A stretch of DNA of 47,496 nt, from assembly GCA_947647615.1 (NCBI GenBank), contig CANSKS010000018.1:1-47496 (forward strand), given 5' to 3'. The notes below the pieces were generated by a model that searched no databases, was not told where the DNA came from, and was given only the letters and a program-made list of their open reading frames with translations. This document shows positions 1 through 47,496 of this stretch, piece after piece. The translations under genes were made by a program, and so were the position numbers. Every line of letters begins with the position of its first letter. Position 1 is the stretch's first letter. The stretch is from an uncultured Neglectibacter sp. (GTDB lineage: Bacteria; Bacillota; Clostridia; Oscillospirales; Acutalibacteraceae).

Positions 1-10
1 CCTTTCTATT

Positions 11-36
11 CCCCCGGTATAACCGGGGGTTTATTT
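11..36 (+). terminator. Intrinsic terminator of an upstream plus-strand gene
   Basis: An 8-bp perfect stem (CCCCCGGT at 11-18 with ACCGGGGG at 22-29, loop ATA) is followed by a T-rich run. It must serve a plus-strand gene that lies before the window. Confidence 0.75.
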
Positions 37-56
37 TCGCTAAAGCTACCAAAGAG

Positions 57-103
57 AAGGCAGGACAAAACCAGAAATGGTCTGTCCTGCCTTTGTCTTT
101 TTT
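57..103 (+). terminator. Second intrinsic hairpin terminator
   Basis: AAGGCAGGACA (57-67) pairs perfectly with TGTCCTGCCTT (83-93), with a small inner stem ACC/GGT, and is followed by TGTCTTTTTT. With the hairpin at 11-36 it forms a tandem terminator for transcription entering from the left. Confidence 0.75.
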
Positions 104-152
104 AAAGGGAAGCGCCCCGGCGGTACGGAATTTCTTGGGAAATATTTTCGGC

Positions 153-189
153 AAAAAAGAAACGCTGGGGCCATGTGCCACAGCGCTTC
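153..189 (-). terminator. Intrinsic terminator of the Gfo/Idh/MocA gene
   Basis: On the minus strand GAAGCGCTG (plus 181-189) pairs with CAGCGTTTC (plus 159-167, one G-U pair) and runs into six Ts (plus 153-158). It lies 15 nt after the stop of the minus-strand oxidoreductase. Confidence 0.8.
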
Positions 190-203
190 CGTTTTTGTTA
201 TTT

Positions 204-1328
204 TTATTCGAAATCGATCGCGATGCCCTTTTCGTCAGATTCCAAGGCGGCTTCCATCAAACGAAGGATTCTCAAAGCTTCCTCGTTCTTAATAATGGGT
301 TCCGCTTTGCCCAAGATCACGTCGCAGACGTTGGAATAAAGCGCGTTGCGGTCGTAAGTAAAGTCGGGCAAGGGAAGCTCTTCCACAGAATCGGCATTCC
401 GGGGAGCCATAGTTTTGGAAAGGCCTTCGCCCATCAGAATGGGAGTGGCGTCTTTGTCTTCCCAGGAACGGACCCGTACCATGCGGCCGGCGTCATCGTA
501 AGAATTGATTACGGCAGTGCCCTGGTCACCGGCCAAATACCAGTTGGGCAGGGTGATAAAGTTACAGGTGCCCACCTCTACCACAGCAGTAACGCCGTTT
601 GCGAAAGTCATGTTCATGATGAAGCCGTCGTCCACTTCGTCATTGGTGACATGGGTGGTTTTGGCGTAAACCTTTTTAATTTTCTCGGGGATCATCAGCA
701 CAATACGGTCCAGCAGATGAACGCCCCAGTCGAACATCATGCCGCCGCCCATCTCTTTAATGCCGCGCCAGTCGCCGGGAATGCCGCGGGAACCGTGGTA
801 CCGGGATTCCACATGGAAAATGTTGCCTACCAACTTTTCGTCATAGACCTTTTTCATAACAAGGTAATCCTTGTCCCAACGGCGGTTTTGCCGAGGGTAA
901 AAGACCTTTCCGGTTTCTTTGGCTACCGCCATAACGTCTTCCAGGTCTTTACTGGTCATCATAACAGGCTTTTCACACAATACGTTCTTTCCGGCACGCA
1001 TAGCGCGAATGGAAAGATCTTTATGGCTGTTGTTGGGGGTGGCCACTAAGACCAGATCCACGTCTTCATCGGCCAGAATTTCTTCGAAGCTGTTATAGGT
1101 ATGGAAGCCAAGATTCCTTGCCCACTGCTGCCGTTCCTCTTTGATGTCAAAGGTACCGGCCAAAACCATTTTGGTAGTGAGATCGGTATCGCCGGGCGCC
1201 AATTCCCTTCCCTTGGAACCGTCAGTCATCCAAAGAGCTTGGCCGCTGCCGGTAGAAATTGCTACAGCGTGGCCGCCCCCCATACCGCCGCAGCCAACAA
1301 CGGCTACCGCTATTTTTCCGTCTTTCAT
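204..1328 (-). CDS. Gfo/Idh/MocA family oxidoreductase
   Basis: A 374-residue NAD(P)-dependent sugar or inositol dehydrogenase-like protein. The N-terminal Rossmann fold carries the dinucleotide-binding motif GCGGMG near residues 12-17. The family motif CEKP (about residue 118) supplies the lysine that usually takes part in hydride transfer, and a C-terminal alpha/beta domain follows. The length is normal for the family. A good ribosome binding site (GGGAGG) sits about 9 nt before the ATG. The gene stands alone, with its own promoter (1392-1420) and terminator (153-189), so the neighbours do not reveal the substrate. Members act on myo-inositol, glucose, gluconate, amino sugars and others; the true substrate here is unknown. 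Confidence 0.9.
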   Translation of the reverse strand: MKDGKIAVAVVGCGGMGGGHAVAISTGSGQALWMTDGSKGRELAPGDTDLTTKMVLAGTFDIKEERQQWARNLGFHTYNSFEEILADEDVDLVLVATPNNSHKDLSIRAMRAGKNVLCEKPVMMTSKDLEDVMAVAKETGKVFYPRQNRRWDKDYLVMKKVYDEKLVGNIFHVESRYHGSRGIPGDWRGIKEMGGGMMFDWGVHLLDRIVLMIPEKIKKVYAKTTHVTNDEVDDGFIMNMTFANGVTAVVEVGTCNFITLPNWYLAGDQGTAVINSYDDAGRMVRVRSWEDKDATPILMGEGLSKTMAPRNADSVEELPLPDFTYDRNALYSNVCDVILGKAEPIIKNEEALRILRLMEAALESDEKGIAIDFE

Positions 1329-1391
1329 TGTTCAAAGACCTCCCGAATAACAAAAAAATATATGTGTGCTCATGGGCACATTGCAACTCCA

Positions 1392-1420
1392 ATACTATCT
1401 TCTTTTTTTGCTGCTGTCAA
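1392..1420 (-). promoter_or_regulatory. Sigma-A promoter for the Gfo/Idh/MocA gene
   Basis: On the minus strand TTGACA (plus 1415-1420), a 17-nt spacer and TAGTAT (plus 1392-1397). The leader that follows contains a small hairpin (TGTGC/GCACA) and a T-run before the ribosome binding site, a possible but weak attenuator. Confidence 0.7.
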
Positions 1421-1524
1421 GGGATTTTCGAAAAAACATTTTTAGAAAAAATGAGGTTTTCCAAGAAGGGAAGGGAAGTGAAAAAAGTGCCGGAAGTTGT
1501 GTTGTTCCTAAGAAGTTTTATGTA

Positions 1525-1568
1525 AAAAACCGAATGGAAACCAGAAAGCTGGTTTCCATTCGGTTTTT
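1525..1568. terminator. Perfect 20-bp bidirectional terminator hairpin
   Basis: AAAAACCGAATGGAAACCAG (1525-1544) is exactly complementary to 1549-1568 with an AAAG loop. A and T runs on the two sides let it work on both strands. It lies just after the proposed 6S RNA on the minus strand and most likely ends that transcript. Confidence 0.85.
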
Positions 1569-1589
1569 ATAAGAGAAAAGTATTTTTAC

Positions 1590-1800
1590 AATAATTACCC
1601 AGCCGGTCGTAATGCGCTTCTCAATAACCTGCTACAAATGTTGCAGGTGGGTGCCCTCCCTCAAGCTTCACGCTCCCTTCGTCCAACACCGGTCCAAGCC
1701 GGGCCGGGAGGTCTGCAATCCACAAGAGGAGAAAGGCTCCCTTTGTTTTGAGTGTAGGGTTATATGTGCGCAGTCCGCGAACCGGCCAGGTTAAAAAAAC
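1590..1800 (-). ncRNA. ssrS: Probable 6S RNA
   Basis: 6S RNA binds and sequesters the housekeeping RNA polymerase and serves as template for short pRNAs. On the minus strand this about 200-nt stretch folds end to end. A closing stem pairs ACCTGGCCGGT (plus 1781-1791) with ACCGGCTGGGT (plus 1597-1607), next to a GCGC/GCGC stem. The interior is a long imperfect hairpin. On the 3' side there is a CACC-[CTGCAACA...TGTAGCAGG]-TTA hairpin like the central-bubble hairpin of E. coli 6S RNA. The size, a promoter in the end of the upstream gene and a terminator at 1525-1568 fit. I assigned it by structure and general resemblance, not by a covariance model, and the strand is less certain than the family. 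Confidence 0.62.
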
Positions 1801-2100
1801 TCATTCTTCGTCTTCGTCGTAATAGGCTTCCTGGAAACGGTTTTCAAAAATATCGGCCAATTTATCCAGCAGCTCGTCGTTTTCTACTTCCTGCAGCAAT
1901 TCTTCCCCGTCTTCTTCTACAACTTCGAAAATATAATAGGTTTCTGCGTCGGAAGAAAGTTCCTCCGGGCTTTGTTGGGTAGGCACCAAGGCCATAAAAT
2001 GACCGTCATCGTTTTCCAACTCGTCAATAATCTCGAATTCGTGCTCTTGACCTTCGTCATCTACCAAAGTTAAAAGGTCAGCTTCATACTCCATATCCAT
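1801..2100 (-). CDS. DUF1292 family acidic protein
   Basis: A 99-residue, very acidic protein of the DUF1292 family (YrzB-like), common in Firmicutes and of unknown function. The conserved start of the family, a strand-rich segment with LVDDEGQEHEFEIIDELE-like sequence, lies at the N-terminus; the tail is almost all Glu/Asp (ends AYYDEDEE). I chose the ATG at plus 2098-2100 because AGGAAGGGG precedes it and the family begins there; the longer reading frame from 2166 lacks such a site. In many Firmicutes this gene sits in a yrzL-yrrK-yrzB cluster; here it stands alone and the 6S RNA follows. Confidence 0.85.
   Translation of the reverse strand: MDMEYEADLLTLVDDEGQEHEFEIIDELENDDGHFMALVPTQQSPEELSSDAETYYIFEVVEEDGEELLQEVENDELLDKLADIFENRFQEAYYDEDEE
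1819..1847 (-). promoter_or_regulatory. Possible 6S RNA promoter inside the DUF1292 gene
   Basis: On the minus strand TTGAAA (plus 1842-1847), a 17-nt spacer and TATTAC (plus 1819-1824). It would start transcription just before the closing stem of the proposed 6S RNA. The match is moderate and it lies within coding sequence. Confidence 0.4.
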
Positions 2101-2213
2101 GTTAAAAAACGCCCCTTCCTGAACGCTTGATTCTTTTAAGATAAAAGCAATATTAGGATCCGGCAATCACGAAATCCCGTACTCGAACCCCTCTAACGCA
2201 GTTCTTTACGATT

Positions 2214-2242
2214 ATTGTACCCAAAAGATGTCGGGAAGTCAA
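2214..2242 (-). promoter_or_regulatory. Sigma-A promoter for the DUF1292 gene
   Basis: On the minus strand TTGACT (plus 2237-2242), a 17-nt spacer and TACAAT (plus 2214-2219). It leaves a leader of about 105 nt before the chosen ATG, in which I see no recognised riboswitch. Confidence 0.75.
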
Positions 2243-2360
2243 GAGCTTGGAAAAATAAGATAAAATTGCTTTTTATTTCCTGGGCTTCCAGGAGGCGAGA
2301 GGGGAAAACCATGTTTTTAAAATTTGCTATAAATTATTTTAAAAATGTGAAAAAAACCTA

Positions 2361-2389
2361 TTGACAAAATGAAGAGGCGGTATTATAAT
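2361..2389 (+). promoter_or_regulatory. Consensus sigma-A promoter driving the candidate large ncRNA
   Basis: TTGACA (2361-2366), exactly 17 nt, TATAAT (2384-2389): a perfect match to both boxes, the strongest promoter in the window. No ribosome binding site with an open frame of useful length follows; the expected start is near 2396. Confidence 0.85.
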
Positions 2390-2395
2390 AAAGAC

Positions 2396-3007
2396 AACAC
2401 AGAAGAGGAAGAAAAATAAGTGGTCAAGAGGCTTCCTGCAAATATTCAGAAGTAGGGAAGAACAAAGACGTAGAACCTGGTAAGGGCTACAAAAAGGATT
2501 TTTGTTTGTACCGAAAATGTGGAAGTAGAGTTTTTCCGGTAATAAGAAATTGAAGTAAAGAATTAAGCAAAGTTACCGGGTTTTGTCTGAGAGTTATTTC
2601 CTTATGACTGGGAAAGGATTGTTGGGCAAGAAAGTTGGAGCAGGGAGCAAAAAAATTTACACTATTTTTTCTACTTGAGAAAGGCGGTGAGCCCAATGGG
2701 CCAAGAAGAGAGTTCAATATGTTCTACCTGTGGGCGAACTGCTCTGCGAGCAGTGGGAGTCTAAAAGAGTTTTCACAGAGGAACAAGCCTTAAAATTTAC
2801 TATATATGGAAGCGGAAAAGTAAAGATTGTTGATAACCGTATTTTAGAGCTTTAGAAAAGCTAAACTGGTCTCTAAAAAGAGATAAAATATAGAATCGGA
2901 AAAAGGTACAATCGCAACTTCATGCTGGGAAAAGGTATAAACCAATGTATTAGTAAATTCTTAAAACATATTTTAGGGTTTTCGAGAGAAATTTCGAAAA
3001 CCCTTTT
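2396..3007 (+). ncRNA. Candidate large structured non-coding RNA (about 610 nt)
   Basis: The stretch between a perfect promoter and a hairpin terminator has no plus-strand reading frame of gene size and is dense in short helices. These include AGGAAG/CTTCCT (2406-2411 with 2432-2437), CAAAAA/TTTTTG (2490-2495 with 2499-2504), TACCGAAAA with TTTTCCGGTA (about 2509-2517 with 2532-2541), a competing CCGGTAA/TTACCGG pair (2536-2542 with 2573-2579), GCCC/GGGC near 2691-2701, ACTGCT/AGCAGT near 2738-2754 and TCTCT/AGAGA near 2870-2883. The size is in the range of OLE and ROOL RNAs, but I cannot assign a class. No tmRNA, RNase P or SRP signature was seen. Confidence 0.55.
2975..3007 (+). terminator. 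Terminator of the candidate ncRNA
   Basis: An 11-bp perfect stem (AGGGTTTTCGA at 2975-2985 with TCGAAAACCCT at 2994-3004) ends in a short T-run (TTTTGCT). The T-run is short, so some read-through towards the HD gene is possible. Confidence 0.65.
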
Positions 3008-3136
3008 GCTATGCTTCTCATAGTTTACCGGAAGACCATACTCTTGGGCCGGTCGCGAGAGGCATTTTTAAAGCTTGCGTAAAACTATAGGTGAGAAAAT
3101 ACCATGTTTTTCTTATTGTTTTTGCCAAAAAACAGG

Positions 3137-3165
3137 TTGCTAGTGAAGAGATGTTGTGGTATAAT
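3137..3165 (+). promoter_or_regulatory. Sigma-A promoter for the HD-domain gene
   Basis: TTGCTA (3137-3142), 17 nt, TATAAT (3160-3165), about 75 nt before the start codon. Confidence 0.7.
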
Positions 3166-3246
3166 TTGTTTATCTTTAAGCTGCTCCTATGGCAGTGAAA
3201 TGAAAGCTACGGTAATTTTAGAAAAATAGTTTGGCAGGTGCGTCTA

Positions 3247-3762
3247 TTGGCAGGAAAACAAGCGAAAACTCTTTTTTACACTCTACAGTTTCGAAGATAC
3301 TTTCGAGAGTTGGTGAAAAATACCCGTTTGAGGCAGATGGAGGAATATCCTCAGCATGGGAATACCTCTCGGCTGCTGCACAGTGTAGCGGTAGCTTATT
3401 ACAGCTACCGGTTGGCGCTGTTTACCGGTCGCCGGTTTCATTGGAGTGAAATGGTACGGGGCGCCCTCCTCCACGATTACTTTTTCTACAATGCCCAAGA
3501 CGGGGACCCGGCCCACAAAGGTCATTGGAGCCGTCATCCGGCCATTGCTGCGGAAAACGCTGGGAAGGAGCTTTTACTTTCCGAAATCGAAGAGGATGTA
3601 ATTCGTGCCCATATGTTCCCTTTGACACCTCATCCCCCTCGTTTCCGGGAAGGGGCGGTGGTTTCCCTGGTAGATAAGGGCTGTTCGGTTTATGAGTTTT
3701 TCCGGCGGAACGCTCCCTATCGCAGGCTTCGGCGCGAAATTTTGGAAAACGCCATAAAGTAA
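3247..3762 (+). CDS. HD-domain phosphohydrolase-like protein
   Basis: A small (171-residue) cytoplasmic protein with the HD metal-dependent phosphohydrolase layout. A first histidine lies in LLHSVAVAYYS, the paired HD in LLHDYF, a later histidine in the segment SRHPAIAAENA, and a further one in VIRAHMFPL. Such proteins hydrolyse phosphoester or nucleotide substrates, but the substrate is not predictable. I prefer the TTG at 3247 because GGCAGG lies 6 nt before it; a GTG at 3238 is the alternative. The gene is monocistronic, with its own promoter and a terminator at 3793. Confidence 0.75.
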   Translation: MAGKQAKTLFYTLQFRRYFRELVKNTRLRQMEEYPQHGNTSRLLHSVAVAYYSYRLALFTGRRFHWSEMVRGALLHDYFFYNAQDGDPAHKGHWSRHPAIAAENAGKELLLSEIEEDVIRAHMFPLTPHPPRFREGAVVSLVDKGCSVYEFFRRNAPYRRLRREILENAIK

Positions 3763-3792
3763 GCTCCCCGCAGCATGCCGGTGAGCATTTTT

Positions 3793-3823
3793 AGCTGTCG
3801 GAAAAACCCGGCAGCTATTTTTT
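3793..3823 (+). terminator. Terminator of the HD-domain gene
   Basis: AGCTGTCGG (3793-3801) pairs with CCGGCAGCT (3808-3816, one G-U pair) and is followed by ATTTTTTT. Confidence 0.85.
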
Positions 3824-3825
3824 TC

Positions 3826-3854
3826 TTGAAATTGTGAGTTCGATGGGGTATACT
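3826..3854 (+). promoter_or_regulatory. Sigma-A promoter for the LCP operon
   Basis: TTGAAA (3826-3831), 17 nt, TATACT (3849-3854), directly after the preceding terminator and about 135 nt before the first LCP start codon. Confidence 0.7.
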
Positions 3855-3989
3855 TACATTGACATGATATTGAGAATTAGGGCGTCGCGTACCTGAAGTA
3901 AAAAGTGATGGATATCCCGATAAGCTATAGGGCTTTGTCAGCGCTGGCTTTTCCAGATTCCTGCGGCGCATTCTTACAGGGAGGTTCTC

Positions 3990-5180
3990 ATGGCTCGTAA
4001 TTTGAAGAAAGAGTCCCGGGAATTTGAAGATCTTTCCAGCTATTCCTCTAAAAAAGCATACCAGAAGGGCCGGAAAAGGCATGGTGGAAAGCTGGTGCTG
4101 AAATCGATAGCCGCGTTTTTTTGCGTGCTCTTAATTTTGTTCGGCTCTCTTTTGATTTATGTTTCTACAGACCTTATTTCCGGCCTGCGTACCAATGCCA
4201 TCACAAAAGACAGTGCCGATTTAGGAATCGACACAGAAAAGATCGTATTGGATGACAAGGTGAAGAACATAGCACTTTTCGGAATAGATGCCCGGGACGA
4301 TTCCTTCCGGGGGCTTTCCGATATTATCATGATCCTTACCGTAGATAACAAGCACCGGAAATTAAAGCTGACCTCCATCTTAAGAGATTCCCTGGTGCGG
4401 GTAGAGGGAGATTCTTTAAGCGGAGATTATTTGGATTGGGATACCAAGATCACTCATGCCTACGGCTTTGGTGGTCCGGAGCTTGCGCTGCGTACCATAA
4501 ACCAGAACTTTGGCTTGGATATCGAAGACTATGCCACCATTAATTTTACGAATATGGCTAAGATTGTAGACGCTTTCGGCGGGGTAGAAATTGAGCTTTC
4601 CACTGCGGAAATGGAAGAGGTCAATAATAATTTATGGGATTTAAGTATTGAGATCCAGTTGAAAAAAGACCAGGACGAAGAAAACGGCGTTTCCGAAGGG
4701 AGGGAATATTCCGAAATCGTTCCCGAAGATTTCTTCAACGGCCAGGCTCCCGGTTTGCAGCTGCTCAACGGGAATCAGGCGGTAGCTTACGCCAGAATCC
4801 GTTACCTGGACGGCGGCGATGACGAACGCGCCCGCAGGCAGCAAAAGGTGTTTCGTGCCCTGGTATCTAAAATAAAAAATATCAGTTTCAGCGAATATCC
4901 CAACCTGATTCGGCAAATGGCTCCGCTGTGTGAAACCAGCCTGGAGATAGACGATCTCATTGGGCTTGCGCCCATTCTTACGACCGATTTTACTATGGAA
5001 GCGATCAATATTCCGGAATATGAGTATGAGAACCCCCGGGATTATATAGACTCGGAAGATATTTGGCATTACCAGTACGATCTCGCTCTGGCGGCGGAAC
5101 GGATGAGCAGCTTTATTTGGGAAGAAAATTCTCCCTACTGGGAAACCTACGGCAACACGGGAAAAGCCATGGGTGAATAG
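3990..5180 (+). CDS. LytR-CpsA-Psr (LCP) family protein 1
   Basis: A 396-residue membrane-anchored enzyme of the LCP family, which moves undecaprenyl-linked anionic polymers (teichoic acids, capsule, other glycans) onto peptidoglycan on the outer face of the membrane. A short basic cytoplasmic N-terminus is followed by one membrane segment (about residues 37-58). The LCP domain has typical signatures: LFGIDARD, SDIIMILTVD, KLTSILRDS, the ITHAYGFGG segment, and the arginine-rich VAYARIRYLDGG followed by RARRQQKV that binds the pyrophosphate. The start has a good AGGGAGG site. It is the first gene of an operon with a second LCP gene and a nucleotidyltransferase. Confidence 0.92.
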   Translation: MARNLKKESREFEDLSSYSSKKAYQKGRKRHGGKLVLKSIAAFFCVLLILFGSLLIYVSTDLISGLRTNAITKDSADLGIDTEKIVLDDKVKNIALFGIDARDDSFRGLSDIIMILTVDNKHRKLKLTSILRDSLVRVEGDSLSGDYLDWDTKITHAYGFGGPELALRTINQNFGLDIEDYATINFTNMAKIVDAFGGVEIELSTAEMEEVNNNLWDLSIEIQLKKDQDEENGVSEGREYSEIVPEDFFNGQAPGLQLLNGNQAVAYARIRYLDGGDDERARRQQKVFRALVSKIKNISFSEYPNLIRQMAPLCETSLEIDDLIGLAPILTTDFTMEAINIPEYEYENPRDYIDSEDIWHYQYDLALAAERMSSFIWEENSPYWETYGNTGKAMGE

Positions 5181-5239
5181 GCTTTTCTCGAAAAATGGGG
5201 AGTTGAGGGTTTGGGGAAGCAAAAAATTTGGAGGCAGAA

Positions 5240-6439
5240 ATGGACCGCAGAAGTACAAAGGGGGCTCATCAAGCGCCACGGCAGCGGCCGCGCAGAGAGC
5301 CTTTAAACGATCATTACTATTATCAGGAGCCGCCGCGTAGCAGTCGCCAGGGCACAGCTGGCCGCGGCGACAGTTTTGAAGATATTTCCAGCTATTCCTC
5401 TCATGCCCATCGAAGCCGGCAAAGAGATCAAAGGGACTTCCAGCGAAAAAAGAAAAAAAGGCATACCGGGTTAATCGCGGCTTGCGTGTTTTTAGTCTTG
5501 ATCGGGGCGGGGGTTTGGTATGTATTCGGCTACCTGCTTCATGGACTTACCATTAATGAGCTGTCGAGAGACAATCTGGGAATTCATGCCGAAGCTACCA
5601 CAAATGCCGACATAAAAAACATTGCGCTGTTTGGGTTGGATGCCCGAGAAAACGTGAGTGAGGGCCGGTCGGACGCCCTTATGATTCTGACGATAGACAA
5701 TAAGCACAAAAAATTGAAGCTTACTTCTATTTTACGGGATTCTTGCGTGTGGATCGAAGATTATGGAGAAGATAAAATCACCCATGCCTATGCATATGGC
5801 GGGCCGGAGTTGGCCGTGAAGACCTTGAACCAGAACTTCCGGTTGGATATTGAAGACTACGCCACCGTGAACTTTATTCAAATGGCAGAAATTGTGGATG
5901 CTTTTGGCGGCACACGGGTAACGATTTCTTATGACGAGATGAACGAGATCAACCGGAATCTGGCCATGCAGCAGTCGGAATCTTATGATGCCGATATTTC
6001 CGAGGCCGATTATATGTACGAAGACGGCGATGTGCTGTTGAATGGAAATCAGGCGGTGGCTTATGCCAGAATCCGTTACTTAGACGGGGACGATGTGCGT
6101 GCTTCCCGGCAACAAAATGTGCTGAAGGGCTTGGTGGAGCAGTTAAAAACTGTAAGTAAGCTTCAATACCCTGAGCTGATCCGAACCGTGGCCCCCATGT
6201 GCACAACTTCCCTGAATATCCCAGACATGTTGGGACTTACTCCCATTTTACTTTCCGATTTCACCATGGAAACCCTTTCTGTTCCAGGCGAAGAAGAAGG
6301 GGCGGAATCGGGGTATACAGAGGAAGGAGCTTGGGTTTATTTGTACGACCTGGAGGAAGCTGCGCAGCATATTAGCCGATTTATTTATGAAGAAGATTCC
6401 CCCTACTACTATTCCGAATCCCCGGAGGAAGAGGGCTGA
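5240..6439 (+). CDS. LytR-CpsA-Psr (LCP) family protein 2
   Basis: A 399-residue paralogue of the preceding protein. A longer, basic and proline/arginine-rich cytoplasmic N-terminus (about 75 residues, with a shared SFEDISSYSS motif matching EFEDLSSYSS in protein 1) leads to one membrane segment and the LCP domain (LFGLDARE, SDALMILTID, KLTSILRDS, VAYARIRYLDGDD, RASRQQNV). I chose the ATG at 5240 because GGAGG lies 5 nt upstream; a TTG at 5228 overlaps that site. The gap to LCP1 is 59 nt, so the two are co-transcribed and probably arose by tandem duplication. Confidence 0.92.
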   Translation: MDRRSTKGAHQAPRQRPRREPLNDHYYYQEPPRSSRQGTAGRGDSFEDISSYSSHAHRSRQRDQRDFQRKKKKRHTGLIAACVFLVLIGAGVWYVFGYLLHGLTINELSRDNLGIHAEATTNADIKNIALFGLDARENVSEGRSDALMILTIDNKHKKLKLTSILRDSCVWIEDYGEDKITHAYAYGGPELAVKTLNQNFRLDIEDYATVNFIQMAEIVDAFGGTRVTISYDEMNEINRNLAMQQSESYDADISEADYMYEDGDVLLNGNQAVAYARIRYLDGDDVRASRQQNVLKGLVEQLKTVSKLQYPELIRTVAPMCTTSLNIPDMLGLTPILLSDFTMETLSVPGEEEGAESGYTEEGAWVYLYDLEEAAQHISRFIYEEDSPYYYSESPEEEG

Positions 6440-6462
6440 TCTCTTGAAAGGAGAGCACGATC

Positions 6463-7389
6463 ATGCAGGAACCGGTTTTGGTGATTATGGCGGCAGGAAT
6501 GGGAAGCCGCTACGGCGGCTTAAAGCAAATTGACCCCATAGGCGCCTTTGGGGAAAAGATTATAGATTATTCCTTGTACGACGCGAAGTTGGCCGGCTTT
6601 CGAAAAGCGATATTTATTATTAAGGAAGAGCTTTTACCCGATTTTGAAGAGCACGTGTTTGCCCGGGCCAGAAATTACATGGAAATAGATTATGTATTTC
6701 AAAGCCTTACCGCTGTTCCGGAGGGTTTTTCTGTGCCGGAGGGCCGCGAAAAACCTTGGGGAACCGGTCATGCGGCCCTTTGCGCGGCCGAAATTACCGA
6801 TGGCCCATATGCGGTGATCAATGCGGACGATTTTTACGGCAGGGAAGGATTCCGGAAGATTTATCAATTCCTTCGGGAATCCTCGGAAAAAGAGCCGGGC
6901 GAAAAGATGGAATTCGCTATGGTGGGCTATTACCTGCGCAACACCGTGACCGACTATGGCTCTGTGTCCCGGGGAGTTTGCGAAACGGAAGCCGGGTATT
7001 TAAAAAATATCACGGAACGTACTCAAATTGAAAAACGGCAGGACGGCATTGCTTATACCGAAAACGATGGGGAAAGCTGGATGTACCTTTCCGGCAATAC
7101 CATTGTTTCCATGAACCTTTGGGGGTTTACAAAGGAATTTACTCCAGAACTAAAGAAGGCTTTTCAAAGCTTTTTGGAAAAGCAAGTTCCGAAGAACCCC
7201 CAGAAAGCGGAATGTTTCCTGCCCTTTGTTGTGGACGACTTGCTGAAAGCGGGGAAAGCTCAGGTACGGGTACTTTCTTCGGCCGACAAATGGTACGGCG
7301 TGACCTACCATGAGGATAAGGAGGCCGTAGTGGAAGCCGTGGCTCAAATGACCCGGAACGGAGATTACCCTTCGCCTTTATGGGGCTGA
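6463..7389 (+). CDS. Nucleotidyltransferase (sugar-phosphate NTP transferase fold)
   Basis: A 308-residue cytoplasmic nucleotidyltransferase. The N-terminal AAGMGSRYGGLKQ is the nucleoside triphosphate binding loop of the GT-A-like NTP transferase fold (RmlA/GlmU type). The downstream AVINADDFYG holds the metal-binding aspartates. Such enzymes make NDP-sugars or NDP-alcohols from a phosphorylated precursor and an NTP. The gene follows the LCP pair by 23 nt with a GAAAGGAG site, so a role in producing an activated building block for a wall polymer is a fair inference, but the substrate is unknown. Confidence 0.82.
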   Translation: MQEPVLVIMAAGMGSRYGGLKQIDPIGAFGEKIIDYSLYDAKLAGFRKAIFIIKEELLPDFEEHVFARARNYMEIDYVFQSLTAVPEGFSVPEGREKPWGTGHAALCAAEITDGPYAVINADDFYGREGFRKIYQFLRESSEKEPGEKMEFAMVGYYLRNTVTDYGSVSRGVCETEAGYLKNITERTQIEKRQDGIAYTENDGESWMYLSGNTIVSMNLWGFTKEFTPELKKAFQSFLEKQVPKNPQKAECFLPFVVDDLLKAGKAQVRVLSSADKWYGVTYHEDKEAVVEAVAQMTRNGDYPSPLWG

Positions 7390-7410
7390 AGGGTCCAAAT
7401 AAAAAAACTG

Positions 7411-7455
7411 GCCCTTTAGCTCCAAACGAGCTCAAGGCCGTTTGTGCTAAAGGGC
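7411..7455. repeat. Long nested inverted repeat after the nucleotidyltransferase
   Basis: GCCCTTTAGC (7411-7420) pairs with GCTAAAGGGC (7446-7455), and inside it CAAACG (7423-7428) pairs with CGTTTG (7439-7444). The side facing lower coordinates carries a run of As (plus 7400-7407), so as RNA it would look like a terminator only on the minus strand, although the genes on both sides read plus. It may still end the LCP operon. Confidence 0.6.
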
Positions 7456-7462
7456 GAGCAGT

Positions 7463-7533
7463 ACTGGAGCCCAAATAAAAACAGATACTTTTGAAGGCCT
7501 TGCGGGCTCCAGTCCTTTTGGACGGTATCTGTT
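7463..7533. repeat. Two interlocked inverted repeats (pseudoknot-like order)
   Basis: ACTGGAGCCC (7463-7472) is the exact reverse complement of 7504-7513, and AACAGATAC (7480-7488) of 7525-7533. The arms alternate (A, B, A', B'), so both stems can form together only as a pseudoknot, or as mutually exclusive hairpins. The motif CCAAATAAAAA before the second repeat also occurs before the first hairpin (about 7395). Confidence 0.65.
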
Positions 7534-7584
7534 AGAACTCAGGCATTGCAAACGCATTACCGTACCGCTTGCTAGTATTATGGC

Positions 7585-7622
7585 CAAAGGAATTCTGCTT
7601 ATGCAGAAAAATTTTTCCTTTG
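7585..7622. repeat. Two-layer hairpin upstream of the SLH gene
   Basis: CAAAGGAA (7585-7592) pairs with TTCCTTTG (7615-7622) around an inner TTCTGC/GCAGAA hairpin (7593-7598 with 7603-7608). A TTGACA-like hexamer follows at about 7632 without a clear -10 box. It is probably part of the leader or promoter region of the SLH gene. Confidence 0.5.
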
Positions 7623-7730
7623 CTTCGGTTTTGACAAAAGCGTTTTTTGCAGGCTGAAGTGCGGAAGCTTGTTTATCCGGTTTTGAGGTCAGAGAGATTT
7701 ACAAAAGCTTTGGAAAGGGAGATGTGTGTT

Positions 7731-8471
7731 GTGAAAAAGGTCGGAAGAAAAATACTGGGTGTCTTTCTTTCAGTTCTCTACTTGGCACTGTTGCCCACCA
7801 GTGCTTTTGCCATCATGGCCGCACCGGATGACGCGCCCTTTTCCCCCGGCGATTCGCCGAAGGCCGGCGACCCCTGGTACCGAGATGCTGTTTGTGAGCT
7901 CTATTACGGCCAAGGAATTATTTGTGATCTTTTAGTTCCCAACGAAAACGGCGGCGCGGATATTTTGCCGGAGCAGCCCATTACCCGAGGGGAATTTGCT
8001 TTAGTGCTCAGGAATTTGGCTAAAGCCGTTGGAAAAGAGGTTTCCGAAGACCATTTAGTTTGGGCTCGGGAAACCGGTATTTTACAGGGATATGAAACGG
8101 GCTTACTGCCTAACCGTGTGATGACCCGCCAGGAAATGGCTGTCTTGCTTCTGCGCTTTTGGCAATATATGGAGCTTTCCTTGCAGGAAGGAGTTGGAGA
8201 AAAGGCCTACGAAGAATTTTTTGATGCTGCGCAGATCAGCTCTTGGGCCAAAGCGGGAGCGGAGTTTTGTACTCGCGTCGGGCTGATCCAAGGGAATTCG
8301 CGGTTTGGTTGTGCTTATGAGAAGGCAACCAATATATGTGCTTGTGGAATATATAACTGCTTCGAACCGCAGCTTTTAGTGACCAGGGCTCAGGCTTTTC
8401 AGGCCATATACAATTATGTGTGCCTAGCGAAGATCGAACTGGAACCCGTAAATGATTTGCCTCTTCCGTAG
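7731..8471 (+). CDS. Secreted SLH-domain protein
   Basis: A 246-residue exported protein. The N-terminus is a signal peptide (basic KKVGRK, hydrophobic core, cleavage likely after TSAFA at about residue 27). The mature part has three S-layer homology repeats, recognised by PITRGEFALVLRNLAK, VMTRQEMAVLLLRFWQY and LVTRAQAFQAIYNYV. These usually bind secondary wall polymers and anchor the protein to the wall. No other domain is present, so it may be an anchor or accessory protein. A cysteine cluster (FGCAYEKATNICACGIYNC) lies before the third repeat. I chose the GTG at 7731 because AAAGGGAG lies about 10 nt upstream; ATG 7722 is the alternative. Confidence 0.8.
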   Translation: MKKVGRKILGVFLSVLYLALLPTSAFAIMAAPDDAPFSPGDSPKAGDPWYRDAVCELYYGQGIICDLLVPNENGGADILPEQPITRGEFALVLRNLAKAVGKEVSEDHLVWARETGILQGYETGLLPNRVMTRQEMAVLLLRFWQYMELSLQEGVGEKAYEEFFDAAQISSWAKAGAEFCTRVGLIQGNSRFGCAYEKATNICACGIYNCFEPQLLVTRAQAFQAIYNYVCLAKIELEPVNDLPLP

Positions 8472-8582
8472 CAGGGGCCAGTTTAGTTTTGATTTTTTAA
8501 AGGGAAGAGGGCACACAGACGGTGATGCCAAAAGAAAATATATCCCTGGAGAAATTTCATGGAGAAAAATTTTTTCTTTCCC

Positions 8583-8611
8583 TTGCAAACTTTGAGGCTT
8601 TATGGTAAGAT
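8583..8611 (+). promoter_or_regulatory. Sigma-A promoter for secG
   Basis: TTGCAA (8583-8588), 17 nt, TAAGAT (8606-8611), about 45 nt before the ATG. Confidence 0.65.
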
Positions 8612-8661
8612 AATCTATGTTTTTAAGATATGCCGAAAAATTGAGGAAGGAATGAAATAAA

Positions 8662-8913
8662 ATGCAGGCTTTGGAGATCGTATTTGGAGTGCTTTTGCTG
8701 CTGTTCGCCTTGGCTATTATTGTGGTGGTGTTGCTTCAGGAGGGCAGTCAGAAAAACATGGGAGTGGTTACCGGAGGCGCCGACACATTTCTTTCGAAGA
8801 ATAAAGCCAGGTCCGTAGACGCGTTTTTGGCTCGCTGGACAAAGGTGATCGCTATTGGCTTTTTCCTGTTCGTCATTGTTATGAATGCGATCTTATATTT
8901 TACCGGAGCCTGA
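8662..8913 (+). CDS. secG: Preprotein translocase subunit SecG
   Basis: An 83-residue inner-membrane protein of the SecYEG channel. The family pattern is clear: a first membrane segment (about residues 4-26), the loop VLLQEGSQKNMGVVTGGADTF, and a second membrane segment near the C-terminus (about 62-81). The length is normal. AGGAAGGAATG precedes the ATG. The gene has its own promoter and a terminator 25 nt after the stop; in many Firmicutes rnr and smpB follow, but not here. Confidence 0.93.
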   Translation: MQALEIVFGVLLLLFALAIIVVVLLQEGSQKNMGVVTGGADTFLSKNKARSVDAFLARWTKVIAIGFFLFVIVMNAILYFTGA

Positions 8914-8938
8914 CTTTTGGTAGATAAAGGTGATCCTG

Positions 8939-8965
8939 CGCCTCGCGATAGCGGGGCGTTTTTCT
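8939..8965 (+). terminator. Terminator of secG
   Basis: CGCCTCGC (8939-8946) pairs with GCGGGGCG (8951-8958, one G-U pair) over a GATA loop and is followed by TTTTTCT. Its position rules out the longest reading of the next gene, whose start must lie downstream. Confidence 0.8.
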
Positions 8966-8983
8966 CTGTTCGTTTGGAAGGGA

Positions 8984-9736
8984 GTGAGGGACATTATTGT
9001 TTTAGTGGAGAAAGAAGAAGAAAAGCAAAGGCTTTTACAGGTGTGCAAAAAAACTGTATTTGGCTGCAAAATTGCTTCTATTGTGGCCATGTATCAGATG
9101 GATAAAAGCTTTGCCTGCTTTTGGCTGGATTCCCAAGCGGACATAGCCTATTGCCTTATAGACGGGCTCATGCTGCTTTCCGGTACCGTTTTAAAGGAAG
9201 GAGAAACGCGGGATTTTCTGCGGGCGGTGGGGGCCCGTTCTATCATGTGCGCAGTGCGCAATGCGGAAGCTCTTTCTTTAAAGGCCTGTAAAACAGGCGA
9301 TGTATTGAAAAAGTACTTACCCGAAAACGAAGACGGAAACCGGCCCAGGGACTTCCGGAACTCTCAAGTAAACATCCGAGAGGTGTACGGGCTTTTGGAA
9401 GAGGCTGGGATGGTCGGGGAGTTCGAGCCCTTCTATTTGGATCTTTCTCATAGGCTTCGCCACGGAGGCGCCTTAGTGGCGGCCGAATATCGCGAGCAGG
9501 AGATAGCGGGCTGTGCCTTGGTTTCCGCTATTACGGAAACTGCGGCAATTCTTTCTGCCCTTGTGGTGAAGGAGGAGCTACGTTGCCAAGGACTGGGGAC
9601 AGCTTTGGTGCAGGAAGTGGAAAATCGCCTTCCTGGAAAAATTTTATATCTCCTGCGGGAAAAGGAGAAGCATCAGAAGTTTTACCAGAAGCTGGGGTAT
9701 ACCAAAACGGACACTTGGGTCCACGGAACCATATAA
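8984..9736 (+). CDS. GNAT family N-acetyltransferase
   Basis: About 250 residues. The C-terminal half is a GNAT domain: LSALVVKEELRCQGLGTALV contains the strand and the acetyl-CoA pyrophosphate-binding loop (RCQGLGTAL), and the end KFYQKLGYTKTDTW is the usual last strand. The N-terminal half (VCKKTVFGCKIASIVAMY) resembles small clostridial GNAT proteins of unknown substrate. The start is uncertain: GTG 8984 lies very close to GGAAGGGA, and GTG 9005 is an alternative. It lies 26 nt before the PLP-enzyme gene, so the two are probably co-transcribed. Confidence 0.75.
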   Translation: MRDIIVLVEKEEEKQRLLQVCKKTVFGCKIASIVAMYQMDKSFACFWLDSQADIAYCLIDGLMLLSGTVLKEGETRDFLRAVGARSIMCAVRNAEALSLKACKTGDVLKKYLPENEDGNRPRDFRNSQVNIREVYGLLEEAGMVGEFEPFYLDLSHRLRHGGALVAAEYREQEIAGCALVSAITETAAILSALVVKEELRCQGLGTALVQEVENRLPGKILYLLREKEKHQKFYQKLGYTKTDTWVHGTI

Positions 9737-9762
9737 ACTGGAAAAGAGAGGGGAAAGTCTCA

Positions 9763-11031
9763 TTGCATCCTTACTTTCAAATCTGTTCGAGATTGCGGGA
9801 GGCTTCCGAAAAAGCGGAGGCCGTTTCCAAGCCTATGTTTCGAACCATAGAGGAAATTCAGCGGTACAACCAACAAAAGATGTTGGCAGCTTTTAACCGG
9901 GCCGGAGTCAGCGAAAGTCATTTCGTGGGAAGTACAGGCTATGGTTATGGAGACCGGGGCCGCGAAGTGCTGGATGAGGTGTACGCCTATGCGCTGGGAG
10001 CGGAAGACGCCTTGGTGCGCCATAATTTTGTGAGCGGCACTCATGCGCTTACAGTGGCTTTGTTCGGCATTTTGCGTCCTGGTGATAAAATGCTGTGTGT
10101 CACTGGCACCCCCTACGATACCATTCAGGGCGTGATCGGCATAGAAGGCAGGGAGGAGAAGGGCTCTTTAAAAGAATTCGGAATTTCTTATGAGCAGGTA
10201 GACCTGCTGCCCGACGGTACCCCGGATTACGAGGAAATAGAGAGAAGGATTTCTCCGGAATATAAAATGATCTATCTTCAGCGTTCCCGAGGGTATAGCC
10301 TGCGCCCCTCTCTTTTTGTGAGCGATATTGAAAAAATTGCCGGGATTGCGAAACGAAAAGCACCTCAGAGTATTGTTATGGTAGATAATTGCTATGGAGA
10401 ATTTGTGGAAAAGGAGGAGCCTACCCAACATGGGGCAGACCTAATGGCGGGCTCGCTCATTAAGAATCCCGGAGGTGGTGTTGCTCCCACCGGCGGATAC
10501 CTTGCAGGCAGAAAAGAACTGGTAGAGCTTTGCTCTTATCGCCTCACCACACCGGGTACCGGCCGGGAGATCGGCTGTACCCTCGGAAACAACCGAGAAT
10601 TATTCCTGGGCGCGTTCCATGCTCCCCACGTTACAGGAGAAGCGGTAAAAACAGCAGTATTTGCTGCGGCTCTGTTTTCTGAATTGGGCTTTGCGGTGAC
10701 TCCGACACCTCAGGAGCTCCGGACAGATATTATTCAGGCGGTGCTGCTTAAGAGCAGAGAGGCCTTGGTCTCCTTTTGTAGGGGCATACAAAAGGGTGCC
10801 CCGGTAGATTCTTTTGTGGCGCCTGAGCCAAGCCCAATGCCAGGCTATGACAGCGACGTCATTATGGCGGCAGGAGCCTTTACTTTGGGAGCTTCCATTG
10901 AACTTTCTGCCGACGCGCCCTTGCGGGAGCCCTTCGCCGTTTGGATGCAGGGCGGCCTGAATTATCACAGCGGCCAGTTGGGCGTGCTGTTGGCCGCTCA
11001 AGAAATGTATGAAAATGGATTGATTGCCTGA
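9763..11031 (+). CDS. PLP-dependent methionine gamma-lyase-like (aluminium-resistance family) protein
   Basis: A 422-residue enzyme of the Met_gamma_lyase / YnbB 'aluminium resistance protein' family (fold type I PLP enzymes of the cystathionine-lyase group). The cofactor lysine is in GSLIKNPGGGVAPTGGY (about residue 237), the aspartate under the pyridine ring is in VMVDNCYGEF, and the substrate region GSTGYGYGDRGRE is typical. The length matches the family. A TTG start (9763) is chosen because GAGAGGGG lies 9 nt before it. The exact reaction in this family is not established; C-S lyase activity is expected. Confidence 0.86.
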   Translation: MHPYFQICSRLREASEKAEAVSKPMFRTIEEIQRYNQQKMLAAFNRAGVSESHFVGSTGYGYGDRGREVLDEVYAYALGAEDALVRHNFVSGTHALTVALFGILRPGDKMLCVTGTPYDTIQGVIGIEGREEKGSLKEFGISYEQVDLLPDGTPDYEEIERRISPEYKMIYLQRSRGYSLRPSLFVSDIEKIAGIAKRKAPQSIVMVDNCYGEFVEKEEPTQHGADLMAGSLIKNPGGGVAPTGGYLAGRKELVELCSYRLTTPGTGREIGCTLGNNRELFLGAFHAPHVTGEAVKTAVFAAALFSELGFAVTPTPQELRTDIIQAVLLKSREALVSFCRGIQKGAPVDSFVAPEPSPMPGYDSDVIMAAGAFTLGASIELSADAPLREPFAVWMQGGLNYHSGQLGVLLAAQEMYENGLIA

Positions 11032-11115
11032 AGTTGTAGACTATGAGTATACAGACAGTATTTGACATGAATCGGAATTGGTAAAAGTATTGGCGGATCG
11101 CCGTAGTTTGAAAGC

Positions 11116-11144
11116 GTGACAAAAACAGATGCGTATGGTATAAT
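11116..11144 (+). promoter_or_regulatory. Sigma-A promoter for the two-component operon
   Basis: GTGACA (11116-11121), 17 nt, TATAAT (11139-11144), 25 nt before the regulator ATG; the leader is very short. Confidence 0.7.
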
Positions 11145-11169
11145 TCCCGAAAGAGGAGAGGAAGGAACC

Positions 11170-11886
11170 ATGCGCATAGTTTTTTGTGATGATGACCAGC
11201 AGGTATTGGTCCAGCTGAAAAAATACTTGTCTGAGTATTTCCAAACAAACCATTTACTGCAGCCGGAATATGCGGGGTATACCAGTGGCGAAGAGCTGTT
11301 AGAAAAGGAACAGCGCCCGGAAATTGCATTTCTGGATGTGGAGATGCCAGGGCTTTCTGGAATCCATGTGGGAGCAAAATTAAAACAGCGTAACCCTTAC
11401 GCTAAAGTCTTTATCCTGACGTCGTTCCCCGACTATTTGGACGAAGCGATGAAATTTCATGTGTTCCGGTATCTTTCCAAGCCGCTGGATAAAAAGAGGC
11501 TGTTCCGGAATATGAAGGATGCTTTGTATCAATACAGCGTGGACACCTGCCCAGTTGCGATCGAAACAAAAGAAAAAAGCATCGTCTGTTATGCTGACGA
11601 GATCATTATGGTAGAGGCAGCAGATAAGAATGCCGTTGTCCATACCATCCAGGCCTCCTATGAAACGACACAGCCCATAAAGTATTGGGAAAAACTTTTG
11701 GAAATTGGCAGCTTTTATCAGCCTTACCGAAGCTTTATCATCAATATGCGGTATGTGAATTCTTACTCCAAAAACGCGATTGCCTTGGTACCGCCAAGAG
11801 GAGTAGGCTATACAGCCTACCTTTCCCGACGGAAGTATAAGGACTTTAAGAACGCGCATTTGCTTTACCTGGAGGCGATGAAGTGA
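11170..11886 (+). CDS. LytTR-type response regulator (AgrA-like)
   Basis: A 238-residue regulator. The receiver domain has the acidic pocket FCDDD (residues 7-9), the phospho-acceptor Asp56 in AFLDVEMPG and a conserved lysine in SKPLDKKR. The C-terminal half is a LytTR DNA-binding domain (EIIMVEAADKNAVVHT, then YWEKLLEIGSFYQPYRSFIINMRYV). AgrA, ComE and VirR proteins share this layout and respond to secreted peptides. GAGGAAGGAACC precedes the ATG. It overlaps the kinase gene by 4 nt, so the pair is translationally coupled. Confidence 0.92.
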   Translation: MRIVFCDDDQQVLVQLKKYLSEYFQTNHLLQPEYAGYTSGEELLEKEQRPEIAFLDVEMPGLSGIHVGAKLKQRNPYAKVFILTSFPDYLDEAMKFHVFRYLSKPLDKKRLFRNMKDALYQYSVDTCPVAIETKEKSIVCYADEIIMVEAADKNAVVHTIQASYETTQPIKYWEKLLEIGSFYQPYRSFIINMRYVNSYSKNAIALVPPRGVGYTAYLSRRKYKDFKNAHLLYLEAMK

Positions 11887-13184
11887 TAGAGCGTACCCTG
11901 ATCTTATTCTGTGTTTATCTTGCCAGTGGGATTACAGCATGGCAGTACTTTTCTGCTCTTTTTGGAAGAAAGAGAAAGCTGTGGCAGGCGGTTTTGGGAG
12001 TATGCCTTGGCTATATCTGCGCATGGCTGGCATTTGATTTCACTACGGTATGGGTAAATGCTCTTTGCTTCACAATCATCAATTTCCTGCTGCTGATCCT
12101 CTTCTTTTCCGTTTCCTGGAAAGGAGCGCTGTTTCATGCTGGAATTCTCAGCTGCCTGATCCTGACTGCGGAGACTGCCAGTGAATTTGCTTTAGGATCT
12201 TTATTTGGAGATGCATCGCTTTATCAGGAAAATATGCTTTTTCTTGCAGTTCTAGGAGTAGTGAGTCGGCTGCTCTACTTTTTTGCCACAAAGGTGTGCA
12301 TCCACATTATAGCGAAAAAGCCCTCTGACCTTTCAGAAGCAGGTCCGGAGGTGCTGCTTCTAGGCAGCTTTTCTGTTGCGACGATTTTCATTCTGGTTGT
12401 CATTGTACAGACGGTGCTTCAGGTGGAGCTGCCTCCAAATATAGTGAACCTGATGCTTATCGGTTCGCTCATTCTCTTGTTTTCCAATTTTCTTGTTTTT
12501 GCAGGATACCAATTCAACCAGCATCTCCACCGTCGTTATGTGGCCCTGCAGCTTGCTCATCAACGTGAAGAGGACAAGGAGCTCTATTTCAGAACGCTTG
12601 AGGAACAGTACAACGGTCAACAGATCCTACTCCATGATATCAACCGTCACCTGGCAGCTATCAAAGCATTGGCCGATGAGAATGGCGATGCGGCAGTTGC
12701 GGAATATATGTCTGAGCTGCAAGAGCTGCCTGCATTGCAGAGGCGGGTTCGGTTCTGTGAAAATTCAATGTTGAATGTGATTCTTTCAGAATATTATAAT
12801 ATTTGCCGAAAAAAAGGAATCGACTTTCTAGTCGATGTACGGAACAGACCTTTTGATACGATCAAACACAGCGATGTCACGGCACTGCTTGGAAATCTGC
12901 TGGAAAATGCTGTGGAAGCTGCAGAAAACTGTGAAGAGCCGTATATTGAACTGCATATTGATACGCAGCCGGGATATTCCCTGTTTCTTTCCCTTGTCAA
13001 TACTTGTGCGGTACCTCCACAGAGTGACGGCGGCAATGGGTTTGTCAGCAAAAAGACGGGTAAGCTCCTTCACGGGATTGGGCTTCAGAGCATCCGGCAG
13101 ATCATAAAAAAATATCATGGAGAAATCCGCCAGGAATATGAGGAGGAAACCCACCTGTTTACTACGAATGTCCTGTTGAAATAA
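11883..13184 (+). CDS. GHKL sensor histidine kinase (AgrC-like)
   Basis: A 433-residue membrane kinase. About seven hydrophobic segments fill residues 1-215. A coiled linker leads to the phospho-acceptor region ILLHDINRHLAAIKAL (His251) and an AgrC/CitA-type ATPase domain with the N box GNLLENAVEAAE and the G box GIGLQSIRQIIKKYHG. Kinases of this build sense peptide signals (AgrC) or other ligands. No agrB or agrD homologue is next to it, so the signal is unknown. The GTG start overlaps the regulator stop. A terminator follows 34 nt downstream. Confidence 0.9.
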   Translation: MIERTLILFCVYLASGITAWQYFSALFGRKRKLWQAVLGVCLGYICAWLAFDFTTVWVNALCFTIINFLLLILFFSVSWKGALFHAGILSCLILTAETASEFALGSLFGDASLYQENMLFLAVLGVVSRLLYFFATKVCIHIIAKKPSDLSEAGPEVLLLGSFSVATIFILVVIVQTVLQVELPPNIVNLMLIGSLILLFSNFLVFAGYQFNQHLHRRYVALQLAHQREEDKELYFRTLEEQYNGQQILLHDINRHLAAIKALADENGDAAVAEYMSELQELPALQRRVRFCENSMLNVILSEYYNICRKKGIDFLVDVRNRPFDTIKHSDVTALLGNLLENAVEAAENCEEPYIELHIDTQPGYSLFLSLVNTCAVPPQSDGGNGFVSKKTGKLLHGIGLQSIRQIIKKYHGEIRQEYEEETHLFTTNVLLK

Positions 13185-13217
13185 AACTTTCCGATACCAG
13201 CTGATTTATTCCGTTTT

Positions 13218-13248
13218 CGCCGCAGAGAATTGCGGCGATTTTCTTTTC
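13218..13248 (+). terminator. Terminator of the two-component operon
   Basis: CGCCGCA (13218-13224) pairs perfectly with TGCGGCG (13231-13237), followed by ATTTTCTTTTC. It separates the regulator-kinase operon from the AT-rich export genes. Confidence 0.8.
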
Positions 13249-13416
13249 TGGAAAAAAGTTACCAAAAAGGCCTCTTTTTCGACCATTCACTCCAAAGGTA
13301 TTGAAAAAGTTTATGGGTTCCTATAGACTACAAATAGGTTAGCTGTCGTGTCAAAAGTTGTAAGCGATAAAGTGATATATTGGCTTGTCTGTATTTTTTA
13401 GGATCCAAAAAATTTT

Positions 13417-13524
13417 ATGGAATATTATGGAAGAAAGGAGTCTTTGCTTTTGCTGTCAGTGAATATGAAAAAACATGCTTTGTATCGCTATATCAAATAT
13501 AAGATATATGATGAGTGCAATTGA
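13417..13524 (+). other. 35-codon reading frame, possible broken N-terminus of the next gene
   Basis: An ATG at 13417 opens 35 codons, and a strong GAAAGGAG site (13433-13440) lies inside it, 9 nt before an in-frame TTG (13450) and 24 nt before an in-frame ATG (13465). The second part reads MKKHALYRYIKYKIYDECN and overlaps the next frame. It may be the real N-terminus of the damaged gene at 13475, separated from it by a frameshift, or a small peptide. There is no leader-peptide or core-peptide pattern that I recognise. Confidence 0.3.
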
Positions 13525-13930
13525 TGACGCCTTGCCAGATATTATTATTACTGGAACACAATCACAAACGATACCAGTTACGTATGGTAACGCATTCAAC
13601 ATACCATATCGCAATTATTTATATCTTAACGGCGTGTGCCCAGATGCAATATTAATTGTTATTAATATTGACGATAGCATTGAATATATTTTGCAAACAA
13701 TAAGTTATTGTAATTCTATTACTGAAGGCGAGGTTATTGGGCTTGTTATTTCCCCATTGCAGCAGCATGGAAGATGGTCAGTCATAGGAGGCGAATTTCA
13801 AAATGTTTCACCAGAAGAATCTGACATATTCCGGGTTAAGCTGAATAATTGGTGTGCTCTGCCAGTATTTACTTTTCAAGAGATTGATGAACTTTGTGAG
13901 GGGATTATTCAGTATTTTCGAGAGGAATGA
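13475..13930 (+). CDS. C-terminal fragment of a putative peptide-maturation protein (possible pseudogene)
   Basis: The readable protein is 151 residues. It includes PDIIITGTQSQTIPVTYGN, CPDAILIVINIDDSIEYI and EVIGLVISPLQQHGRWS. This looks like the C-terminal half of the clostridial 'peptide maturation system' proteins (TIGR04066-type) that accompany Cys-rich peptides, radical SAM enzymes and ABC transporters; the match is from memory and tentative. It is too short for such a protein, its frame has a stop right before the first ATG, and that ATG has no ribosome binding site, so the N-terminal part is lost or out of frame. Base use is strongly AT-rich, unlike the flanking housekeeping genes. 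An ABC exporter follows 74 nt later. Confidence 0.45.
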   Translation: MLCIAISNIRYMMSAIDDALPDIIITGTQSQTIPVTYGNAFNIPYRNYLYLNGVCPDAILIVINIDDSIEYILQTISYCNSITEGEVIGLVISPLQQHGRWSVIGGEFQNVSPEESDIFRVKLNNWCALPVFTFQEIDELCEGIIQYFREE

Positions 13931-14004
13931 GATTTCAATAACTAAAATCACAAACACAGATGGCCAACTCGATTTTGTCACATTATGCAGGAGGTTACCA
14001 GTAA

Positions 14005-15618
14005 ATGAAAAAGCGCATATTTATATTACTGCGGTTTGCAGGTATTGGTCAACTGAGTATTCTTATTTTACTTTCTGGTATTCTTGCTGTACTTGGAATT
14101 ACAAACGCATGGTGTTTACAGAATATTTTAAACATTGCAGCACAAGAAACGACCTGTTCCATCAGCCTTGCTTTTGTTTTAACACTATTAGTTTTTATTG
14201 CGACAGGGATTGCTAATATTTTATTTTCTTATATTCAGCGTAAGTCTGTGCTAAATTCTCTCTCAAAAATACGAAAGGAATCTCTTTCTTCGATATTAAA
14301 TCTGAGTTTATTTGACTATGAAAAGCACCCTGAGGCAGACATTCAAACACGCCTTTTTGAAGATGTAGAAATATGTTCAAAAATAGTTCCTGTCCAAGTT
14401 ATAGCTCTCATATCAGGTGGTCTTAGCTGTATTGCGTGTTTAGTTTATGCTTTTTTTCTCAGTTGGAAACTAACTTTGATTGTAATAGTTTTAACTCCCC
14501 TCGCAGCGTTCTTTACAAAAATTATGTCCCCTGTTGTTGAAAGGAAAACCGTTTTAAAGCGTGAAGCATATAGCAAAACACGCTCTTTTGTGCAAGAAAT
14601 CTTAGGAAACTCTATTGTTACAAGGGTGTTTCATTTAAATAACTATCTTATGTCAAGATACGAAAAACTGAATAATGAGTTTTGTAAAGCGGATTTGCGT
14701 CAATGCATGTATCAAGCATTTATTGTGTTTGGCGGTAGTTTTTTAGGTTCGCTTTCTATGGTGTGTAGCATAGTGGGTGGTGCGATATTGGTAATGAATC
14801 AAGAAATGAAGATTGGCGAAATTGTTGGTTTTTTACAACTTCTAAACTTCATTGTTTGGCCATTTACAGAACTTATGGGTCAAATTACTGATATTCGTTC
14901 TTCATCTGTATCTCTTTACCGTCTTGATGATTTACTTGCAAAATCAAACCAAACTTTAGGCGTTGCTAATGTGCAAAGCAAGGAAACGGTTTGCTCTCTT
15001 TCAATAAAGAATCTTAGTTTTTCGTATGGGAGTTCAAATAATATACTTAATAGTTTAAATTTCGAGGTTAAAGCTCCAGGCATTTTAATTATTAAAGGTA
15101 AAAGTGGAGCAGGAAAAACAACATTACTTAAGTTGCTGTTAGGTGTATATCGACCAGATAGCGGAGAAATATGCTACAGGCTGTCCGATGGAGAAACCAT
15201 TACTGAAAATTTTACCGGATTATGTTCTTTTGTCCCACAAGATCATGTGCTTTTTTCCGGCACGATTAGAGAAAATATTGTTTTAGATAGAAATATTTCT
15301 GATAATGCACTAAATGATATCATTAGCCAGGCACAGCTATCTGAATATATCGATTCTTTGGATCATGGAATTGAAACTTTAATTAGCGAAGATGCGAAAA
15401 ACATATCATTTGGGCAAGGGCAGCGAATTGCAATTGCAAGAGCATTGGGAACGCAGGCACAAGTTCTGGTTTTTGATGAACCTACTGCTTCGCTTGATAG
15501 TAATACAAAAAGTGAAATTATTAAGACTATTTGCAGTGTAGCAAAAAACAAATTGTGTATCATAGTGAGTCATGACGATATTGATATTCAATCATACGAA
15601 AATGTTTTAACCATCTAA
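14005..15618 (+). CDS. ABC exporter, fused permease and ATPase (1)
   Basis: A 537-residue half-transporter of the type I exporter fold. Six membrane segments lie in residues 1-300, with no C39 peptidase domain in front. The ATPase has Walker A GKSGAGKTT, a Q-loop FVPQDHVLFSGTIRENI, Walker B VLVFDEPTASLDS and H-loop IIVSHDD. The signature reads ISFGQGQR instead of LSGGQ. The start has an AGGAGG site. The gene is very AT-rich and lies directly behind the putative peptide-maturation fragment, so export of a modified peptide is a reasonable inference. It probably works as a homodimer or with a lost partner. Confidence 0.88.
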   Translation: MKKRIFILLRFAGIGQLSILILLSGILAVLGITNAWCLQNILNIAAQETTCSISLAFVLTLLVFIATGIANILFSYIQRKSVLNSLSKIRKESLSSILNLSLFDYEKHPEADIQTRLFEDVEICSKIVPVQVIALISGGLSCIACLVYAFFLSWKLTLIVIVLTPLAAFFTKIMSPVVERKTVLKREAYSKTRSFVQEILGNSIVTRVFHLNNYLMSRYEKLNNEFCKADLRQCMYQAFIVFGGSFLGSLSMVCSIVGGAILVMNQEMKIGEIVGFLQLLNFIVWPFTELMGQITDIRSSSVSLYRLDDLLAKSNQTLGVANVQSKETVCSLSIKNLSFSYGSSNNILNSLNFEVKAPGILIIKGKSGAGKTTLLKLLLGVYRPDSGEICYRLSDGETITENFTGLCSFVPQDHVLFSGTIRENIVLDRNISDNALNDIISQAQLSEYIDSLDHGIETLISEDAKNISFGQGQRIAIARALGTQAQVLVFDEPTASLDSNTKSEIIKTICSVAKNKLCIIVSHDDIDIQSYENVLTI

Positions 15619-15846
15619 TATTTTGATGCAATATAGCGGTGTGAAAATTATTATGCGGAACAAAGCTTCTTTTGTTAGCAGAAAAGAGAGCCCCGAGAAA
15701 GTTGTGTAAAAGTGAATAAAAGGCATCCTTTCAGTCAGGAATCGGAGCAGGAAAAAACTTGATCGAGAGGATGTATTTTGATAAGGTCCAGTAAGGGAGC
15801 TGTTGACACTACTCATGTAGCAGTGCAGAAAGGAATGCTTATCATT

Positions 15847-17643
15847 ATGAAAGTATTAAAGCGGGATTTCCTGTTTTTATGGAGTATAGCACCAGGCTTT
15901 TTCATGGGTAATTTCCTTTTTCATATTATCGAAAAAGGATTTAAAGTTTTTATTGGTGTGTTTTTTATTCGAGTAATTATCAATGAGATCTTGACGAATC
16001 AAGGAGTAGATTCCATTTTTTATTTTTTGGTATTTTCTGCGTTGATTTACTTAGTAAAAGATTTCTATTTTTCTTTTTACCATAATTACTTTTTTCCGAA
16101 AAGCAAAAATGTAATTATGAGTAGGATTCGAGCTTTCATTTACGAAAAAGCAGATACGATCCCGTCTTTCTATTTTGAAATTTCGGACTTTTATTCAAAA
16201 TATGAAAAGGCCGTCGAAGCCAAAGAGCACTGTATTATGGATACCATAGATAGCATTTGCGAATTAGTTGCCGCTGTAGCAGCCGGTATCGTTCTAATTG
16301 CGGTATTTTTGCAAATTGATATTATCATGATCGTCTTTGCTGTTTTGCCGGTGGTTGTTACATTAGCTGTGGGTAAGAAAATCAATAGCGATACGTATGC
16401 TTTGGAAATGGATTCTACCGAATGCCGCAGAAAAGAAAAGTATGTCGCAAGAAGTGTTATCTCGAAAAGCTATTCTTTATATTTACATGTCATGCCCTCT
16501 ATGTATTCGGTGCTGATGAATTATTACAAGAAAGCCATTCGAAAAGAAGTTGAGGTAAATAAAAAATACAATAGCAGGATTATGCTGTTTACAGTGATCA
16601 ATATGACCTTTGGTTTTCTCATACCATTCCTGGGTTCTTGCTTCTACCTATCCTATCGAGTTTTTGTTACGGGAGATTTGTTAATCGGGGATTTCACTTC
16701 GTTGTCTATTGCCATCTTGAATTTTAGCCAAATCTTGTTAGGCGTCATTCAATGCTTTCACTCTGTGAATAAGAACCGCCTTTTCCTAAAAGAATTATTT
16801 GAATTTTTACACTTGGACCTTTCTTTTGACACTGCTCGGTCCGGCGTGATGCCCTGCGCTGAAAAAAGTGCTCTCCCTGTGATAGAGATCAAAGACCTTT
16901 CTTTCCGATATCCCAATGGCGAGAAAAATGTGCTTGAACAGGTTTCTATGCAAATAAACCAGGGCGAAAAGATCGCGATTGTAGGCTATAATGGGGCGGG
17001 AAAAACTACGCTTCTAAAAATTATTTTAAAATTGCTTCCCTGTAAGCCAGGCCAAGTGCTTTTTTATGGACAAGATCTATCTACCCTAAATGAATTTGAT
17101 TATCGAAACCTGTGGAAGGTTATGCCGCAAAGCTTGAATCCGTTTTCCATGTCCCTTTCGGAATACATATCTGAAAATGGCTCTTCAGAAAAAGAGATTT
17201 GCCCGGAAGATCGTATGAAACATTTTATAGAGCAGGCAGGCTTAACAGAGGTCGTAGGGGACTGCTTAAGCCGGCAAATTACCAAAGAATTTGATGAAGA
17301 TGGTATTGTCTTCTCTAAAGGTGAGTTTCAGCGTTTGGCATTTGTCCGGCTTTTATATCAAAATGCCTCGCTTATTGTTTTAGATGAGCCCTCCAGCGCC
17401 CAGGACCCGCTCCAGGAGCAGGAAATGTTCACACATATAGCAAATAAGGCGCAAAATGAAACTTTAATATTGATTTCTCATCGCTTATCCTGTGCCGCGT
17501 TGATGGATAAAATCTATTTTATGGAAGAAGGTAAGATTGTTGAGACAGGGAGCCATAGAGAATTGATGGAGTTGAATGGAACGTATGCCGATCTATTTAA
17601 AAAGCAATCCTCCCATTTCCTATGCGAAAATTTAGAAACATGA
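15847..17643 (+). CDS. ABC exporter, fused permease and ATPase (2)
   Basis: A 598-residue half-transporter. Six predicted membrane segments (residues about 15-310) lead to an ATPase with Walker A GYNGAGKTT, Q-loop VMPQSLNPF, Walker B SLIVLDEPSSAQDP and H-loop LISHRLS. The signature is IVFSKGEFQR, a SKGE variant instead of LSGGQ. ATG 15847 is preferred by comparison with the N-terminus of exporter 3; ATG 15835 and TTG 15778 (behind GAGAGG) are alternatives. The sequence pairs well with exporter 3, and the two probably form a heterodimer with one weak and one normal ATP site. Confidence 0.85.
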   Translation: MKVLKRDFLFLWSIAPGFFMGNFLFHIIEKGFKVFIGVFFIRVIINEILTNQGVDSIFYFLVFSALIYLVKDFYFSFYHNYFFPKSKNVIMSRIRAFIYEKADTIPSFYFEISDFYSKYEKAVEAKEHCIMDTIDSICELVAAVAAGIVLIAVFLQIDIIMIVFAVLPVVVTLAVGKKINSDTYALEMDSTECRRKEKYVARSVISKSYSLYLHVMPSMYSVLMNYYKKAIRKEVEVNKKYNSRIMLFTVINMTFGFLIPFLGSCFYLSYRVFVTGDLLIGDFTSLSIAILNFSQILLGVIQCFHSVNKNRLFLKELFEFLHLDLSFDTARSGVMPCAEKSALPVIEIKDLSFRYPNGEKNVLEQVSMQINQGEKIAIVGYNGAGKTTLLKIILKLLPCKPGQVLFYGQDLSTLNEFDYRNLWKVMPQSLNPFSMSLSEYISENGSSEKEICPEDRMKHFIEQAGLTEVVGDCLSRQITKEFDEDGIVFSKGEFQRLAFVRLLYQNASLIVLDEPSSAQDPLQEQEMFTHIANKAQNETLILISHRLSCAALMDKIYFMEEGKIVETGSHRELMELNGTYADLFKKQSSHFLCENLET

Positions 17644-17879
17644 AATTTTCCGCCTATTGCAGCGGCATGAAAGTGTTTTGTATGTGCGCAGCGGCAGCGA
17701 TTTTTACATGTCCTTTTCCTGTGCAGCATTGAAATATTTCGGGAACCGGGAATTGGCGAACCGCTGTTTTTCCCAGGTCAAGTTTCGGATCACGGTATAT
17801 TTGCGGCCGTTTGTCTTTAGGTTACTATAATAACTGGAATCCATTTGTGAGATTTGAAAGGCCAATTTTTGGCTTGTGA
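17640..17879 (+). pseudogene. Frameshifted remnant between exporters 2 and 3
   Basis: An ATG at 17640 overlaps the stop of exporter 2 (ATGA) and gives a 30-codon frame rich in Cys, ending at 17732. From about 17660 another frame reads RHESVLYVRSGSDFYMSF, then KYFGNRELANRCFSQVKF and TVYLRPFVF, and from 17820 the first frame resumes with GYYNNWNPFVRFERPIFGL and a stop. The pieces look like one small protein of about 80 residues broken by two compensating frameshifts. I do not recognise the family. It could also be a short peptide gene plus chance reading frames, or hold sequencing errors. Confidence 0.4.
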
Positions 17880-17895
17880 TACGAGGGGTTATTCT

Positions 17896-19680
17896 ATGAT
17901 AAAGAAGATTTCACGGAACTATTTCTATGCTTTCAAAATAATGATGCAGAGCGTTCCTGCTTTTACGATTACCAACCTTGTGTTTTGTGTGCTTCGTTCA
18001 GCGTTGGATTCTTTCACGATGGTATATACTTTTCGAGTTATTATATCAGCATTTGAGCAAAAGCGGCCTTATTCCAGTGCTATCGCGTTTTTAATCACGC
18101 TGTTTCTGGTGAATTTACTGGCAAACTTCGGCGATGCCTTTTTTGCAAAAAAGTATAGACCGGTACAAATGAAACGCCTTCAGAGCAGCGTAGAAGGTGA
18201 GCTCTTTGCAATATGCCGGACAGCGGAATTAAAGAAGTTCGATGTTCCGGAATTTTATCAAGATGTAAATTGGGCTTTGATGCACGGAGTCGAGTATATT
18301 GAGAAAACATACGAGAACTGCGAAAATTTTTGTCGTGCTCTTGCCTCCATGTGCTCGCTTTTTTTAATCATATTTTTCATAGACTATTTTGCTTTGTTCC
18401 TTGTTTTGTTGACTGTGGTGATAAGTGTTTGTATGCTTATCAAAGTGAACGCTGTTTCTTACGACCAGGATATGAAGCTCATTCGCAGTGAGCATCGAAT
18501 AGAATATATAGACAAACTCTTTTTTGAAAAGAAATTCCATAACGAGATCCGGGTCTACGGGTTTGGCAAGTTTTTTAGAAATCAATTTACTTCTGAATCT
18601 CAAAAAGCATTAGAAGTGGTGGAACATTATGGGAAAAGGAAATGCGTTTTAGAATTTGTACGAAGCTTCTTTTTCGATTCTTTTCCCATCTATATTCTTT
18701 ATACCGCATATCTTATTTGGCAAGTGTGCGTTTCCCATGTGTTTTCCCTTGCGGATTTTGCTTCCCTTTTCACTTCCATTGACGTGTTAAAAAATAACCT
18801 GATCTGGTTTTCGGCTTTGATCTCGGAATCTGAAAAGAATTCCTTATACATTGAGAAATTAAAGAATATTATGCTGGCTCCTGAGAAAGGAGACAGGCAA
18901 GAGGCTGCATGGAATATCCTTGGCTTTGAAAAGGTTGCTTTTCATAAAGTGGCATTTTCCTATACGGGATCGGATCCGGTTTTAGAAGAGGTTAGTTTTT
19001 CCATCTCAAAGGGGGAAAAGATCGCGATTGTAGGCGGCAACGGGGAAGGGAAAACCACCATATTAAAACTTCTGTTGGGACTTTATAAACCTGATCAAGG
19101 AAAAATATTTTGTAACGGAAGGGAAATATCCTCATTTTTATGCGATAATCACTTTTTTAATGTTTCTTGTGTTTTCCAAGACAGCCATTTGCTCCCTGTA
19201 TCAATCGCGGAAAATATATCGCTGTCGAGTACATATGATGAACGAAAAGTATTAGATGCTTTATCGCAATGTGGGCTCAAATCATATGTTGACAGTTTAG
19301 AAAATGGCATTCACACCATGATCACAGACGAATACACAGAGGAAAACGGTGTTGGCGTATCCGGGGGACAGGCTCAAAAGATAGCTCTTGCCAGAGCTTT
19401 GTACCAAGAGGCAGATTTGATCATTTTAGATGAGCCTTCCAGCGCGATGGACCCGATGAGCGAATATGAATTTAATTTGCTTCTAAGGAACCTCCCAAAA
19501 ACCTTGATCATCATATCGCATAGACTATCGGCAACCGGGTTTGTGGATAAGATATTGCTGCTGCAAAGCGGTAAAATCTTAGAAGAAGGGAATCACGCGG
19601 AGCTGATGGCTGCAAAAGGAAAGTACTACGATATGTATCATGCCCAAGCGTTGCGGTACAAGGATCTAAGTGAGACTTAA
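17896..19680 (+). CDS. ABC exporter, fused permease and ATPase (3)
   Basis: A 594-residue half-transporter, clearly related to exporter 2. Six membrane segments are followed by an ATPase with Walker A GGNGEGKTT, Q-loop VFQDSHLLPV, a canonical-type signature GVSGGQAQK, Walker B DLIILDEPSSAMDP and H-loop IISHRLS. I chose ATG 17896, with GAGGGG 7 nt upstream, over GTG/ATG codons further up. With its complete signature motif it would supply the active ATP site in a heterodimer with exporter 2. The gene ends the island; the next genes read on the other strand and have normal base use. Confidence 0.87.
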   Translation: MIKKISRNYFYAFKIMMQSVPAFTITNLVFCVLRSALDSFTMVYTFRVIISAFEQKRPYSSAIAFLITLFLVNLLANFGDAFFAKKYRPVQMKRLQSSVEGELFAICRTAELKKFDVPEFYQDVNWALMHGVEYIEKTYENCENFCRALASMCSLFLIIFFIDYFALFLVLLTVVISVCMLIKVNAVSYDQDMKLIRSEHRIEYIDKLFFEKKFHNEIRVYGFGKFFRNQFTSESQKALEVVEHYGKRKCVLEFVRSFFFDSFPIYILYTAYLIWQVCVSHVFSLADFASLFTSIDVLKNNLIWFSALISESEKNSLYIEKLKNIMLAPEKGDRQEAAWNILGFEKVAFHKVAFSYTGSDPVLEEVSFSISKGEKIAIVGGNGEGKTTILKLLLGLYKPDQGKIFCNGREISSFLCDNHFFNVSCVFQDSHLLPVSIAENISLSSTYDERKVLDALSQCGLKSYVDSLENGIHTMITDEYTEENGVGVSGGQAQKIALARALYQEADLIILDEPSSAMDPMSEYEFNLLLRNLPKTLIIISHRLSATGFVDKILLLQSGKILEEGNHAELMAAKGKYYDMYHAQALRYKDLSET

Positions 19681-19761
19681 ACATAATTCCGTTTTTGGTG
19701 GCGGGGATTCTATTCAGCCGGAGTTCGGACTATTTGCGAAAAACTCTATTGAGCTCTGTCG

Positions 19762-19801
19762 GCAAGAGAAAACCGTGTCGAAGATTTTTCTCCGGCACGG
19801 T
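19762..19801 (-). terminator. Probable terminator of the acn-icd operon
   Basis: On the minus strand ACCGTGCCGG (plus 19792-19801) pairs with CGACACGGT (plus 19772-19780) and runs into TTTTCTCTTG. It lies about 160 nt after the icd stop. The rest of the gap 19681-19963 shows no gene that I can support. Confidence 0.5.
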
Positions 19802-19963
19802 CTTTGTATATTACAATGCAGTATAAAGATTCATGATCTCAACGGTGAATAGCCAGTTTGCAAATCGCTGGTTTGCTCTTTTCCGCAGTGAAAAAGCTTT
19901 GAACCCGAAAATCAATGCAGAAAAGGGTCCCATGTAAGAATAGGAGAGGCGGCATTATGGGGT

Positions 19964-21181
19964 TTACAGGAATTTTTCCAACTGTTCTTTTACAGCGAGC
20001 AGGAATTCTTCTGAATTTACCTTTTGAATGTTGGGCAGGGTAGACATAGAGGCAAGGTCTCCTGTCATGATACCGTTTTCAATGGTATCGATAGCGGCCC
20101 TTTCCAATTTGTCGGCAAAGGAGACCAACTCCCCTAAACCGTCCAATTCGCCCCGCTTGCGCAAGGCACCGGTCCAGGCAAACAGCGTAGCCATGGAATT
20201 GGTGGAAGTTTTTTCGCCCTTTAAGTGCTTGTAATAGTGGCGCTGCACTGTACCATGAGCGGCCTCATATTCATAAGTGCCATCTGGCGATACCAGAACC
20301 GATGTCATCATGGCCAGGCTGCCAAAAGCGGTGGCCACCATATCACTCATCACATCGCCGTCATAATTTTTGCAAGCCCAAATATAACCGCCTTCACTGC
20401 GGATAACACGAGCTACAGCGTCGTCGATCAAGGTGTAGAAATAGGTGATACCATTTTTCTCAAATTTCTCTTGATATTCGGCATCGTAAATTTCCTGGAA
20501 AATATCCTTGAAGCGGTGGTCGTACTTTTTGGAAATGGTGTCTTTTGTAGCAAACCAAAGGTCTTGCTTGGAATCTAGAGCAAAATTAAAGCAGGATCTG
20601 GCGAAGCTTTCTATGCTTTTATCCAAATTATGCAGCCCCTGGATAACTCCCGGTGTTTTGAATTCATGGATGGGATATTTTGTTTCTGAGCCGTCGGCTT
20701 CTGTTACCAGAAGTTCCGCTTTCGCCCCGGCGGGAACGGTGGCCTCCACATTTTTATAGACGTCGCCATAAGCATGCCGGGCAATGGTGATAGGTTTTTT
20801 CCAAGTGGGAATAAAGGGTACGATCCCCTTTACCACAATGGGAGTACGGAACACAGTGCCATCTAAAATGGCCCGTATGGTACCGTTGGGAGATTTCCAC
20901 ATCTCTTTCAAATGATACTCCTCTACACGGGCTGCATTAGGGGTGATAGTGGCACATTTTACTGCCACGCCGTACTTTTTGGTGGCCATGGCAGAATCTA
21001 TGGTTACCTGGTCGCCGGTCTTATCGCGATTTTCCAAACCGAGATCGTAGTATTCCGTTTTAAGATCCACATAGGGGAAAATTAGGATGTCTTTGATCAT
21101 TTTCCAAAGGATGCGGGTCATCTCGTCGCCATCCATCTCTACCAAAGGTGTCTTCATAGCTATTTTCTTTAACTCGGACAT
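19964..21181 (-). CDS. icd: NADP-dependent isocitrate dehydrogenase
   Basis: Oxidative decarboxylation of isocitrate to 2-oxoglutarate with NADP+. The 405-residue protein is of the eukaryote-like homodimeric subfamily (start [16 protein letters not shown]; later [18 protein letters not shown] with the metal-binding aspartates, and [11 protein letters not shown]). Full length. ATG at plus 21179-21181 is preferred because AAGGAG lies 8 nt before it; GTG 21190 would overlap that site. The gene starts just after the aconitase stop, so acn and icd form one operon that leads from citrate to 2-oxoglutarate for glutamate synthesis. Confidence 0.94.
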
Positions 21182-21193
21182 AGGGCACACTCC

Positions 21194-23128
21194 TTATTTT
21201 GCAGTATTTTTTGTGTAGTTTAGAAGCCCGCCAGCCAATACCATGGCCCGTTGGCGGTCTGTGAGAACTGCCGTTAAATGCAGGGTAGTTCCTTTGGTGA
21301 GGTTTTCCATTGTGACATCGGTTCCCGCCGTCAGTTCTTCGCGGATGCGGGGCAGGGAAAGCTCGTCCATCTGATCGATGCCGTCGTAATCGCTTTCTAC
21401 TTTAAACTGCAGGGGGAGCAGACCCGCGTTGGCAAGGTTCGCGCAGTGAATGCGGGCGTAAGATTTTGCCACCACTGCTCGGATTCCCAAATACAGGGGA
21501 ACCAAGGCCGCATGTTCCCGGGAGGACCCTTGGCCGTAGTTAGAGCCGCCTATGACAATACCGCCGTCTTCCGCCTTGCAACGCTCCGGAAATTCTTTGT
21601 CGCAAACGCCAAAGCAGAAATTAGAAAGGTAAGGAATGTTGGACCGGTAGGGGAGAATCTTGGAGCCTGCCGGCATAATGTGGTCGGTGGTGATATTGTC
21701 GCCTACTTTTAAAATTGCCTTTTTTTGAATACGTTCCGGTAAAGCTTCCGATACCGGGAAGGGTTTGATGTTAGGGCCGCGCTTGATCTCTACCGTTTCC
21801 ATCAGCTCTTCCGGTACCGGCGGTAGAATGAGGTTATCGTTGATCAGGAATTTTTCGGGCAGGGTGATCTCGGTTTGTGCTCCCAAAGTCCGCGGGTCGG
21901 TAAGGCAACCATTGATGGCGGAAACAGCCGCTGTTTCCGGGCTTACCAAATAAACCTGGGCGTCTGCCGTTCCGCTGCGGCCTTCGAAATTCCGGTTAAA
22001 GGTACGCAGGGAAATGCCGCCCGAATTGGGCGACTGCCCCATACCGATACAGGGGCCGCAGGCACACTCCAGTATGCGGGCGCCTGCCGCAATGATATCG
22101 GCCAGAGCGCCGTTGGAGGCCAGCATTTGATAAACCTGCTTGGAGCCACAGCCGATAGTCAGGCTGACATCGGGATGTATTGTATGGCCCTTCAATATGG
22201 AGGCAACCCGCATCATATCCAAATAGGAAGAGTTGGTGCAGGAGCCAATACAGCATTGGTCAATTTTGATTTTTCCAATTTCCTCCACGGTTTTTACTGC
22301 ATCCGGGCTGTGTGGGCAGGCCGCCATGGGAACAAGAGCGCTCAAATCCAACTGAATAATCTCGTCATAAACGGCATCGGGGTCGGAAGACAGTTCAACC
22401 CAGCAATCACCCCGGCCCTGGGCTTCCAAAAAGGCCTTGGTGATCTCATCGGAAGGAAAAATGGAAGTGGTGGCGCCCAGTTCAGTGCCCATATTGGTAA
22501 TAGTGGCTCTTTCCGGTACGCTTAAGGTTCTAATGCCATCACCGCCGTATTCGATAATCTTTCCCACGCCGCCCTTTACACTCATCTTTTGCAATACCGC
22601 CAAAATGACGTCTTTTGCGGAGACCCAGGGGGAAAGTTTGCCGGTGAGCTCGATTTTCGTCATTTTTGGCATATTGATATGGTATTCGCCCCCTCCCATG
22701 GCAACGGCGACGTCCAGGCCGCCAGCGCCGAAGGCCAACATGCCAATCCCGCCGCCGGTGGGCGTGTGGCTGTCGGAACCGATCAGGGTTTTTCCAGGAA
22801 TGCCAAAGCGCTCTAAGTGAAGTTGATGGCAAATTCCGTTTCCGGGCCGGGAAAAGTAAATGCCGTGTTTTTGAGCAATCGATTGAATGAACTGGTGGTC
22901 ATCGGCATTTTCGAAGCCGGACTGCAGGGTGTTGTGGTCAATATAGGCCACGCTGCGTTCTGTCTTTACCCGGGGCACGCCCATGGCCTCAAACTCCAAA
23001 TACGCCATGGTTCCGGTGGCGTCCTGAGTCAAGGTCTGGTCGATGCGAAGCCCTATGTCGGCGCCCACGGTCATTTCACCGCTGACCAAATGCTGACGGA
23101 TGATTTTTTGCGCGATCGTATTGCCCAT
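21194..23128 (-). CDS. acn: Aconitate hydratase
   Basis: A 644-residue cytoplasmic iron-sulfur enzyme that converts citrate to isocitrate. The three cluster cysteines are visible in IGSCTNSS and ACGPCIGMGQ. Other family marks are GSDSHTPTGGGIGMLAFGAGG near residue 120, DNITTDHIMPAG at the start of the swivel domain and GGSNYGQGSSREHAA with its substrate-binding arginine. It is the short clostridial/archaeal-type aconitase, not the 900-residue AcnA. GGGAGA lies about 7 nt before the ATG. The promoter at 23176-23204 carries a perfect 12-nt palindrome. Confidence 0.95.
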   Translation of the reverse strand: MGNTIAQKIIRQHLVSGEMTVGADIGLRIDQTLTQDATGTMAYLEFEAMGVPRVKTERSVAYIDHNTLQSGFENADDHQFIQSIAQKHGIYFSRPGNGICHQLHLERFGIPGKTLIGSDSHTPTGGGIGMLAFGAGGLDVAVAMGGGEYHINMPKMTKIELTGKLSPWVSAKDVILAVLQKMSVKGGVGKIIEYGGDGIRTLSVPERATITNMGTELGATTSIFPSDEITKAFLEAQGRGDCWVELSSDPDAVYDEIIQLDLSALVPMAACPHSPDAVKTVEEIGKIKIDQCCIGSCTNSSYLDMMRVASILKGHTIHPDVSLTIGCGSKQVYQMLASNGALADIIAAGARILECACGPCIGMGQSPNSGGISLRTFNRNFEGRSGTADAQVYLVSPETAAVSAINGCLTDPRTLGAQTEITLPEKFLINDNLILPPVPEELMETVEIKRGPNIKPFPVSEALPERIQKKAILKVGDNITTDHIMPAGSKILPYRSNIPYLSNFCFGVCDKEFPERCKAEDGGIVIGGSNYGQGSSREHAALVPLYLGIRAVVAKSYARIHCANLANAGLLPLQFKVESDYDGIDQMDELSLPRIREELTAGTDVTMENLTKGTTLHLTAVLTDRQRAMVLAGGLLNYTKNTAK

Positions 23129-23175
23129 TTTGATCTCTCCCTGTTGGCTGAAAATTTTAAAAATTATGATATATC

Positions 23176-23204
23176 ATTATCATCGAATTGCCTGCTGTTG
23201 TCAA
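23176..23204 (-). promoter_or_regulatory. Sigma-A promoter for acn-icd with an overlapping palindrome
   Basis: On the minus strand TTGACA (plus 23199-23204), 17 nt, GATAAT (plus 23176-23181). A perfect palindrome, ATGATATATCAT (23166-23177), overlaps the edge of the -10 box, which suggests an operator. Its regulator is unknown. Confidence 0.72.
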
Positions 23205-23233
23205 TGGCGAAAGAAGCATTTTTCCCGAAGCTT

Positions 23234-24172
23234 TTATAAAAAGGAGAACTCCCGCAAGAGGAAGATCAGAAGGAATATGGTAAATATGGAAAGAATGGAG
23301 CTAAAGGCCACAAGCTGGGCCGCCAGTTTATCGTCTCCGCCCATTTGCTGGGCCATAGTGAAGGATGATACTGCGATGGGAGAGCCAAAAACCGTCAGCA
23401 GCACAGCCAGAGCCGGACCCCGGAACCCAAATAAAATAGCTGCTCCAAGGAATAGGATCGGGAACACGATAAGCTTTGCCCCCAGGGTGATGCACAGGTC
23501 CTTCACATAGCGGCCAACATCGCCGAAGCTGAAGGAAGCGCCTAAAATGACAAAGGCCAAAGGCGTAGAGATACCGGCCAAATCGGAAACGGTTTTGTAG
23601 ATGACATTGGGAAGCCTAATATGAAACAGCACAAACAAAGCACCTACCACGGAGGCGATGATCAAAGGGTTTGTGAGAATGCCCTTTAGCATTTTCCAAA
23701 GACTGGGTTGCTTTCCATTAAACATTTCCAAAGAGAGGACCGCCAGTACATTGTAAAGAGGAATGATCACCGCAATGAGCACTGCGGCCAGGCTGGATGC
23801 GGCATCTCCAAATAACGCTGTGCTGACCGGTATGCCAAACAGTACAAAATTGCTCCGAAACATGCCCTGCAGCATAACTCCGCGGCGGGAATTTTCCTTT
23901 TCGGAGCCTATAGCAACGCAAATGGAAAGGATAAACTGCACACAAACGCCTATCACGGCAAAAAGCAAGAGGTCGGAACGGAAGCTTTCCGAAAGGTCGG
24001 TGTTATAGATGTTAATAAATACCAGCAAGGCCAAAAATATCTTAAAAATGACCTTGTTTGTCTGCCGAACCGAGGTTTCGTTCATCATCCCCGTTAGCTT
24101 GATTACATATCCTACCGCCATCAAAAGAAAAAGCGGCGCTACAATTTCTAAAGCAACCCAGAAGCTTTCCAC
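23234..24172 (-). CDS. AEC family transporter
   Basis: A 312-residue integral membrane protein of the auxin efflux carrier (AEC) family, with about ten membrane segments in two five-helix halves. Signatures are the N-terminal IVAPLFLLMAVGYVIKLTG and the C-terminal TVFGSPIAVSSFTMAQQMGG. Bacterial members often move malate, malonate or other organic acids. The GTG at plus 24170-24172 is chosen because the promoter -10 box (24204-24209) overlaps the upstream ATG, and GCAGG lies 8 nt before the GTG. It is not in one operon with acn-icd (it has its own promoter), but a link to organic acids would be consistent with the neighbourhood. Confidence 0.86.
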   Translation of the reverse strand: MESFWVALEIVAPLFLLMAVGYVIKLTGMMNETSVRQTNKVIFKIFLALLVFINIYNTDLSESFRSDLLLFAVIGVCVQFILSICVAIGSEKENSRRGVMLQGMFRSNFVLFGIPVSTALFGDAASSLAAVLIAVIIPLYNVLAVLSLEMFNGKQPSLWKMLKGILTNPLIIASVVGALFVLFHIRLPNVIYKTVSDLAGISTPLAFVILGASFSFGDVGRYVKDLCITLGAKLIVFPILFLGAAILFGFRGPALAVLLTVFGSPIAVSSFTMAQQMGGDDKLAAQLVAFSSILSIFTIFLLIFLLREFSFL

Positions 24173-24203
24173 ACAAAACACCTGCCCCGGAAAATCTTTT
24201 TTC

Positions 24204-24232
24204 ATTATACCATGAATTGATGGGCGAGGCAA
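24204..24232 (-). promoter_or_regulatory. Sigma-A promoter for the AEC transporter
   Basis: On the minus strand TTGCCT (plus 24227-24232), 17 nt, TATAAT (plus 24204-24209). It decides the start of the gene, because the longer reading frame would begin within or before the promoter. Confidence 0.75.
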
Positions 24233-24271
24233 ATGAAATCCAATTTTTTAAAGGGAAATAGGCCTGTCTGC

Positions 24272-24300
24272 TTGCTCCAAAGGGTTAAAAATGCTATAAT
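24272..24300 (+). promoter_or_regulatory. Sigma-A promoter for the tepA-ftsK group
   Basis: TTGCTC (24272-24277), 17 nt, TATAAT (24295-24300), about 115 nt before the ATG. Confidence 0.72.
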
Positions 24301-24416
24301 TACTTATAGAACCTATGAAAGCCCGCAATTTCCAACTTCTTTTTTCTCTTTCAAATTCTTTTGTATGAAATGAGCTGTGATCGGCAAAATATTGGTACAA
24401 AGGAGTTGAGAAAGCC

Positions 24417-25190
24417 ATGAAAAAAGGAATTGTCATAAAAAATCATGAGAAGGGCTACAAGAATGAGGGTTCAGGCCAGGAAGAGGAAACCGAGCCCACT
24501 TCGGAACAACAGAAGCAGATCATAGACAGCGGCTCGGTAACTACTCACAATAATGGTCACACTATTCATTGCCTAACAGTGATCGGTCAGATCGAAGGGC
24601 ACTATATTCTTCCTTCCCAAAACAAGACTACAAAATATGAGCATGTGATCCCGCAGATCGTTGCGGTAGAGGAAGACCCACAAATAGATGGCCTTTTGAT
24701 GCTGCTGAATACAGTGGGAGGCGACGTGGAGGCCGGGTTGGCCTTGGCTGAGCTGGTAGCAGGCATGAAGAAGCCCACGGTTTCTCTGGTGCTGGGAGGC
24801 GGCCATTCCATCGGGGTGCCGCTGGCGGTGGCGGCAAAGCGTTCTTTTATCGCGGAATCAGCTTCTATGACGATTCATCCGGTACGCATGAACGGTCTGG
24901 TGCTGGGGATTCCCCAGACCTTGGAATATTTCCAGCGGATGCAGGACCGCATCACCAATTTTGTCACGGCCAATTCCAAAATAACCAAAGAGCGGTTTAT
25001 GAGCCTTGCCATGAACACTCAGGAGTTAGTTATGGATGTGGGAACCGTATTGGATGGCCCTGACGCGGTGGAGGAAGGCTTGATCGATTCTTTGGGCTCT
25101 TTGTCCGACGCTATGGATTACTTGATTAAAATGATCGAAAAAGAAAAGAAAAAGGCAAAACCGGCTCAGAACAAAAGAAAAGGCAAATAA
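24417..25190 (+). CDS. ClpP-like serine protease, TepA (translocation-enhancing) type
   Basis: A 257-residue protein of the ClpP/crotonase fold. After a charged N-terminus the protease core shows [18 protein letters not shown], the serine elbow [14 protein letters not shown] and [13 protein letters not shown] with the likely catalytic histidine. B. subtilis TepA (YmfB) has this layout and lies beside an FtsK/SpoIIIE gene, as here. It may degrade signal peptides or small proteins at the membrane; no Clp ATPase partner is known for it. The C-terminus is lysine-rich. AAAGGAG lies before the ATG. Confidence 0.86.
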
Positions 25191-25260
25191 CACTTTTCCG
25201 GCGTTCCCGCCGTTACATAAAATATTGAGATTTGTCTTTGAAAAAGCGGAGGGAAAACTT

Positions 25261-28026
25261 TTGGCAGAAAAAAATGCAAGGGCGGCCACGAAAAAGCCCG
25301 CGGCGGGAAAAAAACGGACTTCCAGCGCCTCCCAGGGAAAAACAAAAGTGCAGAACACCCCGAAAAAGCCCCAGGCCTCTCAGGCTATGACCGCAGAGGC
25401 CATACGTCAGAGAAACCAAATTCGAGCGGTGATCCTCTTTGCCTGCGCTATTTTGTTGGCGTGCTTGGTGTTAATAGAAGGGGATAACCTTTGGAATTGG
25501 ACTCATCGGCTGGTGCTGGGGATTTTTGGAAACTGGGCGTTGCTTTGGCCTGTTTTAATGATTTATGTGGCGGTGGTAACGACCCTGGAAAAGCCCAAAG
25601 GTTCTATTGGCGGCAAGGTATGGATGACGGTTTTGATCATTGTGCTGTTTTGTACCACCGGCTTCGTCTTTACGGGAAACAGCATTCCAAAAGGGCTTGG
25701 ATTCTGGAACTACATAGCCTATCTTTACCAACAAAGTCCAGGTGTCAGCGGAGGGGTAATAGGAGGGCTTTTGGGGCTTCCGCTTCTTCGTGCGGCCGGT
25801 GAGGTGGGGGCGAAAATTATCATCCTTTTGATGCTTTTTGTTTCTATTATGATTTTGACCGGAACAACCCTTATTGGGCTGTTCCGCACCATCAAAAAAC
25901 CGGTAGACGTGGTTTCCGAGGGCCTTCAAAACGCTCGGCAGCGCCGGGAGGAGGAACGCCTGATCCTGGAACGAGACCGGGCAAATATCGACGTTCCCAT
26001 TGATGCCCTGCCCGCTCACCCTGTCCATGTAGAACCCAGCCAGCTTTTTCCTGCGCCTACTGCGGAAAAGAAGAAAAAGAAGCCGGAAAACAATGAAAAG
26101 CTGAACAGGCTCCAGGAGGTTTTTGGCTTCGGGCCCAATGATCCAAAGCCGGCGGCGGAACCGGAACCCCAAAAGCAGCCGGAAAATACCATCGCAGTGG
26201 GAGCCCAAGCTTTGGAAGAAGCCGTCAAGGAAATTTCCGACATCAAGATCCCGGCTCCCGGGAGAACTGTCACCCCACGCCCACCTGTCTCAGCTCCGGC
26301 TTTCGAAGAGCCGGAACCTTTGGTGGAAGAGGCAAAGCTCGTCCCGGAAGAGAAGATCACAGAAGAGGTGCCCCAAACCCCTTTAGAGATGGAGGCGAAA
26401 ACTGCCCTGGAGGAAGTGCAGGAGGTTACCGACCGCTTTGTGAAAGAGATAGAAAGGGAGCGGAAACCGGAGGCAAGCCTCGAACAGAAGAGCGCTTATT
26501 TGGGGGCTATGGCTTCGGAGCAGCAGACCTATTGCTTCCCGCCTGTTACCATGCTCGCCCAAAGCCCGCGGGTAAACCCGGCATTGGAAACCGAGGAACT
26601 GCAAACAAACGGCCATATTTTAGTAGATACCTTAAAGAGCTTTGGCGTCCAGACAAAAATTTTAGACATTTGCCGCGGTCCTTCGGTCACGCGATATGAA
26701 ATTCAGCCGGCAGCCGGTGTGAAGATCAGCAAGATCACAAATTTGGCCGATGACCTGGCCCTGAACCTGGCGGCCACAGGAGTTCGCATCGAAGCCCCTA
26801 TTCCGGGAAAAGCTGCTGTGGGGATTGAAGTCCCCAATAAAACTCGGAATACGGTGCGCATGCGGGATTTGATAGAAGCTAATGACTTCCAAATTTCCAA
26901 AGGAAAGCTGACGGCAGCTCTGGGACGGGACATTGCCGGTCAAGTTGTGGTGGCGGATCTTGCCAAAATGCCTCACTTATTGATTGCCGGTACCACCGGT
27001 TCCGGAAAATCGGTGTGCATCAATTCTTTAATTATTAGTATGCTATATAAGGCCACACCCGATGAAGTCCGGTTTTTGATGATAGATCCAAAGGCGGTAG
27101 AGCTTACCGAATACAACGGTATGCCTCATATGTTGGTGCCTGTGGTGACAGATCCCCACAAGGCTTCCGGCGCTTTAGGCTGGGCGGTGTCGGAAATGAT
27201 GAAGCGGTATAAAATTTTTGCGGAATACAATGTGCGGAACCTGAGCGGCTACAATTCTTTGGCGGCATCCATGGAATATCAGGACGAAAACGGCCAACCT
27301 ATGCCGGCTATGCCGCAGATTGTGATTATCATTGACGAACTGGCCGATCTGATGATGGCCTCTCCAAAAGAAGTAGAAGATTCCATTTGCCGTCTGGCCC
27401 AGTTGGCCCGTGCGGCGGGTATGCACCTGGTGGTTGCCACGCAGCGGCCCTCCGTAGATGTGGTAACAGGGCTGATTAAAGCGAATATCCCCAGTCGGAT
27501 TGCCCTCACGGTTTCCACCTCGGTAGACTCCCGCACCATTTTGGACACCGGCGGTGCGGAAAAGCTTTTGGGCAACGGCGATATGCTGTTCGCGCCGGTG
27601 GGAGCCCAAAAGCCGGTACGCGTACAGGGCTGCTATGTTTCAGATGAGGAAATCAGCTCTGTGGTGGAATTTGTCAAAAAATCCAAAGCCATAGAGTATG
27701 ATGCCAAGGTGATTGAGGAGATTGAACGTAATGCTGCTAATGAGGTAGGAAAGGGGAACGACTCTCCGGAGGATGAGGACGGCTCTAGCGACCCGATGAT
27801 TGAAGAGGCGGTAAAATGTGTGGTAGAGGCCGGTCAGGCGTCGACCTCTCTGCTTCAGCGCAGGCTGCGCCTGGGCTATGCCAGGGCTGGGCGGCTAATC
27901 GACGAAATGGAACAAATGGGTATTGTGGGACCCCATGAAGGCTCAAAGCCCCGGCAGGTGCTGATGACTTATGCCCAATGGCTGGAGAAAAATATGCAGC
28001 GAGCTGACTCACCGGGAGAGGAGTAA
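25261..28026 (+). CDS. FtsK/SpoIIIE family DNA translocase
   Basis: A 921-residue ATP-driven double-stranded DNA pump that moves chromosomes through the division or sporulation septum. In order: a basic N-terminus, four or five membrane segments (about residues 45-215), a linker rich in Pro/Glu/Lys (about 230-410), the motor with Walker [11 protein letters not shown] (about 573-582) and Walker [13 protein letters not shown] (about 687), and a C-terminal winged-helix gamma domain ([20 protein letters not shown]). The length is normal. TTG 25261 has GGAGGG 7 nt upstream and is preferred over TTG 25225. SpoIIIE and FtsK types cannot be told apart here. Confidence 0.93.
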
Positions 28027-28034
28027 TAAATTTT

Positions 28035-29081
28035 ATGGCGACTCCCAAAACTCCCCGGATGCGAAAAAGACGAATCACCTACAATGAAGGTCTGGGTATG
28101 TTGTTTACCGGGGAAGACCTGTATGAAAGGTTCGTTGAACAGAAACAGAAACTCCAGATAGTGGTGTCGCTGTTGCTGGCGTGTCTTCTTTTCTATTCCT
28201 ATTTTCCCGCAGGAAAAGCTATGTGGCAAAGGCTTTCCCATGTTGCCGGACTGGAAAAAGTAAGCTTGACGGCAAAAGAATCTCCGTTTAGCATCCATGT
28301 GCTCAACGTGGGGAAGGCAGATGCCATTTTGGTCTGTTGCGAAGGAGAAAATCTTCTGTTAGATACGGGTACCTGTGACCAAGGGGATAAAATCAGTGAC
28401 TACTTGACCGCCTATCAAATCAAAAAACTTGATTATTTGGTCATTTCGCATCCGGACATCGACCACATAGGCGGACTGGCTCAGATCTTGAAAGAGCATG
28501 GTGCGAAAACCTTGTATTTATCGGCCCTCCAAGAAAAGTTTTTCGGGGCCTCTCCGGAGTCTTTAGCTGCCAGGGAAATGCTGGAAAACGGGAGGGCCAT
28601 TCCTCACTTTCTAAAAGCTGGAGACAGCTTTTCTTTAGGAGGAGCCACACTGCGGGTACTTGCGCCCCTTACGGAGCAAGAGTCTCCCAACGATTCCTCT
28701 TTGGTAATCAAGCTTGTTTACGGGGATTTTTCTGCCTTATTCTGCGGGGATATCGAAAAAGAAGGAGAAGCAGAGCTGGTAAGATCCGGCCAGAACTTAA
28801 AGTCGGATCTTTTAAAGATTTCTCATCATGGCAGTAAAACTTCCACTACTAAGCTTTTTTTAAATGCGGTACAGCCGGAATGCGCCGTCATTTCTGTAGG
28901 GCCGGACCGCAACCAGCTGCCTTCCAGAGAGGTGTTAACTCGTTTGGAGAATTTTCAGGTGAAGGTTTACCGCACCGACGTGGACGGCACTGTCATTTTT
29001 ACCCAAAGCGGCTTGGAAAGCCAGGACCATAGGGCTCCCATTTCCTTTTATATGAACTACTTATTACAAAATAAACAGTAA
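28035..29081 (+). CDS. Membrane-anchored ComEC-type metallo-beta-lactamase-fold hydrolase
   Basis: A 348-residue protein with a basic N-terminus, one membrane segment (about residues 42-60), then a beta-lactamase-fold hydrolase on the outside. The metal motif is HPDIDHIGG, followed by FCGDIEKEGE and KISHHGSKTS, as in the C-terminal nuclease domain of ComEC/Rec2. Homologues are thought to degrade or process DNA at the surface; here no ComEC channel domain is attached. It begins 8 nt after the ftsK stop and is followed by a DUF3006 gene, its usual companion. Confidence 0.85.
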   Translation: MATPKTPRMRKRRITYNEGLGMLFTGEDLYERFVEQKQKLQIVVSLLLACLLFYSYFPAGKAMWQRLSHVAGLEKVSLTAKESPFSIHVLNVGKADAILVCCEGENLLLDTGTCDQGDKISDYLTAYQIKKLDYLVISHPDIDHIGGLAQILKEHGAKTLYLSALQEKFFGASPESLAAREMLENGRAIPHFLKAGDSFSLGGATLRVLAPLTEQESPNDSSLVIKLVYGDFSALFCGDIEKEGEAELVRSGQNLKSDLLKISHHGSKTSTTKLFLNAVQPECAVISVGPDRNQLPSREVLTRLENFQVKVYRTDVDGTVIFTQSGLESQDHRAPISFYMNYLLQNKQ

Positions 29082-29114
29082 ATAGCCAAAGCGGCCTGAA
29101 AGGGGAAATAAGAA

Positions 29115-29333
29115 ATGCGGCGTTTGATTATCGACCGTTTTGAAGGAAAATATGCCATTTGTGAAGACGCAGACCAGCGGTGCTTCGCCATCGAAATCCA
29201 GGAATTGCCGGAGGGGATAAAGGCAGGGTGTGTACTGGATATTTCCGATGAAGGGGAGTTTACCCTCAACTTGGAAGAAACAGAATGCCGTAGGCAAAGG
29301 ATCGCGGAAAAGCAAAGCCGGCTGTTCCAGTGA
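29115..29333 (+). CDS. DUF3006 family protein
   Basis: A 72-residue protein starting RRLIIDRFEGKYAICED, typical of DUF3006: a small OB-like beta barrel of unknown function, often found next to ComEC-type metallo-hydrolase genes. GAAAGGGG lies before the ATG. The last gene of the tepA-ftsK group; a weak hairpin follows. Confidence 0.85.
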   Translation: MRRLIIDRFEGKYAICEDADQRCFAIEIQELPEGIKAGCVLDISDEGEFTLNLEETECRRQRIAEKQSRLFQ

Positions 29334-29340
29334 GAAAGCA

Positions 29341-29371
29341 GTCAGTTCGAATACCAGCTGACCTGTTTTTC
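29341..29371 (+). terminator. Weak terminator after DUF3006
   Basis: GTCAG (29341-29345) pairs with CTGAC (29358-29362), followed by CTGTTTTTCTG. Short stem, but placed between convergent genes. Confidence 0.4.
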
Positions 29372-29467
29372 TGTTCAAAGACCTCCGCCTCGGGGCCAGA
29401 AATGGCTTTTCCCGCCCGATGTGGCATCATCTTTTCATAATTTCCAAAAAAAGGAAAAGTCGTTCGT

Positions 29468-30667
29468 TTAAATCTCTTTCATCTGCTTGTAACCAAACCG
29501 CAAGGGAAGCTTTCGTTTTAGGCGCAGACCATCGCTTTCTTTCCTGCGCATATAAACACTTTGGACCAATCCGAAGCCCAAATACAGGCAGGCCGCAGAA
29601 GAACCACCTGCGCTGAAAAAGGGCAGAGTAACCCCCATGGCGGGCAGTATGGCTAAGCACATGCCAATGTTGCTGACGCTTTGCAGGGCGATTAACCCGA
29701 AAAAGCCATAGCAAATATACTTTCCCAAATCGTCTCGGGCGGAATGGGCTACATGAAGAATCTTTACCAGGAAAAGGAACAGCAGCACAATAATCAAAGC
29801 GCAGCCAAAAAAGCCAAGCTCTTCTCCGGCCACGGAAAAAATGAAATCGCTGTGTTGGAAGGGGACATTTTGGTTGGCCACCCGGGTACCATGAAACAAA
29901 CCTTCCCCCGTGAGGCCGCCGCTTCCAATGGAAATGCGGCCCTGGTACTGCTGGTAAACCTCGTCCAGCTGCATGGCTTCGTTGTCGATATTGTAGACGG
30001 CCAAAAAGCGCTTTTTTTGGTATTCATCCAATACAAACCGCCACAAAAAGGGCATAGAAACAATGGCGAGCAGGGCTAGAATACCAAAATACCGGAGCCG
30101 GACTCCGGCGGCCAAACTCATGACCAAAAACATAGCCAGAAACACAACGCCGGCCCCGTCGTCGCCCTGCAAGTGGCAAAGCAAAAAAGCCACGCCGGCA
30201 TGGCAGACTAGCAGAATTAACTGGAAGGGTTCGTCCAAACGTCCCTTTTTCTTGACAATGTCCAAGTGCTTGGCATAGGTCAGCATGAAGGCGATTTTTA
30301 CCAATTCGGAAGATTGGAAAGTCCTTCCACCAATGCTGATCCACGCTCGGGCGTTTACGCCGTCGCTTCCCACCACAGCGTCTGCAAACAGCAGCGTATA
30401 GACCATAAGGAAAACGGAAAATCCAGCGATCAGGTACCAGAAATTGCAAATATCTACATAGTCAATAAACGTGATTACAATGGCTCCGGCCACCCCAAGA
30501 GCCACGGCCATGAGCTGGGTGCGGAAATAACTGGTGCCGTTGGCTACCGACACGCTGCGCAAAAGCAGAAGGATGTAGGTGGAAATTGCCACCAGCAACA
30601 GCCAAAGGATGATATCGGCCCGCCGCAAATATTGCAGAATCCCTTTTACATAACGATGTGTTCTCAT
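29468..30667 (-). CDS. SEDS-family peptidoglycan glycosyltransferase (RodA/FtsW)
   Basis: A 399-residue polytopic protein (about ten membrane segments) that polymerises lipid II into glycan strands, working with a class B penicillin-binding protein. Signatures are SIGGRTFQSSELVKIAFML, the outer loop with NQNVPFQHSDFIFSVAGEELGF holding the catalytic-type aspartate, and LPFFSAGGSS. The N-terminus and size fit RodA of Clostridia more than FtsW, but no partner gene is here to decide. The ATG has AAGGAAG about 15 nt upstream, a long spacing, so a different start is possible. Confidence 0.86.
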   Translation of the reverse strand: MRTHRYVKGILQYLRRADIILWLLLVAISTYILLLLRSVSVANGTSYFRTQLMAVALGVAGAIVITFIDYVDICNFWYLIAGFSVFLMVYTLLFADAVVGSDGVNARAWISIGGRTFQSSELVKIAFMLTYAKHLDIVKKKGRLDEPFQLILLVCHAGVAFLLCHLQGDDGAGVVFLAMFLVMSLAAGVRLRYFGILALLAIVSMPFLWRFVLDEYQKKRFLAVYNIDNEAMQLDEVYQQYQGRISIGSGGLTGEGLFHGTRVANQNVPFQHSDFIFSVAGEELGFFGCALIIVLLFLFLVKILHVAHSARDDLGKYICYGFFGLIALQSVSNIGMCLAILPAMGVTLPFFSAGGSSAACLYLGFGLVQSVYMRRKESDGLRLKRKLPLRFGYKQMKEI

Positions 30668-30814
30668 AATAGATGATATTTACTTCCTTAGAATATGATA
30701 ACAGTGTTGACTGAGGTTTCCGACTTTGTGATATTTTTCTGACTTTTGGGCAAGAAAGAAAAAATAGCTTGTCTCTTACAGGTGTTGCCGGTCAAAGCAA
30801 AATTATGTCAAATA

Positions 30815-30843
30815 ATTATACCACATTTCACCGGAAGCTTCAA
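30815..30843 (-). promoter_or_regulatory. Sigma-A promoter for the RodA/FtsW gene
   Basis: On the minus strand TTGAAG (plus 30838-30843), 17 nt, TATAAT (plus 30815-30820). It gives an untranslated leader of about 140 nt. Confidence 0.65.
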
Positions 30844-30868
30844 TATTTTTTAAAATCTTTCTTAGCGC

Positions 30869-30897
30869 TTTACTAATCCGTCCGGATATACTATAAT
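30869..30897 (+). promoter_or_regulatory. Sigma-A promoter for the fhs operon
   Basis: TTTACT (30869-30874), 17 nt, TATAAT (30892-30897), about 50 nt before the fhs ATG. It is divergent from, and 25 nt away from, the RodA/FtsW promoter. Confidence 0.7.
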
Positions 30898-30951
30898 TTA
30901 TAAAAGGAATGGATTTACTTGGCCGCTGGGGCCGGAAAGGCGTGAAATGAT

Positions 30952-32628
30952 ATGTTGTCTGATATCGAAATTGCTCAGAGCACGAAATTAAAACCCATCA
31001 CGGAAATAGCCCAAGGACTAGGAATTCAAGAGGAAGAGCTGGAGCTTTATGGGAGATATAAAGCAAAGCTGAACGACTCAGTTTTTCAACGGTTAAAGGA
31101 TAAACCAAACGGGAAATTGGTGCTGGTTACGGCCATTAACCCCACCCCTGCGGGAGAGGGAAAAACTACTACTACCGCGGGGTTGGGACAAGCCATGGCT
31201 AAAATCGGAAAAAACGCTATTATCGCCCTGCGAGAACCTTCCCTGGGACCTGTGTTCGGCATCAAAGGCGGAGCCGCAGGCGGAGGATATGCCCAAGTGC
31301 TTCCCATGGAAGATATTAACCTGCATTTTACCGGGGATATGCACGCCATCACCTCGGCAAATAACTTGTGCTGCGCCATGTTGGATAACCATATCCAGCA
31401 GGGGAATCCCCTTGGCATTGACCAGCGGCGCATCTTAATTAAGCGCTGCTTGGATATGAATGACCGGGCCCTGAGAAATGTCGTCATAGGCCTTGGGGGA
31501 AAAATCAACGGCGTGCCCCGGGAGGACGGCTTCATTATCACGGTGGCGTCGGAAGTGATGGCTATTTTATGTTTGGCAAAGGATATTCAAGACTTGAAGC
31601 TTCGCCTGGGCAATATCCTCATTGCCTATACTTTTGAGGGGAAGCCTGTTTACGCAAAAGACATCAAGGCGGATGGCGCTATGACCGCTCTGTTAAAAGA
31701 TGCAATTAACCCCAATTTAGTTCAAACAGTGGAAGGAACCCCCGCCATTATGCACGGCGGCCCCTTTGCCAACATTGCCCATGGCTGCAATTCCATACGG
31801 GCCACCCGTCTGGCGTTGAAGCTGGCGGATTACTGCATTACAGAAGCAGGCTTTGGTTCCGACCTGGGCGCGGAAAAATTTTTAGATATCAAGTGCCGCA
31901 TGGCAGGGCTTTCGCCATCCTGTGTGGTGGTGGTAGCTACCGTGCGGGCTCTAAAATATAATGGCGGTGTGGCAAAGGCAGATTTGGCCCAGGAAAATAC
32001 CGAGGCCCTGGAAAAGGGCACGGCCAATTTGAAGGCCCATGTGGAAAATATGAGAAAATATGGAGTTCCCGTCGTGGTAGCTATCAACCGCTTCCATACC
32101 GATACAGAGGCGGAGCTGCAGGTTATCGACCGGTGCTGCAAAGAACTGAAGGTGGACTACGCCCTTTCCGAGGTTTTTGGCAAAGGGGGAGAAGGTGGAA
32201 AAGAGCTGGCCCAAACGGTGTGCGACGTCATAGAGCGGGAAGCCAACCATTGTCATTTTGCCCCGATCTATCCCGACGATGCCACAGTAGAAGAGAAAAT
32301 TCAGACGATAGCGGAAAAAATTTATGGAGCGTCCCAGGTGGCCTTTTCCAATCAAGCCTTGAAGTCTTTGAAAGAGATCAAGGCGCTGGGCGGAGACGCC
32401 ATGCCGGTATGTATTGCCAAAACACAGTATTCCCTTTCCGACGACCCCACTCTGTTGGGGCGTCCCACCGGATTTACCGTGACTATACGGGATCTTCGGC
32501 TTTCTAATGGCGCAGGGTTCATAGTGGCCTATGCCGGAGATATTATGACAATGCCTGGGCTTCCTAAGGTTCCCTCCGCAGAAAAGATTGACGTGGACGA
32601 AAACACTGTGATCCACGGGCTGTTTTAA
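30952..32628 (+). CDS. fhs: Formate-tetrahydrofolate ligase
   Basis: A 558-residue cytoplasmic enzyme: formate + tetrahydrofolate + ATP gives 10-formyl-THF. The P-loop [11 protein letters not shown] is at about residues 66-76, followed by [19 protein letters not shown], a hallmark of the family. Full length. In anaerobic Clostridia it feeds purine and formyl-methionine synthesis or the methyl branch of the Wood-Ljungdahl pathway; folD, the next enzyme, lies 6 kb away in this window. The last base of its stop is the first base of the tsaE start. Confidence 0.95.
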
Positions 32629-33077
32629 TGGGGACAAGGAAATATCTTTCCCATTCCCCGGAAGAGACTGCCGATATTGGCGCGAAATTGGCCGCCACCT
32701 TGGAGGGCGGCGAGGTCATTGCTTTTACCGGAGGCATGGGAATGGGAAAAACAGCTTTTACCAGAGGGCTTGTGATGGCTTTGAATGGGGAAGATGTGGT
32801 CACAAGCCCCACCTTTGCCTTGGTGAATGAATACCAGGGTGAATTTCTCATAGAGCATTTTGACATGTACCGGGTGGAAGGCTGGGATGATCTTTATTCT
32901 ACAGGTTTTTTCGATTATTTAGACACCGGCTGTGTTCTCATTATCGAATGGAGCGAAAATATAGAAGGAGCCCTGCCGGAAGATGCCATTCGGGTAGAAA
33001 TCCGGCCGGGGGAACAGGAGAAAGAAAGAAAAATCTTGATTACAGATAACAGAAAGGGGCGGCCCTTTTCATGTTGA
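32628..33077 (+). CDS. tsaE: tRNA threonylcarbamoyladenosine biosynthesis ATPase TsaE
   Basis: A 149-residue P-loop ATPase with TGGMGMGKTAFTRGL and the family segment SPTFALVNEYQG, then HFDMYRVEGWDDL and LIIEWSENI. It works with TsaB and TsaD in forming the t6A modification at position 37 of ANN-reading tRNAs. The ATG overlaps the fhs stop by 1 nt and its end overlaps tsaB by 7 nt, so fhs-tsaE-tsaB are translationally coupled. Confidence 0.93.
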   Translation: MGTRKYLSHSPEETADIGAKLAATLEGGEVIAFTGGMGMGKTAFTRGLVMALNGEDVVTSPTFALVNEYQGEFLIEHFDMYRVEGWDDLYSTGFFDYLDTGCVLIIEWSENIEGALPEDAIRVEIRPGEQEKERKILITDNRKGRPFSC

Positions 33078-33781
33078 TTTTAGCCATTGATTCCTCGGCC
33101 ACAGCCGCATCCGCCGCGGTTTTGGAGGAGAGCCGGCTGTTGGGGGAAGCCTTTGTAAACACCAAACAGACCCACAGCCAAACTCTGATGCCCATGGTTT
33201 CCGGGCTTCTGTGTTCTGTAGGGAAAAGAATGGAAGAGTTTGATTTAATGGCGGTCTCTTCGGGGCCCGGTTCCTTCACCGGAGTACGGATTGGTGTCTC
33301 TTGTATCAAAGGGATGGCGATGCCCTTTCAAACTCCCTGCCTGGGAGTTTCCACACTGGAAGCTATCGCCTACGGCCAGTTGGCTTGGGAGGGGAAAGTG
33401 ATCTGCGCAGTGATGGATGCCCGGTGCCAGCAGGTCTATAACGGGATGTTTCAAATTCGTCAAGGCGTGCCTGTCAGGCTCTGCGGAGATAGGGCACTGC
33501 CGGTAGAAGCGCTCTATGAGGAATGCAAGGACTACGGCTCTTCCTTAGTGCTGGCGGGCGATGGGGCGGCGCTGTGCTATAAAAGCTTTTCGGCCTTCGG
33601 AGCGCTGCTTTCGCCGGAAGCAATTCGGTTCCAAAGGGCTTCCGCTGTAGCGTTGGCCGCCGCGGCACCGGAAAAAAAAGAGTGCTACAGTTCTCCGGCA
33701 GCGCTTTTTCCAAGCTATCTCCGTTTGCCTCAGGCAGAACGGGAATTAAAAAAGAAACAGGAAAGGGAGATGATCCAATGA
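33071..33781 (+). CDS. tsaB: tRNA threonylcarbamoyladenosine biosynthesis protein TsaB
   Basis: A 236-residue ASKHA-fold protein, the scaffold partner of TsaD in t6A synthesis. The start [17 protein letters not shown], then HSQTLMPMV and [13 protein letters not shown] are typical. The length is normal. The usual rimI and tsaD genes do not follow; the next gene overlaps by 4 nt (ATGA). Confidence 0.92.
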
Positions 33782-34887
33782 AAATCGCGATTGGCTGTGA
33801 TCACGGCGGCTTCGAGCTGAAAGAGGCCGTCCGAGAATATCTGGAGCAGGAGGGGATAGGCTATAAAGATCACGGGGCTTTCAGCACCGATTCGGTAGAT
33901 TATGTCCCCATTGCCGCAAAGGCGGCCAGGCAGGTGGCGGCAGGTGAAGCGGATTATGGTATTTTAATTTGTTCCACCGGCATCGGCATTTCCATTGCTG
34001 CCAATAAGGTAAAGGGAATCCGTGCGGCGCTTTGCACCAACGAGTTCTGTGCAGAAATGACGCGGCGACACAATAATGCCAATATCCTTTGTATGGGCGG
34101 GAAAGTAGTAGATCGGGAAACTGCCGTAAAGCTGGTGAAAATATTCCTTCATACAGAGTTTGAGGGAGGCCGCCATCAAAGGCGGATCAGCCAAATCGCG
34201 CAGATCGAAGAGGAATCTCTCGCGCAGGCTTTCCACGGGAAATTTGCGGCAGAAGAAAAGAAAAACGTTTTCGTGCTGGATCATCCGCTTATCCAGCACA
34301 AGCTTACCTTTTTGCGGGACATGTCCACCGGAACAAAAAATTTCAGGGAATTGGTCAGTGAAATCGCTACGCTGATGTGCTATGAGGCCACCCGTGACCT
34401 TCCGCTTATGGACGTGGAAACTGTCACCCCCATGCAAAAGACGGTCACAAAGATGATCGCCGGCCGGAAATTGGCCTTTGTTCCCATTTTACGGGCAGGC
34501 CTGGGCATGGTAGATGGTATGTTGAATTTGGTCCCTTCTGCGAAAGTGGGACATATTGGCCTTTACCGGGATCACGAAACTTTAAAGCCCGTGGAGTATT
34601 ATAATAAGCTTCCCGAAGATATGGCAGAAAGAGACGTCATTGTACTGGACCCTATGCTGGCCACAGGTGGTTCAGCTGTAGACGCTATCACGATCGTTAA
34701 AAGGAGCCATCCAAAGAGTGTAAAGTTTCTTTGTATCATTGCTGCTCCCGAGGGAATAGAGGTTCTCACCAAGGAGCATCCCGACGTCCAGGTTTACTGT
34801 GCGGCCGTGGATGAAAAGCTTAATGATAACGGTTATATCCTGCCGGGTCTGGGCGATGCCGGAGATCGGATTTTCGGAACGATTTGA
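33778..34887 (+). CDS. Fusion of ribose-5-phosphate isomerase B and uracil phosphoribosyltransferase
   Basis: A 369-residue protein with two complete enzymes in one frame. Residues 1 to about 148 are RpiB (start [17 protein letters not shown], catalytic Cys65 in [22 protein letters not shown]). A linker of about 14 residues joins it, without a stop or start codon, to a full UPRTase from about residue 163 ([22 protein letters not shown] loop [26 protein letters not shown] at the end). RpiB makes ribose 5-phosphate, the precursor of the PRPP that UPRTase uses, so the fusion links one pathway. In many relatives rpiB and upp are separate neighbours. The ATG overlaps the tsaB stop. Confidence 0.9.
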
Positions 34888-34893
34888 CCCTTT

Positions 34894-34930
34894 AAGCCGC
34901 GTGCCGCCTGTTGCGGTATGCGGCTTTTCT
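34894..34930 (+). terminator. Terminator of the fhs-tsaE-tsaB-rpiB/upp operon
   Basis: AAGCCGCGTGCCGC (34894-34907) pairs with GCGGTATGCGGCTT (34913-34926, two G-U pairs), followed by TTTCT. Confidence 0.82.
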
Positions 34931-34969
34931 GCAGTTTTTAGAAACATTCTGAAAAAAGCGTGGAACTTC

Positions 34970-34998
34970 TTTCAAAAAAAGAGAAAATGTGGTATACT
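34970..34998 (+). promoter_or_regulatory. Probable promoter for the M16 peptidase genes
   Basis: TATACT (34993-34998) with an extended -10 TGG before it; the -35 (TTTCAA at 34970-34975) is poor. About 100 nt before the chosen ATG. Confidence 0.5.
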
Positions 34999-35102
34999 AG
35001 GCCAAAGGTGCATACGCAATATATAAGTCACCGGCTCTATTTGTCTGAAATGGCAATTTCTTTTGTGCAAGAATTAGGTTTGAAGAAAGGGTGCTCTTTT
35101 TC

Positions 35103-36365
35103 ATGAGTGAAATTACCTCTTTTCCCATAACAGAATCTGTAAATCTAAAAGCCTTTACAGATTCTCGGTTCAAAACGATGAAAATCGCTGTCGATATGTT
35201 CATCCCGATCTCAAAACTAACTGCCGCTCAATATGGCATATTGCCCTCTTTGGTTAGCCGCGCCACCAAAGACTACCCGGATTATACTGCTTTGAGCGGC
35301 CGTCTGGCAGAACTTTACGGGGCTTCCTTAGATTCCGGTGTACGGAAAATGGGGACTTACCAGGTTCTTTCTCTTTCTGTTAGTGGAATATCCAGTCGTT
35401 ATGCCCTGGAAAAAGAAGACATGTTCCGAGAGCTTTCCAGCCTGCTTTTCAGCGTGCTGTTTGATCCTCTGAAAAATGCAGAGGGGAATTTCCTTCCGGA
35501 ACATTTCGAACAGGAAAAACGACAGCTTTTGGAGCTGAAAGATACAGAATTTAACGATAAAATTCTCTATGCCCACCAGCGTTGCGAAGAAGTCATGTTT
35601 TTAGGAGAGCCGGCCGGTGTGGATCGTTACGGTTCCAAGGAAGAAATTGCTGCCTTGAAATTGGAGGAGCTTTCCGACGCTTGGGATGAGCTTTTGAAAA
35701 GCTCCCGGTATGAGATCTTCCTGCTTGGCGACTGTGAGCCGGAACCCTCCCTGTTTCAAGATCGGTTCCAAAACTTCGGCGCCCCACGAAAGTTAAACTA
35801 TTTGCCTTGCCCCTCCAGCTTGGAACCCCGGCGGGTGACGGAGGAGCTTCCTCTGTCACAGTCGAAGCTTTCTATGGGCTTCCGGGTTAATTTCCGACCG
35901 GAGGAACGCCTGACCTTTCAGCTGATGAATGCGGTGCTCGGTGGAACCCCCAGCTCCAAGCTGTTCCGGAATGTGCGGGAAAAGGAGAGCCTTTGCTATT
36001 ACTGTTCTTCATCTTTCGATGCGGGAAGCAGGGCACTTTATGTGGAAAGCGGCGTTGAAACAGAAAATCTGGAGCGTACGGAACAAGAGGTGCTTCACCA
36101 GTTGAGCCTTTTGCAGGCTGGTGAAGTTACGGAAGAAGAGCTGCATTCCGCGAAAATGGCTTTGCGCAATGCCATGCGCTCTGTGCGCGATTCCTTAAAC
36201 GCAGTAGAAAATTGGTGTATTTCCCGGATTTTTGAACCCGTTTTCGAATCGCCGGAAGCTTCCGCAGAACGCCTGATGAAGGTGACAAAGGAAGAGGTTG
36301 TTTCCGCCGCCAACCGGGTAATGCCGGCTGCTGTATTTTGCTTGAAAGGATGCGGTGAGCGCTGA
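35103..36365 (+). CDS. M16 family peptidase homologue, inactive-type (YmfF-like)
   Basis: A 420-residue protein of the pitrilysin/M16 fold with the C-terminal M16 domain motifs (NAVLGGTPSSKLFRNVREK, SLCYYCSSS). The zinc-binding HxxEH that belongs in the N-terminal domain is missing (the segment reads SGRLAELYGASLDSG). Such non-catalytic halves pair with an active M16 protein, as in B. subtilis ymfF-ymfH. I chose ATG 35103 with AAAGGG 11 nt upstream; GTG 35091 is less likely. The stop overlaps the start of the next gene. Confidence 0.82.
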   Translation: MSEITSFPITESVNLKAFTDSRFKTMKIAVDMFIPISKLTAAQYGILPSLVSRATKDYPDYTALSGRLAELYGASLDSGVRKMGTYQVLSLSVSGISSRYALEKEDMFRELSSLLFSVLFDPLKNAEGNFLPEHFEQEKRQLLELKDTEFNDKILYAHQRCEEVMFLGEPAGVDRYGSKEEIAALKLEELSDAWDELLKSSRYEIFLLGDCEPEPSLFQDRFQNFGAPRKLNYLPCPSSLEPRRVTEELPLSQSKLSMGFRVNFRPEERLTFQLMNAVLGGTPSSKLFRNVREKESLCYYCSSSFDAGSRALYVESGVETENLERTEQEVLHQLSLLQAGEVTEEELHSAKMALRNAMRSVRDSLNAVENWCISRIFEPVFESPEASAERLMKVTKEEVVSAANRVMPAAVFCLKGCGER

Positions 36366-37648
36366 TGCAAATGGAAAAAATAGTAAGCTGCCGGGCAGGA
36401 GATCATTATTATAAAATTAAGCATTCCTCCGGACTTTTGATTTTGCTCTACCCAAAAGAGCATTGCAGCACGACCTATGCGGTGTTTGGAACCAAGTACG
36501 GGTCTATCGATTCCTGCTTCCGGCGCAGCGACGAAGAGCATCCGGAAACGGTACCGGAGGGCATTGCCCATTATTTAGAGCATAAGCTGTTCGAAAGTGA
36601 AGATGGGGATGCCTTTGAGCGGTATGCTCGCACCGGAGCCAATGCCAATGCCTTTACCTCTTTTGAATCTACTTGCTACTTGTTTTCCTGTGCAGATCAC
36701 CTGTACGATTCCTTGGAAATCTTGTTGGATTTTGTACAGTCCCCTTACTTTACAGAGCAAAGTGTCGCAAAAGAGCAGGGAATTATTGGTCAAGAGATCA
36801 AAATGTATGATGATGATCCTCAATGGCAGGTGATGTTCCAGTACCTTCGCGCCATGTACCAAAAGCATCCCATTCGCCAAGATATTGCGGGGACCGTGGA
36901 AAGTATTGCCAAAATAACGCCGGAGCATCTTTATCGCTGCTACCGCACTTTCTATAATTTAAACAATATGGCGTTGTGTATTGCCGGAAATTTAGAGGTG
37001 GAAAAAGTACTGGAGCTTTGCGACCGCATGTTAAAGCCCTCGGCGCCTGTTATGGTAGAACGCGTTTTCGAGGAAGAGCCGCAGGAAGTACTTTTGTCAA
37101 AAACAGAAAAGCAGCTTTCCGTAGCTTGCCCGCTTTTCCAGTTCGGATATAAGGAAGCGGTGGAAACCGGCTCGTTGCGCTCAGAACGGGAACTGGCGGT
37201 CATGTCTGTTTTGTTGGAGATGATGGCTTCCGATTCCTCGCCCTTGTTCCGGCGGCTTTTAGATGCAGAGTTGATCAACGAAGCCTCCTTTGGCTATGAA
37301 TATTTTGAAGGAGCAGGCTTTGGCACCGTGCTTTTCGGCGGGGAATCCAAGGACCCGCAGGCGGTTGCCGCTATGATTGAGGAGGAGGTCTGTCGTTTGA
37401 AACGGGAAGGACTGGATCACGCTGCCTTCCTGCGGGCCAAAAAGAGCGTTTATGGGGAGAATATTTCTGCGCTGAACAGTACCGGGAGCATTGCCAATGC
37501 CTTGGCGGGCTTTACCTTCAAGGGCAGGGAATTATTTTCCTATTTGGACGCCTTGGCGGAATTGGAGCTTTCTGAGGTGCAGAAAGCACTGAATCGGGTG
37601 TTTCAAACGGAACGAACTGTGCTTTCTGTGGTGCGTCCCATTTCTTGA
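36365..37648 (+). CDS. M16 family zinc metallopeptidase (YmfH-like)
   Basis: A 427-residue zinc peptidase. The inverted zinc motif HxxEH is in GIAHYLEHKLFES (about residues 63-75), with a downstream glutamate region; AFTSFESTCYLFSC follows. It carries the catalytic site that the preceding protein lacks, so the two probably form a heterodimer that degrades peptides in the cytoplasm. The ATG shares one base with the previous stop (TGATG), giving translational coupling. Confidence 0.86.
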   Translation: MQMEKIVSCRAGDHYYKIKHSSGLLILLYPKEHCSTTYAVFGTKYGSIDSCFRRSDEEHPETVPEGIAHYLEHKLFESEDGDAFERYARTGANANAFTSFESTCYLFSCADHLYDSLEILLDFVQSPYFTEQSVAKEQGIIGQEIKMYDDDPQWQVMFQYLRAMYQKHPIRQDIAGTVESIAKITPEHLYRCYRTFYNLNNMALCIAGNLEVEKVLELCDRMLKPSAPVMVERVFEEEPQEVLLSKTEKQLSVACPLFQFGYKEAVETGSLRSERELAVMSVLLEMMASDSSPLFRRLLDAELINEASFGYEYFEGAGFGTVLFGGESKDPQAVAAMIEEEVCRLKREGLDHAAFLRAKKSVYGENISALNSTGSIANALAGFTFKGRELFSYLDALAELELSEVQKALNRVFQTERTVLSVVRPIS

Positions 37649-37685
37649 TTTGAACTCTATGTTTTAGGAAGAGAAAGGAAAAAAT

Positions 37686-38699
37686 ATGGTACATCAAGTG
37701 GAATTCCCCAAGCTGGGGCTTCAGTTTCAAGTTCATGAAACGGCCTTCACGATTGGTAATTTTGAAATAAAATGGTATGGTATTATCATTGCGGTTGGGT
37801 TCCTGCTGGCGATTCTTTATGCCTCCTTCCGGGCAAAGAAAATGAATATTGATATGGACCGGCTGTTTGATGCCGTGATCGCCGGGCTCATTGGCGGCAT
37901 TGTGTGTGCACGGCTTTTTTATGTGGCTTTTTACCCAGGGGACAAATATTGGAAGAACCCCATCGAAATTCTTTATATTCATTCTGGAGGCCTAGCCATT
38001 TACGGTGGGCTCATTGGTGCACTGCTGTTTGGCGGCATTGTCGCAAAACTCCGGAAACTCAGTGTTCCCGCTGTGTTTGACTTGGTTTCCCTGGGCTTTT
38101 TGATCGGTCAAAGCCTTGGCCGATGGGGGAATTTTATAAACCAGGAGGCTTTTGGAACGGCAACAGACCTACCCTGGGGAATGTACAGCGACAATACGGC
38201 TTTGGAAGTGGTGGGGAACGCACATCCTTGTTTTTTGTATGAATCTATCCTTTGTTTGATCGGTTTTCTGCTGCTGCATGTCTTTACAAAGAAATACCGC
38301 CGGTATGACGGGCAGACCTTTTTGCTTTACATTGTATGGTATGGGCTTTGCAGGTTCTTCATTGAAGGACTTCGGACCGACAGCCTGATGATCCCCTATG
38401 TGGGGCTGCGGGTCTCCCAGGTGATTGCCGGGGGCTGCGTGGTAGTAGGACTGCTTTTGCTGTTCCTGTTCCGGAAAAAGACAAGCCTGACCGGCTGCGG
38501 AAGCAGGGAAGTCATGGAGGCAGTAGGGCTTTTGGAGCCGGAGGGGCTGGATGACGGCGTCAGCACAATTTTTGGAGATCTGCCCCCGGAAGAGGATAGC
38601 GAGTTGGCAACCGGAGAAGATTCGGGAAATTCCGGAGAAGAAGTGCCGGAAGAGAATGGCGGCGAAAAAGAAAATACAGAAGCGGAATCAGAAAATTAA
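37686..38699 (+). CDS. lgt: Prolipoprotein diacylglyceryl transferase
   Basis: A 337-residue membrane enzyme that moves diacylglycerol from phosphatidylglycerol onto the cysteine of prolipoproteins. Seven membrane segments, with the signature GRWGNFINQEAFG (about residues 143-155) and RFFIEGLRTDSL near the end of the core. The core ends at about residue 262; the remaining 70 or so residues form a hydrophilic, very acidic tail (many Glu, Asp, Gly, Asn) that the standard enzyme lacks. GAAAGGA precedes the ATG. folD follows with a GGAGG site that starts right at the stop codon. Confidence 0.93.
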   Translation: MVHQVEFPKLGLQFQVHETAFTIGNFEIKWYGIIIAVGFLLAILYASFRAKKMNIDMDRLFDAVIAGLIGGIVCARLFYVAFYPGDKYWKNPIEILYIHSGGLAIYGGLIGALLFGGIVAKLRKLSVPAVFDLVSLGFLIGQSLGRWGNFINQEAFGTATDLPWGMYSDNTALEVVGNAHPCFLYESILCLIGFLLLHVFTKKYRRYDGQTFLLYIVWYGLCRFFIEGLRTDSLMIPYVGLRVSQVIAGGCVVVGLLLLFLFRKKTSLTGCGSREVMEAVGLLEPEGLDDGVSTIFGDLPPEEDSELATGEDSGNSGEEVPEENGGEKENTEAESEN

Positions 38700-38711
38700 G
38701 GAGGAGTTTCT

Positions 38712-39584
38712 ATGGCGAAGCTTATTGACGGTAAAGCCGTCTCGGCAGAAGTGAAAAACCAGGTGGCGAAGGAAGTGACGCAGTTAAAGGAGCAGGGGAT
38801 TGTGCCCGGCTTAGCGGTGGTACTGGTGGGAAATGATCCGGCATCCAGAATTTATGTCAACAACAAAAAGAAGGCCTGTGAAGTTACGGGAATCTATTCG
38901 GAAGAATATGCCTTGCCGGAAAGTACCACCCAGCAGGAACTGCTGGACCTGATCCGACAGCTGAACGCCAAAAAAACAATCCACGGGATTTTGGTGCAAT
39001 CTCCGCTGCCAAATGGATTGGACGAATCTGCTGTGGTGGAGGCAATAGATCCACAAAAAGATGTGGACGCTTTCCACGCCTATAATGTGGGAAAGATCAT
39101 GATTGGTGAATACGCCTTTTTGCCTTGCACTCCCGCTGGGGTGATTGAGCTCCTTCATTCCGCCGGAATAGAGATTGAGGGAAAGAACTGCGTGGTCATT
39201 GGAAGAAGCAATATTGTGGGCAAACCCATGGCTATGCTGCTTTTGCACCATAATGGAACAGTCACCATCTGCCACAGCAGGACCAAAGACCTTCCCCGAA
39301 TTTGTAGTACGGCAGACATTTTAGTATCCGCCGTAGGAAAGGCCAATTTTGTCACCGCCGGTATGGTAAAAGAGGGGGCTGTAGTAATAGATGTGGGGAT
39401 GAACCGCGACGCATCGGGGAAGCTTTGCGGTGATGTAGATTTTACCTCGGTGGAGCCCATCGCCTCGTATATTACCCCGGTGCCGGGCGGCGTAGGACCT
39501 ATGACGATCGCGATGCTGATGAAAAATACGGTTTCTGCCGCGAAGCTTCAGAACAAGCTGCCCCTTTTCCAGGAGCGCCCATAG
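38712..39584 (+). CDS. folD: Methylenetetrahydrofolate dehydrogenase/cyclohydrolase
   Basis: A 290-residue bifunctional enzyme interconverting 5,10-methylene-, 5,10-methenyl- and 10-formyl-THF. Motifs: [14 protein letters not shown] (catalytic Lys), [21 protein letters not shown] and the dinucleotide loop [17 protein letters not shown], then [16 protein letters not shown]. Full length. In many Clostridia xseA, xseB and ispA follow before dxs; here dxs follows directly. Confidence 0.95.
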
Positions 39585-39608
39585 GAAGGAAAACGGCAAG
39601 AAAGGAAC

Positions 39609-39662
39609 GTGATCAATAGGGCGTTCTTCCCTAAAGATTCCGTATTGTGGCAACTGTTATGA
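39609..39662 (+). other. Possible 17-codon leader frame coupled to dxs
   Basis: A GTG behind GAAAGGA opens 17 codons (ending VLWQLL) whose stop TGA overlaps the dxs ATG. dxs itself has no visible ribosome binding site, so re-initiation after this frame would explain its translation. The spacing from GGA to GTG is only 2 nt, which is short; this is a guess. Confidence 0.25.
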
Positions 39663-41554
39663 AAAACTTATTGGAGAGCATTCACTCTCCGCAGGATATC
39701 AAGAATTTTTCAGAGAAAGAGCTCACTTTTCTTTGTGAAGAGATTCGTACCACTATCATTGAAACCGTTTCCCGCAACGGAGGGCATTTGGCCTCTAATT
39801 TGGGAGTGGTGGAACTGACAGTGGCTTTGCTATTGGCTTTTTCTCCCCCTTGTGACAGCATCGTGTGGGATGTAGGGCATCAGAGCTACCCCTATAAGCT
39901 GTTGACCGGGCGTTACGAAAAATTTTCTACCATCCGGCAGGAAAATGGTTTATCGGGCTTCCCAAACCGGGAAGAAAGTGAATATGACATGTTTACCTGC
40001 GGGCACAGCAGTACTTCCATCTCTTCCGCATTAGGACTTTCGGAGGCAAACGCCTTGCAGGGAAAAGAAGGCCACGTGGTAGTGGTGATTGGAGATGGGG
40101 CTTTAACCGGTGGGCTTGCCTATGAAGGCCTTAACAACGCGGGACGGCTACACCGCAACCTGATTGTTATTTTAAACGACAATACTATGTCCATCTCTAA
40201 AAATGTGGGTTCCATGGCGCGATACCTCACTTATATCCGTACAAAGCCCGGGTATATCAAAGCAAAAAACAACGTAGAGAATTCTTTGCGAAAGCTTCCT
40301 GTGGTGGGAGTGAGAATCGCCAAAGTAATGAAAAAGGCAAAACGGGCTATTAAAAAAATATTTTATAACACTACTATCTTCGATGATTTCGGCTTTGCCT
40401 ATTACGGTCCCTTCGATGGACATGACCTGAAAGAGCTGAAGGAAACGTTGGAAAGTGTAAAACTAATTCGAAAGCCGGTGCTGTTGCATGTGCGCACCAA
40501 CAAGGGAAAAGGCTACCAATATGCAGAACAAGACCCCAGCATTTATCACGGCCTTTCCGGCTTCGATGTAACCACCGGAGATACCGGAGAACATTCACAG
40601 AGCTTTTCCGATGTGTTCGGTAGGGCGCTTTGCCAGCTGGCGGAAGAAAACCCTAAGATTTGCGCCATTACGGCCGCCATGCAGGACGGTACCGGCCTCA
40701 GTCAATTCCGGGAAAAATTCCGGAGCCGGTTTTTCGATGTGGGCATTTCCGAGGAGCATGCTGTCACCTTTGCAGGTGGCTTGGCAGTGGGGGGGATGCT
40801 GCCCGTATTTGCTGTATATTCTACCTTTTTGCAGCGTTCTTACGACCAGCTCATCCATGATATCGCCTTGCAGAAAGCGAAAGTCCTTTTAGCCGTAGAC
40901 AGAGCCGGGGTGGTGGGGGAAGACGGAAAAACCCATCAGGGAGTATTTGACGCCGCTTTTTTACAAACTGTACCCAATATTACGGTTTACTCGCCATCCT
41001 ATTTTCAAGAGCTTCGCCAGCAGCTGGTCTATCTGGCAAACAATATAGAGGGCCTTTGTGCCATTCGATACCCCAGAGGAAAAGAACTTTACCGTCCTTC
41101 TTATTTTCAAAGCAGCACGGCTCCTTTTTCCCTTCATGGCGACCAGACGAGCCCATTGCTGGTTGTGACCTACGGGAGATTGTTTTCTTTTGCAGCGGAG
41201 GCGGCAGAAGAGCTTCAAGAAAAAGGGGTGCCGGTGAAGCTGCTGAAGCTCAATCGGATTATTCCCATCCATCCGGAAGCGGTGAAGGCTGCTTGTGGCA
41301 GCCGCCATATTTTTTTCTTTGAGGAAGGGGTAAAAACGGGGGGGATAGGAGAACATTTCGGGTTTCTTTTACAAGAAAGAAAATTTTCCGGAGAATATTC
41401 TCTGCGGGCTATCGATAAGCCTTTTTTGGAACACGGGCCCATGTTCCAGACCCTAGAAGCATTGGGCCTGACAAAACAGGGTATGGTGCAAACAGTTCTA
41501 CTGGCAAAAGAAGGCTTGGAAAGGGAGATGGAGAATTCTGAAAAAAAGAATTGA
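39659..41554 (+). CDS. dxs: 1-deoxy-D-xylulose-5-phosphate synthase
   Basis: A 631-residue thiamine diphosphate enzyme: pyruvate + glyceraldehyde 3-phosphate gives DXP, the first step of the MEP isoprenoid pathway. The TPP motif VVVIGDGALTGG continues to LIVILNDNTMSIS; the transketolase-type central domain shows GISEEHAVTFAGGLAVGG and VDRAGVVGEDGKTHQG. Full length. ATG 39659 is chosen (GTG 39647 is in frame), but neither has a clear ribosome binding site. The 3' end overlaps the start of tlyA. Confidence 0.95.
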   Translation: MKNLLESIHSPQDIKNFSEKELTFLCEEIRTTIIETVSRNGGHLASNLGVVELTVALLLAFSPPCDSIVWDVGHQSYPYKLLTGRYEKFSTIRQENGLSGFPNREESEYDMFTCGHSSTSISSALGLSEANALQGKEGHVVVVIGDGALTGGLAYEGLNNAGRLHRNLIVILNDNTMSISKNVGSMARYLTYIRTKPGYIKAKNNVENSLRKLPVVGVRIAKVMKKAKRAIKKIFYNTTIFDDFGFAYYGPFDGHDLKELKETLESVKLIRKPVLLHVRTNKGKGYQYAEQDPSIYHGLSGFDVTTGDTGEHSQSFSDVFGRALCQLAEENPKICAITAAMQDGTGLSQFREKFRSRFFDVGISEEHAVTFAGGLAVGGMLPVFAVYSTFLQRSYDQLIHDIALQKAKVLLAVDRAGVVGEDGKTHQGVFDAAFLQTVPNITVYSPSYFQELRQQLVYLANNIEGLCAIRYPRGKELYRPSYFQSSTAPFSLHGDQTSPLLVVTYGRLFSFAAEAAEELQEKGVPVKLLKLNRIIPIHPEAVKAACGSRHIFFFEEGVKTGGIGEHFGFLLQERKFSGEYSLRAIDKPFLEHGPMFQTLEALGLTKQGMVQTVLLAKEGLEREMENSEKKN

Positions 41555-42341
41555 CGTACTGCTTTTTGAAAAAGGTTTGGCAGAAAGCCGGGAAAAGGCC
41601 AAGGCTTTGATTATGGAGGGCCTTGTCTATCTAGGAAACCAAAAATGTGAGAAGCCTGGGGATATGGCAGAAGAAACCGTAGAACTGCAAGTACGTGGAA
41701 AAGGATTGCCTTATGTGAGCCGGGGCGGGCTAAAACTGGAAAAAGCGCTCCAAGTGTTCCCTTTGGACCTCTCTGGCCTGGTATGCATGGATGTAGGGGC
41801 TTCTACCGGTGGTTTTACAGACTGTATGCTGCAAAACGGGGCTTGCAGGTCCTATGCCATAGATGTAGGCTACGGGCAGTTGGCTTGGAGCCTTCGTATT
41901 GATCCAAGGGTAGTAAATTTGGAAAGAACAAACGCCAGGTATTTGACACAGGAGCAGGTGCCAGAGCCTGTTGATTTTTGTTCTATTGATGTATCTTTTA
42001 TTTCCCTTACTATCATCTTGCCCAGTGTCCGGCCCCTTTTGGCCCCGGAAGGACGTTTGGTCTGTCTAATCAAGCCTCAGTTTGAGGCTGGAAAGGAGAA
42101 AGTGGGAAAAAAAGGCGTGGTTCGGGAAAAAAAGGTCCATGAAGAAGTAATTGTGAAGATCGTGAATTTTTGCCTTGATAACGGTTTTTCTGTAAAGGGA
42201 ATCACCTTTTCGCCCATAAAAGGCCCGGAGGGAAACATTGAGTATTTGATCTATTTGCAAAAATCTGAACCTGCACTTTTGGAAATAGACCAGGGAGAAA
42301 TAGCTGGTGTGGTAGAAGCTTCCCACAAAGAATTAGCTTGA
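41538..42341 (+). CDS. tlyA: TlyA family rRNA methyltransferase (S4 + FtsJ-like)
   Basis: A 267-residue protein with an N-terminal S4 RNA-binding domain (KKRIDVLLFEKGLAESREKA, the family's usual beginning) and an FtsJ/RrmJ-like SAM methyltransferase domain (SRGGLKLEKAL, SAM loop DVGASTGGFTDCML). TlyA proteins methylate 2'-OH of rRNA in both subunits in mycobacteria; other members are less studied. The conserved N-terminus can only begin at a CTG (41538) or ATT (41535), behind GGGAG/GGAG; the first ATG/GTG/TTG in frame would cut the S4 domain. It overlaps the dxs end by 17 nt. Confidence 0.9.
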   Translation: MKKRIDVLLFEKGLAESREKAKALIMEGLVYLGNQKCEKPGDMAEETVELQVRGKGLPYVSRGGLKLEKALQVFPLDLSGLVCMDVGASTGGFTDCMLQNGACRSYAIDVGYGQLAWSLRIDPRVVNLERTNARYLTQEQVPEPVDFCSIDVSFISLTIILPSVRPLLAPEGRLVCLIKPQFEAGKEKVGKKGVVREKKVHEEVIVKIVNFCLDNGFSVKGITFSPIKGPEGNIEYLIYLQKSEPALLEIDQGEIAGVVEASHKELA

Positions 42342-42379
42342 CAGGTTCTATAACAAAAACCGGAAAGGCTGCTGGAATC

Positions 42380-43219
42380 ATGAAGATCGCTATCTTGCCG
42401 AACTTAAATAAAGAGGAAGCAAAAGCATGCTTGGAAGAAGTTTTAGCTGTCCTGAAAAATTGCCAGGTCGTGGTAAAAGATTTCTTTTTTCGGCAGAATA
42501 AAGCTTACCGGTTCGAAAACGATCCAGAGCTTTCTGAATGCGACTTGTTTATCGCCATTGGCGGCGATGGCACGATCATCCACGTGGCAAAGGCCGCCGC
42601 GTTTTTCGGAAAGCCCTTGCTGGGGGTAAACGCAGGAAATTTGGGATTTAATGCGGGAATTGAAAGAAAAGATTTGCCGCTGCTTCCCAGCTTGTTAAAA
42701 AAAGAGTTTCGCTTGGAAAGAAGACATCTCATTCAGGCGGAAATCTTTTCCAAGAGTGGGGAGGTCAGGCGGTTTTTAGCTTTAAATGACGCGGTGATTT
42801 CCGGGGAGCTTTCCAAAATCATCGACTATAAAATGGCAGTGGGAAAAGAGGGTCCTTGGTACCGGTACCGGGCTGACGGGTTGATTTTGGCAACGCCTAC
42901 AGGTTCTACGGCCTATTCGCTTTCCGCAGGGGGACCGGTCATAGAACCCGGCATGGACTGCATGGTCTACACGCCTATTTGCCCCCATTCCCTTTTTGAC
43001 CGTAGTGTCATTTTTTCTTCGGGGACAGTGCTTGCGGTAGAAATTTTAGAAAATCCTGGGAAATTGTTGCTCACAGTGGATGGGGAGGAGCCCGTTACCC
43101 TTGTTTTGGGCGACAGGCTGAATTTTTCTATTGCGGAACCTACGGTTTCGTTTCTTAAGTTGGATCATAAAAGCTTTTATGAGGTTTTAAACGCGAAGAT
43201 GATCCGCGGCATGCGGTAA
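42380..43219 (+). CDS. nadK: NAD kinase
   Basis: A 279-residue ATP-NAD kinase that makes NADP. The catalytic GGDGTIIHVAKAA (about residues 60-72), NAGNLGFNAGI and PTGSTAYSLSAGGPVIEP are clear. GGAAAGG lies 11 nt before ATG 42380; the longer frame from 42338 would overlap tlyA. The gene order tlyA-nadK-argR-recN is conserved in Firmicutes. Confidence 0.95.
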   Translation: MKIAILPNLNKEEAKACLEEVLAVLKNCQVVVKDFFFRQNKAYRFENDPELSECDLFIAIGGDGTIIHVAKAAAFFGKPLLGVNAGNLGFNAGIERKDLPLLPSLLKKEFRLERRHLIQAEIFSKSGEVRRFLALNDAVISGELSKIIDYKMAVGKEGPWYRYRADGLILATPTGSTAYSLSAGGPVIEPGMDCMVYTPICPHSLFDRSVIFSSGTVLAVEILENPGKLLLTVDGEEPVTLVLGDRLNFSIAEPTVSFLKLDHKSFYEVLNAKMIRGMR

Positions 43220-43262
43220 GCGGTTTCAAATACATGTGATACACGAAAGGTGGTACGGAACA

Positions 43263-43715
43263 ATGAAAACACGACGGCACGCGAAAATATTGGAGTTGAT
43301 CCGAGAGTATGACATTGATACTCAAGATGAACTGCTGCGTTACCTGCGGGACAGAGGGTTTGATGTGACCCAGGCTACCGTTTCCCGAGATATTAAAGAG
43401 CTTCGTCTGGTAAAAACCCTTTCCCGGACAGGAAAATATAAATATTCTACTGGCATGGATAACAGCAACGATGTTTCTTCTAAGTTCTATTCCTTGTTTT
43501 CCGATTCCGTGATCTCTGTGGAAGCCGCCCAAAACCTGCTGGTCATCAAATGTATGACAGGAATGGCTCAGGCAGTGTGCGCTTCTTTAGATGCTGTGTA
43601 TTGGCAAAATTTTGTGGGGACTTTGGCGGGGGAGGATACTATTTTTATTGTATGTCGAAACGAATCGGCCGCTTTGGAAGCTCAGGAAGAATTTAAAAAA
43701 TTGATCAGCAGGTGA
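43263..43715 (+). CDS. argR: Arginine repressor ArgR
   Basis: A 150-residue regulator. The N-terminal winged helix-turn-helix (RHAKILELIREYDIDTQDEL, then QATVSRDIKELRLVK) binds ARG boxes, and the C-terminal hexamerisation domain (GTLAGEDTIFIVCR) binds L-arginine. ATG 43263 has AAAGGTGG about 10 nt upstream. No arginine genes are in the window; argR often sits here beside recN. Confidence 0.94.
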   Translation: MKTRRHAKILELIREYDIDTQDELLRYLRDRGFDVTQATVSRDIKELRLVKTLSRTGKYKYSTGMDNSNDVSSKFYSLFSDSVISVEAAQNLLVIKCMTGMAQAVCASLDAVYWQNFVGTLAGEDTIFIVCRNESAALEAQEEFKKLISR

Positions 43716-43721
43716 TCTGTT

Positions 43722-45380
43722 TTGTTATCTCAACTGTTTATCAAAAATATCGCAGTTATTGAACAGGCTTCGATCGATCTGGAACATGGGTTTACGGTGT
43801 TGACCGGCGAAACCGGTGCGGGGAAATCCATTATTATCGACGCGATCCATGCAGTACTGGGGGAACGCACCTCAAAGGAGCTGATCCGGACTGGAGCAAA
43901 AAACGCCTCTGTCTCTGCCTTGTTCACTTCTTTGTCGCCGGAAATTCTGGAGATTTTAGAAGAACTTTCCGTACCTTTGGAAGAGGATAATTCCCTTTTA
44001 ATTCAGCGAGAAATAAAAAGCGAGGGGAAGTCCTTGTGCAAATTGAATGGTGCTCCGGCAACGGTGTCTATGTTAAAACAGCTTGCACCTTTGCTTTTGA
44101 ACATCCATGGCCAGCACGAAAGCTATGAATTGCTTTCGCCGGAAATTCACATGACTTACCTTGACAGGTTTGGGGAATTGGAAGATCTGCTTTTACAATA
44201 CCAAAGCTCTTACCGTCGCTTACGGGAGATCAGGCAGCAGCTGGGGGCCCTGCAGATGGATGAGGGGGAAAAAGCGCGGCGGCTGGACCTGCTCCGGTAC
44301 CAGGTGGAAGAAATTCAAAGCGCTAATTTAAAGCCTGGAGAACAGGAGGCCCTTATTCAAGAAAGGGATATCATTCGCAACAGCGAAAAAATTTCTGTTT
44401 CGGTGGAGCTTGTAAAGGCCCTCCTTTCCGGAGATGAAAATAGCCTCGGGCTTTTATCGGGGTTATCGCAAGCTACGGAGGAAATAGAAAAGAACGGCCA
44501 GTTCCTTTCTGGCCTTCAAGCGGTGGCGCAGAAACTGCGGGAAGCAGGCTTCCTTTTGGAAGACGCCGATCAAATGCTTCGGGATATCTCGGTAGAATTT
44601 GACCCGGAACGGCTGGAAATGATTGAAGAACGGTTAGACCTGATTTACCGGCTTTCCTTGAAATACGGCGGCAGTGAAGAGGAAATTTTGCAATTTTTAG
44701 AAGACGCCCAGGTTTCTTTGAAGAAAATAGAATTTTCAGAAGAAGAGCGTGGGGCTTTGGAAGCCGGCTATGAGGCGGAGAAGCAAAAGGCGATTTCCCT
44801 GGCCCGGGAGCTTTCCGCCAAACGGAAGGCTGTTTCCCAGGAGTTTTCCAAAAGGGTGAAAAAGGAACTGAACTTTTTGAATATGCCGGGAATGGAGTTT
44901 TTGCTGGAAATTGAGCGGGTACCTCTTTACAACATGGGCTGCGATAAGGTGCAGTTTTTGATTTCCGCCAACAAGGGAGAACCTGCGAAACCCCTTTCCA
45001 AAATCGCTTCTGGTGGAGAGCTTTCCCGAATTATGCTGGCCATTAAAACGGTGCTTTCCGGAAAAGATCGGGTAGATACTCTGATCTTCGACGAAGTGGA
45101 TACCGGGATCAGCGGGGAGGCCGCCAATAAGGTGGGGTTAAAGCTGGAGGAGGCTTCCAGGGACCGGCAGGTCCTTTGTATTACCCACTTGGCCCAGATC
45201 GCGGCCTTGGCAGACCATCATCTGCGCATACAAAAGCATGTGAAAAATGGGCGCACCTTCACTCAGGTGGAGCCCTTGGACCTGGAAGGCCGGAAACAGG
45301 AGCTGGCCCGGATTATCGGCGGAGCGTCTATTACAGAACTGCAGCTAAAAATGGCGGAAGAAATGCTTAAGAAGGCTTGA
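43722..45380 (+). CDS. recN: DNA repair protein RecN
   Basis: A 552-residue SMC-like ATPase of double-strand break repair. Walker A GETGAGKSIIIDA at about residues 28-40, a coiled-coil middle (about 150-380), then the ABC signature IASGGELSRIMLAIK and Walker B LIFDEVDTGISG. Full length. TTG start, 6 nt after the argR stop, with a weak AGGTGAT site. The end contains the -35 box of the tyrS promoter. Confidence 0.94.
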   Translation: MLSQLFIKNIAVIEQASIDLEHGFTVLTGETGAGKSIIIDAIHAVLGERTSKELIRTGAKNASVSALFTSLSPEILEILEELSVPLEEDNSLLIQREIKSEGKSLCKLNGAPATVSMLKQLAPLLLNIHGQHESYELLSPEIHMTYLDRFGELEDLLLQYQSSYRRLREIRQQLGALQMDEGEKARRLDLLRYQVEEIQSANLKPGEQEALIQERDIIRNSEKISVSVELVKALLSGDENSLGLLSGLSQATEEIEKNGQFLSGLQAVAQKLREAGFLLEDADQMLRDISVEFDPERLEMIEERLDLIYRLSLKYGGSEEEILQFLEDAQVSLKKIEFSEEERGALEAGYEAEKQKAISLARELSAKRKAVSQEFSKRVKKELNFLNMPGMEFLLEIERVPLYNMGCDKVQFLISANKGEPAKPLSKIASGGELSRIMLAIKTVLSGKDRVDTLIFDEVDTGISGEAANKVGLKLEEASRDRQVLCITHLAQIAALADHHLRIQKHVKNGRTFTQVEPLDLEGRKQELARIIGGASITELQLKMAEEMLKKA

Positions 45381-45405
45381 CTTTTTCGGGGCCTGCCTTT
45401 ATAAT
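45377..45405 (+). promoter_or_regulatory. Sigma-A promoter for tyrS
   Basis: TTGACT (45377-45382, across the recN stop), 17 nt, TATAAT (45400-45405). Transcription would start near 45411, right before Stem I of the T-box. Confidence 0.82.
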
Positions 45406-45410
45406 GTATT

Positions 45411-45718
45411 TCAACAGCGATGACGAAATAAGTAGGCGTTGTATTCTGGCACAGAGAGCCCGCGGTTGGTGGAAGCGGGGGACAGAGCAGCGGTGAAGTT
45501 ACCTTTCTGAGCTGCCGTTTTGAAAGCTTTCACGGCAAGTAGGGACGGCCGTATGGCAGGCGTTATTCTGCAAGGGCATAACAAGGGTAGGTTTGGCCTG
45601 AGTAATTCTGCCGGGCTCTTTTGTAGTGCTTGATGAGGCCACAGCCGTAAGGCTGAGGTAAATTGAGGTGGTACCGCGGCATTTTGTCGCCCTCTGTGTG
45701 AACAGGGGGCGTTTTTTT
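45411..45718 (+). promoter_or_regulatory. Tyrosine-type T-box leader
   Basis: A tRNA-sensing riboswitch. Stem I begins CAGCGATGACGAAATAAGTA (GA/kink-turn motif and AGTA bulge) and closes with TTCTGAGCTG; a TAC codon at 45500-45502 just before that close is the likely tyrosine specifier. The T-box bulge is GAGGTGGTACCGCGG (45665-45679), next to the terminator at 45688. Uncharged tRNA-Tyr would stabilise the antiterminator and allow tyrS expression. Confidence 0.92.
45688..45718 (+). terminator. T-box attenuator terminator
   Basis: CGCCCTCTGT (45688-45697) pairs with ACAGGGGGCG (45702-45711, one G-U pair), followed by seven Ts. It is the off-state hairpin of the tyrS T-box. Confidence 0.9.
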
Positions 45719-45772
45719 ATTTCTTTGCCCCCAAAAGAAAAGATATTTTTCGGGAGAAAGGAAGAATTACAC

Positions 45773-46996
45773 ATGGAAATTTATGAGGAACTGCAAGCCC
45801 GCGGCCTAATTGCCCAGGTGACCAACGAGGAAGAAATCCGCAAAATGGTCAACAGTGGCCAAGCAATCTTTTACATTGGCTTTGACTGTACGGCCGATAG
45901 CCTGACAGCCGGACATTTTATGGCCTTAACCTTAATGAAACGCCTGCAAATGGCAGGCAACCGCCCCATCGCGTTGATCGGTGGTGGCACCACAATGATT
46001 GGCGACCCCTCCGGCCGGACCGATATGCGAAAAATGCTTACAAAAGAAGATATCGATCACAATGCCGCCTGCTTCAAACGGCAGATGGAACGGTTTATCG
46101 AATTCGGCGAGGGGAAAGCTCAAATGCTCAACAACGCAGATTGGCTTTTAAAACTCAACTATGTGGACTTGCTGCGGGAGGTGGGATCCTGCTTTTCTGT
46201 AAACAACATGCTGCGAGCGGAATGCTATAAACAGCGTATGGAGAAAGGGCTTTCTTTCCTGGAGTTCAATTATATGATTATGCAGTCCTATGACTTTTAC
46301 CATATGTTCCAAACTCTGGGTTGTAACATGCAGTTCGGCGGCGATGACCAATGGTCCAACATGTTGGGGGGAACAGAGCTGATCCGCCGGAAATTGGGAA
46401 AAGACGCTCACGCCATGACCATAACCCTGCTTACCGATTCCCAAGGAAATAAAATGGGAAAAACAGCGGGAAACGCTGTCTGGCTGGATCCCAACAAAAC
46501 TTCTCCCTTCGATTTTTACCAATATTGGCGCAATGTGGATGATGCAGATGTGCTCAAGTGCCTGCGTATGCTCACTTTCCTGCCTTTGGAGCAGATTGAA
46601 GAAATGGCCCATTGGGAAGGAAGCCAACTGAACGAGGCAAAATCTATACTAGCTTTCGAACTGACCAAGCTGGTCCATGGGGAAGAGGAAGCACAGAAAG
46701 CGCAGGAAGGGGCAAAAGCACTTTTTGACGCCGGTGGCAATACAGAAAATATGCCGACTACCCTGTTGGCGGAAAATGATTTTTCAAACGGGGAAATTTC
46801 TGTTTTAGATTTGCTGGTAAAAACAGGGCTTGCCGCCTCCAAAGGAGAAGGCCGCCGGTTGATACAACAGGGAGGGATTTCTCTTAATGGCGAAAAGGTT
46901 ACCGATATCGGACAAATTGTGAAGGAAAGCGACTTCACAGACAGAACCCTTATTTTGAAAAAAGGGAAAAAAGTATTTCATAAATTGACATTCTAA
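45773..46996 (+). CDS. tyrS: Tyrosine-tRNA ligase
   Basis: A 407-residue class I synthetase. The HIGH-like site is DSLTAGHFMALT, the tyrosine pocket is in IGFDCTADS, the KMSKS-like loop is GNKMGKTAGNAVWLD, and a C-terminal S4 domain (VLDLLVKTGLAASKGEGRRL) binds tRNA. The sequence is of the TyrZ-like/E. coli-like type with SFLEFNYMIMQSYDF and FGGDDQWSNM. GAGAAAGGAAG lies before the ATG. Controlled by the T-box upstream. Confidence 0.96.
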   Translation: MEIYEELQARGLIAQVTNEEEIRKMVNSGQAIFYIGFDCTADSLTAGHFMALTLMKRLQMAGNRPIALIGGGTTMIGDPSGRTDMRKMLTKEDIDHNAACFKRQMERFIEFGEGKAQMLNNADWLLKLNYVDLLREVGSCFSVNNMLRAECYKQRMEKGLSFLEFNYMIMQSYDFYHMFQTLGCNMQFGGDDQWSNMLGGTELIRRKLGKDAHAMTITLLTDSQGNKMGKTAGNAVWLDPNKTSPFDFYQYWRNVDDADVLKCLRMLTFLPLEQIEEMAHWEGSQLNEAKSILAFELTKLVHGEEEAQKAQEGAKALFDAGGNTENMPTTLLAENDFSNGEISVLDLLVKTGLAASKGEGRRLIQQGGISLNGEKVTDIGQIVKESDFTDRTLILKKGKKVFHKLTF

Positions 46997-47013
46997 TTTT
47001 TTTGCAGTAAATT
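46985..47013 (+). promoter_or_regulatory. Possible promoter for the last gene
   Basis: TTGACA (46985-46990), 17 nt, TAAATT (47008-47013). The -10 box is poor; a TTGCAG/CTGCAA hairpin lies across it. Confidence 0.4.
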
Positions 47014-47051
47014 TTATCATCTGCAACACCATGTAAAGGAGGAAACAAGGA

Positions 47052-47496
47052 TTGGCAATGAATGTGCAAAGAGCGAAAGATTTTATTGTAAAAAACGTCC
47101 GGCCGGTAGAGCTGGCAATGTACTGCTGCCTTTTTGAAGGCGGTTCGAAGTCAGAACTTATCGAAGCGCTAAAGCCCTATCAAAATGCAGATGGCGGCTT
47201 TGGCAATGCTCTGGAACCAGATAACTGGAACCCAAACTCCACCCCCATCACTACCAACGGAGCTTTAACTTTTCTCTTTGAGACAGGCGCAATCCGGGAG
47301 GCGGAAGAAATAACTGGAGGGATGGTTCGATACCTTACCTCCGGGCAGGCCTTTCACAAAGAGGCTTGTCGGTGGTTCGGTTCTATTGAAAGCAATAAAG
47401 ATTACCCCCATGCTATTTGGTGGGAAAAAGATGAAAACGATACTGTTCCAAGCTGGAATCCTACTGTATCCTTAGCGACCTTTCTGGTGTGCATGG
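47052..47496 (+). CDS. Partial uncharacterised protein, terpenoid-cyclase/prenyltransferase-repeat-like
   Basis: The first about 148 residues are in the window; the gene runs off the end. The segment LKPYQNADGGFGNALEPD resembles the QW-like repeats of alpha/alpha toroid proteins (squalene cyclase/prenyltransferase fold), and similar proteins in Firmicutes are annotated only as hypothetical. A TTG at 47052 lies 9 nt after AAAGGAGG; ATG 47058 is the alternative. Function unknown. Confidence 0.7.
   Translation, partial: MAMNVQRAKDFIVKNVRPVELAMYCCLFEGGSKSELIEALKPYQNADGGFGNALEPDNWNPNSTPITTNGALTFLFETGAIREAEEITGGMVRYLTSGQAFHKEACRWFGSIESNKDYPHAIWWEKDENDTVPSWNPTVSLATFLVCM

Follow-up and report, generated by a model that had tools for sequence, protein, structure and literature searches.

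The window, i.e. the whole stretch of 47,496 nucleotides analysed from an uncultured Neglectibacter sp., carries near its start a predicted structured RNA (hereafter the element) between a divergent DUF1292 gene and a gene on its own strand. The features recognised at the locus were:

1592–1795, minus strand: neighbouring 6S RNA gene, outside the element (RF00013, 59.5 bits; cut-off 46.4)
1801–2166, minus strand: neighbouring DUF1292 protein gene (PF06949), divergent from the element
2361–2389, plus strand: sigma-70-type promoter TTGACA-17-TATAAT, with the -35 at 2361–2366 and the -10 at 2384–2389
2396–3007, plus strand: predicted transcript of about 609 nt, based on promoter, terminator and fold, its start placed from the promoter
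2678–2694, plus strand: extended Shine-Dalgarno sequence of ORF1, AGAAAGGCGGTGAGCCC
2696–2764, plus strand: ORF1, 22 aa, MGQEESSICSTCGRTALRAVGV, a short ORF conserved in the genus (stop codon within the coordinates)
2727–2743, plus strand: segment inside ORF1 that could fold back onto the ribosome-binding site (RBS; duplex -23.7 kcal/mol)
2816–2927, plus strand: 3' structured domain, with covariation in the genus
2927–2953, plus strand: mini-ORF read in the sequence, with the Shine-Dalgarno-like GGGAAAAGG at 2927–2935 and AUG UAU UAG at 2945–2953
2975–3004, plus strand: intrinsic terminator, a stem-loop of 13 pairs followed by a T-run
3238–3762, plus strand: next gene, labelled "HD" in the first-pass annotation

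The 6S RNA gene and the DUF1292 gene, both named beforehand as neighbours, were recovered by their family models, but the "HD" label of the next gene found no Pfam match at E 0.001. A promoter-like site at 3137–3165 lies ahead of this gene. 6S RNA was present in all 14 genus loci scanned, and DUF1292 in 16 of the 20 genus loci fetched. Scanning of 20 loci from other genera and families placed 6S RNA also inside four loci of other genera (L128, L129, L133 and L145), and the 6S neighbourhood therefore predates the genus.

The promoter had been called the best of the window, and it was indeed the sole 12/12 match (spacer 16–18) on both strands of the whole window, three sites matching at 11/12. 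An A/T-rich stretch precedes it. Also the terminator was present with stem and T-run, the stem having 13 pairs instead of the 11 bp given earlier. The plus strand of 2396–3010 folded to -161.6 kcal/mol vs -135.9 kcal/mol for shuffled sequences (z -5.2), beating 20 of 20 shuffles, and the minus strand of the same stretch gave z -2.7. The competing helices proposed for the arm at 2536–2541 (CCGGTA) have, on paper, possible partners in TACCG at 2509 and TACCGG at 2574. ORFs of at least 30 aa inside the stretch measured 31, 52, 41 and 33 aa on the plus strand and 76 and 33 aa on the minus strand. The first-pass annotation had seen no plausible coding frame here, which holds in so far as the ORF list has no plus-strand ORF of at least 60 aa, but it overlooked the conserved 22-codon ORF1 and the mini-ORF, both of which fall under the 30-aa limit of that list.

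No known Rfam family, including OLE, ROOL and GOLLD, accounts for the element. Searches of Rfam 15 with the window (gathering score) and with the element (E up to 10) gave no match to it, as the earlier reading of an undescribed element had supposed, and the same library detected only 6S RNA and tRNA in 14 loci of the genus and in 20 from other genera or families. The RF00013 match belongs to the neighbour and not to the element, which speaks against identity with 6S RNA, and a canonical tmRNA was found separately at G000:C16:1124-1505 (163 bits, over the cut-off), the element itself having no tmRNA match. A T-box leader (RF00230, 101.6 bits) was detected far from the element, at 45411–45697 on the plus strand, with an 11/12 promoter at 45377.

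Core homologues were detected in 17 of the 20 same-genus loci fetched, each locus being the stretch before the orthologue of the next gene, and with the window and three from a scan of genome contigs they made up a set of 21 homologues. They usually lay beside 6S RNA, flanked by DUF1292 and the same next gene. For L091, L102 and L105 the next gene stood in another context and the core was found elsewhere in the genomes (G011, G021 and G027). Blastn of the whole element produced short matches only, among relatives, and those in two same-genus genomes lay just upstream of the next-gene orthologue. An exact pattern matched 19 stretches of the genome-contig collection, of which two (Streptomyces and Phaeodactylibacter) were apparent chance hits and 17 had record titles naming Acutalibacter, Neglectibacter, "Neglecta" or unclassified Oscillospiraceae, Clostridia, Clostridiaceae, Firmicutes or bacterium. 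It is these titles that suggest Acutalibacter as the name of the genus. Another pattern, around 2683–2702, with up to three mismatches gave scattered matches. Model R2, with 20 training rows from the genus itself, matched 23 of the 29 genus genomes, G025 weakly (E 0.006).

The transcript boundaries recurred in these relatives. Outside the window, 17 of the 20 homologues had the exact TTGACA-17-TATAAT promoter and two had TATACT as the -10; in L113 no promoter of this type was found. At the 18 genus loci examined the predicted RNA measured 421–1241 nt, and a terminator-like site stood at its end in all of them.

The first-pass annotation had proposed looking for covariation among relatives and would have taken its absence as a refutation, but covariation was found in the 3' domain. 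In the model-fitted alignment the covariation score was 0.299 vs 0.181 in shuffles (0/500 as high) and at most 0.159 in slid versions, and in a MAFFT alignment 0.273 vs 0.184 and 0.136, respectively; the shuffles keep no relatedness among the sequences, and these scores, like the RBS-pairing and stop-codon statistics below, are uncorrected for shared ancestry. Pairing was possible in 83.4% of the cells of the model-fitted alignment, and in 65% for one inner helix. Pairs with double changes were not above shuffles (102/500 as high). The 3' domain model had no match in 57 loci from outside the genus. The predicted RNA is, judged by this comparison of relatives, a real conserved RNA across the genus.

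The window copy is a divergent member of this RNA family, since a model built without the window finds in it solely the 3' domain, at 2816–2927, and only at E 0.3. Nearer the 5' end, a motif GGAAGUA...GAAAAC was present in 19 of 20 loci, flanked by ACC/GGU, GCC/GGC, GCC/GGU, GUC/GGC or AUC/GGU; in L088, L090 and L092 the second flank that was expected is missing. This motif was not found in the window copy.

The most conserved stretch in relatives was GAAAGGCGGGUGAGUCC, followed by one base and the start codon, and its window counterpart is AGAAAGGCGGUGAGCCC-A-AUG (2678–2698). The Shine-Dalgarno sequence of ORF1 is almost fully complementary to the 16S 3' tail; the predicted energy of this pairing is -21.5 kcal/mol, vs -13.2 for the site of the LytR-family gene at 3990. 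The 16S 3' end GCTGGATCACCTCCTTTCT was found in two of 11 genomes searched, both of the same genus, but not in the window's own assembly. The LytR-family gene (3990–5180) and the one after it (5228–6439), both on the plus strand, are two adjacent, similar-looking LytR-CpsA-Psr-type genes, Pfam having been applied to the first.

ORF1 counterparts at the 21 genus loci, unselected for length, had 15–23 codons after the start, which was ATG in 18, TTG in one and GTG in one of 20 loci. L099, near-identical to L101, was left out of the start-codon comparison and also of the conserved-stretch and RBS-exchange comparisons. Differences among the ORF1 sequences peaked at third codon positions (690 vs 454 and 397), and the peptides shared an N-terminal pattern M-[DGEV]-x-x-E-x-Q. 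Their C-terminal halves varied widely, and the frame in which the RNA hairpin lying there is read differs. Relatives thus had a coding gene, which had been named as evidence against an RNA, only in the form of this short ORF. The family rows of the RBS-pairing comparison were chosen for an ORF of 14–32 codons, and the fair family figure is therefore the 21 of 28 first units with 15–30 codons, vs a background of 20%.

The segment inside ORF1 could pair with the RBS through UGGGC (2731–2735) with GCCCA (2691–2695), ACUGCU (2738–2743) with GGCGGU (2683–2688) and CC (2727–2728) with GG (2698–2699). The free fold of 2640–2775 did not itself choose this pairing, and it picked neither the pairing nor the hairpin described below cleanly. 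The mean energies (kcal/mol) were -20.9 in the genus (21 loci), -15.1 and -16.0 in the family (21 and 8) and -17.7 in a second family, f13 (14, counted without L177, L182 and L166, the last an ordinary gene). Upstream and downstream controls were weaker in all four groups, with means from -7.9 to -11.1. Against shuffled targets, p-values below 0.05 were obtained for 19 of 21 genus loci, 8 of 21 and 6 of 8 family loci, and 11 of 14 f13 loci, uncorrected for shared ancestry.

When RBSs were exchanged among 57 loci, the mean was -14.63 with the own RBS and -13.44 with permuted ones, and 0 of 2000 permutations were as good. For 18 of the 26 non-consensus RBSs, pairing with the own ORF was stronger than that of the consensus; for the other eight it was not, most clearly in L090, L092 and L270. 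For the window ORF1 no other RBS variant paired better than its own. Since the anti-Shine-Dalgarno-like segment could pair with the ORF1 site, initiation and pairing should be mutually exclusive. In the genus the ORF1 segment can, as read from the sequences, form also a hairpin of its own, and the RBS pairing and the hairpin would therefore compete, which we propose as a switch. A pseudoknot between the loop of the ORF1 hairpin and the RBS was rejected as the main structure, the loop looking to us too short to bridge, and the consensus fold of the alignment contained a long RBS helix instead. The sequence comparison gave signatures of both traits that would define a dual-function RNA, a translated ORF and an RNA-level function.

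The Shine-Dalgarno sequence of the window mini-ORF is predicted to pair weakly with the 16S tail (-7.6 kcal/mol). Most genus RNAs have at this place a 3' box, GGAAAAGG...CCAAUG, with a stop soon after, often as AUG-UAC-UAG or AUG-UAC-UAA; among the genus loci, L093 and L095 had no box. The box stopped within two sense codons in 13 of 19 cases, the other six not being mini-ORFs; this count combines pattern matches with by-eye reading of the window, L096, L099, L101 and L104, and pattern matches alone gave 10 of 14.

Other genera of the family were sampled with 60 DUF1292-divergent stretches taken, mostly as the best-scoring, from 133 DUF1292 genomes, the own genus being left out. A promoter was found by a set rule in 42 of the 60 and in none of the other 18. 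The 42 promoter-bearing stretches included 46 initiation units; with the motif reversed the count was 2, and shuffles gave about 3. Fourteen of the 42 were without a unit, and loci with a unit numbered 28–29, depending on the range searched. Distal units stopped within two sense codons in 15 of 18 cases vs 13.8% of the other NTG triplets of the same stretches (p-value 6E-11, uncorrected for shared ancestry). The codon between start and stop varies, and the stop is therefore the kept feature of the mini-ORFs. A run of start-stop units was seen by eye in L145.

In the family, model R2 matched 26 of 200 genomes at E 0.1, some of the weaker matches plainly not being the element. The pattern of the initiation unit was present in 89 of 394 genomes of the order Oscillospirales vs 7 for the reversed control; some matches are ordinary gene starts (L160, L166 and L285), so the figure is not a count of RNAs. 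A search of the class Clostridia matched 20 of 373 genomes outside the order vs 9 for the reversed control, and 7 of 18 inside it. The predicted initiation unit is thus enriched across Oscillospirales and near control level elsewhere in Clostridia. RNAs of f13 have an ORF1 such as MVTEETSYSFAGLAAAL. In L166, also of f13, GAAAGGGGTGAGTCCC-ATG starts from 1501 onwards an ordinary gene with a product that by eye is HD-like.

The undescribed element of the first-pass annotation stands as an independent structured RNA with promoter, terminator and covariation beside 6S RNA, but not as a purely non-coding one, because its most conserved module is a translation initiation site with a short ORF, and start-stop mini-ORFs are present as well. 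The predicted RNA combines its own promoter and terminator, a covarying 3' domain, an extended Shine-Dalgarno sequence driving ORF1, an internal anti-Shine-Dalgarno-like segment and sites of near-immediate stop. This suggests an independent ribosome-engaging RNA, either a sensor or decoy of free 30S subunits or a regulator with ribosome landing sites. It is quite possible, and our tentative reading, that the work of this independently transcribed, conserved and structured RNA involves binding ribosomes.

The ORF1 site would be contested between free 30S subunits and the internal anti-RBS, and the RNA would therefore sense or buffer free ribosomes. Plentiful ribosomes would load on ORF1 and the mini-ORFs and terminate immediately, so that the RNA stays occupied, and with scarce ribosomes the RNA would close on itself. 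The peptides, poorly conserved in their C-terminal halves, would not be what matters; the effect would lie in whether the RNA is occupied or folded, acting through how stable it is or how accessible to a partner. The element would then be for ribosomes approximately what the neighbouring 6S RNA is for RNA polymerase. The adjacency of the two need not mean a shared function. Doubtful, in our judgement, is the wider proposal of an Oscillospirales RNA class, beside 6S RNA in Acutalibacteraceae, that would measure or buffer free ribosomes by strong initiation sites with immediate stops and an anti-Shine-Dalgarno competitor, as a translational counterpart of 6S RNA. If ribosomes load on the sites, the RNA would exemplify a design that relies on starting and ending translation and not on elongation, and would offer a handle on the ribosome-supply balance in common gut bacteria. 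Cultured commensals, e.g. Neglectibacter timonensis, would allow cheap testing.

The same features could also belong to a trans-acting dual-function regulatory RNA, in which the anti-Shine-Dalgarno-like loop (GGACUCAC in relatives) would pair with the ribosome-binding sites of mRNAs, and ORF1 and the mini-ORFs would protect the RNA from RNases in the manner of STAB-SD sites and control exposure of the loop. We think this possible, if on the unlikely side. The conserved loop is complementary to a Shine-Dalgarno-type sequence, related units stand before other genes in the order, and STAB-SD sites stabilise RNA via 30S binding (PMC4113751); however, STAB-SD acts near the 5' end, and the site lies 200–700 nt from the promoter in the window and most relatives. 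That the element acts in cis on the downstream gene, as a leader or attenuator, is very improbable, because a terminator-like site ended the RNA at 18 of 18 genus loci and none of the 60 family stretches, of which three were shorter than 1 kb, was found to contain the next gene; a riboswitch or uORF motif was rejected on the same grounds. Three genus genomes have the next gene in another context, and promoter-like sites (up to three mismatches, a lax rule) precede it at 16 of 18 genus loci. In favour of a leader are the short ORF, the alternative pairings and the terminator ahead of a same-strand gene.

If the element were instead a short mRNA, with the ORF1 peptide as functional product and the rest as structured untranslated region, the kept open frame, the alternative start codons, the third-position excess and the N-terminal pattern would all follow. 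The divergent C-terminal halves with a hairpin read in different frames speak against it, the mini-ORFs would be left unexplained, and we regard it as improbable. That the window species carries a decaying, non-functional copy is highly improbable: the leave-one-out score is weak and no 5' motif is recognisable, but a perfect promoter, the terminator, the site, ORF1 and the mini-ORF are kept, and the RBS pairing has been rebuilt with other letters.

Large structured RNAs of unknown role are few in bacteria. OLE, ROOL and GOLLD are in the same size class as the element and equally obscure in biochemical role, and the element has no Rfam 15 match to them. The dual-function RNAs RNAIII, SgrS and SR1 combine a regulatory RNA with a short ORF, which the regulatory-looking element resembles; we know of no repeated start-stop units in RNAs of that type, nor, among large structured bacterial RNAs of unknown role, of any with repeated Shine-Dalgarno, start and stop units as a conserved feature. 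The minigenes of lambda bar consist of a Shine-Dalgarno sequence, AUG, one sense codon and a stop, and are phage sequences studied when overexpressed. The mini-ORFs resemble these, but would here be conserved parts of a chromosomal structured RNA. tmRNA shares with the element a structured RNA with a short internal ORF and is encoded separately in the genome; 6S RNA, also encoded separately, is a neighbour and binds the transcription machinery.

STAB-SD sites (e.g. that of cry3A mRNA) lie near the 5' end of the mRNA and stabilise the RNA through 30S binding (PMC4113751). The likeness would be a Shine-Dalgarno sequence serving a purpose other than protein, with 30S binding known in STAB-SD (PMC4113751). 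The same text describes STAB-SD without a translation start, whereas the element has an internal site, a start codon, a short ORF and repeats with immediate stops (PMC4113751). Membership in STAB-SD was rejected, the genus site lying 205–703 nt after the promoter start and not close to the 5' end. The uORF motifs odc1 and fthC likewise hold a short ORF within a structured motif, a helix of which takes in the ribosome-binding site (PMC8632094, PMC11109978), but they precede a constant gene which they would be expected to regulate, and no constant gene was found downstream of the element. A literature search found no publication on this RNA. The main texts of the surveys PMC8040213, PMC11109978 and PMC8632094 include neither Faecalibacterium nor Ruminococc-, and those of PMC8040213 and PMC11109978 no Oscillospir-; their supplements might list a candidate.

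Another RNA type, with an GAAAGGGTGAGTCC-ATG unit at or near the 5' end, was seen in L277, L279, L280, L281, L287, L288 and L294 (families f20, f14, f19 and f21). The short ORF at this unit had two sense codons after the start in L277, L280, L287, L288 and L294, three in L279 and seven in L281. In these RNAs a few hundred nucleotides follow the unit, and then an ORF of 9–10 residues like MLDIKTENK, in which the leucine codon varies synonymously and the stop abuts a terminator hairpin. These 5'-end RNAs are nearer to STAB-SD than the element is. In L278, L282, L286, L289, L293 and L295 the initiation unit begins short upstream ORFs before genes for products that by eye look secreted.
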